Part shown: in pieces, positions 1 to 64,000 of the stretch
Layout of the letters: every line of letters starts with the position of its first letter
Numbering within the stretch: the stretch's first letter is position 1
NCBI GenBank assembly: GCA_017309115.1
Contig: JAFLEF010000002.1
Coordinates: forward strand, 62,001-126,000
DNA length: 64,000 nucleotides
Origin: Verrucomicrobiota bacterium
Lineage (GTDB): Bacteria > Verrucomicrobiota > Verrucomicrobiia > Limisphaerales > UBA9464
Direction of reading: 5' to 3'
Notes under the pieces: model-generated
Seen by the model: only the letters and a program-made list of their open reading frames with translations
Databases searched by the model: none
What the model was told of the DNA's origin: nothing
Program-made: the position numbers and the translations under genes

Positions 1-1
1 C

Positions 2-1288
2 CGACTGTTGGTGGCGGTTTCCGGCGGTATCGACTCCATGGTCCTGCTCACAGGCCTCCTCAATCTGGCTCCCAAGTTAGAGTTGAGTTTGCGAATCGCT
101 CATGCGGACCATCAATTGCGCGGAGCCGAATCGGATCGGGATGCGGCATCGGTGGCGGCTGTCGCGGCCCATTTCGGGTTGCCGGTGGTCATCCGTAAAC
201 TGGAGGTGCGTTCGAAGAAGTCCGCTTCGCCGGAATCCGTAGAAATGGTCGCCCGGCGACTGCGCCACCGCTTTCTGGCGGAGGAAGCCCTGGCGGGCGG
301 CGAATCCACGGTGGCACTGGGACATCAGGCTGATGATCAGGCCGAGCTCGTGCTGCTTCGTCTCCTCCGTGGGGCCGGGAGTGACGGGTTGAGCGGAATG
401 AACTGGTGCGATCCTTCGCCCGCAGACTCACAGGTGCGGCTGATTCGCCCGCTTTTGGACTTTTCCAGAGACGAACTGCGACAGGCCGCGGCTGAACTGG
501 AAGTGACTTTCCGGGAGGATTCGAGCAATCAGGGCCCTCAGTACCTCCGCAATCGAATCCGTCATGAACTACTTCCGTATCTGGAACGGGAGTTCAATCC
601 TAGGATCCGTCGGGGTCTGCAGCGAACGGCCGACATTCTCGGTGCTGAAGCCGCCTGGTTGGCCGACGAGGTCCGGAAGTGGCGGGCCGCAACCAATGCT
701 CTGCCGTTCGCCGAACTCCCCGTGGCCCTACAGCGGGGCATTTTGCGGCAGCAACTTTGGGAATGGGGTCAAGAAGGGGACTTCGAGACGATTGAAAAGC
801 TCCGTGAATCCGTTCCTTCAACCCAGTCGCCATTGCTGACCCTGACCCGCGGCTCGGACGGCATTCTGCGGTCGAAGTCGACCCTTCCGAACTACCGGAT
901 AGAAGAGCGTTCAGTCGTCCTCGGCCGGACCAACCGCGTGCATTTCGGCGGCGCCGAATTGGTTCTGAAGAGATCCCGAAAGGTAGCTGCTGCGAATGCG
1001 TTGTTTGCTCAGGAATCATTTGATGCCCAACGTGTTGGACCCGTTGTGACGTTCCGCCATTGGCGCCCGGGCGATCGGTTTCAGCCGCTCGGTTTCCGGC
1101 AACCTTCCAAAGTGCAAAACCTTTTTGTGAATCGGAAGATTCCCCCCGCCGAACGGCGAACGGCGGTGGTTGGCACCACCTCGGCGGGGATCTTGTTTTG
1201 GGTGGAGGGATTGCCTCCCGGTGAAGCCTTCAAACTGGGTCCGAAGACGGATCAGATCCTGACGGTGAAGTGGCGTCGGGAACGCTGA
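2..1288 (+). CDS. tilS: tRNA(Ile)-lysidine synthase, 5' end cut by window
   Basis: This enzyme uses ATP and lysine to convert C34 of the CAU-anticodon tRNA-Ile to lysidine, so that the tRNA reads AUA; it acts in the cytoplasm. The N-terminal PP-loop SGGIDS lies in the first ten visible residues and is followed by the HUP-fold core. The C-terminal TilS domain is recognisable from [15 protein letters not shown] and [13 protein letters not shown]. The frame is open to the left edge, where codons for R-L precede LVAVSGG, so the true start lies outside the window and the TTG at 8 is only an internal codon. About 426 residues are visible, close to full length. ftsH follows 73 bases downstream, a frequent neighbour of tilS in bacteria. 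A CAU tRNA that could be its substrate lies at 41.7 kb. Confidence 0.95.
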
Positions 1289-1361
1289 TTACGGGGGATT
1301 TCAGGGGGAAACATGCCTTGCACCGAATGGCCCCGGTGATAGGTTCGATCCAAGTTTCAAC

Positions 1362-3371
1362 ATGCCCGACGACAACGATAGCGGACGGAACCAGAACGCC
1401 GGCGGTGGCTCACCGATTCAAGCACGCACGTGGCTGGTTTGGATAGCGGTGGCCGCCCTGATCCCCCTGCTCCTCTTTTTCCAACGCAACAGCCAGCAGC
1501 GGTATCAGCCGATTTCGCAGAAGAAGCTGTTTGATCTCGTGTCGTCGAACCTGATCGAGAGTGGCGAGATCAACTACAGTGCTCAGTCGCAGAACCTACG
1601 CATTGTCCGAGGTCGGTATTTCACTTTGGAAGAGGGGAAAACCAATTTGATTCCGTTCTCAGTGGAAGCCCGGTTGACGCCCATGAAGGAGGACATCCTA
1701 CTGGACACGGGTCGTTTCCGGGCAGTGGATAACAACAATGTTTTCCTGCAGGTGGTCCTCGGGTTGTTACCGATCATCATTGTCGGCTTGCTGATTTGGT
1801 TCTTCTTCATTCGCCAAATCAAAGCAGCGGGTCGCGGAGCGCTGAGCTTCGGTAAATCCAAGGCCCGTTTGCTCAGCAAAGAAAAAAACAAAACCACCTT
1901 CAAGGACGTCGCCGGTGTGGAAGAAGCCAAAGAGGAAGTGGCGGAACTGGTCGAGTTCCTCAAAGACCCCAAGAAGTTTCAAAAACTGGGCGGGCGAATT
2001 CCCAAGGGCATCCTGATGGTGGGTCCTCCGGGAACCGGAAAGACGCTGTTGGCCAAGGCTATTGCCGGCGAGGCGGACGCAGCGTTTTTCAGCATCAGCG
2101 GGTCCGACTTCGTGGAGATGTTCGTCGGTGTTGGCGCGAGCCGAGTCCGCGACATGTTTGAGCAGGCCCGCAAGAACACCCCCTGCCTGATCTTCATCGA
2201 CGAAATTGACGCAGTGGGCCGAGCCCGCGGTCATGGCCTGGGCGGTGGCAACGACGAGCGGGAGCAGACGCTCAACGCTCTGCTGGTCGAGATGGATGGG
2301 TTCGACACTCAGGAAGGGATCATCATCATCGCGGCGACCAACCGGCCTGACGTCCTGGACCCAGCGCTATTGCGACCGGGACGCTTTGACCGTCAGGTGA
2401 CCGTGAATCTGCCGGATGTCCGCGGCCGCGAGGCGATTCTCAAAGTTCACGCCAAAAACGTGAAGTTGGACAGCAGCGTCGACCTCTCTGTCATTGCCCG
2501 GGGCACCCCGGGATTCTCAGGCGCCGAATTGGCCAACCTTCTGAACGAAGCCGCGCTGATTGCCGCCAGTGGCAATAAAAAGGCCATCGGCATGCGGGAA
2601 TTGGAAGAAGCCCGCGACAAAGTCCGCTGGGGCCGGGAACGACGCAGCCTGGCAATGTCCGAGGAGGAGAAGCGGGCGACGGCGTGGCACGAAGCTGGGC
2701 ATGCTCTCGTCAACGTCTTGCTGCAACACACGCATCCGCTACACAAAGTAACGATCATTCCTCGAGGCCGGGCCCTGGGTGTGACCATGTCGTTGCCAAA
2801 AGAGGATGTGTTGAACATGCGCCGCAAGCAGGCGTTGGATTTGATCACGATGACCATGGCGGGGCGGATCGCCGAGGCGATGGTTATTGACGACATCTCG
2901 AGTGGCGCGGCGGGCGACATTCAGCAAGCCACCTCGATCGCCAAGTCGATGGTCATGCACTGGGGCATGAGCGAGAAACTGGGTAACGTCCTTTACGGCG
3001 AAGCACAGGAGTATGTCTTCCTGGGTCGCGACATGATGCGGTCGAAGGAATACAGTGAACAGACCGCGGAAGCGATCGACGCCGAGGTCAAGCGACTCGT
3101 GGATGACGGCTACAACACCGCCAAGCGCCTGATCGATGAGCATCGGGCTCAGCTTGAGATGATCGCCAACGCGTTGCTCGAATACGAGACGTTGGACGGT
3201 TCCCAAGTCGAAGAGATCGTGAAGACGGGCAAGTTCACTCCGCCGCCGGTCAATCCGACCAACGTTGATCCGCCGAGCGGTGCTCCGGCCTCCACGCCGC
3301 TGCCGGAAGTTGTGAAGCCGCTTCCGCCCAAACTTCCAGGGTTTGGCTCACCGGCCCCTGCGGCCGCCTAG
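1362..3371 (+). CDS. ftsH: ATP-dependent zinc metalloprotease FtsH
   Basis: This is a membrane-anchored AAA+ protease of 669 aa that degrades misfolded and regulatory membrane and cytoplasmic proteins. An N-terminal membrane segment (about residues 24-42) and a second one (about 128-148) flank a periplasmic domain. The AAA module carries Walker A GPPGTGKT (221-228), Walker [10 protein letters not shown] and the second region of homology [20 protein letters not shown]. The zinc site HEAGH is at 443-447. The C-terminal tail is proline- and alanine-rich and is probably flexible. The gene follows tilS on the same strand and ends at a strong intrinsic terminator, so it probably closes the tilS-ftsH unit. 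Confidence 0.98.
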
Positions 3372-3393
3372 CGGAGTTCCGAATGGCCAATTC

Positions 3394-3430
3394 AAGCGGC
3401 CGGGTTAATTGACCCGGCCGCTTTGTTTTT
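3394..3430 (+). terminator. Intrinsic terminator after ftsH
   Basis: A 12-bp perfect stem (3394-3405 paired with 3412-3423) encloses the loop TAATTG and is followed by a run of mostly T (TTTGTTTTT). It begins 22 bases after the ftsH stop and separates ftsH from rpe. Confidence 0.9.
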
Positions 3431-3448
3431 ACAACCTGAGTTCCCAGC

Positions 3449-4126
3449 ATGATTATTGCGCCTTCCCTGCTTGCCGCAGATTTCGGCCGCTTCGCCCAGG
3501 AAGCGGCGCGGGCCGACCGCACTTCTGCCGAATACCTCCATCTCGACATCATGGACGGTCACTTCGTGCCCAACATTTCCTTTGGGCCGGCGGTGGTGAA
3601 AGCCGTGCGACCTGCCTTCACCCGATACCTGGATGTCCACCTGATGGTCTCGAAGCCGGAAATCCTGTTCGATCCGTTTGTCCAAGCCGGAGCCGATGGC
3701 ATGACGGTTCATGTGGAGTTGGGGAACGCAGTCAATGCCCTGTTGTGGAAGATTCGATCCTTGGGAAAGCGGGTGGGCTTGGCCGTAAACCCGCCGACCA
3801 ACATCACGGCGGTAAAGCCGTATCTTTCACAGATCGATTTGTTGTTGATCATGACCGTCAACCCGGGCTTTGGAGGGCAGCCGTTCATTCACGAATGTGT
3901 TCCGAAGATTCAACAGGCGGCGGCGTGGCGGAAAGAATTGCAGTTGAATTACCGGATCGAGGTTGATGGCGGGATCAACGATGATACGGCGGAAGAGTGC
4001 GCGGCGGCAGGCGCCGACACCTTCGTGGCAGGCACCTCGCTTTTCCAACATCGGAACCTGACCGCTGCGGTGAACCGGATGCGACGGCGGGTCGATGTTG
4101 CATCGCAGTCCCTGTTCCCGACTTGA
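3449..4126 (+). CDS. rpe: Ribulose-phosphate 3-epimerase
   Basis: This enzyme interconverts D-ribulose 5-phosphate and D-xylulose 5-phosphate in the pentose phosphate pathway. It is 225 aa, the usual length for this TIM-barrel family. Signatures are IAPSLLAADFGRF at the N-terminus, LHLDIMDGHFVPN (metal-binding His and catalytic Asp), HLMV, MTVNPGFGGQPF, and EVDGGIND carrying the second catalytic Asp. The start at 3449 leaves only 18 bases after the ftsH terminator, so a separate promoter must overlap that region or lie within ftsH. The EamA transporter gene begins 30 bases downstream. Confidence 0.96.
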   Translation: MIIAPSLLAADFGRFAQEAARADRTSAEYLHLDIMDGHFVPNISFGPAVVKAVRPAFTRYLDVHLMVSKPEILFDPFVQAGADGMTVHVELGNAVNALLWKIRSLGKRVGLAVNPPTNITAVKPYLSQIDLLLIMTVNPGFGGQPFIHECVPKIQQAAAWRKELQLNYRIEVDGGINDDTAEECAAAGADTFVAGTSLFQHRNLTAAVNRMRRRVDVASQSLFPT

Positions 4127-4156
4127 AATTGCCGTTGCCACGATTGGGACTACCGC

Positions 4157-5047
4157 ATGCTCGCCGCGCTGCTGGCCACGACTCTCTTCGCGTTGTCGTC
4201 GGTCACGGCGAAACGTTCCGTTAATCTCCTCGGGTCGACCCACGCCAATCTCGTTCGAATCGCCCTGGCTACCCTGGTTTTGGGGTTGTGGGCTCATTTG
4301 TTTGGCGGCGGTTGGGGCGGGTCGTCCTGGGGCTGGTTCGTCGTCAGCGGACTTATCGGCTTCGGGATTTGCGATACCGCCATCTTTCTCGCACTGCCCC
4401 GCTTGGGAGCGCAGCTGACCAGCCTGATGGTGCAATGTCTGGCGGCCCCGATTGGGGCGCTGGTGGAGTGGCTGTGGCTGGGAACGCGCTTGAGCAGTCA
4501 TCATCTGGCGGCTGGGGCTCTGATACTCGGGGGCGTCGCCGTTGCGCTGGTGCCAAACAAGTCGGGCCAGACCCGACTGCATTCGGGCTGGGTGGGATTT
4601 GCCTTGGGTGCTCTCGCCGCCGCGGGACAAGCCATCGGCGCGATTCTAAGCCGCCACGGGCAATTGCTTGCCCACGAGCGGGGAGAATCTCTGGACGCCC
4701 TGACCGTCGCGTACCAACGGATTGTCGCCGGACTGGCCTTCACCTGCGTTTGGTGGATCTGGGCTCGGCGGCACCGGATTGGAGCACCTCCCCCCGGCCC
4801 CCTGGCGGTGCGACCCGCGGTTCCCTGGGTCGTGTTGAATGCGTTGTCGGGCCCCTCTCTCGGGGTCGCTGCTTACCAATGGGCGCTGCAGCTTCAACCT
4901 AGTGGAATCGTGTTGGCCATTGCGGCGCTCACGCCCCTGGCGGTCATCCCGTTGGCGTGGTGGATTGACGGTGAACGTCCCACCGCCCGGTCGGTCTCGG
5001 GGGGTATCCTGGCTGTTGGTGGAGCCGTTTGGCTGGCGTTGCACTAG
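4157..5047 (+). CDS. EamA/DMT-family membrane transporter
   Basis: This 296-aa hydrophobic protein belongs to the drug/metabolite transporter superfamily. About ten membrane segments are arranged as two EamA repeats. The first repeat begins at LAALLATTLFALSSVTAKR and the second around WVVLNALSGPSLGVAAYQW, with the typical closing segment ALTPLAVIPLAWWIDGE. Such proteins export or import small metabolites, but the substrate cannot be read from the sequence. It follows rpe closely and is probably cotranscribed with it. A 9-bp hairpin lies just after the stop codon. Confidence 0.85.
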   Translation: MLAALLATTLFALSSVTAKRSVNLLGSTHANLVRIALATLVLGLWAHLFGGGWGGSSWGWFVVSGLIGFGICDTAIFLALPRLGAQLTSLMVQCLAAPIGALVEWLWLGTRLSSHHLAAGALILGGVAVALVPNKSGQTRLHSGWVGFALGALAAAGQAIGAILSRHGQLLAHERGESLDALTVAYQRIVAGLAFTCVWWIWARRHRIGAPPPGPLAVRPAVPWVVLNALSGPSLGVAAYQWALQLQPSGIVLAIAALTPLAVIPLAWWIDGERPTARSVSGGILAVGGAVWLALH

Positions 5048-5052
5048 AGTCG

Positions 5053-5083
5053 GGAGAGGCGTCGCCAAAAGCCTCGCCTCTCC
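5053..5083 (+). terminator. Hairpin after the EamA gene, possible weak terminator
   Basis: GGAGAGGCG (5053-5061) pairs perfectly with CGCCTCTCC (5075-5083) across a 13-base loop. There is no T-run after the stem, so intrinsic termination is doubtful. It may instead stabilise the 3' end of the upstream transcript. Confidence 0.35.
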
Positions 5084-5125
5084 GCCCACCACTCTGTCAC
5101 GTTTCGGCCGGCGTTTTGCTATCGC

Positions 5126-6226
5126 ATGGCCCTTTCTGCGCCTACACCCACTGCTTCTTCCCGAAATCTGCACCTCTACGGCTTGGACACCTTCCGGTTT
5201 CTCAGCGCGTTGCTGGTGATTTTCACCCACACCGGGGTTCCATTTCCGACGGAGTTCGCGGCCCGGTTGGGGATCGTCGGAAAAATTCTGGGAGCCCTGT
5301 ACGTCAATCTCTTCAATGGCCAGGGCGCCGTCATGGTGTTCTTCGTCGTTTCGGGATTGTGCATTCATTTACCGCAAGTAGGCCGGGGAACTCCGAACTG
5401 GGGCGCCTTCCTGATTCGCCGATACCTTCGTTTGGCCGTGCCCTTGTTGGCAGCATTCGCCCTCAGCCCCCTGCTCCAATCGAAGATCTTTAACGGAGCC
5501 AACCCCGTCTATTCGATCTGGTGGAGCTTGATTGCCGAGTTGATCTACTATTCATGCTACCCTGCCCTCTTTTGGGCAGCGCGGCGCTGGAGCTGGACCT
5601 GGGTGGTGGCCGTTAGCTTCGGAGTATCGCTGGTGCTGTTGGGTCTGAATTATCAGGTCCTGCATCCCGCCAAATTCGGACGCGTCACCACGGCCATCAT
5701 CTACTTGCCGGTCTGGATTCTCGGTTGCCTGCTGGCGGAGCAGATTGGTCAGGGCCGGCTGCCGCACCCCCAGCAGGTCGGAATGTCCCGCTGGTTGTGG
5801 CGGGCGGCGATTGTGGGCGCGCTAATCCTTAGCAACGCGCTGATCCACCACGCGCCGGCCTTCGTGCCGCCGGTTCGCTTTCCGTTTGCGGTTCTGATGG
5901 TCGGGGTCGTGGCGTGGCTCTGGCTGCCCAGGGAATTGGCGTGGTGTCAGGCGCATCGGCCCTTCCGTTGGCTGGAATGGTGCGGGGCGCTGACCTATTC
6001 CCTCTATCTCACCCATCTGAACTGGCACGACCTTTGGATCCGGGGCTCCACCTATCGGGAGTCCTTGGGGAAGGGCACGTTCGGGGAGTTTCTTGCTCAC
6101 ACCCTCTTCATTTTGGCGCTGACCGTGGTGTTCTATTTCCTGATCGAAGGTCCCTCCCATCGGCTGGCCCGAGCGGCGGGACAGTGGTGGGATCGACGAC
6201 AGCGCGCCCAACCCGCCGGCAGTTGA
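5126..6226 (+). CDS. Acyltransferase 3 family membrane protein
   Basis: This 366-aa integral membrane protein is of the OafA/YrhL acyltransferase type (acyltransferase 3), which moves acetyl or other acyl groups onto cell-surface sugars. The N-terminal signature LDTFRFLSALLVIFTH holds the catalytic-type His after the first membrane helix. VFFVVSGLCIHLP and the arginine-containing FLIRRYLRL are also typical, and about ten membrane segments follow. The downstream part shows YSLYLTHLNWHDLW, another family hallmark. A paralogue at 44642-45751 shares the order and spacing of these motifs. The nearby glycosyltransferases suggest a role in envelope polysaccharide decoration. This is inference; the acceptor is unknown. 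Confidence 0.88.
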   Translation: MALSAPTPTASSRNLHLYGLDTFRFLSALLVIFTHTGVPFPTEFAARLGIVGKILGALYVNLFNGQGAVMVFFVVSGLCIHLPQVGRGTPNWGAFLIRRYLRLAVPLLAAFALSPLLQSKIFNGANPVYSIWWSLIAELIYYSCYPALFWAARRWSWTWVVAVSFGVSLVLLGLNYQVLHPAKFGRVTTAIIYLPVWILGCLLAEQIGQGRLPHPQQVGMSRWLWRAAIVGALILSNALIHHAPAFVPPVRFPFAVLMVGVVAWLWLPRELAWCQAHRPFRWLEWCGALTYSLYLTHLNWHDLWIRGSTYRESLGKGTFGEFLAHTLFILALTVVFYFLIEGPSHRLARAAGQWWDRRQRAQPAGS

Positions 6227-6310
6227 AGTTCCGAACCCAATGACTTCACCCGGGCGCAGCATTGCCGAACGCCGGTACAATCCGCAGAGTCCCCGCTTCG
6301 CAAACTAGGC

Positions 6311-8776
6311 ATGAAGGTTACGCTCAATTGGCTGAAGCAATACGTGGACGTCACCGGCACTCCCGCCGAACTGACAGAACGTCTCACCCAACTCGGTCTC
6401 GAGGTCGAAGGGGTCGTCGAATTGGCCGGGGAATTTACCGGGGTGGTGGTCGCCCAGGTGATCACCCGGGACAAGCATCCCAATGCTGACAAGCTTTCGG
6501 TGTGTCGGGTGAATGATGGCCGGGGCGAACGACAGATTGTCTGCGGTGCCCAGAATTTTCAGCCCGGCGATAAGGTTCCCCTCATTCTCCCCGGGAGCTC
6601 CCTGCCGCCCAAGCCGGGAGAGACCCAGCCGTTTGTGATCAAGGTCGGCAAGATCCGGGGCGTCGAATCCCACGGCATGATGTGTTCGGCCGACGAATTG
6701 AGCCTCGATCCAGAAGCGATTGGGCTTCGCCGAGAGGATGGACTGCTGATCTTGCCGGCGTCGGCGACAGTGGGCCAACCACTCGCGGAGTTTCTCGGTC
6801 GGGGTAGTCGAGACGTCGTCTTCGATTTGGAAGTCACGCCCAACCGACCGGACCTCAACAGCGTCATCGGTATTGCCCGCGAACTCGCGGCGGAGAGTTG
6901 TCTCCCCTTACTAATCCCCGAAGTGCCCGAGCCGGCCACCGTGGGGGATCCGGTGGGGGGCTTGGTGGGAGTTGCACTGGAAGCTCCAGAGTTGTGTCCG
7001 CGTTACACCGCTCGGGTGGTCCGCGGAGTCAAGGTGGGTCCCAGTCCGGATTGGCTGCGGCAAACTCTTGAGAAGGTGGGCTTGCGCAGCGTCAACAACG
7101 TCGTGGACGTCACCAATTTCGTGATGCTGGAGTCGGGTCAACCCCTGCACGCCTTCGATTATCACTTGATCGCTCCCGGGCCGGCCGGACTTCCTACGAT
7201 CGTGGTGCGTGCGGCTCAGGCGGGGGAAACCTTTGTGACTCTCGACGGCCAATCACACCGGCTCTCCGCCGATCAATTGCTGATCGCCGATTCCCAAAAG
7301 GGCATTGCGCTCGCGGGTGTGATGGGAGGCGCCAACTCCGGCATTCAAGAATCAACGGTCGATGTGTTGATCGAGTCGGCGTACTTCTCGCCCACCAACA
7401 TCCGGCGAACGAGCAAAACGCTAGGTCTGCGCACCGACGCCAGTTACCGCTTCGAACGTGGGGCCGACATTGGAGCCGCCGATTGGGCCAGCCGACGCTG
7501 TGTTCAATTGATCCTCGATGTCGCGGGCGGTGTTCCGGCCGCCGGGGTGGTGGATGCGTATCCGCAGCCGGTGGCGCCAAAATCAATTACGCTCCGCTTT
7601 TCGCGGGTTAATGCCCTGCTCGGATTGGACCTGGCACCCGCCGAAATTGAATCTCTGCTCCGTCGGCTGGACCTGCCCGCGGAAGCGCCAGCCGAAGCGG
7701 ACACAATTTGCTGCCGAATTCCGAGTTACCGGGTCGACCTCAAACGCGAGGTGGATCTCATCGAAGAGGTTGCTCGACTGTATGGAGTCGAGCGCATCCC
7801 CGCTTCAGCCCCTCGGGGAGCTCTTGGGTCGCATCCGTTTGATGCCCGCTTCGACGAGTTGGCGCGGGTGCGGGAGATTCTGACGGGGTTGGGACTTAGC
7901 GAAGCCCAGGGGCAAACGCTGATCTCGTCGGCGGAAATCCTGGGTTCGTCTCCCGAAAGCTGGGTGCGCCTGTCGAATCCCCTGAGCAGCGACATGGACT
8001 GTCTGCGGCCGAGCCTACTACCGGGATTGCTGACCATCCTGCGCGCCAATCAGCATCGGAAGTCGCCGAATCTGCAGTTGTTCGAGGTTGGCCGGACCTT
8101 CACTCAGACCACTTCGGGAATTCAGGAGAAATGGCGATTGGCCGTGGCCCTGACTGGACTGCGCAGTCCGGAATTCTGGTCGGGTGAATCTCGCGGCGAA
8201 ACGTGCGACATCTTCGATCTCAAGGGTATCTTTGAAGAGTTGCTTGAGCGTTTGGGACTTCGCGGAATTCAGTTCGCTCGACGAGCGGATCCCACACCGC
8301 TGTTCCTGGAATCCGCTGAGATCTCCCTGGGCGGCAAGTTGGTATTGGGTGAACTCGGCCAACTGCAAATCGCCGCAGCCCGACGCTACGATCTCCGAGA
8401 GGCCGCGCTCCTGCTGGAGATCGACCTCGAGACGATCCTCAATAAGTCCAATTCCGAACGATCCTTCAAACCCTTGCCGGCGTTTCCCTCGGTCCAGCGG
8501 GACCTCTCAGTTGTGGTCCTGGAATCCGTGACCCACGATTCCGTGGTTCAGGCCATTCGCCGGGCCAAGCCGGCCAACTTGGAAAAGGTCGAACTCTTCG
8601 ACGTATTTCGCGGGAAGAACGTTCCGTCCGGACACAAGAGTCTGGCGTACGCTTTCACCTATCGCTCGACCGAGCGCACCCTGCGGGATGACGAAGTGGC
8701 CGCGGCTCAGGCCCGCGTGGTGGAGACACTCAAGACCGCTTTGAACGCGCAGGTGCGCGACAAGGAAACGGCATGA
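6311..8776 (+). CDS. pheT: Phenylalanine--tRNA ligase beta subunit
   Basis: PheT is the large subunit of the (alpha-beta)2 phenylalanyl-tRNA synthetase. At 821 aa it is of normal length. The N-terminal EMAP/OB tRNA-binding domain is visible at FTGVVVAQVITRDKHPNADKL. B3/B4 editing segments follow (NVVDVTNFVMLESGQPLHAFD), then the B5 domain and the inactive class II core. The C-terminal anticodon-binding FDX-ACB domain begins near FPSVQRDLSVVVLE. The catalytic subunit gene pheS is not adjacent: the upstream neighbour is an acyltransferase. pheS must therefore be elsewhere in the genome. The stop overlaps the next gene by four bases (ATGA). Confidence 0.97.
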   Translation: MKVTLNWLKQYVDVTGTPAELTERLTQLGLEVEGVVELAGEFTGVVVAQVITRDKHPNADKLSVCRVNDGRGERQIVCGAQNFQPGDKVPLILPGSSLPPKPGETQPFVIKVGKIRGVESHGMMCSADELSLDPEAIGLRREDGLLILPASATVGQPLAEFLGRGSRDVVFDLEVTPNRPDLNSVIGIARELAAESCLPLLIPEVPEPATVGDPVGGLVGVALEAPELCPRYTARVVRGVKVGPSPDWLRQTLEKVGLRSVNNVVDVTNFVMLESGQPLHAFDYHLIAPGPAGLPTIVVRAAQAGETFVTLDGQSHRLSADQLLIADSQKGIALAGVMGGANSGIQESTVDVLIESAYFSPTNIRRTSKTLGLRTDASYRFERGADIGAADWASRRCVQLILDVAGGVPAAGVVDAYPQPVAPKSITLRFSRVNALLGLDLAPAEIESLLRRLDLPAEAPAEADTICCRIPSYRVDLKREVDLIEEVARLYGVERIPASAPRGALGSHPFDARFDELARVREILTGLGLSEAQGQTLISSAEILGSSPESWVRLSNPLSSDMDCLRPSLLPGLLTILRANQHRKSPNLQLFEVGRTFTQTTSGIQEKWRLAVALTGLRSPEFWSGESRGETCDIFDLKGIFEELLERLGLRGIQFARRADPTPLFLESAEISLGGKLVLGELGQLQIAAARRYDLREAALLLEIDLETILNKSNSERSFKPLPAFPSVQRDLSVVVLESVTHDSVVQAIRRAKPANLEKVELFDVFRGKNVPSGHKSLAYAFTYRSTERTLRDDEVAAAQARVVETLKTALNAQVRDKETA

Positions 8777-9771
8777 AGTTGACGTTCTGTGCCGCGGAGG
8801 ATCGCAAGGGCGCCGAGATCGGGCTCAAGCTCTTGGTCGCCAGCGTGGCGGAACATTGTCCCGACGTTCCGCTGCACCTGTACCGACCAGATCCGCTGCC
8901 GGAATTCGCCGCGTGGCTGAAACGATTCCCCCAGGTTCGTCTGTTTCCCGAACGTCCGCGGGGAGCGCATCAATGGAACTGCAAGCCCCAGTCGCTGACC
9001 CCAGAACTGAGCGAACCGGATTCAGAAGCCGTCTGGCTGGATTCAGATCTGATGCTGACCAAGGATCCCCGGCCGCTGTTCCGGAGATTGTCTCCTGACC
9101 AACTCGGCATCACCCAGGAGCCGCCCAGTCAGGCGGACCAGGGATCCTTGTTGCGGACGAAAGCGTGGAAACTGCCGGTGGGTCGTGAACTGCCTCAAAC
9201 GCTGAACTCCTGTGTCTTGCGGGTCACGCGCCAGCATCTGCCCTTGCTCACTCGTTGGCGGGAGCTTCTGGAGAGTCCGGAGTATGTCGCCATTCAAGGC
9301 CGACCGGTTTCGGAACGCGGAGTGGCCTTTGCTTCGGATCAGGACGTGCTCAATGCGCTGCTCGGTTCGAAGGAGTTTGCCCATGTGCCCATCGGCCAGT
9401 TCCGGAACGGCGTCGATGTCATTCACTGCGGCGGCGCCTTGGGTTACTCAATCTCGGAACGGTTGGCCGGACTATTCCTACCCCGCCCCACCTTCTTTCA
9501 TGCGATTTCGGTGAAGCCGTGGGTGGTGTTGTCCGGTGTTCCTCTGCCTGGCCAATCAGCTTGGTTTCGCCGCTTGATGCACGAGGTTTCCCCCTACCTC
9601 GCCTACGCCCGCCGCTATCGGGACGTAGTGGATGATCCCTGCGAATGGTTGGATCGGAGTTCCCCCGTGGGCCTGGCGATGCGGGCGGCGGGTTTGGGCC
9701 ATTGGGCCTTGCGCGGCTTGCCCATCACTGTCGCCGCCACCCTGCTCCGCCGCATTCGTCCGGTAGAGTGA
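8773..9771 (+). CDS. Probable glycosyltransferase (GT-A like, DxD motif)
   Basis: This 332-aa soluble protein probably has a nucleotide-diphospho-sugar transferase fold. The N-terminal strand MKLTFCAAED, the segment HQWNCKPQSL and a candidate metal/nucleotide site VWLDSDLML (about residue 93) fit GT-A enzymes that handle retained sugar nucleotides, such as family 8-like proteins. No membrane anchor or signal peptide is apparent. Its ATG overlaps the pheT stop (ATGA), which implies translational coupling. The next gene, 20 bases on, is a second glycosyltransferase, so the pair probably acts in the same glycan or glycolipid pathway. The exact family and sugars cannot be assigned by eye. Confidence 0.6.
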   Translation: MKLTFCAAEDRKGAEIGLKLLVASVAEHCPDVPLHLYRPDPLPEFAAWLKRFPQVRLFPERPRGAHQWNCKPQSLTPELSEPDSEAVWLDSDLMLTKDPRPLFRRLSPDQLGITQEPPSQADQGSLLRTKAWKLPVGRELPQTLNSCVLRVTRQHLPLLTRWRELLESPEYVAIQGRPVSERGVAFASDQDVLNALLGSKEFAHVPIGQFRNGVDVIHCGGALGYSISERLAGLFLPRPTFFHAISVKPWVVLSGVPLPGQSAWFRRLMHEVSPYLAYARRYRDVVDDPCEWLDRSSPVGLAMRAAGLGHWALRGLPITVAATLLRRIRPVE

Positions 9772-9791
9772 ATGCTGGATGGGTCGGGCCA

Positions 9792-11057
9792 ATGCGTCTG
9801 CTCGTTTGCACCACCGGCACCCAAGGGGATGTGCAACCCTGCGTCGCCGTCGCTCGGGGACTACGGCAGGCGGGCCACGATGTCGAAGTGGCTTCGGCCA
9901 CAGCCTTCCAGCCCCTGATTGAAGCCGCCGGGCTTCCGTTTCTCCGCTTGGACGAACCCGATCCGCGGCGGGTGATGCGGGACGTGCAACAGGGGACTCT
10001 GGGACAGAGCGCCCGAATCCGACTGTTCAAACATCTGTTCCGCCGTCGCCCGCCACCGGCGCACGCTTTGGCCCGGCAGAAGGAACTGTGCGCCGGACGG
10101 GACATGGTGCTGTCGCACATCTCGAATTACCTGCACCTTACTGAATCCCTCGGCCTCCCGTTCGTTTATCTGGCCGCCTACCCAACTCTGCCAACGGGTT
10201 CGTTTCCCCATCACTTATCGCGGATTCCGGTGTCGTTGGGAGGCCCGCTGAATCGACTGACCCACCTGCTCTTCCGTCAGCTGTTTTGGTTACCCGATCG
10301 GGAATGGGTCAACGCTTGGCGAGCTGAGCTAGGACTGCCCGCTTTGGGATTCTCCGGGCCCCATCCGCAGGCGGTTCGGCGCGAAGTGCCTTACCTTTTT
10401 GGGTACAGTCCGGCGCTATTGCCTCGCCCCGCGGATTGGCCGCCTCAAGCCGAAGTCACCGGATTCTGGTTCCTCGACACCACCACTTCCTATCAACCCC
10501 CGCCCGACCTGCTGAAGTTTCTCGACTCGGGGCCACCTCCGGTCGTCATGGCGTTTGGGAGTCTTGTGGATCCGAATCCGCCGGAACTTCAGCGGCATCT
10601 ATTCGCAGCTTTGGAACAAACCGGACAACGCGGATTGGTACTTGCGGGCTGGAATCTGGATCAAACCACCTTGCCCCCGAATATCTTCCGAGCGAACTGG
10701 GTTCCGCTCCCCTGGATTCTGCCCAGGGTCCGAGCGGTTATCCACCACTCGGGGGCCGGAACGACTTCGGAAATCCTCCGCGCGGCCGTTCCTTCCGTGC
10801 CTCTGCCTTATTCTGGGGAGCAGAAATTCTGGGGCCGTCGATTACACCAACTTGGCTTGGCCTCCGCCCCATTACCCCGGTCTAAACTGGAGACTCAGCC
10901 GCTCGTGCAACGACTGCAGTTTGTTCTCCACAATTCCCAACTTCCGGAACGCCTCCGTTCAATGTCCCAAAAACTCCGGGCCGAAAATGGCGTGGGACAG
11001 GCAGTCCGACTGATAGAAGAGTTCGCCTCGTCCCGGGTGAAGAACCGGAAATCCTAG
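9792..11057 (+). CDS. UGT/GT1-type glycosyltransferase
   Basis: This 421-aa GT-B enzyme resembles sterol/macrolide/rhamnosyl glycosyltransferases. The N-terminal MRLLVCTTGTQGDVQPCVA and the C-terminal nucleotide-sugar site HHSGAGTTSEILRAAVP are diagnostic; the usual HHGGAGTT here has Ser in the second glycine position. SGEQKFWGRRLHQLGL completes the donor-binding loop. The frame is open from 9645, but the family N-terminus starts exactly at the ATG at 9792, 20 bases after the previous stop, and that start was chosen. The acceptor (lipid, sterol-like or secondary metabolite) is not evident. The gene is convergent with the small ORF and larA that follow. Confidence 0.85.
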   Translation: MRLLVCTTGTQGDVQPCVAVARGLRQAGHDVEVASATAFQPLIEAAGLPFLRLDEPDPRRVMRDVQQGTLGQSARIRLFKHLFRRRPPPAHALARQKELCAGRDMVLSHISNYLHLTESLGLPFVYLAAYPTLPTGSFPHHLSRIPVSLGGPLNRLTHLLFRQLFWLPDREWVNAWRAELGLPALGFSGPHPQAVRREVPYLFGYSPALLPRPADWPPQAEVTGFWFLDTTTSYQPPPDLLKFLDSGPPPVVMAFGSLVDPNPPELQRHLFAALEQTGQRGLVLAGWNLDQTTLPPNIFRANWVPLPWILPRVRAVIHHSGAGTTSEILRAAVPSVPLPYSGEQKFWGRRLHQLGLASAPLPRSKLETQPLVQRLQFVLHNSQLPERLRSMSQKLRAENGVGQAVRLIEEFASSRVKNRKS

Positions 11058-11067
11058 GCGAGAAGGC

Positions 11068-11175
11068 TCAGGTGTCGGAACGCTCCGATTCCTCGATCTG
11101 TTGGTGGACGAAGTACATGTAAATCCCCGTGATCACACAGCAAAAAGTCAAAATGACCAGCGACGTCAGCAGCAT
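11068..11175 (-). CDS. Candidate 35-aa single-span membrane peptide
   Basis: An ATG-initiated 36-codon frame reads from 11175 to a TGA at 11068. Residues 2-22 are strongly hydrophobic (LLTSLVILTFCCVITGIYMY), followed by a charged tail HQQIEESERSDT. This is the layout of a small inner-membrane protein with a cytoplasmic acidic tail. It lies downstream of larA on the same strand, about 50 bases past its stop, and is convergent with the glycosyltransferase. No Shine-Dalgarno sequence is obvious, but most genes here lack one. No known family was recognised. Confidence 0.5.
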   Translation of the reverse strand: MLLTSLVILTFCCVITGIYMYFVHQQIEESERSDT

Positions 11176-11224
11176 GAGACCAGTCTAGTCAGAGGTTTCG
11201 TTGGGCGTCAAACGCCGGGCGCCC

Positions 11225-12493
11225 TCAAGCCAAGTAGGGAATGGTCAGCGGACCCTGTGGCAGCACCGCCACCCGACTGTCCGGACCCCGACGCTCGAGT
11301 TCGGCGCGAACGGTCGCTCCAATGTCGGCACAAGCCTCCAAATGCGCCGCCTTCAGGATCTCCGGAGCCAGGGTGGAATACACCAGGACCCGGGCACGAC
11401 GTTGAATCAGGGCTTGAATCTGAGCCTGCCACTGCTCCGGCCGGACGAAGCCCGGCGTGGCGAGCATAGTCAAAATCTCCTCGGACGATCGCGCCTCACG
11501 TAGCAATCGATCCAACGGACTTTGGGCTGGCACCCCTTCCCGGCATTCGGCCGCCAGAATGATCGTACCGCCTTCGGCAATGATCCGAGCCGCCGCACTC
11601 ATTCCTTTAACGCCCTGATACAGATTTAGATCGAGCGGATAGCCCGAATTGGTCGTGACCACCACGTCGAAGGGCGCCTTGACCTTCTGCATGGCCGCGG
11701 AACGGACAAACTCCCGCCCCGCTCGGTGAGCTTCAAGCAGGTCACCGGCAAAAACTCCGGTGATCGCCCGCTGTTCGTTCAGGGTCACGTTCAGTAGGAA
11801 GCTGCGTCCGACACGCTGGGCTATTTCCAGCAATTCCTCCCAAAGCGGATTGCCTTCGCAAATGCCAAAAGTGGCTCGAGCATCCCCTATGTGATGAGCG
11901 CCGTGGTTGCTCATCACCGTCTCCACGTGGGCCACTCCGGGCATTAATGCCTTTGGTCCGCCACTAAAGCCTGCAAAGAAATGTGGTTCAATGAAGCCCG
12001 TCAAAATCCGGACATCGGCTTCCACTGCCTCCCGGTTGATCCAAGCCGGGGTTCCGGTACGGGTCGTTCCCAACTGAACACACGCGGCATGATTCTCGGG
12101 TTCGTGGTTTACCACCCGGTAGTTCGCCACCACCGCGGGCGTAAGCATCTTCTCCAGTTCGGCCTGAGTGTTGGGTCGATGCGTACCCAACTGATTCAGC
12201 AGGGTGATTTGCTCACGTCGGACGCCACGCCGTTCCAAATACTCGAGCAACCAAGGAATGAGGCGGTGATTCGGAGTGGCGCGGGTTATGTCCGTGAACA
12301 GAATGCAGATTCGGCTATCCGGCCGGATCCAGTCCGGAAGCGGTGGCGCCCCGATCGGCCGATTCAAAGCCGTTTCAAGAGCCGCACGTTCATCGGGAAG
12401 TCCTGGGCGGAATGACGGTTCAATGACCGTGGTCCGGTCGTCTGGGAACTCGACCTCGAGGTGTCCCTGGCCGTAGGCAAGATGAACGTTCAT
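11225..12493 (-). CDS. larA: LarA-type nickel-pincer racemase/epimerase
   Basis: Members of this family interconvert D- and L-2-hydroxy acids, classically lactate, using a nickel-pincer nucleotide covalently bound to lysine. The 422-aa protein keeps the catalytic set. These are THR with His105, IEPHFF with His171, SGGPKALMPG with the cofactor-linking Lys181, His197 and Lys296, plus DITRATP around residues 68-74. All sit within a few residues of the numbering I recall for Lactiplantibacillus LarA. Other LarA homologues racemise different hydroxy acids, so lactate is not assured. larC, which is needed to insert nickel in the cofactor, is 7 kb away at 19872-21164. No larB or larE is seen in the window. 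Confidence 0.88.
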   Translation of the reverse strand: MNVHLAYGQGHLEVEFPDDRTTVIEPSFRPGLPDERAALETALNRPIGAPPLPDWIRPDSRICILFTDITRATPNHRLIPWLLEYLERRGVRREQITLLNQLGTHRPNTQAELEKMLTPAVVANYRVVNHEPENHAACVQLGTTRTGTPAWINREAVEADVRILTGFIEPHFFAGFSGGPKALMPGVAHVETVMSNHGAHHIGDARATFGICEGNPLWEELLEIAQRVGRSFLLNVTLNEQRAITGVFAGDLLEAHRAGREFVRSAAMQKVKAPFDVVVTTNSGYPLDLNLYQGVKGMSAAARIIAEGGTIILAAECREGVPAQSPLDRLLREARSSEEILTMLATPGFVRPEQWQAQIQALIQRRARVLVYSTLAPEILKAAHLEACADIGATVRAELERRGPDSRVAVLPQGPLTIPYLA

Positions 12494-12644
12494 GGGTGGA
12501 GGTTAGTTCAGAAACCGGCCCGGGTGAAAGCCGCTATCTCGCGGAGACCGTCTTCCGACCTCCCCGGGAACCGGCAGATGAGACCTGACTTGCGCCCGAC
12601 CTATCCTCAGGTATCTGCTTGTTGTCGCTCCTACGTCCCACGGT

Positions 12645-13913
12645 ATGACGCTACGCATTCGCCTTCTGTTTCGGATTCTACCGCTTGTTCTGCTTCCCTG
12701 GAACCAAGTGCAGGGTGCCCGCCTGATTGCCTTGGGAGATTTGCCGGGAGGCATAACGAACAGTGTGGCGTTGGCGATTTCGGGGGATGGAACGGCTGTC
12801 GCTGGCTTCTCCGCCTCAGTTCTAGGATCCGAGCCGTTTCGCTGGACCCTCGCGGAGGGCATGATCGGTTTGGGAGACCTACCCGGTGGCAGGAGTGATC
12901 TCGGCGTGGCCTACGGAATCTCCGAGGACGGAAGCGTGGTCGTTGGCGGAAGTCCTTCGACGGTCAACACCGAAGCCTTTCGCTGGACGGCGGGCACCGG
13001 AATGGTCGGGTTGGGGGATTTTCCGGGCGGACGCACGGGGAGTTCGGCGCAGGATGTCTCAGATGATGGAACAGTAGTCGTCGGGTATGGCGAATCGGCC
13101 CAGGGCATCGAGGCCTTCCGCTGGACAGCGGCGACGGGAATGGTCGGGTTGGGGGATCTCCCAGGCGGACGTTTCTGGTCATCAGCATCGGGCGTCTCCG
13201 CCAACGGTCAGGTGATCGTCGGATTCGCCACGGTGGCGGAGGGGAACGTGGCCTTTCGTTGGACGGCCGCCACGGGGATGGTGCCGTTGGGGGAACTTCC
13301 GGGCGGGGGGTTTGCCAGCGCTGCCAATGGAGTCTCGGCCGATGGATCGGTCGTCGTGGGACATAGCACTAGCGCGGTCGGGATTGAAGCCATTCGCTGG
13401 ACCGCCACTTCCGGTCTCACCAGTCTGGGCAGGTTGGAGGGCGGCTTCGCCGGCGACTACGCCTACATGGCCTCGGGCACCGGACGGATCATCGTGGGCC
13501 AAGCCCAGGGACCCGACCGGGGAGAAGCCTTCGTGTGGACTCAGCAATTGGGAATGCGGTCTCTGTGGACTCTTTTAGTACGAGCAGGAATCAATCCGGC
13601 CGACTCGGGTTGGACGAACCTGGATGAAGCGGATGGGGTCTCGACCGACGGACTCCGGATCGCCGGTTACGGCCAACGCTTCGGCAAGATTGAAGGGTTC
13701 TTTGCGGATCTGAGTGCACCCTTGGAATGGGTGACGACGGAGACCGGGCTCGAATTGCGGTGGGGCGGACTTTATCCCCTGCAACACAGCACGTCCCTGA
13801 ATCCGGAAAACTGGGTCACGATTCCCAACGCCGAGTCCCCCTATCCGGTCACTCCCACGGATGCATCCGGATTCTACCGGCTGGATCTGTTGGGCGAAAT
13901 CCCCACGCCGTAA
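12645..13913 (+). CDS. Secreted HAF-repeat protein
   Basis: This 422-aa protein has an N-terminal signal peptide (RIRLLFRILPLVLLPWNQVQG). Six tandem repeats of about 46-48 residues follow, each with LGDLPGG near the start, a GVSxDGxVVVG core and an FRWT block, and then a degenerate seventh. These are HAF-type repeats, found in extracellular proteins of unknown function and probably forming a beta-propeller. The last 60 residues form a separate module ending in GFYRLDLL, with LQHSTSLNPENW before it. This is a C-terminal element frequent in verrucomicrobial secreted proteins and related to the tail of the 15660-19115 gene. It is divergent from larA; no catalytic motif is visible. Confidence 0.8.
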   Translation: MTLRIRLLFRILPLVLLPWNQVQGARLIALGDLPGGITNSVALAISGDGTAVAGFSASVLGSEPFRWTLAEGMIGLGDLPGGRSDLGVAYGISEDGSVVVGGSPSTVNTEAFRWTAGTGMVGLGDFPGGRTGSSAQDVSDDGTVVVGYGESAQGIEAFRWTAATGMVGLGDLPGGRFWSSASGVSANGQVIVGFATVAEGNVAFRWTAATGMVPLGELPGGGFASAANGVSADGSVVVGHSTSAVGIEAIRWTATSGLTSLGRLEGGFAGDYAYMASGTGRIIVGQAQGPDRGEAFVWTQQLGMRSLWTLLVRAGINPADSGWTNLDEADGVSTDGLRIAGYGQRFGKIEGFFADLSAPLEWVTTETGLELRWGGLYPLQHSTSLNPENWVTIPNAESPYPVTPTDASGFYRLDLLGEIPTP

Positions 13914-13934
13914 TGGTGAGGGATGGAGATGGAT

Positions 13935-15005
13935 TTACTTCTCCGACCAGGGCGAATGTCCCTTGGTCAGGGTCTTGATCCGTGCGAGGTACATGTCGGC
14001 CGTGATGTACAGTGTGGATCCATCGTCGCCCCACGCACAGTTACCTGTGGCTTCCCCGGTGAGCAGCGTTCCCAGGTGCTGACCCTGGGGCGAAATAATC
14101 AGGACTCCCCCGGGCCCGGTAGCCCACAAGTTGCCGTTCACATCGACCTTCAGGCCATCCGGCAGACCTTTTCGTCCCTGGGCCGCCAGTGACGCCGTAT
14201 CGAACAACACCTTACCCTGGGCGACCGAGCCATCGGCCTGAACTTCGTAGGCCATCACCACCGGCCGCCGGGGATCCGAAATGTTCACATAGAGGGTTTT
14301 CTCGTCAGGAGAGAGGGCGATGCCGTTGGGAAAGCTCAGGTCGCTCACCAGCAGGACAGGTTGGGCTTTGGGCCGAAGCAGATAGACCCCGTTGACCATG
14401 AGTTCCTTCAGGGGGCTCTTGTCGGTGCCTTCCAAGCCGTAGGGTGGATCGGTGAAATAAAGGTTCCCGTTACGGGCATAGCAGAGGTCGTTGGGCGAGT
14501 TGAACCGACGTCCATTCACCTGGGCAACCACCGGTTCAAATTCTCCAGTGACACCTTCCCGACTGAGCAACCGGGCAATCCGGCGATTGCCGTGCTGACA
14601 GACCACCAGCTTTCCCGAGCGATCGGTGGTCAAACCGTTGGACCCTTGTTCCCGAAATCGCACTTCGTTTCCGTCATAGCCGCTGGGATGGAGGTAGACA
14701 GTCAGGCCATCCTTTTCCGACCAGCGGTAGATTTTGTTCTCGGGAACGTCTGAAAACACGATGGCCTTTTCCTTCGCCAGCCAGGTCGGACCTTCCGACC
14801 AGTTGAATCCCTCCGCCAAACGTTCCATTTCCACCCCCGGGGCGATCAATCGATCGAGTTCCGGCGACAAACGTTCCACCGAACCCAACGTGGGACGCGC
14901 GGGGGCGGCCGCAGCCGGGGCGTCGGCGGCCCAACTGGAGAAAGAATTCAGGGAGCTGAGCGCCATGCCGGCAGCCGCCAGCCAAACGGAGAAGGAGTGC
15001 TTCAT
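13935..15005 (-). CDS. SMP-30/gluconolactonase-family protein, exported
   Basis: This is a 356-aa six-bladed beta-propeller lactonase of the SMP-30/gluconolactonase/LRE family, which hydrolyses sugar lactones using a divalent metal. A signal peptide (residues 1-27, ending SSWAADA) points to a periplasmic or extracellular location. Family landmarks are WSEGPTWLAKEKAIVFSD (metal-ligand Glu), SNGLTTDRSGKLVVCQHGNR, FNSPNDLCYARNGNLYFTDP with the metal-ligand Asn, and FPNGIALSPDEKTLYV. It ends 21 bases from the convergent HAF-repeat gene, with no terminator seen between them. The substrate lactone is unknown. Confidence 0.88.
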   Translation of the reverse strand: MKHSFSVWLAAAGMALSSLNSFSSWAADAPAAAAPARPTLGSVERLSPELDRLIAPGVEMERLAEGFNWSEGPTWLAKEKAIVFSDVPENKIYRWSEKDGLTVYLHPSGYDGNEVRFREQGSNGLTTDRSGKLVVCQHGNRRIARLLSREGVTGEFEPVVAQVNGRRFNSPNDLCYARNGNLYFTDPPYGLEGTDKSPLKELMVNGVYLLRPKAQPVLLVSDLSFPNGIALSPDEKTLYVNISDPRRPVVMAYEVQADGSVAQGKVLFDTASLAAQGRKGLPDGLKVDVNGNLWATGPGGVLIISPQGQHLGTLLTGEATGNCAWGDDGSTLYITADMYLARIKTLTKGHSPWSEK

Positions 15006-15047
15006 GGAAGAGCCCAGCGTATCGATTCCCTGGGGTCGGGGTCAATG

Positions 15048-15067
15048 AACGGCAATCCGTTGCCGTT
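15048..15067. repeat. 8-bp inverted repeat in a divergent promoter region
   Basis: AACGGCAA (15048-15055) and TTGCCGTT (15060-15067) are perfect inverted copies around TCCG. They lie 43 bases upstream of the SMP-30 gene start and about 120 bases upstream of the dUTPase gene. The arms could be an operator or form a small hairpin; there is no T-run. Confidence 0.35.
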
Positions 15068-15189
15068 GACCGAAAGAGGTTCAGGCGGGTGAACACCAAG
15101 GATCGACCGCTGGGACAAACCGGCGGGATTGGTTCGAACGCCTTGATTTCCGGTTTGCCCGGTCGGGAGCGAACTCCACACTCCGTTGC

Positions 15190-15573
15190 ATGTCGACCAC
15201 ACCGGATCAACTCCGCGAGCTCTTCCGCATGCAAAAGGCCCTCAACGAACGCATCGGGGTGTTCACCGACCAAATGGACGAGGCGGAGAAAACCAAATGG
15301 ATTCTCAATTATACCCGGGCCATGTCCCAGGAATTGGCGGAACTCACCGACAGCGTTCCGTGGAAGTGGTGGGCAAAGTACCAAAATTTTGACGCCCAGA
15401 ATGCCCGAGTGGAAGTCGTGGATCTATTCCACTTCCTCATCTCCCTGGCGCAGGTACTGGGTATGAGCGCCGACGACTTGTTCAACGCCTACGTGAAGAA
15501 GAACGAGGTCAACTTCAAACGACAGGAAACGGGCTACGGAGAGAAGGATCACTCCGATTCCAAACACATCTGA
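15190..15573 (+). CDS. Dimeric all-alpha dUTP diphosphatase
   Basis: This 127-aa protein resembles the dimeric (MazG-fold) dUTPases, which hydrolyse dUTP to dUMP and keep uracil out of DNA. The first metal-binding helix holds ELAELTDSVPWKWW. The second holds VEVVDLFHFLISLAQ with acidic ligands, followed by LFNAYVKKNEVNFKRQETGY, the C-terminal signature of this family. It is unrelated to the common trimeric Dut. The ATG at 15190 is the first in frame. The gene stands alone between a divergent lactonase gene and a convergent secreted-protein gene and ends 37 bases before a bidirectional terminator. Confidence 0.85.
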   Translation: MSTTPDQLRELFRMQKALNERIGVFTDQMDEAEKTKWILNYTRAMSQELAELTDSVPWKWWAKYQNFDAQNARVEVVDLFHFLISLAQVLGMSADDLFNAYVKKNEVNFKRQETGYGEKDHSDSKHI

Positions 15574-15610
15574 GGGACGATCTCGCCGCCCGCTTCGGGC
15601 CGCTGGGACA

Positions 15611-15648
15611 AAAAAAGGGCCGGACACACGTCCGGCCCTTCTGCTTTT
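15611..15648. terminator. Bidirectional terminator between convergent genes
   Basis: AAGGGCCGGAC (15615-15625) and GTCCGGCCCTT (15630-15640) form an 11-bp perfect stem with loop ACAC. A-rich sequence precedes it (a run of A at 15610-15616) and CTGCTTTT follows. Read leftwards it has an uninterrupted U-run, so it should end the minus-strand LamG-like gene strongly. Read rightwards it has a weaker U-run for the dUTPase gene. Confidence 0.88.
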
Positions 15649-15659
15649 GCGGCGTTCCC

Positions 15660-18600
15660 TTAGTTCGACGCGCGATAGAGTTGCGCGCCGGCCTGGCTGC
15701 CTGCCGGGATCCGGTACGGACTGGTCGCACCCGCCACGGGAGCGAAGGTGCCGTTGACCGTAGCGCTCGACTGAAGCGTTCCGACATAGGTCAGAACCAC
15801 GTCACCAGAAGCCTCCCGGGTGACCGTGATGGTCGGAACGGTCACGGCCAGCGTGAGCGGAATGCCGTTCGCGGTCGGCGTGCCAAGAGCTTCCATTTCG
15901 GCTGGGCTCATCGGAGCCGAGCGGACTTGGATGGAGTTGACCCACATCTCGCGGCGCTCGTCCTGATCACCATCGGCGAACAGGATGGCGGTAGGAGCCA
16001 TGGCCCGTCGGGTGTTGTCCAGACCCTGGTTGTCCGTCCAGTCATCCTGGTAGATGCCGTCCACGTACTTGATCACCACCGGCGGGTTGGCCGCCATGTT
16101 GTACGCAGCCACCAGACGGTGCCACTCGCCGCCGGTCAGAGCGCCTGTGCCAGTATAGCCGTCGCCGGAACCTTGGCCGAAATTGCCGCCCTGCCAGAAC
16201 AGGTCGCCGTCATCGGTGTTGCTCAACGAGCTTGTCTGCAGCAAGGACGCTGCGCCGCTGTTGCTCTCGCAGTACAGGTCCATGACCAGCGTGTATTGGT
16301 TTACCCGAGTTCCGCCACCATTGGGGAGGATCCGGTGTTCCATGATGTAGCCGATTTGCCGGGTGAGGGTGCCCGGGATGCGCATGACCGTGGCCGGTTG
16401 CCCGCCGATGTCCGGAATGCCCAGTTCAGTCGTCGTACCGAAGGCGGTCTTATCTTCGGCCGCGCCGTTAGGTCCATCGTAGGTCGGGTCAAAGTATTGT
16501 AGATTCGAGCCGATGGATGCGCCGAGATCCTTGTAGTCGAAGTCCCACTGACCCGTGACGTTGGATGTTGGCAGTACCACCGGAATGCCGGCGGCACTCG
16601 GTCCACCCATCAACACGATCTCCGCATCCGACAGGCGGCCCGAGCGGACTTGAACCGAGCTCACCCACATCTCACGGCGCTCGTCCTGATCGCCGTCAGC
16701 GAAGAGAATCGCCGTCGGCCCCATCGAACGGCGGGTATTGTCCAGACCTTGGTTGTCGGTCCAGTCGTCCTGCTTAATGCCATCCACGAACTTCGCCACG
16801 AGCGGCGGACTATTTTTCATGTCGTAGGCGGCCACGATCCGATGCCAAGTGCCTCCGGTGAGAAGTCCCCGACCAGCGTAGCCGTCGCCGGAACCCTGAC
16901 CGAAGTTGGCCCCCTGCCAGAACAGGTCGCCGTCGTCCGTATTGCTCGTCGAGCTGGTCTGCAGCAACGAGTGCGCCCCGTTGTTGTTCTCGCAGTACAC
17001 GTCCATGATGATGGTGTACTGATTCACCCGAGTGCCGCCGCCGTTCGGGGCGATACGGTGATCCATAACGTAGCCGATCTGGCGGGTTAGGGTACCCGGA
17101 ACGCGCATCACATTGGCCGGAACGCCGTTGATGTCCGGAATGCCCAGTTCGGTCGTGGTTCCAAAGGTCGTCTTGTCCTCGGCAGCCCCATCGGGACCGT
17201 CATAGGTGGAATCGAAGTATTGCAGATTGGAACCAATGCTGGCTCCCAAATCCTTGAACTCGAAGTCCCACATGCCCGTCACGTTGGATTGAGGAATGCT
17301 CTGCGGGATGCCGGCGGCACTCGGTCCACCCAGCGCAAACGCTTCCGCGTCCGAAATCCGTCCGTTTCGCACCTGAACGGAGTTAACCCACATTTGTCGA
17401 CGCTCGTCCTGATCGCCGTCAGCGAACAAAATCGCGGTCGGCCCCATGGAACGGCGAGTGTTGTCCAGACCTTGGTTGTCGTTCCAGTCATCCTGCTTGA
17501 CGCCATCGACAAACTTCACGACGACCGGCGGCGTGGCCGCCATGTCGTAGGCTGCCACGATGCGGTGCCACGTTCCGCCAGTGAGCAGTCCCCGGCCCGC
17601 GTAACCGTCCCCGCCACCCTGTCCAAAATTGCCACCCTGCCAGAAGAGGTCGCCGTCATCGGTATTGCTGGTGGAACTCGTTTGGAGCAGCGAGGCCGCG
17701 CCATTGTTGTTCTCGCAGTACACGTCCATGATCAAGGTGTACTGGTTGACCCGGGTGCCGCCGCCATTAGGGGCGATACCGTGAGTCATCAAGTAGCCAA
17801 TTTCCCGTTTCAGGTCTCCTGGAACTTCCATGACCTTCGCGGGAACACCGTTGATGTCCGGGACGCCCAGGGCCGTGGTTGTTCCAAACCGGGTGCCTTG
17901 CTGGGTCAGACCGGTCGGTCCATCGAAGTACGCCAGCGGCGTGCCGACGGTCGCGGAAAGGTCGCCGTTGTCGAAGTCCCACTGGCCGGTCACCTGGGTT
18001 GTGCTGCCGCCAACCGCGACGATACCAAAGCTCCAAGAGTTGGTGTGCGAGGTGCCGGCAGAATCCTTGTACTCCAGACGAACCAGGTTGTTCGGATTGG
18101 TGCGGCTGGCATTCGGATCGTACCCGACATAGGTCTTGCCGTCCGTTTTGGTCAAGGTCTGCGGCGTAACCGCCACGTCATTCAGGAACAGCTTTACATC
18201 CGACGTTGCCACCGTGGTGGCTCCATCAAAGATGTAGGCTTCGATCCGCGCGGCTGCTGGGTTGCCCTCCGAACCGGACGGGGGTGCCGCCTCGGCAACA
18301 TAGGGTCCCTTCGCGGCGGCCACCGAGGTGTCGCGGTAGGCCTTGAGCGCTCCTTCGACATTGGGGTCATTGACCAGGCTGCGCGCCCCATTCGAAGCAA
18401 TGGTGTAGAAGGTCAGACTGGCTCCATTACCCGTCTGCCAGTACAGGATGCGCACCGGATACAACCCTGCCGACGGTGCCACCACCGTAAACTGGTTCTC
18501 GTTGCGCCAACCGTTCTGGAAGCCCGGGGCGATACGCTCGTAGTCGGCCACCTTCAGGCTGAAGAAATCCCGCGGGTTCAGCCCGAAGAAAACTTGATAA

Positions 18601-19115
18601 CCGTCGTCGTCGTTGATGTCGGTTCGTTCCGCCGTGGTGCTCACTCCAAACGTCGTGGAACCAGCCGGGAGATCGAGATAGGCCACCACTTCGGTGGCGA
18701 ATTTCTCCGTCGTGCCATCCGCGCCTGGGATGCCCGGGAAAACCTGCGAAGTGAACGCGCCGAGTTCGGAGCCTTCGAGGTCCACCAGGAAAATGTCCCC
18801 GGCTTCCTTTTCGAAATTAATCGTATCCACCGCGTAGGACCCGCCGGCTTCAGGCCCACCAAACGCAACATCCGGAACCAGGGTTCCGGATGAGTCTGTC
18901 AGGGTGCGGTTGATTTGTTTGTACGCACGAATGGCGTTGTTGGCGACCGTCGCCTCGGCAGGTGCCTGCGCGACGCGAACGACAAATCCCCGGGAGGTCG
19001 AACTGCCCGCAGGCAGTGCGATCGAGGATGGTAGATTAACCGTGGCGGCTTGGGCGACGGCCAGAGAGGCCAAGATCGCGAAGCCACCTGGTAAGGACCA
19101 AGTAGCAAGGTTCAT
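15660..19115 (-). CDS. Large secreted protein with three LamG-like repeats
   Basis: This is a 1151-aa exported protein. The start chosen is the ATG at 19115, because it gives a clean signal peptide (MNLATWSLPGGFAILASLAV) while the frame extends further upstream. The N-terminal third (to about residue 370) is Ig/PA14-like in texture. Three tandem units of about 235-241 residues follow, each starting VTGxWDF and containing VNQYTxIMDxYCE, LLQTSS.SNTDDGDLFWQG, GYAGRGLLTGG.WHRIVAAYDM and TAILFADGDQDERR. This is the pattern of LamG/concanavalin-like jelly-roll domains. The final 60 residues (TLQSSATVNGTFAPV ... YRAS) resemble the C-terminal module of the HAF protein. Glycan or surface binding is likely; no catalytic site was seen. 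Confidence 0.75.
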   Translation of the reverse strand: MNLATWSLPGGFAILASLAVAQAATVNLPSSIALPAGSSTSRGFVVRVAQAPAEATVANNAIRAYKQINRTLTDSSGTLVPDVAFGGPEAGGSYAVDTINFEKEAGDIFLVDLEGSELGAFTSQVFPGIPGADGTTEKFATEVVAYLDLPAGSTTFGVSTTAERTDINDDDGYQVFFGLNPRDFFSLKVADYERIAPGFQNGWRNENQFTVVAPSAGLYPVRILYWQTGNGASLTFYTIASNGARSLVNDPNVEGALKAYRDTSVAAAKGPYVAEAAPPSGSEGNPAAARIEAYIFDGATTVATSDVKLFLNDVAVTPQTLTKTDGKTYVGYDPNASRTNPNNLVRLEYKDSAGTSHTNSWSFGIVAVGGSTTQVTGQWDFDNGDLSATVGTPLAYFDGPTGLTQQGTRFGTTTALGVPDINGVPAKVMEVPGDLKREIGYLMTHGIAPNGGGTRVNQYTLIMDVYCENNNGAASLLQTSSTSNTDDGDLFWQGGNFGQGGGDGYAGRGLLTGGTWHRIVAAYDMAATPPVVVKFVDGVKQDDWNDNQGLDNTRRSMGPTAILFADGDQDERRQMWVNSVQVRNGRISDAEAFALGGPSAAGIPQSIPQSNVTGMWDFEFKDLGASIGSNLQYFDSTYDGPDGAAEDKTTFGTTTELGIPDINGVPANVMRVPGTLTRQIGYVMDHRIAPNGGGTRVNQYTIIMDVYCENNNGAHSLLQTSSTSNTDDGDLFWQGANFGQGSGDGYAGRGLLTGGTWHRIVAAYDMKNSPPLVAKFVDGIKQDDWTDNQGLDNTRRSMGPTAILFADGDQDERREMWVSSVQVRSGRLSDAEIVLMGGPSAAGIPVVLPTSNVTGQWDFDYKDLGASIGSNLQYFDPTYDGPNGAAEDKTAFGTTTELGIPDIGGQPATVMRIPGTLTRQIGYIMEHRILPNGGGTRVNQYTLVMDLYCESNSGAASLLQTSSLSNTDDGDLFWQGGNFGQGSGDGYTGTGALTGGEWHRLVAAYNMAANPPVVIKYVDGIYQDDWTDNQGLDNTRRAMAPTAILFADGDQDERREMWVNSIQVRSAPMSPAEMEALGTPTANGIPLTLAVTVPTITVTREASGDVVLTYVGTLQSSATVNGTFAPVAGATSPYRIPAGSQAGAQLYRASN
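15860..17995 (-). repeat. Three tandem gene-internal repeats of about 0.7 kb
   Basis: The DNA encoding the three LamG-like units is visibly repeated at spacings of about 710-723 bases; matching blocks occur near 15940-16060, 16660-16790 and 17380-17510. Copies differ mainly at synonymous positions, which indicates duplication followed by selection on the protein. Boundaries are approximate. Confidence 0.75.
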
Positions 19116-19258
19116 TGAACAATGTTTCGCACAATCGCTCGGGCCTGTCATTAGGCAGCCGAGAAAAAGTTGATTTTGTTCAAGTCTGATCACGGGCGGC
19201 AAAACGCCGCAGGGCTGCCCGACGTCCCCTCACCTTCGCCGATCGGATCACGACTCCC

Positions 19259-19660
19259 TCAGCCGGACATCCGCGGCGCCCCAGATGGGGGATCTGATTT
19301 CAGAAGCTTCTCGACCGCCCCCAACAGTTCCTCGAGTTCAAATGGCTTGGCCAGGACGGTCATCGCTCCACTCAGCCGGGCGAGGTTCAGGTAACTGGCC
19401 GGTCGCAATTGTCCCCCGCCAGAAATCGCAATGATTCGAAGCGTCGGATGGCTCTGACGCAACTTCATGATCAATTCCAATCCCTCCATTTCCGGCATCA
19501 CAATATCGGTGATCAAAAGGTCAAACGGTCCGGAGGTCAGGCGCTGGAGCCCCTCCCGCCCATTGGGAGCCGTCACGACTTCATAGCCGGAGCGCTCCAA
19601 GGTGCGCCGCAGCAGCGAGAGGAGCGCCGGGTCATCGTCGATCAGGAGAAGGCGGGCCAT
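19259..19660 (-). CDS. Stand-alone response-regulator receiver domain
   Basis: This 133-aa CheY-like receiver has no output domain. The acidic pocket is in LLLIDDDPALL, the phosphorylatable Asp is in LLITDIVMPEMEG (about residue 53), the switch Thr/Ser is replaced by Ser in IAISGGG, and Lys is in LAKPFELEELL. The frame runs upstream to 19879, but the receiver begins exactly at the ATG at 19660 and the upstream sequence is unlike the family. Such proteins relay phosphate or bind partner proteins. No histidine kinase lies nearby, so its partner is unknown. It is divergent from larC, with 211 bases between the two starts. Confidence 0.9.
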   Translation of the reverse strand: MARLLLIDDDPALLSLLRRTLERSGYEVVTAPNGREGLQRLTSGPFDLLITDIVMPEMEGLELIMKLRQSHPTLRIIAISGGGQLRPASYLNLARLSGAMTVLAKPFELEELLGAVEKLLKSDPPSGAPRMSG

Positions 19661-19871
19661 GATGGGTAGAGCCGAGGGTACGAATCCGAATGAGCAGATT
19701 TTTGGAGTTCGTCCCAGGAAGTGCAAACCAGGAGTTCTCGAAAGTGGCCAGTGGCTGACCTTCGGGGGCGGTTCTGGATCGATCCCAGGGCGGCGCAGGA
19801 ACCCTCCCGAACCTCCCGCCTTCGATCTACCCGGGATTGGCCCGCGAGCGCTCTTGAGGCATGATCCACCC

Positions 19872-21164
19872 ATGAACACGCTCTACCTCGACATCTTCAG
19901 CGGCCTCAGTGGCGACATGCTCATCGGGGCGATGTTGGATCTGGGGGTGGAGTTTCGGACCTTGGAGTGGGAATTGAAGAAGCTCAACGCCGAGGGCTAC
20001 CACCTCCATGCAGTCCGGCGCCACAAATCCAGCATCGAGGGGGTGAAGTTCGATGTTCACTTGGATTCCGACTGCTCCTCTCCCAGTGCGGATCACAGCC
20101 ATGCTCATCCTCATTCCCATCCGCACCCGCATCCGCATCCGTCCCAATCGACTCCCGGCGCCGCCGTAGACCGGGATTTTGCCGACATCACCAAGCTGAT
20201 TCGCAACAGCACCTTATCGCCATGGGTGCAGGAGAAATCGCTGGCCGTCTTCCGCCGCATCGCCGTGGCGGAAGGCAAGATTCACGGGCTTCCCCCAGAA
20301 AAGGTTCACTTTCACGAAGTCGGTGCCCTGGATTCCATTGTGGACATCGTGGGAGCGTGCGTTTGCCTGGATCTACTGAGACGACCCCGCGTGCTGGCCA
20401 GTCCCGTCGTCGAAGGAACTGGCTGGGTCAATTGCGCTCACGGTCGTTTCCCGATTCCCACTACCGCCACCTTGGAAATCCTGGGTGCCCGAGGCATTCC
20501 CCTCACCCAGTGTGAAGAACCGCACGAATTGGTCACGCCAACGGGCGCCGCGCTGCTCGCGGAGTTCGCCGAGAGCTTCGCCCCAATGCAGAATCTAATC
20601 GCCACGCGGGTCGGCTACGGACTGGGCACACGAGAGAACCGAACCCGACCCAATGTGGTTCGCGCGGTTCTGGGAGAGTCCGGCTCCACAGGTGGCCCGG
20701 ACTGGGAGATCGATACCATTGCGGTCCTGGAGACCAATCTGGACGATGTCAGTGGCGAATTGCTGGGCCATTTCGTCGAAAGCACCCTCAAAGCCGGCGC
20801 GCTGGACGTGTTCCACACACCGATCCAAATGAAAAAGAATCGGCCTGGGGTGTTGTTGACGGTTCTCTGCCCACCCGCGGACGCCGACCGCTTCACTGAA
20901 CGGCTTCTCCGGCACACCAGCGCCTTCGGCGTCCGTCGGTCGGTTTTGGAACGACGCAAACTCCGACGGGAACTGGTGCGCGTGAAAACCGAGTTTGGCG
21001 AAATTCCCGTCAAGCTGGGCTGGCTGGACGGAGAACGCATTCAGGCCGCGCCGGAATTCGACGTCTGCCGCGATAAGGCGGTGCAGGCCGGCGTGCCGGT
21101 GATGGCCGTATTCGAAGCAGCCCGCCTCGCTCTCGCCGAAATCGGTCCCACAGCGACTGCTTGA
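19872..21164 (+). CDS. larC: Nickel-pincer cofactor biosynthesis protein LarC
   Basis: LarC inserts nickel into the pincer precursor, completing the LarA cofactor; it was formerly DUF111. The family starts with YLDIFSGLSGDMLIGAMLDLG, and the ATG at 19872 is the matching start although the frame is open from 19602. KVHFHEVGALDSIVDIVG and EGTGWVNCAHGRFPIPTTATLEIL are conserved landmarks. A histidine-rich stretch (about residues 75-93: DHSHAHPHSHPHPHPHPSQ) is likely to bind nickel. At 430 aa it is one uninterrupted frame, unlike the two-part LarC1/LarC2 made by frameshifting in lactobacilli. It links functionally to larA at 11225-12493. Confidence 0.92.
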   Translation: MNTLYLDIFSGLSGDMLIGAMLDLGVEFRTLEWELKKLNAEGYHLHAVRRHKSSIEGVKFDVHLDSDCSSPSADHSHAHPHSHPHPHPHPSQSTPGAAVDRDFADITKLIRNSTLSPWVQEKSLAVFRRIAVAEGKIHGLPPEKVHFHEVGALDSIVDIVGACVCLDLLRRPRVLASPVVEGTGWVNCAHGRFPIPTTATLEILGARGIPLTQCEEPHELVTPTGAALLAEFAESFAPMQNLIATRVGYGLGTRENRTRPNVVRAVLGESGSTGGPDWEIDTIAVLETNLDDVSGELLGHFVESTLKAGALDVFHTPIQMKKNRPGVLLTVLCPPADADRFTERLLRHTSAFGVRRSVLERRKLRRELVRVKTEFGEIPVKLGWLDGERIQAAPEFDVCRDKAVQAGVPVMAVFEAARLALAEIGPTATA

Positions 21165-21167
21165 TCA

Positions 21168-21605
21168 CTAAATCAGGCGCAGGATCATGGGATACCGGAA
21201 GAGTTGGCCGTCACTAGCCTTGATCACGGCGATCACCATGAGCACGAGGTGCACAATTCCCAACGCGGCCATCGCAAACCAAGTGATTCCGCAGGTCAGA
21301 AAACCAGCCGCGAACAGACCGATGTAGTAAATCAGGATGCTGATCTGGAAGTTCAGCTCTTCCTTGCCGTGAGCGTCGACACTGGGGAACTCATCCTTCT
21401 TCAGCAGCCAAACGATCAGGGGACCCAGGATCCAACCAATTCCCGAAAGGAATCCGGAAAATCCCGCCAGATGACAGCCGACTTCCCAGGGTCGGGAGGG
21501 TCCGACGGGCGCTACAGTCTGGGGGTACACCGGCGACGCCACCGGATTGGGCGTCGGCTCCGGCTGAGGGTTCGTCTGCGGGGACTCGGAATTGGGATCA
21601 CTCAT
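21168..21605 (-). CDS. DUF4870-family membrane protein
   Basis: This 145-aa protein has a proline/serine/asparagine-rich N-terminal tail (about 35 residues) followed by three hydrophobic segments. The conserved block WILGPLIVWLLKKDEFPSVDAHGKEELNFQ is typical of DUF4870 (Tic20-like fold), small membrane proteins of unknown role. The start at 21605 is favoured over the upstream in-frame ATG because it begins the low-complexity tail common in the family and leaves 10 bases to the preceding gene. It is probably cotranscribed with the LolA-like gene at 21616-22419 and converges on larC with a 3-base gap. Confidence 0.82.
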   Translation of the reverse strand: MSDPNSESPQTNPQPEPTPNPVASPVYPQTVAPVGPSRPWEVGCHLAGFSGFLSGIGWILGPLIVWLLKKDEFPSVDAHGKEELNFQISILIYYIGLFAAGFLTCGITWFAMAALGIVHLVLMVIAVIKASDGQLFRYPMILRLI

Positions 21606-21615
21606 GAGGGGACGA

Positions 21616-22419
21616 CTACGGGGTGGGTGGTTTAAATCGGTCGGGCTTCGGGGCAACGTCGTGAGTCACACTCGTCACGATCAGAACGAAGGATTGGTCG
21701 GCCGGTACTTTTTGCGAGACCTTGAACGGGATCTTCACGCCGTCGATGGTCTGGTAGTTCTCGAAGTAGGTTTCGGTGTCGGTCCAGTTGGCGGTCGGGT
21801 CTAATTTGGGCCGATCCCACCGCACCAGCAGGCCGCTTTCCTTGCCGAAATACATCGTCTCCTTTTTGCCCAGCCGATTAAACCCGGTTACCGGCAGGCA
21901 GGAGACGCCCGCAATCTCGACCGGAGGAAGGACCATCGCATTGGTGAACCGTTGGGGATAATCCAGAAGACCCAGGAGATCGTTCTCTTCGATAAACTGA
22001 TCTCGCTGCAAGCCGTCCATCAGTTGCACCCCGATGCCGGGTGCTTCGATCCACGCGACTTTGCCGTCGGTCGCCATTTGGAGGGTCGCCGAGTTGGCGA
22101 TGATCAGCTTTTGCGCGGTCCGCCGAGGAATGGACTGAACGACCTCAATAGTTCCCTGAAATCCCATCGCGGGTGCCTCAAAAGAGCCGATGCTCAGGCG
22201 GTTGGTTAGCTTGCGTAAGGTGGTTTCCCCGCCCGTAACCTCGATAAACCGGCTCAGAATCTGCCGCGCAGCCACGTCATTGGTGCCTTTGGCGCCCTCC
22301 GGACTGGCGGCCATCACTCGGCCCGCCCAGCCCGATGCCACCAACAGCAGTACGGTCACCACGCACCGGACGCGGCGAGCCAGACTCCTCGGAAGGGCAT
22401 TAATCTCAAAAGCGGGCAT
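21616..22419 (-). CDS. LolA-like exported protein
   Basis: This protein is predicted to be 267 aa, with an N-terminal signal segment (RRVRCVVTVLLLVASGWAG) after a short cytoplasmic stretch. The mature part resembles the outer-membrane lipoprotein-sorting (LolA/LolB) fold. It starts with a helix RQILSRFIEVTGGETTLRKL, then beta strands such as TIEVVQSIPRRTAQKLI, LQMATDGKVAWIEAPGIGVQ and the C-terminal TYFENYQTIDGVKIPFKVSQK. Similar proteins are frequent and poorly characterised in Verrucomicrobiota and Acidobacteriota; a role in lipid or lipoprotein binding is inference. The start is uncertain: the frame extends to 22539. Confidence 0.65.
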   Translation of the reverse strand: MPAFEINALPRSLARRVRCVVTVLLLVASGWAGRVMAASPEGAKGTNDVAARQILSRFIEVTGGETTLRKLTNRLSIGSFEAPAMGFQGTIEVVQSIPRRTAQKLIIANSATLQMATDGKVAWIEAPGIGVQLMDGLQRDQFIEENDLLGLLDYPQRFTNAMVLPPVEIAGVSCLPVTGFNRLGKKETMYFGKESGLLVRWDRPKLDPTANWTDTETYFENYQTIDGVKIPFKVSQKVPADQSFVLIVTSVTHDVAPKPDRFKPPTP

Positions 22420-22559
22420 CGACAGTGAACTCACCCGGAAGTGGGGCGCAAAGTTGCAGAAAAACATGGCGATGAAGTAGCCCCACTCGATCAGCCCGAC
22501 AATCTCCAAAGGTTCCCGATCTTGTTGCGCTCCGTCCAACTCGGTACACCAAGCGGGTC

Positions 22560-23585
22560 ATGAGCGACGCCTCCGCCGCCAGTACCGCCCACGAGCTGCT
22601 CCGCCGCAGCCTCGAACGGGGGCGTTTGGGACACGCCTACCTGTTCGTGGGCGATTCCGCGGAGGTCCTGGAAGACGCCGCTCAACAGTTGGCCCAAACT
22701 CTCTTCTGTCAGCAGCCCTTGGCGCGCAGCGCGTCCGGAATCGGAACCCAGGCCTGCGGTCAGTGTTCCGCCTGCCGCCGGGTGGCCCATCAGTCCCATC
22801 CCGATGTAACCTGGATCCGGCCTGGGAAGAAGTCCCGGGTCATCTCCGTGGCGCAAATTCGGGACCTGATCCATATGGCCCAAGTCCGCCCAACCGAAGC
22901 GGCCTACAAGATTGGTATCGTCACCGGGGCCGAACGGATGCGCACCGAAGCCGCCAATGCCTTCCTGAAAACCTTGGAGGAACCTCCTCCGGATTCAATC
23001 TTTGTCCTGCTCACCACCGACGCCGAGCGACTGTTGGAAACCATCCTGTCCCGCTGCCTCCGATTGAATTTCGCCAGTGGCCTGATTCGTGTGGATGACG
23101 CGGTCAGCGCATGGCTGACCGAAGCCGCCGCCAGTCTGTCCGAGGGAACGCCCTCCCTGCTCCAACGTTATCTTTTGCTTCAATCCTTGCTGACCGCCCT
23201 TGCCTCGGCGCGGGAACGCATAGAAGAGAATCTGACGGCGATTTCCCCCCTAAAACGCTTTCCTGACGCGGAATCCGAGCAACGCGAACGCTGGGAGGAC
23301 GAGTTGGATGCCGCCGTGGAAGCGGAATATCGCCGGCGCCGCGGAGAGTTTTTGGCGGGCTTTCACGCTTGGCTCCGAGATCTCTGGATGCTGACCCTGA
23401 CCACCGGTGGCGCCACGTTTCTCCCGAACCTGGCTGAGTCGTCCGCGCGGATAAGTTCCCGTCTGGCATCCCAGGAGGCCCGGCGAAACTTGGAGCATTG
23501 GGAGCAAACCCAGCGGTTGCTCCTCACCACCAACGCGCAGGAAGCGCTGGTCCTTGAAGTCGGCCTCCTTCGCCTCAGCCTGTGA
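22560..23585 (+). CDS. holB: DNA polymerase III delta' subunit
   Basis: This is a clamp-loader subunit of the replicative polymerase, 341 aa. The N-terminal region HAYLFVGDSAEV occupies the Walker A place but lacks the GKT, as expected for the non-hydrolysing delta' subunit. A zinc module is present around CGQCSACRR, followed by HPDVTWIRPG, and the sensor region has LKTLEEPPPDSIFVLLTTDAERLLETILSRC. The C-terminal third is helical, as in the collar domain. The next gene starts with GTG overlapping this stop (GTGA), which suggests translational coupling. Confidence 0.93.
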   Translation: MSDASAASTAHELLRRSLERGRLGHAYLFVGDSAEVLEDAAQQLAQTLFCQQPLARSASGIGTQACGQCSACRRVAHQSHPDVTWIRPGKKSRVISVAQIRDLIHMAQVRPTEAAYKIGIVTGAERMRTEAANAFLKTLEEPPPDSIFVLLTTDAERLLETILSRCLRLNFASGLIRVDDAVSAWLTEAAASLSEGTPSLLQRYLLLQSLLTALASARERIEENLTAISPLKRFPDAESEQRERWEDELDAAVEAEYRRRRGEFLAGFHAWLRDLWMLTLTTGGATFLPNLAESSARISSRLASQEARRNLEHWEQTQRLLLTTNAQEALVLEVGLLRLSL

Positions 23586-24994
23586 CTTCCCCTACCCGCC
23601 CCAACTCACCTCCCCAGCGATACCGTGAACTGTGGTTGCTGGGATGGGGGTGCTTCCTCGGATTCAGCCTGCTCAAGTTCGGCAATCCGGTGGTGTTGGA
23701 CCGGCAGATTCCCACCCCCGCTTCCTGGGCGGAGCTTTGGTCGCAACCCTGGCCCTTGCGGTGGAGCTTTGGGATCCTGGCGTTGTTGGGTATGGCCGGA
23801 GCCCCACTGCTCCTCCACGGTTTCCAAACCCGGATGCGCCAGATCAATCCCTGGCTCTGGGTCCCCCTGGTTATTTGGTATTTCTGGCAACTCATGTCGG
23901 CGAGTCAGACGGTTGATTCGGCCCTCACGAGTCTGACGCTTTACCACCTGGCGGGTGTGGTGTTGACCTATGCCTTCGGCCTCGGTGCGGTGACCAGTGC
24001 GACCGCCACCCGCTGGCTGCTGGTCGGAATTTTGGCCGGATTCTGCCTCTGCCTCATGCGCGCCACCACCCAGCGACTCGTGGAGTTTCCAGCCGATCGG
24101 GAAATCCTGCTGGAAGGTCAGCGAACAGGTTGGACCAATTTTACCCCGTCGCTGGTCGCCCAGATGAAGCAGGAGGGAACCATCATCCGCACCAATGGAG
24201 TGGACGTCGCGAATCCGGCGATTTTGAGCAAACTCGAACGTGGTCGGGTGCATGGAACATTGGTGTACCCTAACGCCTTGGCGGGAGCGGTCCTGCTCCT
24301 CCTGCCGGTCGCGCTCCAGGTAATTGGGGCGGTGACTCGCGACCAGCGTCCACTGATTCGCTGGGCCGCTCTTGGGCTATTGATGTTTTTGGGCTCCGCT
24401 GCGCTCCTCTGGAGCGGATCCAAGTCCGGCTGGCTGATTGCCCTAGTGATGGGTGTCGCGTGGGTGTTCCGCTTAGGATTGCCGAAGGCGTGGCGCTGGG
24501 GAGTGCTGGGCGTGGTGATCGGAGGCGGGCTGATGATTTTCGGATTGCGATTCCAGGGCTATTTCGCCGCCGGAGCCACCAGCGTCGGCGCCCGGTTCGA
24601 TTATTGGAAAGCCGCTGGGCAAACTGCCCGAGAACATCCGTTCCTGGGTAGTGGGCCCGGAACCTTCCAACGACCCTATGCCCGGCTCAAGGCTCCCGAG
24701 GCCGAGATGGCCCGGTTGGCCCACAATGACTATCTCCAGCAGTTTTCAGATTCCGGCTGGGTGGGAGGCCTCAGTTACCTAACCTGGGTGCTGGCTTGGG
24801 CCTGGTGGGTCGGTCGTTGGGCGTGGCGACAGCCCGAGTCGTTCTGGTTTGTGCTCTTTCTGGGAGTAAGCGCCTGGCTGATTCAAGGTCTCAGTGAGTT
24901 TGCCCTCTACGTCCCGGCTTTAGCGTGGACGGCCTTTACCCTGGCCGGCGCGCTGGCGGCCGCCGCAACCTCCGACTCGTCGACAAAAACCTGA
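23582..24994 (+). CDS. O-antigen ligase family membrane protein
   Basis: This 470-aa polytopic protein (about 11-12 membrane segments) is of the Wzy_C/O-antigen ligase type. The large periplasmic loop ends with the diagnostic ARLAHNDYLQQFSDSGWVGG, and VGARFDYWKAAGQTAREHPFLGSGPGTF precedes it; both are hallmarks of WaaL- and Wzy-like enzymes. Members join O-polysaccharide to lipid A-core, polymerise O-units or glycosylate proteins, and the sequence does not discriminate. It starts with GTG overlapping the holB stop. Other envelope genes in the window (hldD, kdsB) fit an LPS role. Confidence 0.85.
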   Translation: MTSPTRPNSPPQRYRELWLLGWGCFLGFSLLKFGNPVVLDRQIPTPASWAELWSQPWPLRWSFGILALLGMAGAPLLLHGFQTRMRQINPWLWVPLVIWYFWQLMSASQTVDSALTSLTLYHLAGVVLTYAFGLGAVTSATATRWLLVGILAGFCLCLMRATTQRLVEFPADREILLEGQRTGWTNFTPSLVAQMKQEGTIIRTNGVDVANPAILSKLERGRVHGTLVYPNALAGAVLLLLPVALQVIGAVTRDQRPLIRWAALGLLMFLGSAALLWSGSKSGWLIALVMGVAWVFRLGLPKAWRWGVLGVVIGGGLMIFGLRFQGYFAAGATSVGARFDYWKAAGQTAREHPFLGSGPGTFQRPYARLKAPEAEMARLAHNDYLQQFSDSGWVGGLSYLTWVLAWAWWVGRWAWRQPESFWFVLFLGVSAWLIQGLSEFALYVPALAWTAFTLAGALAAAATSDSSTKT

Positions 24995-25007
24995 CCCCCA
25001 CTTCCCC

Positions 25008-25907
25008 ATGCCTGAAGTCCTTCGCCAAATCGCTGTCACGGTCCCGCCCGAAGCCGACGAGGACGTCGCTGACCTTTTGGAGAAAGAATTTGGCCAGACG
25101 CCAGCCAGCTACCATGACCTCGCCACGGGACTCACCACGGTCAGTGTTTACTGGGGATTGCCAGCGGCCGAAGTCGCCGAGACTCGGGCTGTGCTTCGCG
25201 ACGGTCTGAGGGAGATGGCGGAAGGCGGGCTCAACATTGCGCCCGGGCGAATCTCAATTCGCAAGGTGCCCCCCCAGGACTGGAGCGAATCCTGGAAGCG
25301 GCATTTTCGGCCCATGGATCTCGGTCCCCGCCTGTTGGTGAAACCCACCTGGAGCCGTCGCCAGCCACGACCCGGTCAGTCGGTGGTGTTACTGGATCCG
25401 GGTCTGAGTTTCGGTACCGGTCAGCATGCGACGACGCGCTTTTGCCTCGAACAATTGGTGGCGCTGCGTCGAAGCGGCCAAACCCAATCATTGTTGGACG
25501 CCGGCATGGGCAGCGGGATCCTGGCGATTGCGGCCGCGAAGTTGGGATATTCACCGGTCAAGGCCTTCGACTTCGACGCCGAAGCCGTTCGTATCGCGCG
25601 GGAAAACTGCGCCCTGAACGAGGTGGTCAACGCCGTGGACGTCAGCGAAGCCGACCTCACCCGACTGCCTCGCAAGAGTCGGGAACAGTTCGACGTGGTC
25701 TGCGCCAACCTCATGTACGATCTCCTCATTGCTGAGCGGGACCGATTGTTGGCCCGCTTGAAACCAGGCGGAACCCTGGTGGTGGCCGGAATTTTGGAGA
25801 CCCAATTCGCCCAGGTGGAAGCCGCTTTCCAGGCCGCCAGACTCCGTCGCCTACGGGCGCGGACGGAAAAAGAGTGGCGCTCCGGTTCGTTTGGCCGGGC
25901 CAGTTAG
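25008..25907 (+). CDS. prmA: Ribosomal protein L11 methyltransferase
   Basis: This S-adenosylmethionine-dependent enzyme trimethylates ribosomal protein L11. The 299-aa protein has the N-terminal substrate-recognition domain, then FRPMDLGPRLLVKPTW and LLDPGLSFGTGQHATTRFCLEQL. The SAM motif I is LLDAGMGSGILAIAAAKLG and motif IV is DVVCANLMYDLLI. It starts 13 bases after the O-antigen ligase gene and is probably the last gene of the holB operon. About 185 bases of convergent spacer follow, with only short inverted repeats and no clear terminator. Confidence 0.93.
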   Translation: MPEVLRQIAVTVPPEADEDVADLLEKEFGQTPASYHDLATGLTTVSVYWGLPAAEVAETRAVLRDGLREMAEGGLNIAPGRISIRKVPPQDWSESWKRHFRPMDLGPRLLVKPTWSRRQPRPGQSVVLLDPGLSFGTGQHATTRFCLEQLVALRRSGQTQSLLDAGMGSGILAIAAAKLGYSPVKAFDFDAEAVRIARENCALNEVVNAVDVSEADLTRLPRKSREQFDVVCANLMYDLLIAERDRLLARLKPGGTLVVAGILETQFAQVEAAFQAARLRRLRARTEKEWRSGSFGRAS

Positions 25908-26092
25908 TTTGTTACCCGTCCTCCCAATCAGCGGGCGGGATAGGGGATGCGATCCCCAACCCCTTCCTCCGTCGCCTCCTCCACTCGGTCACCCGGACTC
26001 TCCAGAATCACACGAACGAGTCCGCACTGAGCGGGAATTGCTGATTGGCGCACTCGACTTCGTCGTCAAAGCGGGGCATCGAGTCGCGCCTG

Positions 26093-26944
26093 TCACAACG
26101 ACGTCACCTGCAAGGCGACTTCCATTCGGTCAAACGCATTGGCGGGTCCCGCCCACGAGCCGGAGAGCGGCATGGCTTGCTCCTGCTCCCGGGCAACCGC
26201 TGTCGGAATATGTTCGTTTCCGGCAAGCTTGTTGTTGGTGGGATCAAAGCCCCGCCAACCCGCGCCGGGCAGGTAGATTTCCGCCCAGGCATGGGTGGCG
26301 CCATGCTGACCGTCGGCCATCTGAATGTACCCGCTGACAAAGCGTGAGCCGAAGCCCCAACGCCGCGCGGCTTCCATCATGAGCACCGCGTAGTCCCGAC
26401 AAGATCCGCCTCCCTTGGCGAGCGTCGTACAGGGAAGTTGGACCCCGGGATTGTCGTGAGCCGTGTACTTCAGCGAGGTGTAGATGCGGGTGTTGAGATT
26501 GTTGAGCAACTCGTAGGTATCGATGAGTTGGCCGGGCCGATAGAGGTCGAGGAGCCATTGATGCAAGGCCGGTCCGTCATGGGGATAGCTAGGAAGCCGA
26601 TAAGGAACCAAATCCACCTGCTCCTGCGGCCCGTACTGAAAGGGAAAGGAACGTGCACCGGGCTCGATTAGGCAGGCGGCCGACGGCTCTTCACGGAGAT
26701 CCACATCCACCTCACTAAAGACGCGCAGTTTCTGGCCGGGTTCGGTGAAGGTGATGACGGCCACGGCGTTGTCATAGATGTCCCGCAGCCAGCGAACCTC
26801 CGCGGCGGGTTCAATCTTGAAGCGGCCGCTGACGATTTGAACCTCGTGTCCCTCGCGCGGTCGCATCAGCGCCCGGTGCGGGCCGAAGGTCACCGGCTCG
26901 TGGTAGTGGTACTCGGTCAGGTGTGTGATGCGGATGCGTTTCAC
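26093..26944 (-). CDS. Transglutaminase-like cysteine protease family protein (first copy)
   Basis: This 283-aa protein has the bacterial transglutaminase N-terminal beta domain (ITHLTEYHYHEPVTFGPHRALM) followed by the papain-like core. The catalytic triad is visible as Cys in GGGSCRDYAVLMMEAARRWG, His in HAWAEIYLPGAGW and Asp in FDPTNN. Such proteins often act as peptidases or amidases rather than cross-linkers. The GTG at 26944 was chosen because the family N-terminus begins there and it clears the arginine deiminase stop by 20 bases; the frame extends to 27007. The gene is probably cotranscribed with arcA. A second copy is at 34252-35238. Confidence 0.85.
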   Translation of the reverse strand: MKRIRITHLTEYHYHEPVTFGPHRALMRPREGHEVQIVSGRFKIEPAAEVRWLRDIYDNAVAVITFTEPGQKLRVFSEVDVDLREEPSAACLIEPGARSFPFQYGPQEQVDLVPYRLPSYPHDGPALHQWLLDLYRPGQLIDTYELLNNLNTRIYTSLKYTAHDNPGVQLPCTTLAKGGGSCRDYAVLMMEAARRWGFGSRFVSGYIQMADGQHGATHAWAEIYLPGAGWRGFDPTNNKLAGNEHIPTAVAREQEQAMPLSGSWAGPANAFDRMEVALQVTSL

Positions 26945-26964
26945 GGAGAAATGGAGTCCGAAGA

Positions 26965-28227
26965 TTAGCCCAGAACCGGATCCCGAAGCAGCGGGCAAGT
27001 CATGCAATGCCCCCCGCCCCGGCCTCGTCCGAGTTCGGCGCCGACGATGGGAATGACTTCGATGCCCTCGTTGCGAAGTAGCGCGTTGGTTTCGGTGTTG
27101 CGATCGTAGGCAAAAACGACGCCCGGAGAAACGGCGACCAGATTGTTCCCGCTATCCCACTGCTGACGCTCGGCCGCATAGGCATCGCCTCCGGTTTCGA
27201 CCACGCGCAGTTTTTTCAACTGAAGGGCCTCGGCGACGACCTCGAGGAAGGGTCGTTTTTCTTCGGTGACTTCCAGTTCACCCGCCCGCTGGCTGGGACG
27301 AAGGGAAATGGTTCCCAGTCGATGGACGATTTCCGGATAAACGCAAACGACATCGCGGTCTGCGAAGGTGAAGACGGTATCGAGGTGCATCGCGGCCCGC
27401 AGTTTCGGCATCGCGGCGACGATCACCCGGGTGGCCGCGCCGCGGGCAAAGAGCGCTGCGGCCAGTTGGGTGATGGCCTGACGCGAGGTGCGCTCGCTCA
27501 TGCCAATCAACACAGTGCCATTGCCGATTACCAGCACGTCTCCTCCCTCCAAAGTGGCCGAACCGAAGTGTTCCTCCGGATTGCCCCACCAGACCGTCGC
27601 CTGCCCCGCAAAGCCGGGGTGAAACCGATAAATCGCGGCCATCAGGAGCGTCTCTTCGTGGCGCGCAGGGTAGTAGAGCGGGTTGAGCGTGACGCCGCCG
27701 TAAATCCAGCAGGTGGTGTCCCGGGTGTAGAGCGTATTGGGCAGCGGCGGGAGCAGATACTCGGCGAATCCGGAAGATTGACGGGCCAGGGCCAAATAAT
27801 CCGACCGGTACTTCTCCGGCAACTCCACCGTCGATAGGCCACCAATCATGGTCTCCGCCAGCGTGGTCGAGTCGAGGCTCTCGAGGAATGCCCGCGTGTC
27901 GGCAACGAGGCCCAGACCGACTTCGTTCGCGACGATTTGCCGGTCAAGCAGCCAACTCTTCGCGACAGGGTTGTTGAGGGTTTCCGCCAACAACTGATGC
28001 AACTCGACCACCTCCACGCCGCGGGTGCGCATCTGGGTCACAAAGTCGAGGTGATCGCGGCGGGCATTCTGGACCCAGAGGACATCGTCGAAGAGCAAAC
28101 GATCGCAATTGCTGGGAGTGAGTCGTGAATGAGCCCGGCCGGGGGAACAGACGAGCACTTTGCGGAGTGTTCCCACTTCCGAATGGACACCGTAGGGCCC
28201 GGGGGTGGGGATGGAGGGGTTGGTCAT
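26965..28227 (-). CDS. arcA: Arginine deiminase
   Basis: This 420-aa enzyme of the guanidine-modifying superfamily hydrolyses arginine to citrulline and ammonia. Diagnostic blocks are [80 protein letters not shown] (catalytic His) and the C-terminal [18 protein letters not shown] with the nucleophilic Cys. The ATG at 28227 matches the family start. Neither ornithine carbamoyltransferase nor carbamate kinase is adjacent, so the classical energy-yielding arcABC operon is not present here. The only operon partner is a transglutaminase-like gene, which leaves the physiological role open. Confidence 0.92.
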
Positions 28228-28458
28228 GGTGAACTTTGGGGTCGCCCGCATTGCTGATACTTCGTGACGGGCCCGGCAGCCTGCCGAAGGGGTCTCAGAA
28301 GGTCAAACTGGGGATGGTCCGCCCCGGCCCCAATTCGCCCCACTTTGAGCGACTAACCCATAGACTCGGACTCAGGCGCGCTTGGGAGATCGACCGAAGT
28401 CGTCCAAGCGGCCCAAAAATGGTTGTCACCTCGGGCCGAGGGCGGCCAAGGATCACCC

Positions 28459-30396
28459 ATGGCTCCTGCCTTGGACTGTCTGCGAAACTTCGCTGCCCAT
28501 GTTGCGGTGCCGTTTGTGCTGGTGGCCCTAGCTGTCTTGTCCGCTGGCGGATGTGCCACTCCCATCTCGGCGGAACGGGTCTCTAGTCGGCAGAACTTTC
28601 GGGAGACCACGACCACGGCGTTGGGCCGATCCGACTACAGCAGTGAGACCCGCCAAGTGCTGGTACGGTTCGATCTGGAACGTCAATTCGCCCGCCATCC
28701 CGTCGCCACCTTGGCCGTTCTCCACGAACGCGCGCGTTCTGATGACCGGCGGGATGTGCTCTTTGCCTTGGCAGAGCTGAACTACCTGCAAGGGGAACGA
28801 ATCATCCGCGGCGTTCGCCCCTGGGAAGCGGCGAGTGCCCGGGATTTTTACCTGTCGGCCGCGATTTACGCCCATCTCTACCTGATCTCCTCCGGTCAGG
28901 AGCAGAGACCAAGCCCCTTTGACCCCCGATTTCGCGTCGCCTGTGAGTTGTACAATCGGGGGGTGGCCCAGGGCTTCGCTCCGGTCCGTGACACCAACGG
29001 AGTCGTGTTGCTGGAGAACGGGCTCCGCCATCTCCCGAACGGCTCCGTGACGTTGATTCCCGGCCCGTCTGATCTTCCTTGGCCGGCCTCACAGGTTGAT
29101 CGGCTTCTTTCGGCCAACCAGTTCCGGGTTCGGGGATTGACTGTCCGCAACCGCGAGCCGGGCCTGGGAGCTCCCCTGATCGCCGTGGCCCGAAACAGCG
29201 AAGAGACTGACACTCTCAGTAGTTTTCCAGTGACCCTTTTCCTGCGTGTGCAGGGCGACATCCACCAGTGGAGTCAGGGCGAGCTTGCCGCGTCTTACGA
29301 ACTCTATTCCGGTTTCGACCGATCCACCGTGACCGTGGATGGCCACACCCTACCCTTGGAAACAGACACCACGGCGCCACTGGCGTACGAACTGAGCGAC
29401 CAAACGGTGTGGCGGCTGGGTCGGATGAACTTTTTCTCCGCCAGCGAACAGGTCAGCGGCATTTTTCCAGTCCAGCCCTATCAGCCGGGACGCATTCCCG
29501 TGGTTTTCGTCCATGGCACGCTCAGTAGTCCTGTTCGGTGGGCAGAGATGTGGAACACCCTTCGATCCGATCCCGTGCTGAGCCAGTACTGCCAATTCTG
29601 GAATTATCTCTACAACACCGGCAGCCCGGTCACGTTGTCGGCGGCCAACTTTCGGGACACGCTCACGGCAACACTCCGGAAATTTGATCCAGAGGGTAAG
29701 GATCCGGCCTTGCAGGAGATGGTCATCATCGGCCACAGCCAAGGCGGTCTATTGGCCCGGATGGCCGTCATCAAACCCCAAGACCTACTCTGGCGCGCTC
29801 TTACCGATCGTCCCTTCGAAGAAATGGAATTCACCGAGGACCAACGAACGCGGATCGCCCGCAATTTGTTTTTCGATCCGCTGCCGTTCGTGCGGCGGGT
29901 TGTTTTTATCGCGACGCCCCATCGAGGCAGTTATCGGGCGAGCTCGTTCGTTCGCCGGTGGTCCGCCCGGTTCATGCGTCTACCCACCGACTTGGTCGAG
30001 TTCGCCCAGGGTCTGCAACACAAGCGTGAGGATTTAAACCTTCCCTCCGGCTTGGGCTCCCGCATTCCGACCAGTCTAGACAGCATGTCCACGAGCAGCC
30101 CGCTGCTGCTGGCCCTAGCCGAGATCCCACCGGTTCCAGGCGTCAAGGCCCACTCGATCATCGCCGTTCGTGGTCAAGGCGATCCCGCAACTGGAAGCGA
30201 CGGCATCGTGAGTGTCGAGAGTGCCCGGGTGGACCACGTGGAATCGGAACTCCTCATTCGCAGCGGCCACAGCGCCCAGCAAACGCCGGCCGCGATCGAA
30301 GAAGTCCGCCGCATTCTTCGGGAACAAGTCGCCCAATTCATCCGCACACAATCGACCAACCGCCCGTCAATTCACACCGAAGCTCCCAGCCGCTAA
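28459..30396 (+). CDS. Large lipoprotein alpha/beta-hydrolase
   Basis: This is a 645-aa predicted lipoprotein with a hydrophobic signal ending in LSAGGC (lipidated Cys near residue 32). The ATG at 28459 has AAGGA eight bases upstream, one of the few good ribosome sites in the window, so it was preferred over the TTG at 28423. The N-terminal 330 residues have no recognised family. The C-terminal half is an alpha/beta hydrolase, with oxyanion region VVFVHGTLSSPVRW, nucleophile elbow IIGHSQGGLLARM, ATPHRGS and a late His in RSGHSAQQTP. A lipase or esterase role at the outer membrane is inferred; the substrate is unknown. Confidence 0.8.
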   Translation: MAPALDCLRNFAAHVAVPFVLVALAVLSAGGCATPISAERVSSRQNFRETTTTALGRSDYSSETRQVLVRFDLERQFARHPVATLAVLHERARSDDRRDVLFALAELNYLQGERIIRGVRPWEAASARDFYLSAAIYAHLYLISSGQEQRPSPFDPRFRVACELYNRGVAQGFAPVRDTNGVVLLENGLRHLPNGSVTLIPGPSDLPWPASQVDRLLSANQFRVRGLTVRNREPGLGAPLIAVARNSEETDTLSSFPVTLFLRVQGDIHQWSQGELAASYELYSGFDRSTVTVDGHTLPLETDTTAPLAYELSDQTVWRLGRMNFFSASEQVSGIFPVQPYQPGRIPVVFVHGTLSSPVRWAEMWNTLRSDPVLSQYCQFWNYLYNTGSPVTLSAANFRDTLTATLRKFDPEGKDPALQEMVIIGHSQGGLLARMAVIKPQDLLWRALTDRPFEEMEFTEDQRTRIARNLFFDPLPFVRRVVFIATPHRGSYRASSFVRRWSARFMRLPTDLVEFAQGLQHKREDLNLPSGLGSRIPTSLDSMSTSSPLLLALAEIPPVPGVKAHSIIAVRGQGDPATGSDGIVSVESARVDHVESELLIRSGHSAQQTPAAIEEVRRILREQVAQFIRTQSTNRPSIHTEAPSR

Positions 30397-30572
30397 CGGC
30401 AAAAGGCGCCAACTCTTTCCCCGCGTTGCTTCGGCCTTGGCTGGAGTGGTGTTGGGGCTCCTCGTTTTGGTGTGCAAAGCAACGATGATGATGCAGGTGT
30501 TCGTTCGTGCTGACCCTCACGATTCGTGGCTTGGCTTGAACCCCTGTCCGCAAACCCGTACCAAACCGGTCT

Positions 30573-31583
30573 GTGACCGAATGTTGGTTACCCTCCCCAG
30601 ACGATGTTTTGTGCGCCGGACGCGCGCAAATGGCACATCACGCCGCAGCGTCGGCCTTGGCGCGGTCCCATTTTGGGACTTCGGTTTTCGTCCGGGCCGT
30701 GGTCGAGGTGTCCAACTACTGCCGTGAAAACTGCCACTATTGCGGGATGCGCCGCGACAACCGGACGCTGACCCGGTACCGGGCTCGTCTGGATTCCCTC
30801 GCCGAACTGATCCTCCATCACCGGCCATCCTGGGTGACCGACATCAACTTCCAAGCAGGCGAAGATCCGGTCGCAACCCGCGAGTTGGTGTTGCCCTTGG
30901 TACGACTGCTCCGGCAAGAGACCCAGCTGGGACTCAGTGTATGCCTGGGCACCTTGTCCCGAGATCTGACCCAGGAGCTTCGGGACGCCGGCGCTTCGCT
31001 GTACATCATCAAGTTTGAAACCGCAGACCCGGACCAATACCGACGTCTGGAGGCTCCGGGAACCCAGACCGAACGCGAAAGCCACATTCGTTGGCTGGCG
31101 GCGGAGGGTTGGAAGGTCAGTTCCGGATTCATCGCCGGCTTGCCTGGCGACACCGTTCACCAGGCGCTGCGAAATCTGCGCTACGCGACCAGCCTCCCGC
31201 TGTCCGGCTGCAGCGTCAGCCCCTTCATCCCCGGGGAAGCCACGCCCCTGGCCCAGACATCGGCTGCGGAACTCGACCTCACCCTCAATTGCATGGCGGC
31301 CCTCCGTCGTCTGCGTCCGGATTGGGTCATTCCCGCAGTCAGCGCCCTTAATCTGACCGGAGCCGATGACGGTTACCGACGCGGACTCCGTACCGGGGCC
31401 AACCTGTGCACCGTCAATCTGACTCCCGAACCTGTTCGTGGGGATTATCTGCTCTATAAGCGCGACCGGTTCATCATGAACGCAGAGCGCATTCTGGCCG
31501 CCATTGACGCGGAAGGACTGCAGCCGTCCCAACAAAGTTTGGCCCAATTTTTGGCGGCCGATCCGGCGTCCGTGGCGGCCTGA
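30573..31583 (+). CDS. HydE/PylB-like radical SAM enzyme
   Basis: This 336-aa radical SAM protein of the BioB/HydE/PylB branch has the 4Fe-4S motif CRENCHYC (CxxxCxxC) at about residues 49-56. HydE-like landmarks follow: MRRDNRTLTRYR, FQAGEDP, KFETADPDQYRRLEAP, GFIAGLPGDT and VSPFIPGEATPLA. HydE helps build the [FeFe]-hydrogenase cofactor and PylB makes methylornithine; neither pathway is visible here, so the substrate is open. The start is a GTG at 30573; an internal ATG at 30630 is possible. It lies between a lipoprotein hydrolase and the ATP-grasp/alpha-E gene on the same strand. Confidence 0.8.
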   Translation: MTECWLPSPDDVLCAGRAQMAHHAAASALARSHFGTSVFVRAVVEVSNYCRENCHYCGMRRDNRTLTRYRARLDSLAELILHHRPSWVTDINFQAGEDPVATRELVLPLVRLLRQETQLGLSVCLGTLSRDLTQELRDAGASLYIIKFETADPDQYRRLEAPGTQTERESHIRWLAAEGWKVSSGFIAGLPGDTVHQALRNLRYATSLPLSGCSVSPFIPGEATPLAQTSAAELDLTLNCMAALRRLRPDWVIPAVSALNLTGADDGYRRGLRTGANLCTVNLTPEPVRGDYLLYKRDRFIMNAERILAAIDAEGLQPSQQSLAQFLAADPASVAA

Positions 31584-31688
31584 GGTACACCCCCTTCAGG
31601 GACGAGCATCTGCGGCCTCCCCGGTTCCCAGCATTCTTCAAGATCCCCGCTGGCATCCGGAGTCTGTTTTTCGGCAGAGTTCCCCGGA

Positions 31689-34238
31689 ATGACGCGCGTC
31701 CCATCGGTTGCTCCGGAGGACACTACTCCGCCTTCGCTCTTCGCCCGCTACGCGGCGGAGGGTGGAGTCTTTGATGAGCTTCGGGATGAGCGGGGAAAGA
31801 TCAGGCCGCATTACCGCACCCTGCTCGATCATTTGGAAGAGATCGGCCTGGGTGAATTGAAGCGTCGATCCGACAGCGCCCGGCGTTTGGTGCAGGAACA
31901 GGGCATCACGTACACCGTCTATACCGACTCCCTCGGCGTCGAACGGCCCTGGCAGTTAGATCCCGTTCCTCTGCTCCTCTCGCAAACAGAATGGGTGGGC
32001 TTGGAAGCGGCACTGATCCAGCGGGCCACGCTGTTGAATCAGATTCTGAGCGATTGTTACGGCCCTCAGGAACTAATCCGCTCCGGCTGGCTTCCGCCCG
32101 CCCTGGTGTTCGCGCAGCCTGATTTCCTGCGTCCGGCCCACAACGTCTCCGCGCCGCATGGCACGTTTCTCCACTTTTATGCCGCCGATCTGGCCCGTTC
32201 TCCGGATGGGCGTTGGTGGGTGATTTCTGATCGGACCCAAATTCCCACCGGAGCGGGCTACGCGTTGGCCAATCGGTTGGTATCCGCCCGGGTCCTGCCG
32301 GAAGCGTTCCGTGAAAATCGGGTGACCCGGCTGGCCCGATTCTTTCGCGACGTTCAGGCCGGTCTGGCCCGCTTGGCCACGCGACGCACGGATGATCCGC
32401 GCGTAGTGGTGCTCACGCCCGGTCCGTACAACGAAACCTACTTCGAACAGAGCTATCTGGCTCGTTACCTCGGGTATTCCCTGGTGGAAGGTCAGGATCT
32501 CACGGTGCGCGATGACCGGGTCTACCTGAAAACGCTGAGCGGTCTGGAGCGGGTCGATGTCATCCTGCGCCGCGTGGACGACGACTTCTGCGATCCGCTC
32601 GAACTACGCAACCATTCCATGCTGGGGGTTCCCGGTTTGCTGGAAGCGCTGCGAGCCGGGAACGTCGCCGTGGCCAATGCACTGGGGAGCGGATTGCTCC
32701 AATGCCCGGCATTCATGTCGTTTTTGCCGGGACTTTGCCGCCATCTGCTGGGCGAGGACTTGTTGATGCCTTCCGTGGCCACCTGGTGGTGCGGACAGAA
32801 GAATGCCGCCCGCTATGTGGAGGATCACTTTGACGACCTGTTCATCAAACCAGCCTTCCGTTCCCACTTGCGCGGCATGCCACCTGACCGCTCGCTGACC
32901 GCCGAGGAACGCACTCTGCTGAAGCGTCGACTGGCGTTTCAGCCGGAGCTCTGGGTGGCCCAGGAACGGGTGCAGTTATCGACTGCGCCCAGTTGGACCG
33001 GCAGCGAACTGGCACCGCGGCCGGTCGGCTTGCGGGTCTATTTGGTAGCCACGGAGTCAGGCTACCGAGTCATGCCCGGAGGATTCGCCCGGATTGCCCC
33101 CGAAGCGGGCGGTCGATTTATCTCCATGCAGCGTGGTGGCGCCAGCAAGGACACCTGGGTGATCAGCGACGGTCCGGTCGAGGAAATGTCCCTCCTGCAA
33201 ACGGGCGCGGGTTCGGTGGAATTGCGACGCGTCGGAAACAATCTGCCCAGCCGGATGGCGGACAACTTCTTTTGGCTGGGCCGCTATTCCGAACGTGCCG
33301 ATGCCTCGGCCCGGCTGCTTCGCGCCACGCTTCTGCGGTTCCAACCTGAGAGTACCGGGATGTCGCTCCCTTTCCTCGATCCGCTGCTGGCCACGCTCGA
33401 GTTGCAAGGCCAGCTCACCCCGTCGGCGACCAATCCAGAACTGCGGAAGAATCCCGAAGCGCTCGAGGCCGACCTGATCGGGGCCATTTTCGACGAGAAG
33501 CGGAATGGCAGCCTGTTTAGTATCGCCACCCAGTTGCAGCGCCTAGGAATGCTCGTTCGGGACCGGACGTCCACTGATCTCTGGCGGGTGGTAAGCCAAC
33601 TCGGCGATCGGCTCAAGCCCCTCGAAGAAGGTCAGGTCCTGCTGGCCGGGGACGCCCTTGGTATTCTGAGCCAAACCTTGCTGCACCTGGCGTCGTTCCA
33701 CGGCATCGCCCGGGAAAACATGACGCGAGCCCAGGGCTGGCGGTTTCTGGACATGGGTCAGCGCATCGAACGGGCCTATTATTTGTGCCGGTTTCTCGAT
33801 TCGGCCCTGCAAAGTCCCGAGGCTGACAATCCGAGCGTTTTGGAGGCGGTTCTCGAAGTGGCCGACAGCACCTTGACGTACCGGTCTCGCTACAACCTGC
33901 TGCCGGACTTGGCGGCGGTTTATGACCTAGTCCTGCTCGACGACACCAATCCCCGATCGCTGTTGTTCCAGCTCAACCAACTCGAGAAACATTTCCAACG
34001 GCTGCCGCGGGAACGGGAAAACGCACTGCCCAGCCCGGCCCACCGCATTCTCATTGAGGCCCTCGCCCGCACCCGATTGCTGGATCCACGAGACCTTTCC
34101 CGCGTGTCGGAGAATTGGTCGGCCACGGAACCCGGCTTGGCGATCCGGAATCTGCTGCGGGATCTGCCGCGCCTTTCTGATGCCATCGCTGTCAGCTACT
34201 TCGCCCATTCGACGATTTCCCGGGCCGCCGTGAAGTGA
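31689..34238 (+). CDS. Circularly permuted ATP-grasp fused to alpha-E domain
   Basis: This 849-aa fusion protein has two parts. Residues from about 20 to 500 form a type-2 circularly permuted ATP-grasp domain. Visible blocks are DSLGVERPWQLDPVPLLLS, QILSDCYGPQELIRSGWLPP, WWVISDRTQIPTGAGYALAN, LVEGQDLTVRDDRVYLKTL and FIKPAFRS. From about 510 to 845 lies the helical alpha-E domain, starting LPSRMADNFFWLGRYSERAD. Comparative genomics links these two domains with transglutaminase-like proteins in an uncharacterised system expected to form or trim amide bonds. The very next gene, 13 bases on, is such a transglutaminase. ATP-dependent ligation is predicted; the substrate is unknown. Confidence 0.88.
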   Translation: MTRVPSVAPEDTTPPSLFARYAAEGGVFDELRDERGKIRPHYRTLLDHLEEIGLGELKRRSDSARRLVQEQGITYTVYTDSLGVERPWQLDPVPLLLSQTEWVGLEAALIQRATLLNQILSDCYGPQELIRSGWLPPALVFAQPDFLRPAHNVSAPHGTFLHFYAADLARSPDGRWWVISDRTQIPTGAGYALANRLVSARVLPEAFRENRVTRLARFFRDVQAGLARLATRRTDDPRVVVLTPGPYNETYFEQSYLARYLGYSLVEGQDLTVRDDRVYLKTLSGLERVDVILRRVDDDFCDPLELRNHSMLGVPGLLEALRAGNVAVANALGSGLLQCPAFMSFLPGLCRHLLGEDLLMPSVATWWCGQKNAARYVEDHFDDLFIKPAFRSHLRGMPPDRSLTAEERTLLKRRLAFQPELWVAQERVQLSTAPSWTGSELAPRPVGLRVYLVATESGYRVMPGGFARIAPEAGGRFISMQRGGASKDTWVISDGPVEEMSLLQTGAGSVELRRVGNNLPSRMADNFFWLGRYSERADASARLLRATLLRFQPESTGMSLPFLDPLLATLELQGQLTPSATNPELRKNPEALEADLIGAIFDEKRNGSLFSIATQLQRLGMLVRDRTSTDLWRVVSQLGDRLKPLEEGQVLLAGDALGILSQTLLHLASFHGIARENMTRAQGWRFLDMGQRIERAYYLCRFLDSALQSPEADNPSVLEAVLEVADSTLTYRSRYNLLPDLAAVYDLVLLDDTNPRSLLFQLNQLEKHFQRLPRERENALPSPAHRILIEALARTRLLDPRDLSRVSENWSATEPGLAIRNLLRDLPRLSDAIAVSYFAHSTISRAAVK

Positions 34239-34251
34239 GAAAGACTCTTCG

Positions 34252-35238
34252 ATGACCTACCTGATCACCCATCGGACGCTGTATGACTACTCCGAACCGG
34301 TCACGGTGTCGCATCACGCCGCCCGCGTGAAACCGCGTCCATTGCGCAATCAGCGGCGGGATGATTTCAGCCTGTCCATCTCCCCGGAACCCGCTCTGCG
34401 GAAAATGCGCACCGACTTCTTCGGCAATCGGGTGTGCTTCTTCAGCATTCAGGAACTTCATGATCGGCTGGAAATCGTCGCCACCAGCCGGGTGACCGTA
34501 TCACCCGAGACTCCGCCCGCCGCGACGTTGTCCCCCCCTTGGGAGGAGGTTCGCTCGGAGTTTTCCGACCCGGTCTCCCCGGAAGTGGTCGAACCCTACC
34601 AGTTCGCGTTCGCGTCTTCCATGATCCGCAGTTCGCCCGAACTGGCCGACTACGCCCGGCCGAGCTTTGCCCCGGGAGTGCCACTGTTGGTCGGGGCTCT
34701 CGACTTGAACCGCCGCATCTTTCGGGACTTCAAGTACGACCCGGTGGCCACAAGCGTCGCTACGCCGCTCGAGGAAGTTTGGCGCAGCCGCCGCGGGGTG
34801 TGCCAGGACTTTGCCCATCTGGCGATTGCCTGCCTTCGTTCCCTCGGATTGCCCGCGCGCTACGTCAGCGGATACCTCCGAACACGTCCGCCGGAAGGTC
34901 AACCTCGGTTGGTCGGCGCCGATGCCTCGCACGCTTGGTTCAGTGTGTATTGTCCCAGCATCGGTTGGGTCGATTTGGATCCTACCAACAATGTTCAACC
35001 CGACGAAGAACACATCACCGTCGCCTACGGTCGCGACTTCAGTGATGTCAGTCCCGTAAGCGGGGTCATCACCGGGGGCGGTCGCCACGAAGTCCGCGTC
35101 GCCGTGGATGTCGAACCCCTTGAAATCGACGAGGACGATGAACCTTTGCCCTACGATCCCACCGATTTGGACAGTGTTGACCCGGAAATTTACCGCGACC
35201 CGAAGCCTGCTCCGGCGTCCGGCCCTTCCATCGATTGA
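34252..35238 (+). CDS. Transglutaminase-like protein (second copy)
   Basis: This 328-aa protein has the N-terminal bacterial transglutaminase domain (MTYLITHRTLYDYSEPVTVS, SPEPALRKMRTDFFGNRV) and a papain-like core. The catalytic Cys is in GVCQDFAHLAIACLRSLGLP, His in ASHAWFSVYCPSIGW and Asp in LDPTNN. The tail is acidic (LEIDEDDEPLPYDPTD). It is the paralogue of the 26093-26944 protein. The 13-base gap from the ATP-grasp/alpha-E gene and the same strand indicate one operon, matching a widespread conserved pairing. A role as amidase or peptidase opposing or completing the ATP-grasp reaction is inferred. Confidence 0.88.
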   Translation: MTYLITHRTLYDYSEPVTVSHHAARVKPRPLRNQRRDDFSLSISPEPALRKMRTDFFGNRVCFFSIQELHDRLEIVATSRVTVSPETPPAATLSPPWEEVRSEFSDPVSPEVVEPYQFAFASSMIRSSPELADYARPSFAPGVPLLVGALDLNRRIFRDFKYDPVATSVATPLEEVWRSRRGVCQDFAHLAIACLRSLGLPARYVSGYLRTRPPEGQPRLVGADASHAWFSVYCPSIGWVDLDPTNNVQPDEEHITVAYGRDFSDVSPVSGVITGGGRHEVRVAVDVEPLEIDEDDEPLPYDPTDLDSVDPEIYRDPKPAPASGPSID

Positions 35239-35254
35239 CCTGATTTAGTTCCCC

Positions 35255-36190
35255 ATGCTTCCCCAACGTCTCCTCGGCCGCACTGGCCTTTCAGTTCCTG
35301 TTCTCGGTTTTGGCGCCTCCTCGCTCGGCCAGGAGTTTCGCCCAGTCACCCTGGAGGAAGCGCTGCAGTCGGTCCGCGTCGCCCTTGATTGCGGACTCAA
35401 CTTCATCGACACCTCGCCCTTTTATGGCCGGGGCATGAGCGAAGTGTTGCTCGGCGTCGCCTTACGAGGCGTGCCGCGGGATTCCTACACCCTGTGCACC
35501 AAACTGGGCCGCTACGACCTGGGGCACTTTGATTTCTCGGCCCGACGCGTCGCGGAATCGGTGGACGTCTCATTGCACCGGTTGGGTACCGACCACCTGG
35601 ACATTGTGCTGTGTCACGACATCGAGTTCGTACCGATGCAGCAAATCGTGGATGAAACCCTGCCAGCACTTCGGCGGGCCGTGCAGGCCGGCAAGGTGCG
35701 CTTCATTGGATTTAGCGGTTATCCCCAGAAGATCTTCCGGTTCATTGCCGATCAAACCGATGTGGACTGCGTACTGAGCTACAATCAGTACACCCTTCAG
35801 AACACCCGGTTCCTGGACGAGACGGTTCCGTACCTGAAGGCCAAGGGTATTGGCGTCATGAACGCCGGTCCCTTCAGCGCGCGGTTGCTGACCCAGGCAG
35901 CCTTGCCGGCGTGGCTCAAGGAGCCCGAGGAAGTGAAGGCTGCGGCCCGGGCGGCGGCGGCGCTGTGTGCTCAACGGGGTACCGACATCGCCAAGCTCGC
36001 GTTGCAGTTCTCCTGCGCGCACCCTGATATCAGCACCACCATCGCGGGCAGCGCCAATCCGGCGAACATCCGTCGGTGGGCGCAATGGCTTCAGGAACCT
36101 TTGGACAGCGAACTACTGGCGGACGTGCTGGCCATCTTCGCGCCGGTCAAGAATCTGGGTCACCGCGAAGGCCTTCCCGAAAACAACTGA
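35255..36190 (+). CDS. Aldo/keto reductase
   Basis: This 311-aa NAD(P)H-dependent oxidoreductase of the aldo/keto reductase barrel family is closest by eye to L-galactose or aldose dehydrogenases. The catalytic set is visible: Asp and Tyr in FIDTSPFYGRGMSE, Lys in CTKLGRYD, and His in IVLCHDIEF. The N-terminal LGRTGLSVPVLGFGASSLG and C-terminal DISTTIAGSANPANIRRW (cofactor binding) complete it. It starts 16 bases after the transglutaminase gene, so it may belong to the ATP-grasp operon, though its role there is unclear. A perfect 28-base dyad follows 30 bases after the stop. Confidence 0.9.
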   Translation: MLPQRLLGRTGLSVPVLGFGASSLGQEFRPVTLEEALQSVRVALDCGLNFIDTSPFYGRGMSEVLLGVALRGVPRDSYTLCTKLGRYDLGHFDFSARRVAESVDVSLHRLGTDHLDIVLCHDIEFVPMQQIVDETLPALRRAVQAGKVRFIGFSGYPQKIFRFIADQTDVDCVLSYNQYTLQNTRFLDETVPYLKAKGIGVMNAGPFSARLLTQAALPAWLKEPEEVKAAARAAAALCAQRGTDIAKLALQFSCAHPDISTTIAGSANPANIRRWAQWLQEPLDSELLADVLAIFAPVKNLGHREGLPENN

Positions 36191-36220
36191 CCCCAATCCC
36201 GCCGACTGCGCCCTCCGTCA

Positions 36221-36248
36221 CAAATTTGTTGCAGGTGCAACAAATTTG
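36221..36248. repeat. Perfect 13-bp inverted repeat, 2-base spacer
   Basis: CAAATTTGTTGCA (36221-36233) and TGCAACAAATTTG (36236-36248) are exact inverted copies around GG. Each arm also contains the self-complementary octamer CAAATTTG. The near-zero loop and missing T-run argue against a terminator and for a dimeric-protein binding site. It lies between two convergent genes, where no promoter is expected, and is AT-rich compared with its surroundings. Confidence 0.6.
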
Positions 36249-36323
36249 CGACCTAGCGGGGCAAATTGGCGGAAGGACGCGGTAGGCTCGCTGGATGTCT
36301 GCGAGGCGGGGCGGTCAATTAAC

Positions 36324-36755
36324 TCAAGGTTTGACCGGAGCCATCCGGCGGATCCACCCCTTCTCTAATAGATACTGGTAAATCTCGTGAGCCGAGAGCA
36401 CGGAGAACGAGACGGCGAGCAGTCCAGTACGCCACTGAGGATTTTGCACAAACAGAAGCGTGTTTCCAACGCTTCCGATAATCAGGCCAACGAAAGAGGC
36501 CCATCGTAGGAATCGATTGCGACCGACCGGTCCCAGTTCTGGCGCGGGCACCAACTCCTCCATTCCTGGCACCTCCCGCACGGGCGACCAGTCACTCCTC
36601 CGATAACGCCGCAGGGACTCCGCGGTCACCCCCCGGGAATTCGAAACCAAACAATCGGCTGAAATCCGACCTTCCTGCACCCCGTTGGCCAATTCGGGAG
36701 CGGTAAACGGTCCTTCGACGGCAGCACTCGGTTGGCGGCGGACGTAGTAGTTCAT
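36324..36755 (-). CDS. Small membrane protein with GYF_2-like N-terminus
   Basis: This 143-aa protein begins YYVRRQPSAAVEGPFTAPELANGVQEGRISADCLV and continues to DWSPVREVPGM. This resembles the GYF_2 domain, a small module thought to bind peptides, often fused to membrane helices. Two hydrophobic segments follow (WASFVGLIIGSVGNTLLFV and GLLAVSFSVLSAHEIYQYLL) and a short basic tail. The function is unknown. It converges on the aldo/keto reductase and lies downstream of the unrecognised gene at 36820 on the same strand, with a 64-base spacer. Confidence 0.65.
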   Translation of the reverse strand: MNYYVRRQPSAAVEGPFTAPELANGVQEGRISADCLVSNSRGVTAESLRRYRRSDWSPVREVPGMEELVPAPELGPVGRNRFLRWASFVGLIIGSVGNTLLFVQNPQWRTGLLAVSFSVLSAHEIYQYLLEKGWIRRMAPVKP

Positions 36756-36819
36756 GGGTCTTCAGATCTAGATTTTGCCGAAAGATTGGAGTCGATCCGA
36801 TTCGAGTCGAGGAGTTTCT

Positions 36820-37371
36820 TCAATACGTCTGTCTCGACAAGTCCTGCGCCTGAAGAAAGGCCAGGGCTGAGGGCGCATCATCGACGGGTGCGGGACCAAA
36901 GTTGAGGTGTCGGTCCTGGGTCCATTCACAGAAGATCGTTCCGGCCGAATCCTCCAAATCCGTTGGTCGTTCAAACGTCAGGTAGCGCAGGTTAAACGCC
37001 AGTTCGGGGTTCTTCAGCACTGTCTCTAACTGCTCCGGAGTCAGCTCGCTCAACAACACCACGAGGACCGCTTCAACGGAGTTCTGCGGCGGCGGCATTT
37101 GGATCATCAGCGCCGCCCGCTGCTGGATCAGCACCGGAAACACCTCGATGTCGGTGCCCCGAAAATGGCGCGTCGACGCATCGCCCAACTGTTGATCCAA
37201 ATGCTGACACACCTTTTCCAAAATCTCCCCCCGCTGCGGAGAAGCCAGTACCCCGAATAGGTCCCGGGGCCGGGAGAAGGCGAAATCGGGAAGGATGCGA
37301 TGGGCCAGTAAGTAGTGGACGGTGGGAGCCTGGAAGGACTCAGACTCGGAGCCGGATTCAGGAACATGCAT
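36820..37371 (-). CDS. Unrecognised cytoplasmic protein
   Basis: No family was recognised for this 183-aa protein. It has no signal peptide or membrane segment. The region FGVLASPQRGEILEKVCQHLDQQ and the repeated mention of glutamates and leucines (LLSELTPEQLETVLKNPELAFN) suggest a compact mixed alpha/beta domain. The start at 37371 (MHVPESGSESES) was preferred to 37431 because the intervening stretch is low-complexity and basic, but either is possible. It is probably cotranscribed with the downstream GYF_2-like gene. Confidence 0.55.
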   Translation of the reverse strand: MHVPESGSESESFQAPTVHYLLAHRILPDFAFSRPRDLFGVLASPQRGEILEKVCQHLDQQLGDASTRHFRGTDIEVFPVLIQQRAALMIQMPPPQNSVEAVLVVLLSELTPEQLETVLKNPELAFNLRYLTFERPTDLEDSAGTIFCEWTQDRHLNFGPAPVDDAPSALAFLQAQDLSRQTY

Positions 37372-37521
37372 GTCGGATTCTGGGTTGATCTGAGGCCTCG
37401 GTTTCGGCCGGAAACCCTGCCTACAACTCAAGTCGCCCAGAATTGCCGCGGCCTGGCAAGTCCATAGCCTGCAACCCTGTCCAAAATTGCCCGCAACGAA
37501 TTCAAAGGGGACATCCGGGCC

Positions 37522-37926
37522 CTACTTCGTGACCGGTTTACCCGCTTCTTTCCAGGCACCGTAACCGCCCTCCAAGTTGACCAGATTGGTGAAGCCGAGG
37601 GATTCCATTTTGGTACAGGCCCGGGCACTGCGACCACCGCCCGCACAGTGCACGAGGTATTGTTTGGATTTGTCCAACTTCGCCACCTGCGCCGCGAAGT
37701 CGGGCGAGCGATAATCCAACAGGACGGAATTGGTCAGATGTCCCTCCGCGTACTCGGCGGAAGTTCGGACATCCAGGATCACCACGTTGGTGCCGCTCAG
37801 CAGTTGTTCAAACTTCGCCACATCCACGTTTTTGGTCACCGCGGCCGGCGCGGCCGGTTTGGTGTCTTGGGCGGAGGCCGAGGTCAGCATCAGAACGGCC
37901 AGCAAAAGTGCGCAAAGAATGTTCAT
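37522..37926 (-). CDS. Periplasmic rhodanese-domain protein
   Basis: This is a single-domain rhodanese of 134 aa with a signal peptide (MNILCALLLAVLMLTSASAQ). The domain core VVILDVRTSAEYAEGHLTNS leads to the active-site loop VHCAGGGRSARA with catalytic Cys94, and ends with NLEGGYGAWKEAGKP. Such domains carry persulfide sulfur on cysteine; export suggests a periplasmic redox or sulfur-relay role, with partner unknown. The ATG at 37926 starts the signal peptide exactly; the longer frame upstream is not coding. It is divergent from pta, with 81 bases between the starts. Confidence 0.88.
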   Translation of the reverse strand: MNILCALLLAVLMLTSASAQDTKPAAPAAVTKNVDVAKFEQLLSGTNVVILDVRTSAEYAEGHLTNSVLLDYRSPDFAAQVAKLDKSKQYLVHCAGGGRSARACTKMESLGFTNLVNLEGGYGAWKEAGKPVTK

Positions 37927-38007
37927 GGTTTGTTTCGCAAACGACTGAAACGCCAAGCTCTGGCAATGGCAATTGCAGTTTGAGCCCCCGCAGTTTACAT
38001 CCCGCCC

Positions 38008-39063
38008 ATGCGCTTCATCGGTGGTGTTTACGAAAAGCTGCAACGACATCCTAAACGAATCGTGTTTCCCGAGGGAACCGAGCCGCGGGTGCTCCAGGCC
38101 GCGCGGCAGTTTTTCTCCCTGCGCTTGGGAGTGCCCATTCTCTTGGGCGACCGTCAGGAAGTGAAGGCCGCTGCCGATGCCCTCAGTGTGAATCTGGAAG
38201 GCATCCGGCGAATTGATCCCGCCCAGAGTCCGGACCTCGATAGCTTCGTGAAACGCTTCATGCTTCTGCGCCGGGGCAAAGGCATTGCGGAGGAGGAGGC
38301 TCGGGAAGCCATGATGAAACCCAACTTCTTTGGCGCCATGATGGTGGCCATGAAGCAGGCCGATGGCTTGGTCTCCGGAGCGAGCGAGATTTCCGGTGGA
38401 GTGCTGCGGCCACTGTTCCAGATCATCAAGGTCGCCCCGCGCACCACCACAGCCTCGTCCTGCATGGTGATGGAGGTTGAAGACACCCGGTTTGGGGAAA
38501 AGGGCGTCCTGTTCATGGGGGATTGCGGCGTCATCCCGGATCCCTCCGTGGAACAGCTCGCCGATATTGGGCTCAGCATTGCCCGACTGGCCCGACAAAT
38601 CCTCGGAGCCCGGCCGCGCGTTGCCTTCCTAAGCTACTCGACCCAGGGCAGCGCCATGCATCCCAGTGTGCTCAAGGTCCGGGCCGCCACCGCCCTCGCC
38701 CGTCAGAAGGCCGAAGCGGAATCCTTTGAAGCGGACTTCGATGGCGAACTGCAGGTGGACGCCGCGCTGGTGCCCGAGATTGCCGCCCGCAAGCTCCCCG
38801 ACAGCCGGGTCGCTGGACGCGCCAATGTTTTGGTTTTCCCGGACCTGAACTCCGGCAACATCGCCCACAAGCTGATTCAACACATCGCCCGGGCCAATGC
38901 CTACGGACAGATTCTGTTGGGGCTGGACCGGCCCGCGGCCGACTTGTCCCGCGGCAGCACGGCCCACGACATTCTGGGTGTGTCGGCCATCGTCGGACTT
39001 CAGAGCATTGAGTATCAGAAACTGTATCCCGGCGCGGGTGACCTTTTGCCCGGCGACGGCTGA
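38008..39063 (+). CDS. pta: Phosphate acetyltransferase, short form
   Basis: This enzyme interconverts acetyl-CoA plus phosphate and acetyl phosphate. At 351 aa it is the catalytic PTA_PTB domain only, without the N-terminal regulatory half of long-form Pta. Landmarks are KRIVFPEGTEPRVLQAA, ADGLVSGASEISGGVLRP, FMGDCGVIPDPSVEQLADI, RVAFLSYSTQGSA and FPDLNSGNIAHKLIQ. The next gene on the strand encodes what looks like that missing half (BioD-like plus DRTGG), 121 bases away. No ackA is visible in the window. Confidence 0.92.
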   Translation: MRFIGGVYEKLQRHPKRIVFPEGTEPRVLQAARQFFSLRLGVPILLGDRQEVKAAADALSVNLEGIRRIDPAQSPDLDSFVKRFMLLRRGKGIAEEEAREAMMKPNFFGAMMVAMKQADGLVSGASEISGGVLRPLFQIIKVAPRTTTASSCMVMEVEDTRFGEKGVLFMGDCGVIPDPSVEQLADIGLSIARLARQILGARPRVAFLSYSTQGSAMHPSVLKVRAATALARQKAEAESFEADFDGELQVDAALVPEIAARKLPDSRVAGRANVLVFPDLNSGNIAHKLIQHIARANAYGQILLGLDRPAADLSRGSTAHDILGVSAIVGLQSIEYQKLYPGAGDLLPGDG

Positions 39064-39184
39064 AATCGGTCAACCCCACCCGAGCGACAAATCGGGATAA
39101 TTGCTTTACACTCGCAAACCCGGCCGGCATTGAAATCCGGTCGGAACCGTTTTCCCGGACCGATCACAGTTCCACCACCCTGCC

Positions 39185-40279
39185 GTGCTCCTCAACACCG
39201 CCACGCCTCGGGTCTTTATCGCCGCCACGCGTCAGAACGACGGCAAGACCACCAATTCACTCGGCTTGCTGGCCGCGCTGCAACGACGCTTCGGCCGCGT
39301 CGGCTACATCAAGCCCGTCGGCCAACGCTTCGTGGAGATCGATGCTGAGAAGATCGACGAGGATTCTGTCCTTATGGACCGGGTGTTCCGCCTGAATTGT
39401 CCGCTGGTGGACATGTCGCCCATCGCCGTGGAACCCGATTTCACCCGGCGCTATTTGCAGTCGTCCAACTTGGAAGTGTTGGTCAAACGCATTCACAAGG
39501 CCTTTGACCGCGTGGCCTGGGAAAAGGAGTTCGTCCTGTGCGAGGGCACCGGACACGCCGGGGTGGGGAGCGTTTTCGACCTCAGCAATGCCACGGTCGC
39601 TCGCGTGCTTTCGGCCAAGGTGGTCATCGTGACACGGGGAGGAATCGGCCTGCCGATCGATGAGGTTGCTCTCAACCGGGCACTGTTCGAAAAGGAAGGC
39701 GTCGAAGTAATCGGCGTCATCCTCAACAAGGTGCTTCCCGAAAAACTCGATTACATCTCCGAGTTCGCTGAGAAAGGACTGCGCCGCAAAGGTCTCAGGC
39801 TACTGGGCGTGGTCCCCCACCTGCCCATTCTTTCCAGTCCCACCCTGGATTTGATCCGCGAGGAACTAAAAGCACAGGTCCTCAATCCGCCGGGGCAGAT
39901 CCATAACATCGTCAACCGAGTGGTCATCGGTGCCATGGGCGCTCCGCAGGCGACGAATCACTTTAAACCCGGGGTGTTGCTGATCGTTCCTGCCGACCGC
40001 GACGATATCGTTAAGGCCGCCGCCGATTATCTCCGCAAAGGCGGACATCTCGCAGGAATGGTGCTTTCCGATGACATCCCGCCGTCGTCTGGAGTGTTGA
40101 AGGCGGTCAGCCAGTTTCCCTGCTCGGTCCTACTGTCCGGTCTCGACAGCTATACCGTGGCCAGCCGAGTCCATGACCTGATCGTAAAGATCCGTCCGGA
40201 CGACACCGAGAAGATCAAACTGGTTCAGGACCTGATCGCTGCGCACGTGAAGTTGGACGACATCTTGGATGCGATCTGA
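39185..40279 (+). CDS. BioD-like/DRTGG protein resembling the Pta regulatory half
   Basis: This 364-aa protein has an N-terminal P-loop of the dethiobiotin-synthetase type (FIAATRQNDGKTTNSLGLLAAL), then CEGTGHAGVGSVFDLSN and VVIVTRGGIGLPIDEVALN, typical of AAA_26. From about residue 215 it has a DRTGG-like region (VVIGAMGAPQATNHFKPGVLLIVPADRDD). This order matches the N-terminal half of long Pta enzymes. With the short pta next door, the pair looks like a split enzyme. The start is a GTG at 39185. The function as a separate regulatory subunit is inferred. Confidence 0.82.
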   Translation: MLLNTATPRVFIAATRQNDGKTTNSLGLLAALQRRFGRVGYIKPVGQRFVEIDAEKIDEDSVLMDRVFRLNCPLVDMSPIAVEPDFTRRYLQSSNLEVLVKRIHKAFDRVAWEKEFVLCEGTGHAGVGSVFDLSNATVARVLSAKVVIVTRGGIGLPIDEVALNRALFEKEGVEVIGVILNKVLPEKLDYISEFAEKGLRRKGLRLLGVVPHLPILSSPTLDLIREELKAQVLNPPGQIHNIVNRVVIGAMGAPQATNHFKPGVLLIVPADRDDIVKAAADYLRKGGHLAGMVLSDDIPPSSGVLKAVSQFPCSVLLSGLDSYTVASRVHDLIVKIRPDDTEKIKLVQDLIAAHVKLDDILDAI

Positions 40280-40366
40280 GCGCGTGGTCGGGTTCTGTCT
40301 GCGCTGACTTTCACCGCCCGGGAGTTGCCCAACGAATCCGGGGTCCGGTATCCTTCCGGCCTCACC

Positions 40367-41593
40367 ATGGCCACCATTGCTGTTCTCGGAACGTTCGACA
40401 CCAAGGGCGACGAACACGGGTATGTCGCATCGCTGATTCGCGAGCGGGGGCATCAGACCCTGCTGATTGATGTCGGAACCTTGGAAGCGCCCCGACTGCA
40501 ACCGGAAATACCCCGCACTGAAATCGCGGCGGCGGCACAGGCGGACCTCTCGGCAATCGTGGCCCAGCGGGACCGCGGTCAAGCCGTTGCCGCCATGACC
40601 CGGGGAGCTCCGGTGGTGCTGGCTCGACTTCATCAGGAAGGTCGCATCGACGGTGTGATTTCCCTGGGTGGCGGCGGCGGAACCGCCATTTGCACCGCCG
40701 CCATGCGAGCCCTGCCGGTGGGCTTCCCTAAATTGATGGTGTCGACCCTGGCCAGCGGCAACACCGCGCCGTATGTGGGGGTGAAGGATATCGTCATGAT
40801 GCCTAGTGTGGCTGATGTCGCCGGATTGAATCGGCTTTCGCGCACCCTGCTCGCGCAGGCGGCCGGAGCCATTTGCGGGATGGTGGAAGCCAAGGTTCCC
40901 ACGGTGGCGACGGATCGGCCGGTCATTGTCGCCTCCCAGTTTGGCAACACGACCCCGTGCGTCACCCGCGCTCGCACCCAACTTGAGGCGGCCGGATACG
41001 AAGTGATGATCTTCGCCGCCACCGGCAATGGAGGACGAACCTTTGAGTCGCTGATCGGAAGTGGGTTGGTTGCGGGGGTTCTCGATATCACTACGACGGA
41101 GTGGGCTGATGAGTTGGTGGGCGGCGTTCTAAATGCCGGACCCACCCGGTGCGAAGCCGCAGCCCGGGGAGGAGTGCCCGCCATCATCACCCCGGGTTGC
41201 CTGGACATGGTCAACTTTGGAGAACCCGCGAGCGTTCCCGCGAAGTTTGCCGACCGGCGGTTTTACCACCACAACGCCCAAGTCACGTTGATGCGCACCA
41301 ACCCGGAGGAGAATGCCGAGTTGGGCCGAATTCTGGCCGAAAAGTGCAATCTCTCGACCGGTCCGCTGACCGTTCTCTTTCCCCTGGGAGGCATCAGTGT
41401 GATCAGCGCTCCAGGGCAACCGTTCCACTGGCCGGAAGCCGATGCCGCCCTCTTTCGAGCCTGGCGTCAGCATCTGCGCGCCAACATCCCGGTGGTGGAG
41501 TATCCGGGAAACATCAACGATCCCGAGTTTGCCGACCTCTGCGTCCAGGAATTGCTCTACAACCTCCAAAAGCGCACTCCAGTGGCTCGTTAG
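40367..41593 (+). CDS. Tm-1-like ATP-binding protein (UPF0261)
   Basis: This 408-aa protein belongs to the Tm-1-like ATP-binding family, named after the tomato virus-resistance protein; bacterial members are poorly understood. The N-terminus IAVLGTFDTKGDEHGYVASLI, the glycine-rich ISLGGGGGTAICTAAM, LMVSTLASGNTAPYVGVKDI and the C-terminal PLGGISVISAPGQPFHWPEAD are family hallmarks. The frame is open from 40325, but the family start coincides with the ATG at 40367. It follows the DRTGG gene by 87 bases and precedes a tRNA gene. The biochemical role is unknown. Confidence 0.9.
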   Translation: MATIAVLGTFDTKGDEHGYVASLIRERGHQTLLIDVGTLEAPRLQPEIPRTEIAAAAQADLSAIVAQRDRGQAVAAMTRGAPVVLARLHQEGRIDGVISLGGGGGTAICTAAMRALPVGFPKLMVSTLASGNTAPYVGVKDIVMMPSVADVAGLNRLSRTLLAQAAGAICGMVEAKVPTVATDRPVIVASQFGNTTPCVTRARTQLEAAGYEVMIFAATGNGGRTFESLIGSGLVAGVLDITTTEWADELVGGVLNAGPTRCEAAARGGVPAIITPGCLDMVNFGEPASVPAKFADRRFYHHNAQVTLMRTNPEENAELGRILAEKCNLSTGPLTVLFPLGGISVISAPGQPFHWPEADAALFRAWRQHLRANIPVVEYPGNINDPEFADLCVQELLYNLQKRTPVAR

Positions 41594-41713
41594 GCCCCTT
41601 CCCGACCCGCTCGATCCGCAATAGGCGGTAGGGAACCCTAAATTTTATCCCTGATCCGTTTTAGAAACCCCTTGCCCTGAAAGATTCGCACGTTTACCTA
41701 AACGCCTCCGGTA

Positions 41714-41788
41714 GCCAGCGTAGCTCAGCGGTAGAGCAGGGGACTCATAAGCCCTTGGTCGGAGGTTCGATTCCTCCCGCTGGCACCA
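41714..41788 (+). tRNA. tRNA with CAU anticodon (Met or lysidine-modified Ile)
   Basis: A 75-base cloverleaf includes the encoded CCA. The acceptor stem GCCAGCG/CGCTGGC has 7 perfect pairs, the D arm is GCTC/GAGC, the anticodon loop is CTCATAA, and the T arm is GGAGG-TTCGATT-CCTCC. The base pair next to the anticodon loop is an A-G mismatch. The paired G1-C72 argues against initiator tRNA. Elongator tRNA-Met and the TilS substrate tRNA-Ile2 both carry CAT in the gene and cannot be told apart with certainty here. The GGTC variable region recalls both. Confidence 0.93.
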
Positions 41789-42003
41789 TCTTCTCCTTCA
41801 AGCACTTCCACACTCTGACCGACGCCGGGAGGAAGGTTCGCTAAGCAGAACACCCCGGCGGAGCGATCGAGAACGAATCCCGTCCCCTTCCCCAAGAGTG
41901 GATTATCACGTCACCCGCTTGCCACGGAAAGGTATCCAAAAGTAGTACTCGGTTCGCCCCCGAATGCTTGTCAACTCTGCTCTTCCCCGCAGGATTCGAG
42001 GCG

Positions 42004-42813
42004 TCAACTGAGTCGGAGTAGGCTCGATGACCGGGCGGCTTGATGCGGGGGGTTTACCGTGTTCGAGCCGCCCGCCTCCTTTTTGGGCAGTAAATTCTTC
42101 AGCGGACAGTCTTCACACCGAGCCTCGGAAGAACGGCAGTATTCCTTTCCCACGGCCACCATCTGCGCATGGAAGTCCTGCCAAAAGCGAACGCGGTCTG
42201 ACCCGTCGAGCGCGGTTTCGCAGAGTTCCTGCAACTGCTCATACGCGGCGTCGGCTCCGCTCCACCCGTGACGCCGGAAAACACGCCGGGTGTAGGCGTC
42301 GATCACAAAGCTGGGCTGGTGCGCGGCGTAGAGCACCAGGCAGTCGGCCGTCTCAGGACCGATACCTCGGATCGCGAGAAGACGATTTCGGACTTCCGAC
42401 CGCGAGCCCGAGAGAAGGGCGTCCAAGGAACCCGCGTGCTCAGACCAAAGGACCTGGAGAAACGCCCGCAACCGCTCCGCCTTAACCCGATACGTTCCGG
42501 TCGGCCGAAGCCATTCCCGCAGGCTCGCCTCATCCATCGACCAAAGCCCTCCAGGAGTCAGCCAACCGCCCTTGCGCGCCATAGCGAGGACCCGTTCCAC
42601 CTGCGTCCAGCTGGTGTTCTGCACCAGAATGGCTCCGACGCACACCTCGAAGGGTGTCTCCGCCGGCCACCAATGCTGGAATCCGAACCGATCCAGCAGG
42701 AGCCGATAGGCTTCGTTGAGGGGCGGGGCTGGAAGCGGGGTCCGGGAGACGCGAATGCCGCCCTTCACAAGAGCGCGCCGCCGGGAGGGAACATTACTTC
42801 CACTCGCTTTCAA
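42004..42813 (-). CDS. Endonuclease III-related DNA glycosylase (COG2231-like)
   Basis: This HhH-GPD protein of about 269 aa is from the branch related to 3-methyladenine glycosylase MagIII. It has GAILVQNTSWTQVERVL, the helix-hairpin-helix LLAIRGIGPETADCLVLYA and the catalytic-Asp region FVIDAYTRRVFRRHG. The C-terminal cluster motif shows only three cysteines (CRSSEARCEDC); the expected fourth is absent, so an iron-sulfur cluster is doubtful. The start is uncertain: TTG at 42813 overlaps the upstream stop (TTGA), and GTG at 42768 is the alternative. It probably excises alkylated or damaged bases. It is in an operon with the membrane-protein gene upstream. Confidence 0.82.
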   Translation of the reverse strand: MKASGSNVPSRRRALVKGGIRVSRTPLPAPPLNEAYRLLLDRFGFQHWWPAETPFEVCVGAILVQNTSWTQVERVLAMARKGGWLTPGGLWSMDEASLREWLRPTGTYRVKAERLRAFLQVLWSEHAGSLDALLSGSRSEVRNRLLAIRGIGPETADCLVLYAAHQPSFVIDAYTRRVFRRHGWSGADAAYEQLQELCETALDGSDRVRFWQDFHAQMVAVGKEYCRSSEARCEDCPLKNLLPKKEAGGSNTVNPPHQAARSSSLLRLS

Positions 42814-43409
42814 TGCGTCCCTGGAAAGTTGTCGCGCAGCTGCTGCGCCATCTTTCGTTCCGCCGCTCCCTGAAACCAAGTCACTACAAAGACCAGATTA
42901 AGGGTCGTCCAAACGATCCACGCAAGCGCCAGGATCCAAAACTCGGGAAAGAACGACTCCCGCCAAAGCTGCCATCCGGCGTAGCCCACCAAGGCCGCCC
43001 ACAACGCGCAGAAGTGGCCGGTGTAGAATGCGAAAAAACGCCGTGGCCAGGCCAATTCCGGAGCAAACCGAGGCTCCTCATGCGGATAGAAATACTCGGC
43101 CTCCAACTGCGAAGCGATCAGCAGACGTTCCCCCAGCAATTGATTCAACCGGCCTTCCAGAGCCCGGGCATGGATCCGGGCAAAGTCGCAAAAGTGCAGG
43201 AAGAACGCTGCGGTAACGCCCGTGGTCACCACTCCGAAACACACCAGGAGCAGCGTCCACCGGCTCGGAAAGGCCAGGCACAAACCCGCCACCAGTGAAC
43301 TGACCAGGAGTAGCCCAAAGAATTTACGGTGATACGCGTACTGCATCGCCCGCATGCGCTCGAGCTGACGGGTCAGCGTGTCGTACTTCAGCCGGTCGAT
43401 TTCGGTCAC
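42810..43409 (-). CDS. Unrecognised four-helix membrane protein
   Basis: This 199-aa protein has two pairs of hydrophobic segments (FFGLLLVSSLVAGLCLAF, LLLVCFGVVTTGVTAAFFL; FCALWAALVGYAGWQL, FWILALAWIVWTTLNLVFVV). They are separated by a charged helical stretch rich in Arg, Glu and Leu (HARALEGRLNQLLGERLL) that could form a coiled coil in the cytoplasm. The start is a GTG at 43409. No family was recognised. Its stop overlaps the likely start of the glycosylase gene, but a functional link is not evident. Confidence 0.7.
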   Translation of the reverse strand: MTEIDRLKYDTLTRQLERMRAMQYAYHRKFFGLLLVSSLVAGLCLAFPSRWTLLLVCFGVVTTGVTAAFFLHFCDFARIHARALEGRLNQLLGERLLIASQLEAEYFYPHEEPRFAPELAWPRRFFAFYTGHFCALWAALVGYAGWQLWRESFFPEFWILALAWIVWTTLNLVFVVTWFQGAAERKMAQQLRDNFPGTH

Positions 43410-43526
43410 CCCGCACGCTAGTCATGGAATGATCCATCCGTCCACTGCTCCGCCCGCAGCGTCGACGGTGTCCTGGCAATTCCAACGAGGCTTGTCCTGG
43501 CTGACCCAACTTTCTAGCCTCAGCTC

Positions 43527-44645
43527 ATGCGTCCACGTTTTCCGAGCTCCCCTCCTCTGGGATGGCTCTTCTTGGTTGGCTGGTTGACCGCCTTTCCCGG
43601 ATTCGCCGCGGAAACGAAAACGCGCCATGTCTTCCTGATCACGACCGATGGCCTTCGTCAGGAGGAAATTTTTCAGGGTGCGGAAGAGCTGCTGATCTCC
43701 AAGGAATTCGGCAACGTCGGAAACACCAATGCACTGAAGGCCGAGTTTCTTCGTCCGGACGCAGAAGCGAGGCGGGCGGCGTTGTTTCCCTTTCTTTGGG
43801 GAACGGTAGCCAAGCAGGGACAAATCTTTGGTAATCGCGCCAAAGGATCGGAAGTCCGGGTCTCCAACGGCCGCAATTTCTCGTATCCGGGCTACAATGA
43901 GTTCCTGACCGGCTATGCCGACCCGCTGGTCGACAGCAACGACAAGAAACTCAATGCCAACACCAACGTTTTCGAGTGGCTGAACTCCAAACCGGACTAC
44001 CGAGGTCGGGTGGCGGCGGCCATCAACTGGGACGTTTTGCCGTGGATCTTGAACGCGCCACGAGCGGGTTTCCCGGTTTGGAGCGGTTTCGACGTGCCCC
44101 CGGGAACCCAACCGCTACCCGTCCCCGACGCGCTCACCGAACTGGTGAAGCATGGCCGCACGGTCTGGTCGGGAGTGCTGCTCGATACCTTCGTGGGTTT
44201 CGCCGCGAAGCACGCCGTGAAAACCCTCAAGCCGCGGGCCATGTACGTTTCCTACGGGGAAACCGATGACTGGGCTCACGAAGGAAACTATGAGCGCTAT
44301 CTCCGGGCGGCGCATGAGTTCGATCTGTTCCTGGGCGACCTATGGACGCTGGTGCAGTCGATGCCCGAGTATCGCGGAACGACCTCGTTCGTAATCACAG
44401 TGGATCACGGTCGCGGGCCGGCTCCGATCGCGTGGAAAAGCCATGGCCGGGAACTGGTCGATTCCGCCTACATGTGGATGGCCGTGATCGGTCCCGACAC
44501 GCCGGCTCTGGGGGAACGCGCCCAAGTACCGCCGATCCGTCAGGCACAGGTTGCCGCCACTGTGGCTGCGCTCCTGGGTGAAGATTTTACAGCAGCCTTC
44601 CCTAAGTCGGCGCCCCCCGTAGCTGAGGTGCTGAACTCCAAATGA
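43527..44645 (+). CDS. Exported alkaline-phosphatase-superfamily protein
   Basis: This is a 372-aa protein with a signal peptide (PPLGWLFLVGWLTAFPGFAAE). The alkaline phosphatase/sulfatase/phosphopentomutase fold is indicated by three metal-site blocks. VFLITTDGLRQEE is the first Asp, YVSYGETDDWAHEGNYERY supplies Asp and His, and FVITVDHGRG supplies Asp and His. FSYPGYNEFLTGY, between them, occupies the position of the nucleophile (Ser or Tyr/Asn region). It may be a phosphodiesterase, phosphatase or phospho-group transferase acting in the periplasm; the substrate is unknown. The next gene overlaps it by ATGA and encodes a membrane acyltransferase, suggesting joint action on a surface glycan. 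Confidence 0.8.
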   Translation: MRPRFPSSPPLGWLFLVGWLTAFPGFAAETKTRHVFLITTDGLRQEEIFQGAEELLISKEFGNVGNTNALKAEFLRPDAEARRAALFPFLWGTVAKQGQIFGNRAKGSEVRVSNGRNFSYPGYNEFLTGYADPLVDSNDKKLNANTNVFEWLNSKPDYRGRVAAAINWDVLPWILNAPRAGFPVWSGFDVPPGTQPLPVPDALTELVKHGRTVWSGVLLDTFVGFAAKHAVKTLKPRAMYVSYGETDDWAHEGNYERYLRAAHEFDLFLGDLWTLVQSMPEYRGTTSFVITVDHGRGPAPIAWKSHGRELVDSAYMWMAVIGPDTPALGERAQVPPIRQAQVAATVAALLGEDFTAAFPKSAPPVAEVLNSK

Positions 44646-45751
44646 CTCCGGCAATCTCCGGTCGGGAACGGGTCCCTGGTCTCGATACGTTACGGTTTTT
44701 TTGCGCCCTGTGGGTGGTCTTCGCTCACATCCCACCCTTCCCGACGAATCAGTTTTTGGGGAAGGACAGTCTGCTGGAGTTGGCGTTGCGCGGAGTATTG
44801 AAGAACCTGTTCTGCGGTCCCGCGGCGGTCACGGTGTTCTTCGTCATTTCCGGGTTCTGCATTCACTTTCCCCAGCGCAACGGAAGACCCTTGGCATGGG
44901 GCGCATTCTACGCTCAGCGGTTCATCCGGATCGGTATTCCGTTCGCCGTCGCAGTGACCATTGGCTATCTCGCTGGACTGAAAGGTCTGCAGATTGGCTG
45001 GGAGAGCTTTCGAATCGGGGCGGAACATCGCCAGGAAGCCGAGCAGGCCGCGAGCATCCTGTGGAGTCTCGTGGCAGAGATGACCTATTACGCGCTGTAT
45101 CCAAGTCTGCTCTGGGCCTCGCGCCGGATTCAGTGGAAGGGCGTTTTCCTCCTTTCGATCCTCGGCGCTTTGGCAGTTCTCGCTACCGATCCGCGAGCCC
45201 GCTTCTTCCCACACTTCGGCAATTCCCTGACGCCCATTTTGGGTCTGCCGTCGTGGTTACTGGGAGTTTTCCTCGCCGAAGCATTTCACCAGTTTAAGGA
45301 CGGAACCGTGTCGCGACCTGCCATCTGGGCCTGGCGCCTGGGAGTAATCGGCTCCGCCTCCGCCTTACAGGCTCTCTTTTTCCATCCGCCGTCGTTTTTC
45401 TCGTATGTCGGCTACCCGTGGACGTTGCAGTTCTACGCGGTCCTCGCGTTTTTCTGGCTGCAACGGGAGATCCAATGGTGGCGGCAAAATCCACCGGTGC
45501 CCGTGTTCGAGTGGCTCGGTGGTTGGAGCTATTCCATCTACTTGTTCCATGTTGCCGCGCCCCCGACGGTCGGCTGGCTGATGCAGTCCCTGGGGCGCCC
45601 TGCCCTGCCCCCGTTGGCGCTGGCGCTGTTGCGGAACCTAATGGTTTTCCCGCTGTGTTACCTCTTCGCCCGCGTCGTCGAATTTCCCTCGTGGACGCTG
45701 GCGCGCCGGGTGGGCTCCCGGCTGCGGGAATCAGCCACCAAGGGTGGTTGA
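44642..45751 (+). CDS. Acyltransferase 3 family membrane protein (second copy)
   Basis: This 369-aa polytopic acyltransferase is related to the 5126-6226 protein. It has LDTLRFFCALWVVFAHIPPFP with the key His, VFFVISGFCIHFPQRNGRP and FYAQRFIRIGIPF, then about ten membrane segments and the late family motif WSYSIYLFHVAAP. It probably acylates extracytoplasmic sugars. Its ATG overlaps the stop of the alkaline-phosphatase-like gene, so the two are almost certainly translated together. It converges on the M20 dipeptidase gene with an 11-base gap and no terminator. Confidence 0.88.
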   Translation: MTPAISGRERVPGLDTLRFFCALWVVFAHIPPFPTNQFLGKDSLLELALRGVLKNLFCGPAAVTVFFVISGFCIHFPQRNGRPLAWGAFYAQRFIRIGIPFAVAVTIGYLAGLKGLQIGWESFRIGAEHRQEAEQAASILWSLVAEMTYYALYPSLLWASRRIQWKGVFLLSILGALAVLATDPRARFFPHFGNSLTPILGLPSWLLGVFLAEAFHQFKDGTVSRPAIWAWRLGVIGSASALQALFFHPPSFFSYVGYPWTLQFYAVLAFFWLQREIQWWRQNPPVPVFEWLGGWSYSIYLFHVAAPPTVGWLMQSLGRPALPPLALALLRNLMVFPLCYLFARVVEFPSWTLARRVGSRLRESATKGG

Positions 45752-45762
45752 ACGACCTCGCC

Positions 45763-47139
45763 TCAGGACGCCGCGGACAATTCAGCCCACAGGTGCGCAC
45801 TCATCCGCATTCCGGCGGCATAGGCATCCAGAGAGAATTTCTCGTTGGGCGAATGCGGATTGTCATCCGGAAGCGCCATTCCCAGCAGCAGAGTGTCGGC
45901 CTTCAGATGCTGCTTGAAGGCGGACACGATCGGAATGCTGCCGCCCTCCCGGGCGAGTAAGGCTTCGTATCCAAATCCTGACTTCAACGCTCGCAGAGCC
46001 GCTTGCGCCAGCGGGCCGGAGGGATCCACCAAATACGGACGTCCGCCATGCCCATGCTTCACCGTCAACTTGACGGTCTTCGGACACAACGACTGCAGAT
46101 GCTTCTTTACGGCCGCGATTACCTGGGTCGGCTCCTGGTTGGGAACCAGTCGAAGCGTCAGTTTCGCTTTGGCCCACGAGGGGACAATCGTCTTGCTGCC
46201 TTCGCCTTGATAACCACTGGTCAGGCCGTTGATCTCGAAGGTCGGCCGGGCAGTGCGCTGTTCCTCCGACGTGTAGCCCACTTCCCCGAAAAGCTCGGGG
46301 ACGCCGAGAAACTTCCGGTACTTCTCCGCATTGAACGGCAGCTTGGCCATTTGCTTGCGTTCATACGCGGATAGTTTCTGAACCGAGTCATAATATCCCG
46401 GCACCGTGATACGCCCCTTTTTGTCCCGCATCTGAGCCAGCAACTGGCATAACACCATGGCGGGATTGTCGAGGCTGCCACCGAAGATGCCCGAGTGCAG
46501 ATCGCGGTTCGGTCCGTCAACGCGCACCTCGATGGCCGCGATGCCCCGCAACGCATACGTCAGGGCCGGATGTTTCAGACTGGGAATCCCGTTGTCGGAA
46601 ATCACCACGGCGTCGCAGGCCAACGCTTTGGCGTGCTTGGGCAAAAAATCGTACAGAGCCTTGGACCCAACTTCTTCCTCGCCTTCGATGAGAAAGGTCA
46701 GATTGCAGGGCAATTCTGCACCGGACTGCAGCCACGCTTCTGCGGCGATGAGGTGGGCAAGATGTTGGCCCTTGTTGTCGCTAATGCCCCGCGCGAAGAC
46801 GTTGCGACCTTCCCGGCGCGGTTCAAACGGCGGCGACGTCCACAGTTCAAACGGCTCCGGTGGTTGAACGTCGTAGTGGCCATAGACCAGAAACGTCGGC
46901 TTCTTGGGATCGTGTTTCGGTGTTTTGCCAACCACGACTGGGTTTCCAGACGTCTCGTACGTCTCGACCGTCAAACCCGCCAGCCGACACCGCTCCGCGA
47001 TCCACTCCGCCGCTCGACGGAGATCGGGCGCGTGGCTGGACTGCGCGCTCACACTCGGAATCCGGGAGTAGTCACACAGTTCGGTGATGTACCGCTCTTC
47101 GTGGGCGACCAAATGGTCCAATATGGATTTCAAGGACAT
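45763..47139 (-). CDS. M20-family dipeptidase
   Basis: This 458-aa di-zinc aminoacylase/carnosinase-type peptidase has the metal ligands recognisable in LVYGHYDVQPPEPFELW (His, Asp), ARGISDNKGQHLAHL (bridging Asp), LIEGEEEVGSKAL (catalytic and ligand Glu), and a late His in the C-terminal catalytic segment. The dimerisation (lid) domain lies in the middle. No signal peptide was found, so it acts in the cytoplasm on dipeptides or acyl-amino acids. It lies 38 bases after the AsmA-like gene on the same strand and may be the last gene of an hldD-AsmA-dipeptidase unit. Confidence 0.92.
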   Translation of the reverse strand: MSLKSILDHLVAHEERYITELCDYSRIPSVSAQSSHAPDLRRAAEWIAERCRLAGLTVETYETSGNPVVVGKTPKHDPKKPTFLVYGHYDVQPPEPFELWTSPPFEPRREGRNVFARGISDNKGQHLAHLIAAEAWLQSGAELPCNLTFLIEGEEEVGSKALYDFLPKHAKALACDAVVISDNGIPSLKHPALTYALRGIAAIEVRVDGPNRDLHSGIFGGSLDNPAMVLCQLLAQMRDKKGRITVPGYYDSVQKLSAYERKQMAKLPFNAEKYRKFLGVPELFGEVGYTSEEQRTARPTFEINGLTSGYQGEGSKTIVPSWAKAKLTLRLVPNQEPTQVIAAVKKHLQSLCPKTVKLTVKHGHGGRPYLVDPSGPLAQAALRALKSGFGYEALLAREGGSIPIVSAFKQHLKADTLLLGMALPDDNPHSPNEKFSLDAYAAGMRMSAHLWAELSAAS

Positions 47140-47177
47140 GGGATGGGGTCAGAGTCCGGGGGCCGGGATCAATCGGA

Positions 47178-50100
47178 TTACTTTCCGATCTTTTTCAAGA
47201 GATCAAGCGGGTTGAGTTGTTTGGCCGGAGCGTTGGTGGCGGGAGTGTTGGTCCCGACGGCCTGATTCGTATTGGAACCGCCTGGTAGCAATCCTTTAAG
47301 AAGGCTGCTCGCCGGGCCGGCATTGGTGGAGTCCTTGTTGCCCAATAGGCGATCAAGGGAACTGCCAGCTTTGTTGATTGCCTGATTGACCAAGGCCCCC
47401 GCCGCTCCCGGCAACTGGGCTGCCGCCTGAAGCAGTGCCTCCGGATTGATATCCTTCTTGGGCGCCCCGATGGTTCCCGCCAGCGTCAAGAATTGCGGCA
47501 ACGGCGTCATCTTGCCGTCCTTGGGCAATGAGACGGTCACCGGAATCCTCAGAGTGGAATCATTCAGATTGTCCGCCAGCTGAATCTTGCCCTGAGCTTC
47601 GGTGGCGAACGATGCACTGCGGACCTGGAAGGACTGCAGATTGACATCCCCCTGCCCGACCTCCATTTGGGATCCAATGAACTGAAGCGGCGATTGCGAC
47701 AAACTCGGAATCTTCAAGGATTCGGAGATTCCGCCCACCAGCATTTTCATAAGCGGGGACTGCAAGGCCGAGACTTGGTAATCCAGATTGGTGGCGGCGA
47801 ACTGAAGTCCGCCCTTCAGATTCTTGCGCAAGTCGGCTCCTTCCACGCCCGCACCGGCCAGGTTGAGCTTGCCGGTAACGGTGCCTTTCAGCTCCACCAG
47901 ATCCCCAGTCAGGAAGCTCTTGGCGATCGGGGGAATGGGCACGTTGTCCAGACCTGCCTGAAGGTCATATCGGTAGCCGGGCACGCTCACATCGAAATCC
48001 CCGGTCGCCGACACCGGCGCTCCATTCAACGTCAACGCGAAGGGTTTCAAGACCACCTTACCCCCCTGGATGTCCAGCTGGGTGACCCAATTGGAAATTG
48101 CGACTTCGCGCAGGAAGAACTTCGCAATCGAGGCGTCCAAGCTGAATTGCTTCAAAGGAAGGACAATGGGTTCACCCAATTTGCCGGACTCCGCCGGAGC
48201 CGGGGCAGCCGGCTTCGTCTCGGACTTCGCGGACGACGTCGAACCCGAAAACATGTTGTAAAGCGTGGTCAAATCGAGTCCGTCGCTGGTCAGCTTGAGC
48301 GAACTCGGCGCCGGTGCGTTGGTCGCCAGATCGAATTTGCCGACGGCCTGCAGACGGTTGGAGGCTCGCGCGGTCGCTCCGAGATCCACCAACAGTTTGC
48401 GCAAATCCAATGCCTGGGCGCGTTGCCCGGCATCCAATTCCACCCCGAAGGCCAACGGCTCCTGCGGCAACTTGCCGGCCGGATCCCGCGCGACCAACCG
48501 GCTGACCTTGAGCGCGGACTGAAGTGACGATTCCCCCTTCAAATCCACCTGAACCTTCCCGTTCAAATCCAATGAGACAGACCTCAGTTCGTTGGGCGCA
48601 ATCGCCGCGGCAAAGAATGGCCCGATCGCTTTCTCATTCAAATTGACCGTCCGGAATTCAAAGGCGCCACGTTGAGTTTGCGTCCCGAACTCTCCCGTCA
48701 CGTCCAAGCTGCCGCCAGCATCGGCACCCGAACGCAGCGCCAGCGATCCCCGTCGCAGGGACACGGTCTGCGATGTGACGGCCGCGGCGGTCTCCAGATT
48801 CGCCTGATAGTCCTTCAACGCCGCCCCATAGGCCGTTCCCGTCAGGCCAGTCAGACTGAATCCCGCGGTCCCGTTCGTCTGACCCGACCGAATGCTGACC
48901 TGGCCGGTGAACTGCGCGACTCCCGAACTCAACTGAACGCCCTCCACCGGCATCAGTTTAAGCGCCGCGGGCAGTTGAACCTCCACGGTAGTTTGCCCCC
49001 CGGCTTCGCCACTGCGTTGATTCCAGTTTACGAAGCCCGTGTACTTGGCGACTTCGCGACCGGCATGCCGCACGTCTCCCGTCGCCTGCTCCAACAGAAA
49101 CACCTGAAAGTCCTCGAGCGACCCGCCCAACTTCAGGCTCAGGTTCAAATCCTGAATTTGTGTGTCGCCCGCCTTCATCGCCACCTGCGTCACCGCGCTA
49201 TCCACGTTGAACTTCAAGCGGCGTCCATCCCGATCGGCAGTGACGCCAGCGTTCACGTTGACCCGGCCGCCGGGCAGATCCGGTCCGGCCACCGAGCGCC
49301 ACGGGGCGAGATCGAATTCCTTAACGGTCAAAGTATAGGTCGCCTCCCGAAAGCCAGGAGCCGATGCCGCCCACGCAATGTTCATCGGCCGATCCAGCGC
49401 GCCTCGCACCACGGCCGCGCCTCGCTGGTCCACGGACAAGTCCGCCTTTTCGATCAGGGCGGTCTTTTCCTCGAGATTGACCTGCAGCTTATAGTCGAAT
49501 CCGAGGTCCAGTTCCGGGGTCGTTCCGGCCGTTGACTTCACGGTCAGCTTGTTGATCGAAACCTTGCCAAACGACGCGAAAATTTGACCGCGTTGCGCCA
49601 GATCGATCCGTCCGGTCGCGCCAATGCTGGTCTGTCCGAAATCGGTCCCCGTCATGGCCCCCACCATTCCCAGGGCGGTCCGGTCGACGCCCTTGAGCTC
49701 GTAGGTGAGGCGCATCTCCTTCTTCTCGAGATCCACCGGACCCGTGACGTTGAGTTCTCCCGCCAGGCGGCCGGACTCCGAGATCGCCAACCGCAGCTGT
49801 TTGATCTCCGTGGGGGTGATATCCGTGGTGAGTTTCAGGGCAACCTTGCCGATGTCCCGGAAGGCGCCGCCCGCCTGTGACACCGCGAGGTCCACCGATC
49901 CATTCAACGCTCCGGGCTGCAGTTTCGCGTCCAACCCAAACCCCAGAGAACCGTCGAGTTTTGCAGCCAAAGTGTTGGTTCCACTCGCAGTCAGGCCAAC
50001 TCCCGCGGCGAGGGTCAGCTTGCTTTGAGCCCCGTTGACCAACTGATCCAGCGTCACATTCAGACCCGTGATCTCGGCGGTGGTGACCCCGTTGGTGGTC

Positions 50101-50597
50101 ACCAGCGACTGCCGAAGGGTTCCGTTCTTGAGGCTGATGTTGCGAACGTCGAGTTGGGCCGGCTGTCCGGGCGCACTGGGTTCCGACGGTTTCTGATCCT
50201 TGGCCAGATCGTCGAGGAGCTTCGACAGATTGCTCGTTCCGTCCGGCTTGCCAATCACGGTAATGACCGGCGTATCCACCGTGACTTCCTGAACCTTCAT
50301 CGTTCCCCCCAGAATGGCGAACAAACTGTACCGCAGACGGACTTCTTCGACGGTCGCCAGAGTCTCCGCTCCCTGCGGTGTCAACTTAAGCTTGCGGAGC
50401 GTCAGCGAGGAGAACGGGCTTAGCGAAACGCTTTCCACGGTGACATCACTGTGGAGCGCCGCGGCGACCCGAGGCAGAACCACGGCGCGAACGAAGGCGC
50501 CACTGGTCAGGACAAAATAGAGCACCACGAGGACCGCCGCGATCCCACCCAGAATCAGCGGCCAACGACGACGGGGTTTGTATTGGGAAGTATCCAT
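47178..50597 (-). CDS. AsmA/DUF748-like envelope protein
   Basis: This very large (1139-aa) protein is anchored by one N-terminal membrane segment (LILGGIAAVLVVLYFVLTS) with a long periplasmic part. The start of the exported region (VAAALHSDVTVESVSLSPFSSLTLRKLKL) and the repetitive beta-strand texture throughout match AsmA-like proteins, which form periplasm-spanning grooves that move phospholipids toward the outer membrane. The C-terminal region (VPIPPIAKSFLTGDLVELKGTVTGKLNLAG) is the AsmA-2-like part. The tail is rich in Asn, Pro, Ala and Thr and is probably disordered. hldD lies 12 bases upstream on the same strand. Confidence 0.82.
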   Translation of the reverse strand: MDTSQYKPRRRWPLILGGIAAVLVVLYFVLTSGAFVRAVVLPRVAAALHSDVTVESVSLSPFSSLTLRKLKLTPQGAETLATVEEVRLRYSLFAILGGTMKVQEVTVDTPVITVIGKPDGTSNLSKLLDDLAKDQKPSEPSAPGQPAQLDVRNISLKNGTLRQSLVTTNGVTTAEITGLNVTLDQLVNGAQSKLTLAAGVGLTASGTNTLAAKLDGSLGFGLDAKLQPGALNGSVDLAVSQAGGAFRDIGKVALKLTTDITPTEIKQLRLAISESGRLAGELNVTGPVDLEKKEMRLTYELKGVDRTALGMVGAMTGTDFGQTSIGATGRIDLAQRGQIFASFGKVSINKLTVKSTAGTTPELDLGFDYKLQVNLEEKTALIEKADLSVDQRGAAVVRGALDRPMNIAWAASAPGFREATYTLTVKEFDLAPWRSVAGPDLPGGRVNVNAGVTADRDGRRLKFNVDSAVTQVAMKAGDTQIQDLNLSLKLGGSLEDFQVFLLEQATGDVRHAGREVAKYTGFVNWNQRSGEAGGQTTVEVQLPAALKLMPVEGVQLSSGVAQFTGQVSIRSGQTNGTAGFSLTGLTGTAYGAALKDYQANLETAAAVTSQTVSLRRGSLALRSGADAGGSLDVTGEFGTQTQRGAFEFRTVNLNEKAIGPFFAAAIAPNELRSVSLDLNGKVQVDLKGESSLQSALKVSRLVARDPAGKLPQEPLAFGVELDAGQRAQALDLRKLLVDLGATARASNRLQAVGKFDLATNAPAPSSLKLTSDGLDLTTLYNMFSGSTSSAKSETKPAAPAPAESGKLGEPIVLPLKQFSLDASIAKFFLREVAISNWVTQLDIQGGKVVLKPFALTLNGAPVSATGDFDVSVPGYRYDLQAGLDNVPIPPIAKSFLTGDLVELKGTVTGKLNLAGAGVEGADLRKNLKGGLQFAATNLDYQVSALQSPLMKMLVGGISESLKIPSLSQSPLQFIGSQMEVGQGDVNLQSFQVRSASFATEAQGKIQLADNLNDSTLRIPVTVSLPKDGKMTPLPQFLTLAGTIGAPKKDINPEALLQAAAQLPGAAGALVNQAINKAGSSLDRLLGNKDSTNAGPASSLLKGLLPGGSNTNQAVGTNTPATNAPAKQLNPLDLLKKIGK

Positions 50598-50609
50598 GGC
50601 GTTCGGGGA

Positions 50610-51533
50610 TTAGGGGTTTTCCAAAAGACTCAGATACTCGGCAATTCCGGCAGCTGGGGAAAACTGGGGCGTGAAGCCGAGTTCGAACTTCACCCGCTTC
50701 ATGTCGGCCTGGGTGTGCGGTTGATAGAAGCTGTACGGATTCTCGATGTACTCCGCGGCCAACTCCGTTCCGAGTTCCCGATTCAACACCGAAATCACTT
50801 CGTTAAACGAGAAGGCAAAGCCGGAACCGCAGTTGTAGATCTCACTGCGCTTGCTGTTCAGGGCATGAATGGTTAGGGCCACGACGTCTTTGACGTACAC
50901 AAAGTCACGCTTGTGTTCGCCAGCCTTGAAGACGCGCGGGCGCTTACCGGCCTTCATTTGCTTGTAGAGCTGATAGATCATGCTGGCCGCAGCGCCCTTG
51001 TGGGCTTCCCGCGGTCCGAACACGTTGAAGTAGCGGAGACCGACGATCTTCCAGGCCGGAAAGCGTTTGGCGTAATCGCGGGCGAGATTGTCGAGCTGAA
51101 CCTTGCTGAACGCGTAAATGTTGGCCGGAGCGGGCGGCTGGTCCTCGCGTTGAATGCCCGAACAGATGCCATAGGTGGCGGCAGAGCTGGCGTACACCAC
51201 CGGTGTCTGATGAGGCTCTGCAAACTGCAGCAACCGCCGGAACCCTTCGATGTTATCCCGGGCCTGCAACGATTGGTCATTCACCGTGGTGTCGGTAATG
51301 GACGCCTCATGAAAAATCGCGTCGAAGACCAAATCGCGAAACTGGGCATTCCAATCCAGCCGGGAAACATCACCGGTTACAAAATCGCCCTTGAACCCCT
51401 GCAAATTGCGGAAATCGCCCGAACGAAAGTCATCGACGACCACGATCCGGGCCTCCGGATACCGGGTCTGAAGTTCCAGCGTCAGATTCGAGCCAATGAA
51501 GCCGGCCCCGCCGGTCACAAGGATGGTACGCAC
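50610..51533 (-). CDS. hldD: ADP-L-glycero-D-manno-heptose 6-epimerase
   Basis: This NADP-dependent short-chain epimerase makes ADP-L-glycero-D-manno-heptose for the LPS inner core. The 307-aa protein has TILVTGGAGFIGSNLTLELQ (Rossmann loop), VVVDDFRSGDFRNL, HEASITDTTV, and SSAATYG with catalytic Ser plus YAFSKVQLD (Tyr-x3-Lys). The C-terminal SFYQPHTQADMKRVKFELGF is characteristic. The GTG at 51533 gives the family start; the frame stays open to 51713, but that upstream stretch is Pro/Ser-rich and unlike the family. It is divergent from thrS across a 330-base region. Confidence 0.9.
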   Translation of the reverse strand: MRTILVTGGAGFIGSNLTLELQTRYPEARIVVVDDFRSGDFRNLQGFKGDFVTGDVSRLDWNAQFRDLVFDAIFHEASITDTTVNDQSLQARDNIEGFRRLLQFAEPHQTPVVYASSAATYGICSGIQREDQPPAPANIYAFSKVQLDNLARDYAKRFPAWKIVGLRYFNVFGPREAHKGAAASMIYQLYKQMKAGKRPRVFKAGEHKRDFVYVKDVVALTIHALNSKRSEIYNCGSGFAFSFNEVISVLNRELGTELAAEYIENPYSFYQPHTQADMKRVKFELGFTPQFSPAAGIAEYLSLLENP

Positions 51534-51700
51534 AGCCGCCGAAGGTAGGGTTGAGGACTTCCACGGCAAGCGCGATGGCGTCCGACTTGGCTCCGGCACG
51601 GGCGGATCGGCCGTTCCGAGGGGCGAATTCCAGGAACCCGACGGGGTCTTCCCCCGAGAATCCCGTTGCGGAAGCTGATCCAGTTTGGCTTTATCTGCGC

Positions 51701-51739
51701 GTGCCATCCGCAAACGTCAGCACGACGACGACCCGTTAG
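51701..51739 (+). CDS. Candidate thrS leader peptide with four Thr codons
   Basis: GTG at 51701 opens a 12-codon frame reading M-P-S-A-N-V-S-T-T-T-T-R before a TAG at 51737-51739. Codons 8-11 are ACG ACG ACG ACC. The same frame is open further upstream (ATG at 51575), so the true peptide could be longer, up to 54 aa, but in every version it ends with the Thr run. No Shine-Dalgarno sequence is visible. The stop codon's last base is the first base of the following hairpin. Position and composition match control peptides of amino-acid attenuators, in which ribosome stalling at scarce charged tRNA decides whether a downstream terminator forms. Confidence 0.7.
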   Translation: MPSANVSTTTTR

Positions 51740-51766
51740 CGTCCTTCCCGCCTGCCGGAAGGACGC
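51739..51766 (+). promoter_or_regulatory. Leader hairpin immediately after the Thr codons
   Basis: A 10-bp perfect stem (51739-51748 with 51757-51766) encloses the loop CGCCTGCC. Its 5' arm begins at the leader stop codon and would be covered by a ribosome stalled on the Thr codons. The freed segment 51749-51759 (CGCCT and CGGA) can instead pair with 51791-51799 (TTCG and AGGCG), which is the 3' arm of the terminator. This gives a candidate antiterminator of nine pairs (one of them G-U) with a two-base bulge. Confidence 0.6.
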
Positions 51767-51769
51767 CCC

Positions 51770-51812
51770 ACGCCTCGCACCCCGAACCGGTTCGAGGCGT
51801 TTTTGTTTCTTT
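51770..51812 (+). terminator. Intrinsic terminator in the thrS leader (attenuator)
   Basis: ACGCCTCG (51770-51777) pairs perfectly with CGAGGCGT (51793-51800) across a 15-base loop, followed by TTTTTGTTTCTTT. It lies about 50 bases before the thrS ATG. The gene to the left is on the opposite strand and the nearest upstream + strand gene ends at 45751, so the terminator has no other transcript to end. Transcription attenuation of thrS is the natural reading. Confidence 0.75.
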
Positions 51813-51863
51813 CGGTCTCTCCCACTGAACTGATCCTGCCCTTTTCTGATTCCGTAACCGCCC

Positions 51864-53861
51864 ATGAACACGAACGAACAACCACAGTACGAAGGCGCCA
51901 AATCCGAAGTCGAACGTAAGACTCTGGATCAGCGCTCCCAGATGGACGAGTTGTCGCGCCTGCGGCATTCCTGCGCCCACATTCTGGCCACCGCCGTCCT
52001 GCGACTCTGGCCGGATGCCTTGCTGGACATCGGACCGCCGACCGACGACGGCTTTTACTACGATTTTGAGCTGACCCATCGTTTCTCCCCGGACGACTTC
52101 GCCCGCATCGAGGAGGAGATGCGCAAAATTACCAAGGAGAACCAGGTCTTCGAGAAATCGATCAAGACCCGGGACGAGGCTCGCGCTTACTTCGAGTCCA
52201 AGGGCCAGAAGTTCAAGCTCGAGCGCCTCGGAGACATTCCCGAAGGCGAAGCGATCAGCTTCTATCAAAACGGCGAGTTTGTGGATCTATGCGCCGGTCC
52301 TCACGTCATGCGAACCGGCAATGTAAAGCCGGGCGGCATCAAACTTTTGCGCGTGGCCAGTGCCTACTTCCGGGGCAACGAGAAGAATCCCCAGCTGCAA
52401 CGCATTTACGGCACCGCCTTCAAGAACAAGGAGGACTTGGAGAATTGGGTGAAGTTGCAGGAGGAAGCCAAGAAGCGCGATCACCGCCGCATTGGCGCGG
52501 AGATGGGCTTGTTTGCCTTCGACGCCGAATATGTTGGCCCGGGCCTCGCCCTTTGGCTGCCCAAAGGCGGGGTGCTCGTCGAAGAATTGGAGAAGTTGGC
52601 CAAGGAGACGGAATTCCAAGCGGGCTACGTGCGCGTTCGCACGCCGCACTTGGCCAAGGAAAAGATGTACCGGACCAGCGGACACCTTCCCTACTACGCG
52701 GAATCGATGTTTCCGCCGATGGAGATGCTGGAGGAGGACGAGCGCAAAAAGCGGGAGCAGCTGCTCGAAAAACGGGCCGATCTGCTAAAGCTCGCCGAAT
52801 CCCTCGGCAACGCGATCTCTCCGAATCCCGCCGGCATGACTCCGGAATCAATTCAGGAAGAGGTGAACCGCATTGAGACCGAAGCCGGGTTCCTGGGCGG
52901 GCGCTACTACCTCAAGGCGATGAACTGTCCGCATCACCACCGCATTTTCGCGGCGGAACCGCGCAGCTACCGGGATCTTCCTCTACGCCTCGCAGAGTAC
53001 GGCACCTGTTACCGCTACGAGCAGTCCGGCGAGCTCTTCGGGCTCATGCGGGTGCGCGCCATGAACATGAATGACGCGCACATCTACTGCACCGCTGAAC
53101 AGTTCGCCGACGAGTTCCGGGCGGTGAACGAGATGTACCTGAAATACTTCAAGATCTTCGGTCTCGACCGGTATCAGATGCGCTTCAGCACTCACGATCC
53201 GGCTCGGCTCGGTCAGAAGTTCGTCAACGAACCGGAACTGTGGAAGCAGACCGAGGACATGGTTCGGCGGGTTCTGATCGAATCGGGCATCAACTACGTG
53301 GAGGTCCCCAACGAAGCGGCCTTCTACGGTCCCAAGATCGACGTACAGGTGTGGAGTGCCATTGGCCGCGAGTTCACCATCGCGACCAATCAGGTCGATT
53401 TCGCGGTACCGGCTCGCTTCGGACTCACCTACCGTGACCGGGACAACACCGACAAGACGCCGCTCTGCATTCATCGGGCGCCGCTCGGAACCCACGAACG
53501 GTTCATCGGATTCCTGATTGAGCATTACGCCGGCAACTTCCCGCTCTGGCTGGCGCCGGAACAGGTTCGCGTGCTCACTCTGGGCGAGAAAGAGCCGCTG
53601 GTGAATTACGCCAAGGGCATCGTGCAGGAATTGCGCTCCCAGTTCGTCCGCGTCGAAGGCGACTTCGGCACCAACCCGATTAAGGCGAAGATTGCCGATG
53701 CCGAGAAGGCCCGTGTCCACACGATGCTGGTCATCGGTGGTCGCGATCTCGAAGCTGGGCACGTCAGCGTCCGACTCCATAGCAAGGGTCCCCAAGGTGC
53801 CCGGCCACGGGATGAAGTGATCGCCGGAATCCTGGCCGACATCCGCGAACGGCGTGCCTGA
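51864..53861 (+). CDS. thrS: Threonine--tRNA ligase lacking the TGS domain
   Basis: This class II synthetase charges tRNA-Thr. The 665-aa protein starts almost directly with the N2 editing domain (LRHSCAHILATAVLRLWP, FYYDFEL, FVDLCAGPHV), without the roughly 60-residue N-terminal TGS domain seen in E. coli ThrRS. The zinc ligands of the active site are conserved: Cys in AMNCPHHH, His in NDAHIYCT and His in LCIHRAPLG. An extra charged helical segment of about 45-60 residues (EMLEEDERKKREQLLEKR onward) is inserted between motif 1 and the MNCP block. The C-terminal anticodon-binding domain begins near APEQVRVLTLG. Expression is probably attenuated through the Thr-codon leader upstream. Confidence 0.95.
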   Translation: MNTNEQPQYEGAKSEVERKTLDQRSQMDELSRLRHSCAHILATAVLRLWPDALLDIGPPTDDGFYYDFELTHRFSPDDFARIEEEMRKITKENQVFEKSIKTRDEARAYFESKGQKFKLERLGDIPEGEAISFYQNGEFVDLCAGPHVMRTGNVKPGGIKLLRVASAYFRGNEKNPQLQRIYGTAFKNKEDLENWVKLQEEAKKRDHRRIGAEMGLFAFDAEYVGPGLALWLPKGGVLVEELEKLAKETEFQAGYVRVRTPHLAKEKMYRTSGHLPYYAESMFPPMEMLEEDERKKREQLLEKRADLLKLAESLGNAISPNPAGMTPESIQEEVNRIETEAGFLGGRYYLKAMNCPHHHRIFAAEPRSYRDLPLRLAEYGTCYRYEQSGELFGLMRVRAMNMNDAHIYCTAEQFADEFRAVNEMYLKYFKIFGLDRYQMRFSTHDPARLGQKFVNEPELWKQTEDMVRRVLIESGINYVEVPNEAAFYGPKIDVQVWSAIGREFTIATNQVDFAVPARFGLTYRDRDNTDKTPLCIHRAPLGTHERFIGFLIEHYAGNFPLWLAPEQVRVLTLGEKEPLVNYAKGIVQELRSQFVRVEGDFGTNPIKAKIADAEKARVHTMLVIGGRDLEAGHVSVRLHSKGPQGARPRDEVIAGILADIRERRA

Positions 53862-53868
53862 TTCGTCC

Positions 53869-55254
53869 ATGGCTCCGGTGCATGATTGCCTGGTGGTGGG
53901 AGCCGGTTTGTCCGGTCTCATGGCCGCCCGGCAGCTGCACCGGGCCGGATTCTCCGTTCAGGTCTTCGAGGCCCGCCCGAGGGTGGGCGGGCGAATGTGG
54001 GGACGAACGCTACCGTCGGGGGCATGGATTGATTTCGGCGGTCAATGGGTAGGTAACACGCATCGACGCTTCCGAGCCCTTCTCGAGGAGTACGGAGCGC
54101 GTCGCTTTCCGTCGCCGGCACACGGGGCCACGGTGCTATGCTTTGACGGGCGGCGCTTCGAGTTTCGCGGATTCTTTCAGGGTTTTCCCGAAGGCGACGC
54201 GCCCGCGGTGAGCCCGGAGGAATGGCAGGACGCCATGGCCGCGTGGTCACGCCTCTCCGCCCTGGCAGCGCAATTGAGCTCGTTACCCCCGATGGACCAT
54301 CCTTCGCTCTCGGCCTGGGATGCGCAGTTGTTTTCCGACTGGATCCGAGAGAACACCCGAACCGCCTTCGGCTCCTGGTACTTTTCCTACATGGTCCGCG
54401 CGGTTGGATATCTGGGACCGGCGGAACCGCACGAGGTCTCTCTGCTCCACGTTCTCCTCGGACAACGATTCGCCCCGCAGGCGGACCATCCGGAAGCCGA
54501 GTTGATTCACGGTGGAGCGGGTCAGATTCCACACCGCATCGCCGATGAATTGGGGCGGCGGCTTCACCTGGACTGCCCGGTACACCGGGTTGAGTACTCG
54601 ACCGAAAGCCTAACCCTCGAGTCCGCGATGGGACGGTTCGCAGGTCGGTTTGCTATCCTGGCCCTGCCGCCACGTCTGATGGATCAGATCTCATTTTCGC
54701 CCGCGCTGCCCCTGCCCCGTCAACTCGTGCAACGCCACATGAAGATGGGCCGCTGCGCCAAGATTCTCGTGTCGTACGAGCGACCGTTCTGGCGGAATCG
54801 AGGACTCGCGGGAATTGGCATCGGCAATTTGCCCTGGATCGAATTGTGCGCCGACAGCAGTGATCCCGAGCAGGTCGTGGGCATTCTCGCCGTGTTTGTC
54901 GCGGGCGAGCGGTATACGCGATGGGCCACCCTTACCGACGAAGCGAGACGTTTAGCCCTACTGGAGGATCTGGCGACTTACTTTGGTCCAGAGGCGCGCG
55001 CACCGCTCAGCTACGACGAAGTCGACTGGCCCGCGGATCCGTGGACCCGCGGCGCGTTCGCCGGATATCTACCTCCAGGAGTTTGGAGCACTTCGGGGAG
55101 CGCACTTGCGGAACCCGTGGGGCCGCTGCATTGGGCCGGCACGGAGTCGGCGCCGGAATGGCCTGGTTTCTTTGAAGGCGCCTTGGCGGCTGCGGAGAAG
55201 GCTGCCGACGCCGTTGCGACACGACTCTCGAATTTAGGCCGGCTTCCCCAGTAA
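53869..55254 (+). CDS. Flavin monoamine oxidase-family protein
   Basis: This 461-aa FAD-dependent amine oxidase has the dinucleotide-binding CLVVGAGLSGLMAARQLHRAG and the GG doublet region ARPRVGGRMWGRTLP. It also has DFGGQWVGNTHRRF, and the C-terminal flavin-contacting LHWAGTESAPEWPGFFEGAL, the family hallmark. It should oxidise primary or secondary amines; the substrate is unknown. The ATG at 53869 is 7 bases past the thrS stop; a GTG at 53854, overlapping thrS, is an alternative. Its last 21 bases overlap the 3' end of the convergent ligA gene. Confidence 0.9.
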   Translation: MAPVHDCLVVGAGLSGLMAARQLHRAGFSVQVFEARPRVGGRMWGRTLPSGAWIDFGGQWVGNTHRRFRALLEEYGARRFPSPAHGATVLCFDGRRFEFRGFFQGFPEGDAPAVSPEEWQDAMAAWSRLSALAAQLSSLPPMDHPSLSAWDAQLFSDWIRENTRTAFGSWYFSYMVRAVGYLGPAEPHEVSLLHVLLGQRFAPQADHPEAELIHGGAGQIPHRIADELGRRLHLDCPVHRVEYSTESLTLESAMGRFAGRFAILALPPRLMDQISFSPALPLPRQLVQRHMKMGRCAKILVSYERPFWRNRGLAGIGIGNLPWIELCADSSDPEQVVGILAVFVAGERYTRWATLTDEARRLALLEDLATYFGPEARAPLSYDEVDWPADPWTRGAFAGYLPPGVWSTSGSALAEPVGPLHWAGTESAPEWPGFFEGALAAAEKAADAVATRLSNLGRLPQ

Positions 55255-57585
55255 CTCCCGAAATTCCGCCTCGTTCAAAATGCGCACACCCAGCGACCGC
55301 GCCTTGTCGAGCTTCGACCCGGCACTGTCCCCGGCCAACACGTAGTCGGTCTTACGGCTCACCGATCCCGACACATCACCACCCGCTTCCCGAATCAAGG
55401 CCGACGCTTCGTCGCGCGAAAGCGTGGGCAAGGTTCCGGTCAGGACAAAAGTCTTCCCGGCCACAGGAGAATCTGACGGCACTGCGGCGGCCACCGGGGT
55501 CGGTATGGTGCCAATTGGATCAATGCCCAACTCCTCCAGCCGGCTTAGGGTTTTCTGGCCCGCAGCCGAGGCGAAGTATTCGAGCACCGAGTTGGCCGCC
55601 ACCGGTCCGACTTCAGTGAGACGGGCCTTCAATCCTTCACGCTCCAAGCGATCTTCCAGAGCCGCAATTTCCGTGGAGAGAACCTGGTAACGCGCCTTTC
55701 GCTCCTCCAGTTCCACCGGGGTCTTCGGCGGATTCTTCCGGGATTTCGGGGAGATTAGGTCGCGTTCGGTCTTTTTCTGACCGAGCTCCCGAATCGCCTG
55801 CAACGTGGGAGACTGCGCCAGGTCACGCAGGGAACGATGCACCTGGGCGAGCTGCCACGCCGTCTGTTCGCCCACCTCGGGAATCGCCAGCGCGAGAATC
55901 CAGCGGTGCAGCGGCGCCTGTTTGGACCGAGCCACGGCGTCCACCACTTTGCCGGCATTCTTCTCGCCGAACGTGCGCGGTTCCTCCTCCGTTCCGAGAT
56001 TGAGTCGGCCCAATTGTTCTTGAGTGAGTCGGAACAAATCCAGCGGTTCATCCACCCACCCACGCTCCACCAGTTTCTCCGCGACGATTCCTCCGAGCGA
56101 CTCGATATCGAGCGCCTTCCGCTGCGCGAAGTACTCGACGCGGCGGGTCTTCTGGGCCGGACAACCCGCCACATTCTCGCAGCGCCAAGCCACTTCATCG
56201 GCGGAACCAGCAGACACCTTCTCCCGCGCGATGGATCCACCACACGCCGGACAGCGCCCACCAATGTGCGCCACCAAATCAAATTCCACTGCCTCGGGCG
56301 GACGCTTCGACTTCACCACTTCCAACACCTCGGGAATCACCATGCCCGCCTTGCGAATGACCACAGTATCGCCGATGCGGATGTCCTTGCGGCGAATCTC
56401 ATCCTCGTTGTGCAACGTGGCGCGGGAGATCGTGGATCCCTGGACGAATACGGGCTCGAGCTCGGCCACCGGGGTAAGCACTCCGGTGCGACCGACCTGG
56501 ATGGTGATGGTCCGCAAGAGCGTCTCGGCCGGCGTGATCCATGGCACCGGTTTGTGCACAATCGCGTAGCCCGGGGAACGCGTCTTGGCAGGTATCCGCT
56601 CCCAGTCGGTCATCGAATCGACCTTGAGAACCACGCCATCAATTTCGTAGGCCAGTTGCCGCCGCAAATCCCGCTCCTCGTCATAGTGGGCCACGACCTC
56701 CTTCCGATAACTGGTCAGGATGTCCTCCATGCTATCACCCATCCACCACAGTCGTTGAGTGGGCAGACCGAACTGAGCTAGGGCGCGCAAGGTTGCGGCG
56801 TGGCTGGTGAACTCGATGCCTTCGCAGGCGCCCACGGCGTAGAACACCGCGCTCAGCGGGCGTTCCGCGACCAGTTTGGGATCGAGTTGTTTGAGCGCCC
56901 CGGCGGTGGCGTTGCGGGCGTTGGGGAAGGCTTTTTCCCCGGCGGCCACCAGGCGGGCATTTAACTCCTCGAATTCGCGAATCGGCATGTACGCCTCCCC
57001 GCGGACTTCCAGCACGGCGGGCGGATTCGGAACATTCAGCTCGAGCGGAATGGCCCGAATGGTTCGCAGATTGGCGGTGATGTCGTCGCCATACTCGCCA
57101 TCCCCCCGGGTCACACCCAGCACCAGCTTCCCATGGTGGTAATGAACGCTCAGCGAAACCCCATCGACCTTAGGTTCCATCACGTACCCCACCGCCTCCT
57201 GCTTCAACACTCCCCGAATTTTGGTGTCGAACTCCAACAGTCGCGCCAGGGTGTTCTCGTCCTGAAGTCGATTTCGCACCACCCGATCCGGCTCCTCGCT
57301 GGAGTCCGGATGCTCCGCCGCTTCGACCTTCTCAAGGGACAACATGGGGATCCGGTGACGGACCCTTTGGAACTTGTCGGTGGGTGCTCCGCCCACCCGC
57401 TGGGTGGGAGATTCCGGAGTGACGAGATCCGGATGCTCCCGCTCGAGGTCGACCAACTGTTGATACAATCGATCATAATCGAAATCGCTGATCTCGGGTT
57501 CTGCCCGGACGTAATAGGCGATGTCATGGCGGCGGATTTCCTGGGCGAGCCGGGCATGGCGCTCTGAAGCAGCGGCGGGAGTCAT
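55234..57585 (-). CDS. ligA: NAD-dependent DNA ligase with extra insertions
   Basis: This enzyme seals nicks in replication and repair using NAD. The adenylation domain has HDIAYYVRAEPEISDFDYDRL (Ia) and the nucleotidyl-attachment motif MEPKVDGVSLS (KxDG). OB and zinc-finger regions follow, with CPACGG and WRCENVAGCPAQKTRR, then helix-hairpin-helix repeats and a C-terminal BRCT domain (AGKTFVLTGTLPTLSRDEASALI). At 783 aa it is about 110 residues longer than E. coli LigA. Extra sequence lies after LSLEKVEAAEH (about 20-30 aa) and in the HhH region (about 70 aa, ending in a charged helix EERKARYQVLSTEIAALEDRLE). The ATG at 57585 fits the family start. Confidence 0.95.
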   Translation of the reverse strand: MTPAAASERHARLAQEIRRHDIAYYVRAEPEISDFDYDRLYQQLVDLEREHPDLVTPESPTQRVGGAPTDKFQRVRHRIPMLSLEKVEAAEHPDSSEEPDRVVRNRLQDENTLARLLEFDTKIRGVLKQEAVGYVMEPKVDGVSLSVHYHHGKLVLGVTRGDGEYGDDITANLRTIRAIPLELNVPNPPAVLEVRGEAYMPIREFEELNARLVAAGEKAFPNARNATAGALKQLDPKLVAERPLSAVFYAVGACEGIEFTSHAATLRALAQFGLPTQRLWWMGDSMEDILTSYRKEVVAHYDEERDLRRQLAYEIDGVVLKVDSMTDWERIPAKTRSPGYAIVHKPVPWITPAETLLRTITIQVGRTGVLTPVAELEPVFVQGSTISRATLHNEDEIRRKDIRIGDTVVIRKAGMVIPEVLEVVKSKRPPEAVEFDLVAHIGGRCPACGGSIAREKVSAGSADEVAWRCENVAGCPAQKTRRVEYFAQRKALDIESLGGIVAEKLVERGWVDEPLDLFRLTQEQLGRLNLGTEEEPRTFGEKNAGKVVDAVARSKQAPLHRWILALAIPEVGEQTAWQLAQVHRSLRDLAQSPTLQAIRELGQKKTERDLISPKSRKNPPKTPVELEERKARYQVLSTEIAALEDRLEREGLKARLTEVGPVAANSVLEYFASAAGQKTLSRLEELGIDPIGTIPTPVAAAVPSDSPVAGKTFVLTGTLPTLSRDEASALIREAGGDVSGSVSRKTDYVLAGDSAGSKLDKARSLGVRILNEAEFRELLGKPA

Positions 57586-57652
57586 GATTGAAACGCCCCG
57601 GAGGCTGGACCGAACCAATCCCGGAATCGAGCGCGACCTTAACCCGAAGGAT

Positions 57653-58411
57653 TCAAACTAGCCGCTTCTCCTCATTCCCCGCCAGGATGGCCTCGACCCG
57701 CGCGACATCCGCCGGCACATCAACACCCACGCTGTCGTGGACGACCTCCGCAACGGCGATGGGGATGCCATTCTCTAAAGCGCGCAACTGTTCCAGACGC
57801 TCCGCGGTTTCCAAGGCGGACACCGGGTATTGGACCAACTGGAGCAGCGTCTCGCGCCGGTAGCCATAGATCCCCAGATGCTTGCGGAAGGGGAACCGGG
57901 AGACTTGTTCAGCTGCCGAAAGCGCCGCGTAGTCGCGCAGAAACGGAATGGTGCGGCGCGAAAAATAGAGAGCTCGCCCGTGTCGGTCGCAGACCACCTT
58001 CACCACGTTGGGATTCTCCCACTCGGACGCCTGCCGAATCGGAGTGGCTGCGGTGGACATAGGAGCCTTCGCCAGTAGCGCGGCCACGGCGTTGATGACT
58101 CCAGGATCCATGAGCGGTTCGTCCCCCTGGATGTTCACTACTGCCTCACAGGACTCCCGAGCGGCGACCTCGGCAATACGGTCGGTTCCGCTTGGATGGT
58201 CCTCCCGAGTGAATTCCACCCGGGCAAAGGGACGGACGGCGTCGGCGATTCGATGGTCGTCGGTAGCGACAATGACCTCGGCCAAGCTTTCAGCTCGGCG
58301 ACACTGCTCTACAACCCTTTGAATCAGAGACTTACCCAGGATCGGATGCAGCGGTTTCCCAGGAAAACGGGTCGACGCAAAACGGGCCGGAATGATGCCC
58401 AGAATTCTCAT
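57653..58411 (-). CDS. kdsB: 3-deoxy-manno-octulosonate cytidylyltransferase
   Basis: This enzyme activates Kdo with CTP to CMP-Kdo for the LPS inner core. The 252-aa protein carries IIPARFASTRFPGKPLHPILGK (nucleotide-binding loop), VIVATDDHRI, SGTDRIAEVA, VVNIQGDEPLMDP and HLGIYGYRRETLLQL, all KdsB landmarks. Its presence confirms a Gram-negative type LPS. It lies 67 bases upstream of ligA and 39 bases after the lipoprotein gene cluster, all on the minus strand, so the group may be one operon. Confidence 0.95.
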   Translation of the reverse strand: MRILGIIPARFASTRFPGKPLHPILGKSLIQRVVEQCRRAESLAEVIVATDDHRIADAVRPFARVEFTREDHPSGTDRIAEVAARESCEAVVNIQGDEPLMDPGVINAVAALLAKAPMSTAATPIRQASEWENPNVVKVVCDRHGRALYFSRRTIPFLRDYAALSAAEQVSRFPFRKHLGIYGYRRETLLQLVQYPVSALETAERLEQLRALENGIPIAVAEVVHDSVGVDVPADVARVEAILAGNEEKRLV

Positions 58412-58450
58412 GCGTCTCCCAACAGACCTCGTCTCGGCACTGGATTCGGT

Positions 58451-58795
58451 TCAAGGGGCCACAACGCTACCCCTAGCCAGGGTGTCGGGTCCGGTGCTTG
58501 CCGTCACTGATTCCAAAGCGTCCGGATTCTCCGGGAACATCACCTCGATCGTGAGCGTCCCATTTTCGGAGCCCTGCTTGACTCGGCAATCGACCCGATT
58601 GGCTTGGTAACGCAGCTCGGTCGGAGTCCGGCCGGTGATCTCCTTGCTCTGTCCATCGACCACTACGGTTCCAGAATAACTGACCGGAGTAGCACTCGTC
58701 AGCTGAATGACCACTTCCTGCGGAGCCCGGGTCTGGCAACCGGCCGCCATCAGCGCGCCGACCATCGTGATCAAGGGAAGGATTCGGTAGTTCAT
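58451..58795 (-). CDS. Small predicted lipoprotein, unknown function
   Basis: This 114-aa protein starts with a lipoprotein signal, MNYRILPLITMVGALMAAGC, with lipidated Cys20. The mature part (about 95 residues) is beta-rich, with VVIQLTSATPVSYSGTVVVDGQSKEI and GTLTIEVMFPENPDALES. No family was recognised; the Ile/Val-Thr strand pattern suggests a small beta-sandwich. It is the fourth in a row of lipoprotein genes, with only six bases separating it from the YcfL-like gene, so a joint role at the outer membrane with LpoB and the COG3014 protein is plausible. Confidence 0.7.
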   Translation of the reverse strand: MNYRILPLITMVGALMAAGCQTRAPQEVVIQLTSATPVSYSGTVVVDGQSKEITGRTPTELRYQANRVDCRVKQGSENGTLTIEVMFPENPDALESVTASTGPDTLARGSVVAP

Positions 58796-58801
58796 GGGAG
58801 A

Positions 58802-59218
58802 TTAACGCGCTTGGCGTACTCGGACCGTATAGGAGGCCGCCTGGTTGTTCAATGACGTGAATTTGACGGTTTCAGTGGCGTTTTCAGTAAGGATGAGGTT
58901 GTCCCAAGGGGTTTCGTCACCGGTTGAGAATCCTTGGGCGTCCTTGAAGACACATTGAATCTGGACCTGAATCCGACGGTTCTCCCGATTTAACACCTGA
59001 CAGGCCACCTGCAGACGGCCATCCGGGAGGCGAGTCTCCATCAAGCCCGTACTGGTCACCGAATACTGGGCGCCCGGGTCCATTAAAACAAATTTGGCAT
59101 TCGTTTGCTCAGGGGTCAGGCCGGCAGGTTGGGGCATTAAGGCACCGGATTGCTTGGAACAGCCGGCCGCCAGTCCGGTCGCCGCGATCAAAACCACGCT
59201 CATCAGGAAGGATTTCAT
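58802..59218 (-). CDS. YcfL-like lipoprotein (DUF1425)
   Basis: This 138-aa lipoprotein has the signal MKSFLMSVVLIAATGLAAGC. The mature domain, with LQVACQVLNRENRRIQVQIQCVFKDAQGF and ENATETVKFTSLNNQAASYTVRVRQ, matches the DUF1425/YcfL pattern. In enterobacteria ycfL lies beside lpoB, and the same association is seen here with COG3014 between them. The function of YcfL is not established. The ATG at 59218 was chosen because it starts the signal peptide. Confidence 0.82.
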   Translation of the reverse strand: MKSFLMSVVLIAATGLAAGCSKQSGALMPQPAGLTPEQTNAKFVLMDPGAQYSVTSTGLMETRLPDGRLQVACQVLNRENRRIQVQIQCVFKDAQGFSTGDETPWDNLILTENATETVKFTSLNNQAASYTVRVRQAR

Positions 59219-59222
59219 AACG

Positions 59223-60335
59223 TCAGGTATTGCGATCACTCACAAAAAGCACGGTATCCCGCCCCGGAATCACTTCAAAGTGCACTTGGCGAGTCACCCG
59301 CGTCTCGCCGTTGGGACCTTGAAAGTCCACGGTCATGTGGTGTTGCCCAGGGGGAAGTTTCAAGGCCACAAAGCTCAGCAGATTGGGAAGGTTGCTCCAT
59401 TGGCGGGTATCGGCAGCAGGAGTGGTCGCCGCGCTGACAATCTTGCTGATCACTCCTGCGGCCACCAGCCCGAGACCCACATTTCGGGTCGCGTTGGAAT
59501 CGCCGGCGATGGCCACCCCGGCACCGGCAATAATCGCTCCAGTTCCCAACGCGTCGGTCGTCTTCTTGAAAACCGCTTTGCCCTGGAGAACGTGATCCAT
59601 CACCCGACCGCCCCGGGTCGTTGCCTGATAGGTCAAATCGTCATAGGGCCCCACCTTCGCTTCCACTGATCCAACTCGAACAACCGCAATAGGATCAGAG
59701 GCGCTTCCCGGACGGAAACGCAGCTGTTCGCCATATTCGCCCGCCGCATACTTGGTGGGTCCTTGGCCCATTTCCAGAAAGACCAGCACGTTGGCTTGAA
59801 CGTCGTAGGGCGGCGGTTTGTTCAAGCGGGCTTCGGCCACTGATCGCCGATACGCGTCCGATCCATCCCCGCCGAGTTTGGCGCTGGCCAGTCCGTCCAA
59901 ATAGTCCAGAAGCACCCAATCGGCCTGATTGATTCCAAGTTCCGGATTTTGGTCCTGGACCGCAGCGCTGCGAAAAGCCGCCCGGGCATTGTCAGGTTGA
60001 CCGTCCATCCAATACAGAATTCCCCGGTAGTAATAGGCCATCACCCGCTCGTACGGTTCCCCGCGGAAGGTTTTGACGGACTCCTCGTTGAAGTAACTCC
60101 GGGACTCCCGAGCGGAGGCATCACCTGCCGAACTACCCCCAATGACCAACAAGGCGGCGTCTAAATCAGCCTTGGCGGCCGAGTAATTGCCGTTCCGGAG
60201 GGCGGTTGCGCCAGATTGAAACTGCGTCAATGCCCGATTCCGATGCGCCTGCTCCTCGGGACTAACCGAGGCGCAACCCGCCAGCAGGAGTGCCAGGAGG
60301 AAGCTGCCGATAGAGGTCCGCCAGAAAGCACTCAC
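59223..60335 (-). CDS. COG3014-type lipoprotein
   Basis: This 370-aa predicted lipoprotein has lipobox LLAGC (Cys21). The first half has TPR-like helical repeats (LTQFQSGATALRNGNYSAAKADLDAALL, RVMAYYYRGILYWMDGQPDNARAAF). The second half carries LVFLEMGQGPTKYAAGEYGE and a glycine-rich hydrophobic segment (LGTGAIIAGAGVAIAGD). This is the pattern of the COG3014 family that neighbours LpoB in many genomes. It starts with GTG overlapping the lpoB stop (GTGA), so the two are translationally coupled. It may support peptidoglycan-synthase regulation; this is inferred from context only. Confidence 0.8.
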   Translation of the reverse strand: MSAFWRTSIGSFLLALLLAGCASVSPEEQAHRNRALTQFQSGATALRNGNYSAAKADLDAALLVIGGSSAGDASARESRSYFNEESVKTFRGEPYERVMAYYYRGILYWMDGQPDNARAAFRSAAVQDQNPELGINQADWVLLDYLDGLASAKLGGDGSDAYRRSVAEARLNKPPPYDVQANVLVFLEMGQGPTKYAAGEYGEQLRFRPGSASDPIAVVRVGSVEAKVGPYDDLTYQATTRGGRVMDHVLQGKAVFKKTTDALGTGAIIAGAGVAIAGDSNATRNVGLGLVAAGVISKIVSAATTPAADTRQWSNLPNLLSFVALKLPPGQHHMTVDFQGPNGETRVTRQVHFEVIPGRDTVLFVSDRNT

Positions 60336-60958
60336 CGGTAAGCGGCGTCTTCGATGGACTGTTTCTTCACTTCGGCCGAGTCCTCCCAGACAATGTCACT
60401 CGTCCGGGGGTCAATCAGCTGGAACGTATACAAAACATAATCGCTCACGCCCGCCTTGGCTTGGGTTGTCAGGCTCATGAGCTTTCCGGTCAGGAAAAAA
60501 TCGGCTCCCTTAAACTCCTGGATGTTGGGGTCAGAATTTGAGGTAACCTTGCCTTCCTGTTTCAGCTGACGTTCCTGCTCCAAAGCGGTCATTCGATCCC
60601 GGGCCAGGAACCGCATTCTCCCTTGGGCCTTGCTGTTCAACATGGCCTGAATCCGGGCGGTGAAGAGGTCCTTGTTGATGGGGAAGCGGGTGGAGTTCTC
60701 CACCGGCAAAATCACGATTCGGGGCACTCCTCCGGGAAAGCTGTTAATCTCCGGCGTCGATAAAAGGCTCCGGGCCATCTTGTCGGTTACCGAAACCAGG
60801 TCTTGCGACTCTATTCCGGTTCCGGCCACAAACCCCTGTTCATCGGGTTTCATGACCGTGACCGGCACGCCAGAGGGATTTTTGACTCCGGAAGCGCATC
60901 CGGCACCAAAAACGACCACCGCCAAGGCGAGGGCCGTCGAAGAGGCAATCTGCTTCAT
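60332..60958 (-). CDS. lpoB: Penicillin-binding protein activator LpoB-like lipoprotein
   Basis: LpoB is an outer-membrane lipoprotein that reaches through the periplasm to activate the peptidoglycan synthase PBP1B. The 208-aa protein has lipobox FGAGC (Cys21) and the LpoB domain core. This is RIVILPVENSTRFPINKDLFTARIQAML, MRFLARDRM and ADFFLTGKLMSLTTQAKAGVSDYVLYTFQLIDPRTSDIVWED, which is the most conserved part of the family. The ATG at 60958 starts the signal peptide. It is the first gene of the minus-strand lipoprotein cluster; its promoter should lie in 60959-61150. Confidence 0.88.
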   Translation of the reverse strand: MKQIASSTALALAVVVFGAGCASGVKNPSGVPVTVMKPDEQGFVAGTGIESQDLVSVTDKMARSLLSTPEINSFPGGVPRIVILPVENSTRFPINKDLFTARIQAMLNSKAQGRMRFLARDRMTALEQERQLKQEGKVTSNSDPNIQEFKGADFFLTGKLMSLTTQAKAGVSDYVLYTFQLIDPRTSDIVWEDSAEVKKQSIEDAAYR

Positions 60959-61173
60959 ACGCGTGCAATCAAGATCACCCAGGGTCAATGGTCAACGCCG
61001 GAAGATCGGGCAAAATGCGGCCAGCCGAAAACGGACCAGTGCCTAAAGTCGCAATGAATATGTACCGTTACGGATCAGGTCACATGGGTTATAGGTGACA
61101 ACTGGACGTAAAGACTTTCCCTACCCCGTTTCAGGGGTGTTCCAGTGAATCGAGACACAGATTGAAAGATAGC

Positions 61174-61201
61174 TTGTCACTAGGAAGGCCAGTCCTATAA
61201 T
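61174..61201 (+). promoter_or_regulatory. Near-consensus sigma-70 promoter
   Basis: TTGTCA (61174-61179) and TATAAT (61196-61201) are spaced by 16 bases, the best promoter match I found in the window. The -10 box overlaps the ATG at 61200, so that codon cannot be in the transcript. Transcription should begin near 61208, about seven bases before the ATG at 61215. Confidence 0.75.
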
Positions 61202-61214
61202 GAACGGACCTGAA

Positions 61215-61562
61215 ATGAAACGTGATCCACTAAAACAGTTCACTGCACTCCGTGACTCGCTTTCGAAGCGGAAAGAGGTGCTCGAAGCCGAATTGGCCCG
61301 GATCAACTCCGCTCTCGGAGTTGCTGCGGCTGCGGTTTCCTCAGCGACCGGCCGTTCCAGCCGGGCGCAGAACACCATGTCCCTGAAGGAAGCCGTCATG
61401 GCCGCCACGAAGAGCAAGCCGCTCACCAAGCCGGAGATCCTCGAGGCGGTGGCCAAATTGGGCTACAAGTTCGCAGCGAAGGATCCGATGAATTCGCTGA
61501 ACACGCTGCTCTACACCGATAAGGGAATCAAAAACCACGGTGGCAAGTTCGGTCCGGCCTGA
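61215..61562 (+). CDS. Small DNA-binding-like protein (coiled coil plus HTH)
   Basis: This 115-aa basic protein is counted from the ATG at 61215, chosen because the -10 box covers the upstream in-frame ATG at 61200. Residues 7-36 form an amphipathic helix likely to be a coiled coil (LRDSLSKRKEVLEAELARI). The C-terminal 60 residues (MSLKEAVMAATKSKPLTKPEILEAVAKLGYKF then NTLLYTDKGIKNHGGKFG) resemble a winged-helix module of the HARE-HTH type. A DNA-binding or nucleoid-associated role is inferred. A strong promoter and a strong terminator frame it as a single-gene, highly expressed unit. Confidence 0.7.
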   Translation: MKRDPLKQFTALRDSLSKRKEVLEAELARINSALGVAAAAVSSATGRSSRAQNTMSLKEAVMAATKSKPLTKPEILEAVAKLGYKFAAKDPMNSLNTLLYTDKGIKNHGGKFGPA

Positions 61563-61584
61563 GCGCCTGACCAGAACATCGTCA

Positions 61585-61610
61585 GCCCGCCGAACCCGGC
61601 GGGCTTTTTC
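61585..61610 (+). terminator. Intrinsic terminator after the small HTH gene
   Basis: AGCCCGCCG (61585-61593) and CGGCGGGCT (61598-61606) form a 9-bp perfect stem with loop AACC, followed by TTTTTC. It separates the small gene from hisF. Confidence 0.9.
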
Positions 61611-61648
61611 ATTTCCCGAATCCGTCTCCCCTAACATAGTCGCCACCC

Positions 61649-62440
61649 ATGCTCGCTCGCCGCGTTATCCCCTGCCTCGATGTTCATGATGGACAGGTCA
61701 CTCGTGGAGTCCAATTCGGCCGGGCAGAAACGGGAGGATTGCGCAATGTCGGGGATCCGGTGGAGCTGGCGGTTCGTTACAACGATCAAGGGGCCGACGA
61801 AATGGTCTTTTTCGACATCACTGCCAGCGCCCATGGGCGCGCCTCTATGGTGGACGTGATTGAACGGACGGCTGATCGATGCTTCATGCCTCTCACCGTC
61901 GGCGGAGGCATCCGGACCGTCGAAGACATGAGCGCCATGCTGCTCGCCGGGGCCGACAAAGTAAGCATTAACTCCTCCGCTTTGCAGAATCCCGACCTGA
62001 TTCGTGCGGGTGCCGAGAAGTTCGGCAGTCAATGCATTGTCGTATCTGTTGATGCCAAGCGTACCGCCCCCGGGAGGTGGGAAGTTTTTGCCCGGGGCGG
62101 TCGCGAATCCACGGGACGGGAAGCGTTGGATTGGGCACAAGAGGCCGTTCAACTGGGCGCCGGAGAGATCGTCCTCAATTCGATCGACGCCGATGGAACG
62201 CGAAAGGGCTTCGATCTGGAGATTACCCGTCGTCTTAGCCAAGGTGTCAGTGTTCCCGTCGTTGCCAGTGGCGGTGCGGGCTCTTTGAAGCACATGGCAG
62301 ATGTCCTGCTGGAAGGACAAGCCGATGCCGTGCTCGCGGCCAGCATCTTCCACTTCGGAGAATTCACGGTCGGACAGGTGAAGGCGTATCTGCAGCAGGC
62401 CGGACTCCCCGTCCGGCTGGGCCCGAACGCTCGCCCCTAG
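61649..62440 (+). CDS. hisF: Imidazole glycerol phosphate synthase cyclase subunit
   Basis: HisF condenses the PRFAR intermediate with ammonia from HisH to give IGP and AICAR, a branch point of histidine and purine synthesis. The 263-aa TIM barrel has [19 protein letters not shown] with the first catalytic Asp, [13 protein letters not shown], and [10 protein letters not shown] with the second catalytic Asp. [20 protein letters not shown] and [14 protein letters not shown] follow. The other his genes except hisI are not in the window; hisI follows after a DUF486 gene. Confidence 0.97.
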
Positions 62441-62518
62441 TATGCCGTTTACGCCTCTCCTGTTGTAGCTGCCCAGCGCAATTCGATTGCGACACACGCC
62501 TGCCAAAATCCCTACGAA

Positions 62519-62875
62519 ATGAATGCCTTGACCCAATCACTTTGGCTGCCTGTCCTGATGCTGTTTGTCAGCAATTTGTTCATGACCGTAGCTTGGTATG
62601 GTCATCTCAAATTCAAATCATCGCCACTGTGGATCGTAATTCTCGTCAGTTGGGGAATTGCGTTTTTCGAATACCTGATCCAAGTCCCGGCCAATCGCTG
62701 GGGCAGCGCTTCTCTAACTCCCTACCAGCTCAAAATCCTCCAGGAAGCGATCACGCTCGTAGTGTTCATGGGCTTCGCCTTCGCTTACTTTCACACCCGA
62801 CCGCAGTGGAACCACCTCGCCGCTTTTGCCTGCTTGGTAGGCGCTGTGGTCTTCGGATTTCTGCCGACCCGCTAA
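62519..62875 (+). CDS. DUF486/DMT-family small membrane protein
   Basis: This 118-aa protein has four membrane segments. WLPVLMLFVSNLFMTVAWYGHLKFK, WGIAFFEYLIQVPANRWGS, LTPYQLKILQEAITLVVFMGFAFAYF and the final helix AAFACLVGAVVFGFLPTR are characteristic of DUF486, a half-size DMT-like family. It is probably a homodimeric transporter or channel of unknown substrate. It sits between hisF (78 bases) and hisI (18 bases) on the same strand; a link to histidine metabolism is not established. Confidence 0.9.
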   Translation: MNALTQSLWLPVLMLFVSNLFMTVAWYGHLKFKSSPLWIVILVSWGIAFFEYLIQVPANRWGSASLTPYQLKILQEAITLVVFMGFAFAYFHTRPQWNHLAAFACLVGAVVFGFLPTR

Positions 62876-62893
62876 CTCCAACCCAATACCTGC

Positions 62894-63283
62894 ATGTCAT
62901 TCTTTGACCAATTGAAATGGAATTCCGATGGTCTAATCCCCGCCATCATTCAAGATCATCAGGATGGACGAGTACTCATGATGGCTTGGATGAACCGCGC
63001 CTCGTTGGAGAAGACTGTCGAGACCGGCCGAACCTGGTTTTGGAGTCGATCCCGTCAGAAGTTTTGGATGAAGGGTGAATCGAGCGGACACGTGCAGGTT
63101 GTTCGGGACCTCGCCTTCGACTGCGATGGAGACACCCTACTCATCCGGGTGGAACAAACGGGGGCCGCCTGCCATGAGGGATTTCGCAGTTGTTTCTTCC
63201 GTAGTGTCGAGGTTCCCGGGGCAACATGGCGCATTACCGAAGAGCGGTTGGAGACACCCGAACAGATGTACGGAAAAAAGTGA
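62894..63283 (+). CDS. hisI: Phosphoribosyl-AMP cyclohydrolase
   Basis: This zinc enzyme opens the adenine ring of phosphoribosyl-AMP, the third step of histidine synthesis. The 129-aa stand-alone form (not fused to HisE) has [19 protein letters not shown] and [38 protein letters not shown], the zinc and Mg-binding [21 protein letters not shown] and SCFFR complete the pattern. It belongs to the same + strand unit as hisF. Confidence 0.96.
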
Positions 63284-63322
63284 CCTGCCGAACCGCTGGT
63301 GGTCTTGGTAGCCCCGCTTTTT

Positions 63323-63841
63323 ATGATCGACGAGTTTCTCAGCTTCGGTTCGGAGGGGTGGTGGTTCCTGTTTGCCTTAATCGTTTTTGCTCGTGGTTGC
63401 GACCTGCTCTCCACTTACCTCGGAACTCCCACTTTGATGCTGGAAGGCAATCCCATCGTCCGTCGACTGGGTTGGAAAGGCGGCATTCCCGTGAGCCTGC
63501 TCATGGCCATGGGATATGCGACCTGGCCTTTGCTGGCGTTGTCCATTTCCACAACCAGTCTGCTGATAGCCGCCCGCAACCTGCAATCCGCTTGGATCAT
63601 GCGCTCCCTGGGTGAGGTGAATTACCGAATGTGGATGGCAGATCGTCTGGCCGAATCCCCCCGGGGGTTACCCTTGTTCTGCTTTTGGGGTGAATCCTTT
63701 CTTTTTGGAATTGTGGGTGTGGGCCTGATGTGGTTTGCCCAATGGCAACTGGTGCCATTTAGTGTAGGCTTGGGCATTGCCAGCTATGGCGTCGCGGTAG
63801 CGTTGTTTACCTCCTGGGCCTATTGGCGTTCGGGAAACTGA
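63323..63841 (+). CDS. Unrecognised four-helix membrane protein
   Basis: This protein of about 172 aa has hydrophobic segments at WWFLFALIVFARGCDLL, VSLLMAMGYATWPLLALS, FLFGIVGVGLMWFAQW and FSVGLGIASYGVAVALFTSW. The N-terminal part FARGCDLLSTYLGTPTLMLEGNPIVRRLGWKG recalls small DUF5658-type membrane proteins (D-x-x-S/T-T and EGNP), but the assignment is weak. ATG at 63323 or GTG at 63299 could be the start. It lies 39 bases after hisI and 17 bases before moaE, apparently in one transcription unit. Confidence 0.65.
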   Translation: MIDEFLSFGSEGWWFLFALIVFARGCDLLSTYLGTPTLMLEGNPIVRRLGWKGGIPVSLLMAMGYATWPLLALSISTTSLLIAARNLQSAWIMRSLGEVNYRMWMADRLAESPRGLPLFCFWGESFLFGIVGVGLMWFAQWQLVPFSVGLGIASYGVAVALFTSWAYWRSGN

Positions 63842-63858
63842 CAGTCCGAGGAACTGCC

Positions 63859-64000
63859 ATGCACCACAGCCTGTGCCTTACTGCGGAACCCATCGACGAA
63901 GCGGCGCTCATGCTGAGCCGACCTCCGCTACAGAACGACGGCGCGGTCTTGGTGTTTCTTGGCGTCGTCCGCGAACTGGAAGGTTCCGAACAACTGGCGG
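63859..64000 (+). CDS. moaE: Molybdopterin synthase catalytic subunit, 3' end cut by window
   Basis: An ATG at 63859 opens a frame to the right edge. About 47 residues are visible: an N-terminal CLTAEPIDEAALMLSRPP and then GAVLVFLGVVRELEGSEQL, the FxGxVR block that is diagnostic of MoaE. The enzyme transfers sulfur from MoaD to make molybdopterin. No other moa genes are within the window; the partner moaD may follow outside it. Confidence 0.85.
   Translation, partial: MHHSLCLTAEPIDEAALMLSRPPLQNDGAVLVFLGVVRELEGSEQLA

Follow-up and report, generated by a model that had tools for sequence, protein, structure and literature searches.

Introduction

Leader-peptide attenuation of a synthetase gene is known from pheST of enteric bacteria. 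For the threonyl-tRNA synthetase gene, thrS, known control works without a leader peptide: in E. coli the enzyme (ThrRS) binds its own thrS mRNA in a feedback mechanism, and in Firmicutes thrS is under the T-box. The thrABC operon has a leader that senses threonine, as proposed here, but this operon is biosynthetic.

Leaders have been described for several other genes. Leader-peptide attenuators with antiterminator hairpins are described for leuS and trpS2 in Streptomyces (PMC1262725), a leader-peptide attenuator of the synthetase gene for hisS/hisZ in bacilli (PMC2965389) and a uORF motif for cysS in Rhodobacterales (PMC8632094). At ilvB1 of Mycobacterium tuberculosis, the ribosome at the stop codon is described as masking the antiterminator, which forms when the ribosome is stalled upstream (PMC13236596). 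Leaderless polycysteine short ORFs of mycobacteria are cited as a case of translation attenuation (Canestrari et al. 2020, as cited in PMC13236596), and PMC1262725 reports no obvious terminators for the mycobacterial cys leaders.

Here, a stretch of 64,000 nt from a Verrucomicrobiota bacterium (the window) was analysed, in which a Thr-codon attenuator of thrS had been predicted from the sequence. In a literature search that left subscription journals mostly outside its scope, a Thr-leader attenuator of thrS in Verrucomicrobiota was not found described. The thrS leader shares with the leuS/trpS2, hisS/hisZ, cysS and pheST leaders a short ORF with cognate codons in front of a synthetase gene and a terminator or hairpin, while those systems belong to other amino acids and phyla. 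It differs from the Streptomyces leuS/trpS2 leaders in that the hairpins abut without overlap (except in one genome, G117) and in that the ORF may be leaderless. The mycobacterial polycysteine ORFs are likewise short, leaderless and rich in consecutive codons for the amino acid being sensed, an arrangement that the thrS leader may have. The M. tuberculosis ilvB1 attenuator has the polarity favoured below for thrS; unlike the thrS leader, it combines a mutually exclusive antiterminator and terminator with a biosynthesis operon and a 166-nt leader (PMC13236596).

Results

The leader ORF was read on the + strand at 51701-51739 as GTG CCA TCC GCA AAC GTC AGC ACG ACG ACG ACC CGT TAG, 12 codons and a stop. 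The GTG start would give the peptide (M)PSANVSTTTTR*, perhaps translated from a leaderless message. The four Thr control codons are ACG ACG ACG ACC (51722-51733), and Thr codons recur at this place in the elements of relatives. Hairpin 1 has 10 bp with arms GCGTCCTTCC (51739-51748) and GGAAGGACGC (51757-51766), its first base being the G of the leader TAG stop at 51739, and is indicated by sequence, fold and covariation. It is followed by an intrinsic terminator at 51770-51804, seen in sequence and fold, with arms ACGCCTCG (51770-51777) and CGAGGCGT (51793-51800), then TTTTGTTT; the TTTT tail runs to 51804 and continues as GTTT to 51808. The gene presumed to be regulated, thrS, lies on the + strand at 51864-53861 with its ATG at 51864. 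The Thr-ended frame (51701-51739), the 10-bp hairpin from the last base of its stop (51739-51766) and the 8-bp terminator with a T-rich tail of the original prediction are thus all present, and only the distance from the U-tract to the thrS ATG, predicted as about 50 bases, had to be corrected to about 60 nt. As also predicted, the leader has no + strand gene upstream of it; an epimerase-like ORF, its neighbour on that side, is encoded by the − strand. The word GGACGCC (51761-51767, + strand), made up of the lower 3′ arm of hairpin 1 and the next base, copies the beginning of the terminator 5′ arm (ACGCC) and is a potential partner of GGCGTTT at 51796-51802.

The fold of 51700-51815 has an energy of -44 kcal/mol (z -3.26), equalled by none of 200 shuffles, and the terminator pattern occurs once in the window against an expectation of 0. 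A generic terminator and promoter scan of 50000-57000 listed neither the thrS-leader terminator nor a promoter; the terminator was missed because its loop exceeds the 8-nt limit of the scan. No T-box fold was found, the only Rfam family in the window being one tRNA, and 51400-52000, searched at E ≤ 5, yielded three weak matches, none of them related. The source genome (G000, 7.5 Mb, 95% complete) carries one full-length copy of thrS. ThrS residues of about 293-346 are absent or diverged in many relatives, in which protein matches split at about 292/347.

The gene thrS was found in 47 of the 51 genomes of the family, and in 29 of these 47 the terminator pattern occurs within 600 nt upstream of it. 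Placed side by side, the 29 family elements show the same order of parts. A covariance model built from them with the leader included (R1), and so trained on the window's own family, added G015 and G022, where the element sits further upstream. When 294 genomes of the order were searched with R1, 155 matched at E ≤ 0.1 and 139, which may carry divergent elements, did not; 116 matched at E ≤ 1e-5, spread over 33 families (Verrucomicrobiota subdivision 3). From a part of these 116 genomes, 80 match regions were fetched, including two weak ones in G136. In 75 of the 80, thrS lies downstream on the same strand at a median distance of about 100 nt (within 200 nt in 54; beyond 400 nt in 15, counted irrespective of the sequence between), and in three loci the ThrS match starts so near the element that the true start codon has to lie inside the extrapolated gene start. 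The five fetched matches without thrS comprise two that run into a contig end (L115, L125), two weak matches that are ordinary terminators behind genes (L165, L166) and L106. The last, in G111, scores 57.6 bits, and the 1.2 kb downstream of it contain no thrS.

Loci were also retrieved with the ThrS protein, and 41 of 80 carry the element. A second model, from which the leader was left out (R2, built from 85 of the 107 elements), found the same 41 of these 80 loci and L210. Searched beyond the order, R2 matched 175 of 384 genomes of the class at E ≤ 0.01, the best match outside the order scoring 35.2 bits. None of eight out-of-order and ten weak in-order matches that were read precedes thrS; judged by eye and not individually, most of them resemble terminators that follow the end of a gene. 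Within the reach of these models, the element appears to be confined to one order.

Genomes that keep thrS and have lost either the Thr codons or the terminator had been named as evidence against the attenuator. Among the 39 ThrS-retrieved loci without an element (of which L172 and L174, with less than 65 nt of upstream sequence, are too short to judge), two (L210, L223) have a strong terminator no more than 100 nt from thrS and lack a Thr frame, and none has a Thr frame beside a terminator. Loss is therefore mostly joint. Two further loci, L294 (G090, the genome of L210) and L295 (G168), have thrS with a similar terminator and no Thr run; they are possible decaying attenuators. In genus g8 many genomes lack the element and have another gene ending shortly 5′ of thrS, as seen by eye; G029, G030, G037 and G040 keep the element.

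The leader ORF had initially been chosen for the most Thr codons. To avoid that bias, frames were set by the stop codon nearest hairpin 1, with Thr ignored. Such a stop is present in 107 of 108 elements, and L050 (ACG ACC ACC TGA, further from the stem) was omitted from the stop statistics. The stop overlaps hairpin 1 at a single fixed offset in 100 of the 107. Counted back from the stop, Thr occupies codon −2 in 105 elements (98%), −3 in 102 (95%), −4 in 94 (88%) and −5 in 60, so that the leader ends in Thr codons, one further codon and the stop. Thr does not occur at −1 to −3 of the other two frames, and its highest share in them is 28%, at −5 of frame 2. All four Thr codons are used (ACG 167, ACC 89, ACT 71, ACA 50), and at least three of the last seven codons are Thr in 98 of 107 elements. 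The ORF has 8-15 codons in 106 of 107 elements (10-13 in 93), one being called at 24. At the ThrS-retrieved loci matched by R2, two of the 42 matches (L203, L210) were left out, with the stop not in range; the last seven codons hold three to five Thr in 36 of the other 40, two in three and one in one. The genomes in this count overlap those of the 107 elements, so it serves as a control for selection and adds few species.

Promoter-like words stand upstream of the ORF. In the window, a -35-like element TTGCGG (51666-51671, + strand, position counted on the sequence) and a -10-like element CTTTAT (51689-51694, + strand) are separated by a 17-nt spacer, the latter ending 6 nt 5′ of the start codon. 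In other members of the order the -35-like word is mostly TTGCCA. Across the order, 98 of 107 elements have TTGC[CG] among the 75 nt upstream, against 18.6 expected from shuffles; in 64 elements it is accompanied by a spaced -10-like word, against 1.6 expected. The best-scoring gap from the -10-like word to the start codon is 6 nt in 60 of 107 elements, with gaps of 5-9 scored. If these words are real promoters, their position directly 5′ of the start codon would make the leader ORF leaderless, with transcription beginning at or beside the start codon.

Covariation was counted in MAFFT alignments (A1 and A5). Doubly changed cells numbered 47 against 17.9 in shuffled alignments of 29 sequences, and 171 against 53.9 for 85 sequences (A5, covering 85 of the 107 elements, with near-duplicates and the lower-stem variants L104 and L151 left out). 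A third alignment, A3, gave 193 against 73; its counts lean towards the R1 structure because it was fitted to it. Almost all covariation falls in hairpin 1, chiefly in its upper four pairs, and the lower six pairs are nearly fixed. In a later recount over all 108 elements, these six pairs were standard, with transitions only, in 103, the deviants being L003, L104, L122, L151 and L164. In L151 (G145) and L164 (G060) the lower stem of hairpin 1 reads GGGTTC/GAAC... and lacks the ACGC copy, while the Thr codons and terminator are kept. The GC stem and the U-tract of the terminator are conserved; 96.2% of stem cells are paired in the 85 sequences, and little variation is seen except at the inner pairs. 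Of the signs to be sought in relatives under the original proposal, the Thr frame is conserved and hairpin 1 shows compensatory changes; the terminator barely varies, and the alternative pairing is no better than in shuffled sequences.

Hairpin 1 and the terminator lie 0-3 nt apart in the minimum-energy folds of 103 of the 107 elements. In L104 (G117) the 3′ arm of hairpin 1 overlaps the terminator arm by about four bases, and the two are mutually exclusive; the free minimum-energy fold there is the terminator (-37.4), hairpin 1 costing 4.6 kcal/mol more.

The antiterminator of the original prediction, in which 51749-51759 in loop 1 would pair with 51791-51799, was rejected: the corresponding segments of relatives form 3.64 bp on average against 3.59 in shuffled sequences (105 of 107 parsed). 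A classical antiterminator was sought in nascent folds of the 107 sequences before emergence of the 3′ arm, with the ribosome masked, and only varied weak pairings, none of them consistent, were seen. At least four bases of the terminator 5′ arm are paired in 52 of 107 such folds with the A-site at −2 and in 64 of 107 with the ribosome at the stop. No consistent, mutually exclusive antiterminator capturing the terminator 5′ arm was found in the 107 sequences, G117 alone having an exclusive overlap. A decoy pairing of the hairpin 1 3′ arm on the terminator 3′ side was considered as well. Complementarity between the two amounts to 6.7 bp against 4.7 in shuffled sequences (105 of 107 elements), and the lower 3′ arm RRACGC could form six pairs with GCGUUU in 75 of 85 elements and five in the other 10. 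The pairing cannot show covariation, since GCGUUU hardly varies. It is thus possible almost everywhere, and it was set aside as a candidate, having neither covariation nor thermodynamic effect (probability 0.016-0.03 with hairpin 1 open).

A ribosome covers about 15 nt beyond the first P-site base, and this reach was used to place it on the leader. In silico, the base of hairpin 1 is closed with a probability of 0.94 when the A-site holds Thr −5 or −4, 0.58 at −3, 0.02 at −2 and 0 at the stop; in these models the position of the ribosome would thus alter the leader fold. With this footprint, hairpin 1 lies outside the ribosome in 100 of 107 elements when the A-site is at the first Thr codon, at odds with the earlier proposal that a stalled ribosome opens it; at the stop, 10-11 nt of its 5′ side are covered in 105 of 107. 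Opening hairpin 1 had further been predicted to allow read-through. The terminator pairing probability hardly responds, at 0.91 with hairpin 1 opened against 0.93 (106 of 107 parsed; six of these fall below 0.5 even without a ribosome, supposedly through mis-located arms). Pairing energies link hairpin 1 to the terminator nowhere but in G117, so elsewhere the link would have to be steric or kinetic.

Discussion

A short Thr-codon ORF and a predicted terminator before thrS, as found in trp/his-type attenuators, are both apparent in this leader. Conservation of the element strongly supports the predicted ribosome-sensing, Thr-codon attenuator of thrS, and we regard a Thr-responsive attenuator as such as very likely. 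It is likely, on the comparative evidence, that a ribosome on the leader attenuates transcription and thereby tunes thrS expression to the amount of charged Thr-tRNA. Since an exclusive antiterminator of the classical type was not encountered, the leader departs from the classical leader-peptide attenuators that it otherwise resembles.

In the mechanism favoured here, transcription would start at or beside the leader start codon. With ample Thr-tRNA, the ribosome would reach the UAG and cover the 5′ arm of hairpin 1; with hairpin 1 blocked, the terminator would close and transcription would stop. With scarce Thr-tRNA, the ribosome would halt at the first Thr codon and hairpin 1 would fold. Because folded hairpin 1 directly abuts the terminator, it would impede the final terminator base pairs within the exit channel for the RNA, and the polymerase would read into thrS. 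In a variant of this step, GCGU in the 5′ arm of hairpin 1 might capture the second copy of ACGC. Being free at the first Thr codon, covered at the stop and adjacent to the terminator, hairpin 1 is favoured as the termination-hindering element. This polarity, with hairpin 1 hindering termination and being erased by a ribosome that finishes the peptide, is held at a little under even confidence, and the steric step between hairpin 1 and terminator is more tentative than that. Several points speak against the favoured explanation. In G117 the free fold prefers the terminator to hairpin 1, and 139 of the 294 order genomes are without a match at E ≤ 0.1. Hairpin 1 could refold after release from the stop, so the ribosome would have to dwell there; the energy models give ribosome position no effect on the terminator (0.93 against 0.91), a steric step lying outside such models; and Thr conservation peaks beside hairpin 1, which would suit the opposite polarity better.

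The main rival is that opposite polarity, which stands nearer to the original prediction. Closed hairpin 1 would here permit termination; a ribosome slow at Thr −2 or −3 would cover the lower 5′ arm, and the freed 3′ arm GGACGC(C) would pair with GGCGUUU and spoil the base of the terminator. The rise in Thr conservation towards codon −2 fits this reading, as does the model result that an A-site at Thr −2 leaves the lower stem of hairpin 1 open (0.02, against 0.94 at −4). It would also account for lower-stem pairs that stay standard, with transitions only, in 103 of 108 elements while the upper pairs vary freely, although five elements (L003, L104, L122, L151, L164) deviate in the lower stem. 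The excess complementarity on the 3′ side (6.7 against 4.7 bp shuffled) points the same way, but the terminator is still favoured (0.91) with hairpin 1 open and the decoy pairing reaches 0.016-0.03. Moreover, a ribosome at the first Thr codon leaves hairpin 1 closed in 100 of 107 elements, and one at the stop opens it fully, which would give read-through at plentiful Thr unless release is fast. On balance we consider the opposite polarity unlikely.

Direct binding of ThrRS or tRNA-Thr to the leader, with incidental Thr codons, would resemble the binding of ThrRS to its own mRNA in E. coli or of tRNA to T-boxes. It would fit a terminator stem whose sequence is conserved beyond the needs of pairing, but it is highly improbable in view of the use of all four Thr codons in a stop-ended frame and the absence of an Rfam family at gathering and relaxed thresholds. 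Equally remote is the reading that the terminator is an ordinary one that ends a short RNA and plays no part in thrS regulation: very similar stems do stand behind ordinary genes in relatives (for example L165, L280), but by eye such sites lack the Thr frame, and 75 of 80 elements precede thrS.

Leader-peptide attenuation may be in wider use in the genus. All five genomes of the genus (G000-G004; L303-L307) carry a strong terminator upstream of ilvB, at -18.6 to -23.4 kcal/mol, together with an ORF rich in Val (for example MKRITSVVVLVVGGDTAAGTCCA), the ORFs having been picked for most V/I/L; on this sequence pattern, the ilvB leader is probably a branched-chain amino-acid attenuator. No strong terminator was found in the upstream regions of PheS and homoserine dehydrogenase, for which gene starts were located crudely. 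A purA-like ORF (named by eye) at L284 (G055) and L285 (G094) is closely preceded by a promoter-like word and a terminator of the form CCCCGAA/TTCGGGG, a candidate for leader control of purA.

Returning to the favoured polarity at thrS, it may be a switch without strand competition, in which hairpin 1 is an abutting steric antiterminator that keeps the base of the terminator open in RNA polymerase and is erased by a ribosome completing a leaderless Thr peptide. This formulation is speculative, although we give it slightly more credence than the opposite polarity. If true, abutting-hairpin attenuation would be a mechanism distinct from trp-type alternative pairing, conserved through one order of Verrucomicrobiota. 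Through the thrS leader, the range of leader-peptide attenuation would come to include thrS among its genes and Verrucomicrobiota among its phyla. More than 100 natural variants hold a fixed geometry of Thr codons, stop, hairpin 1 and terminator without a visible classical antiterminator, and they let one ask whether a ribosome may govern a terminator by way of an adjacent hairpin when the two do not pair in mutually exclusive ways.
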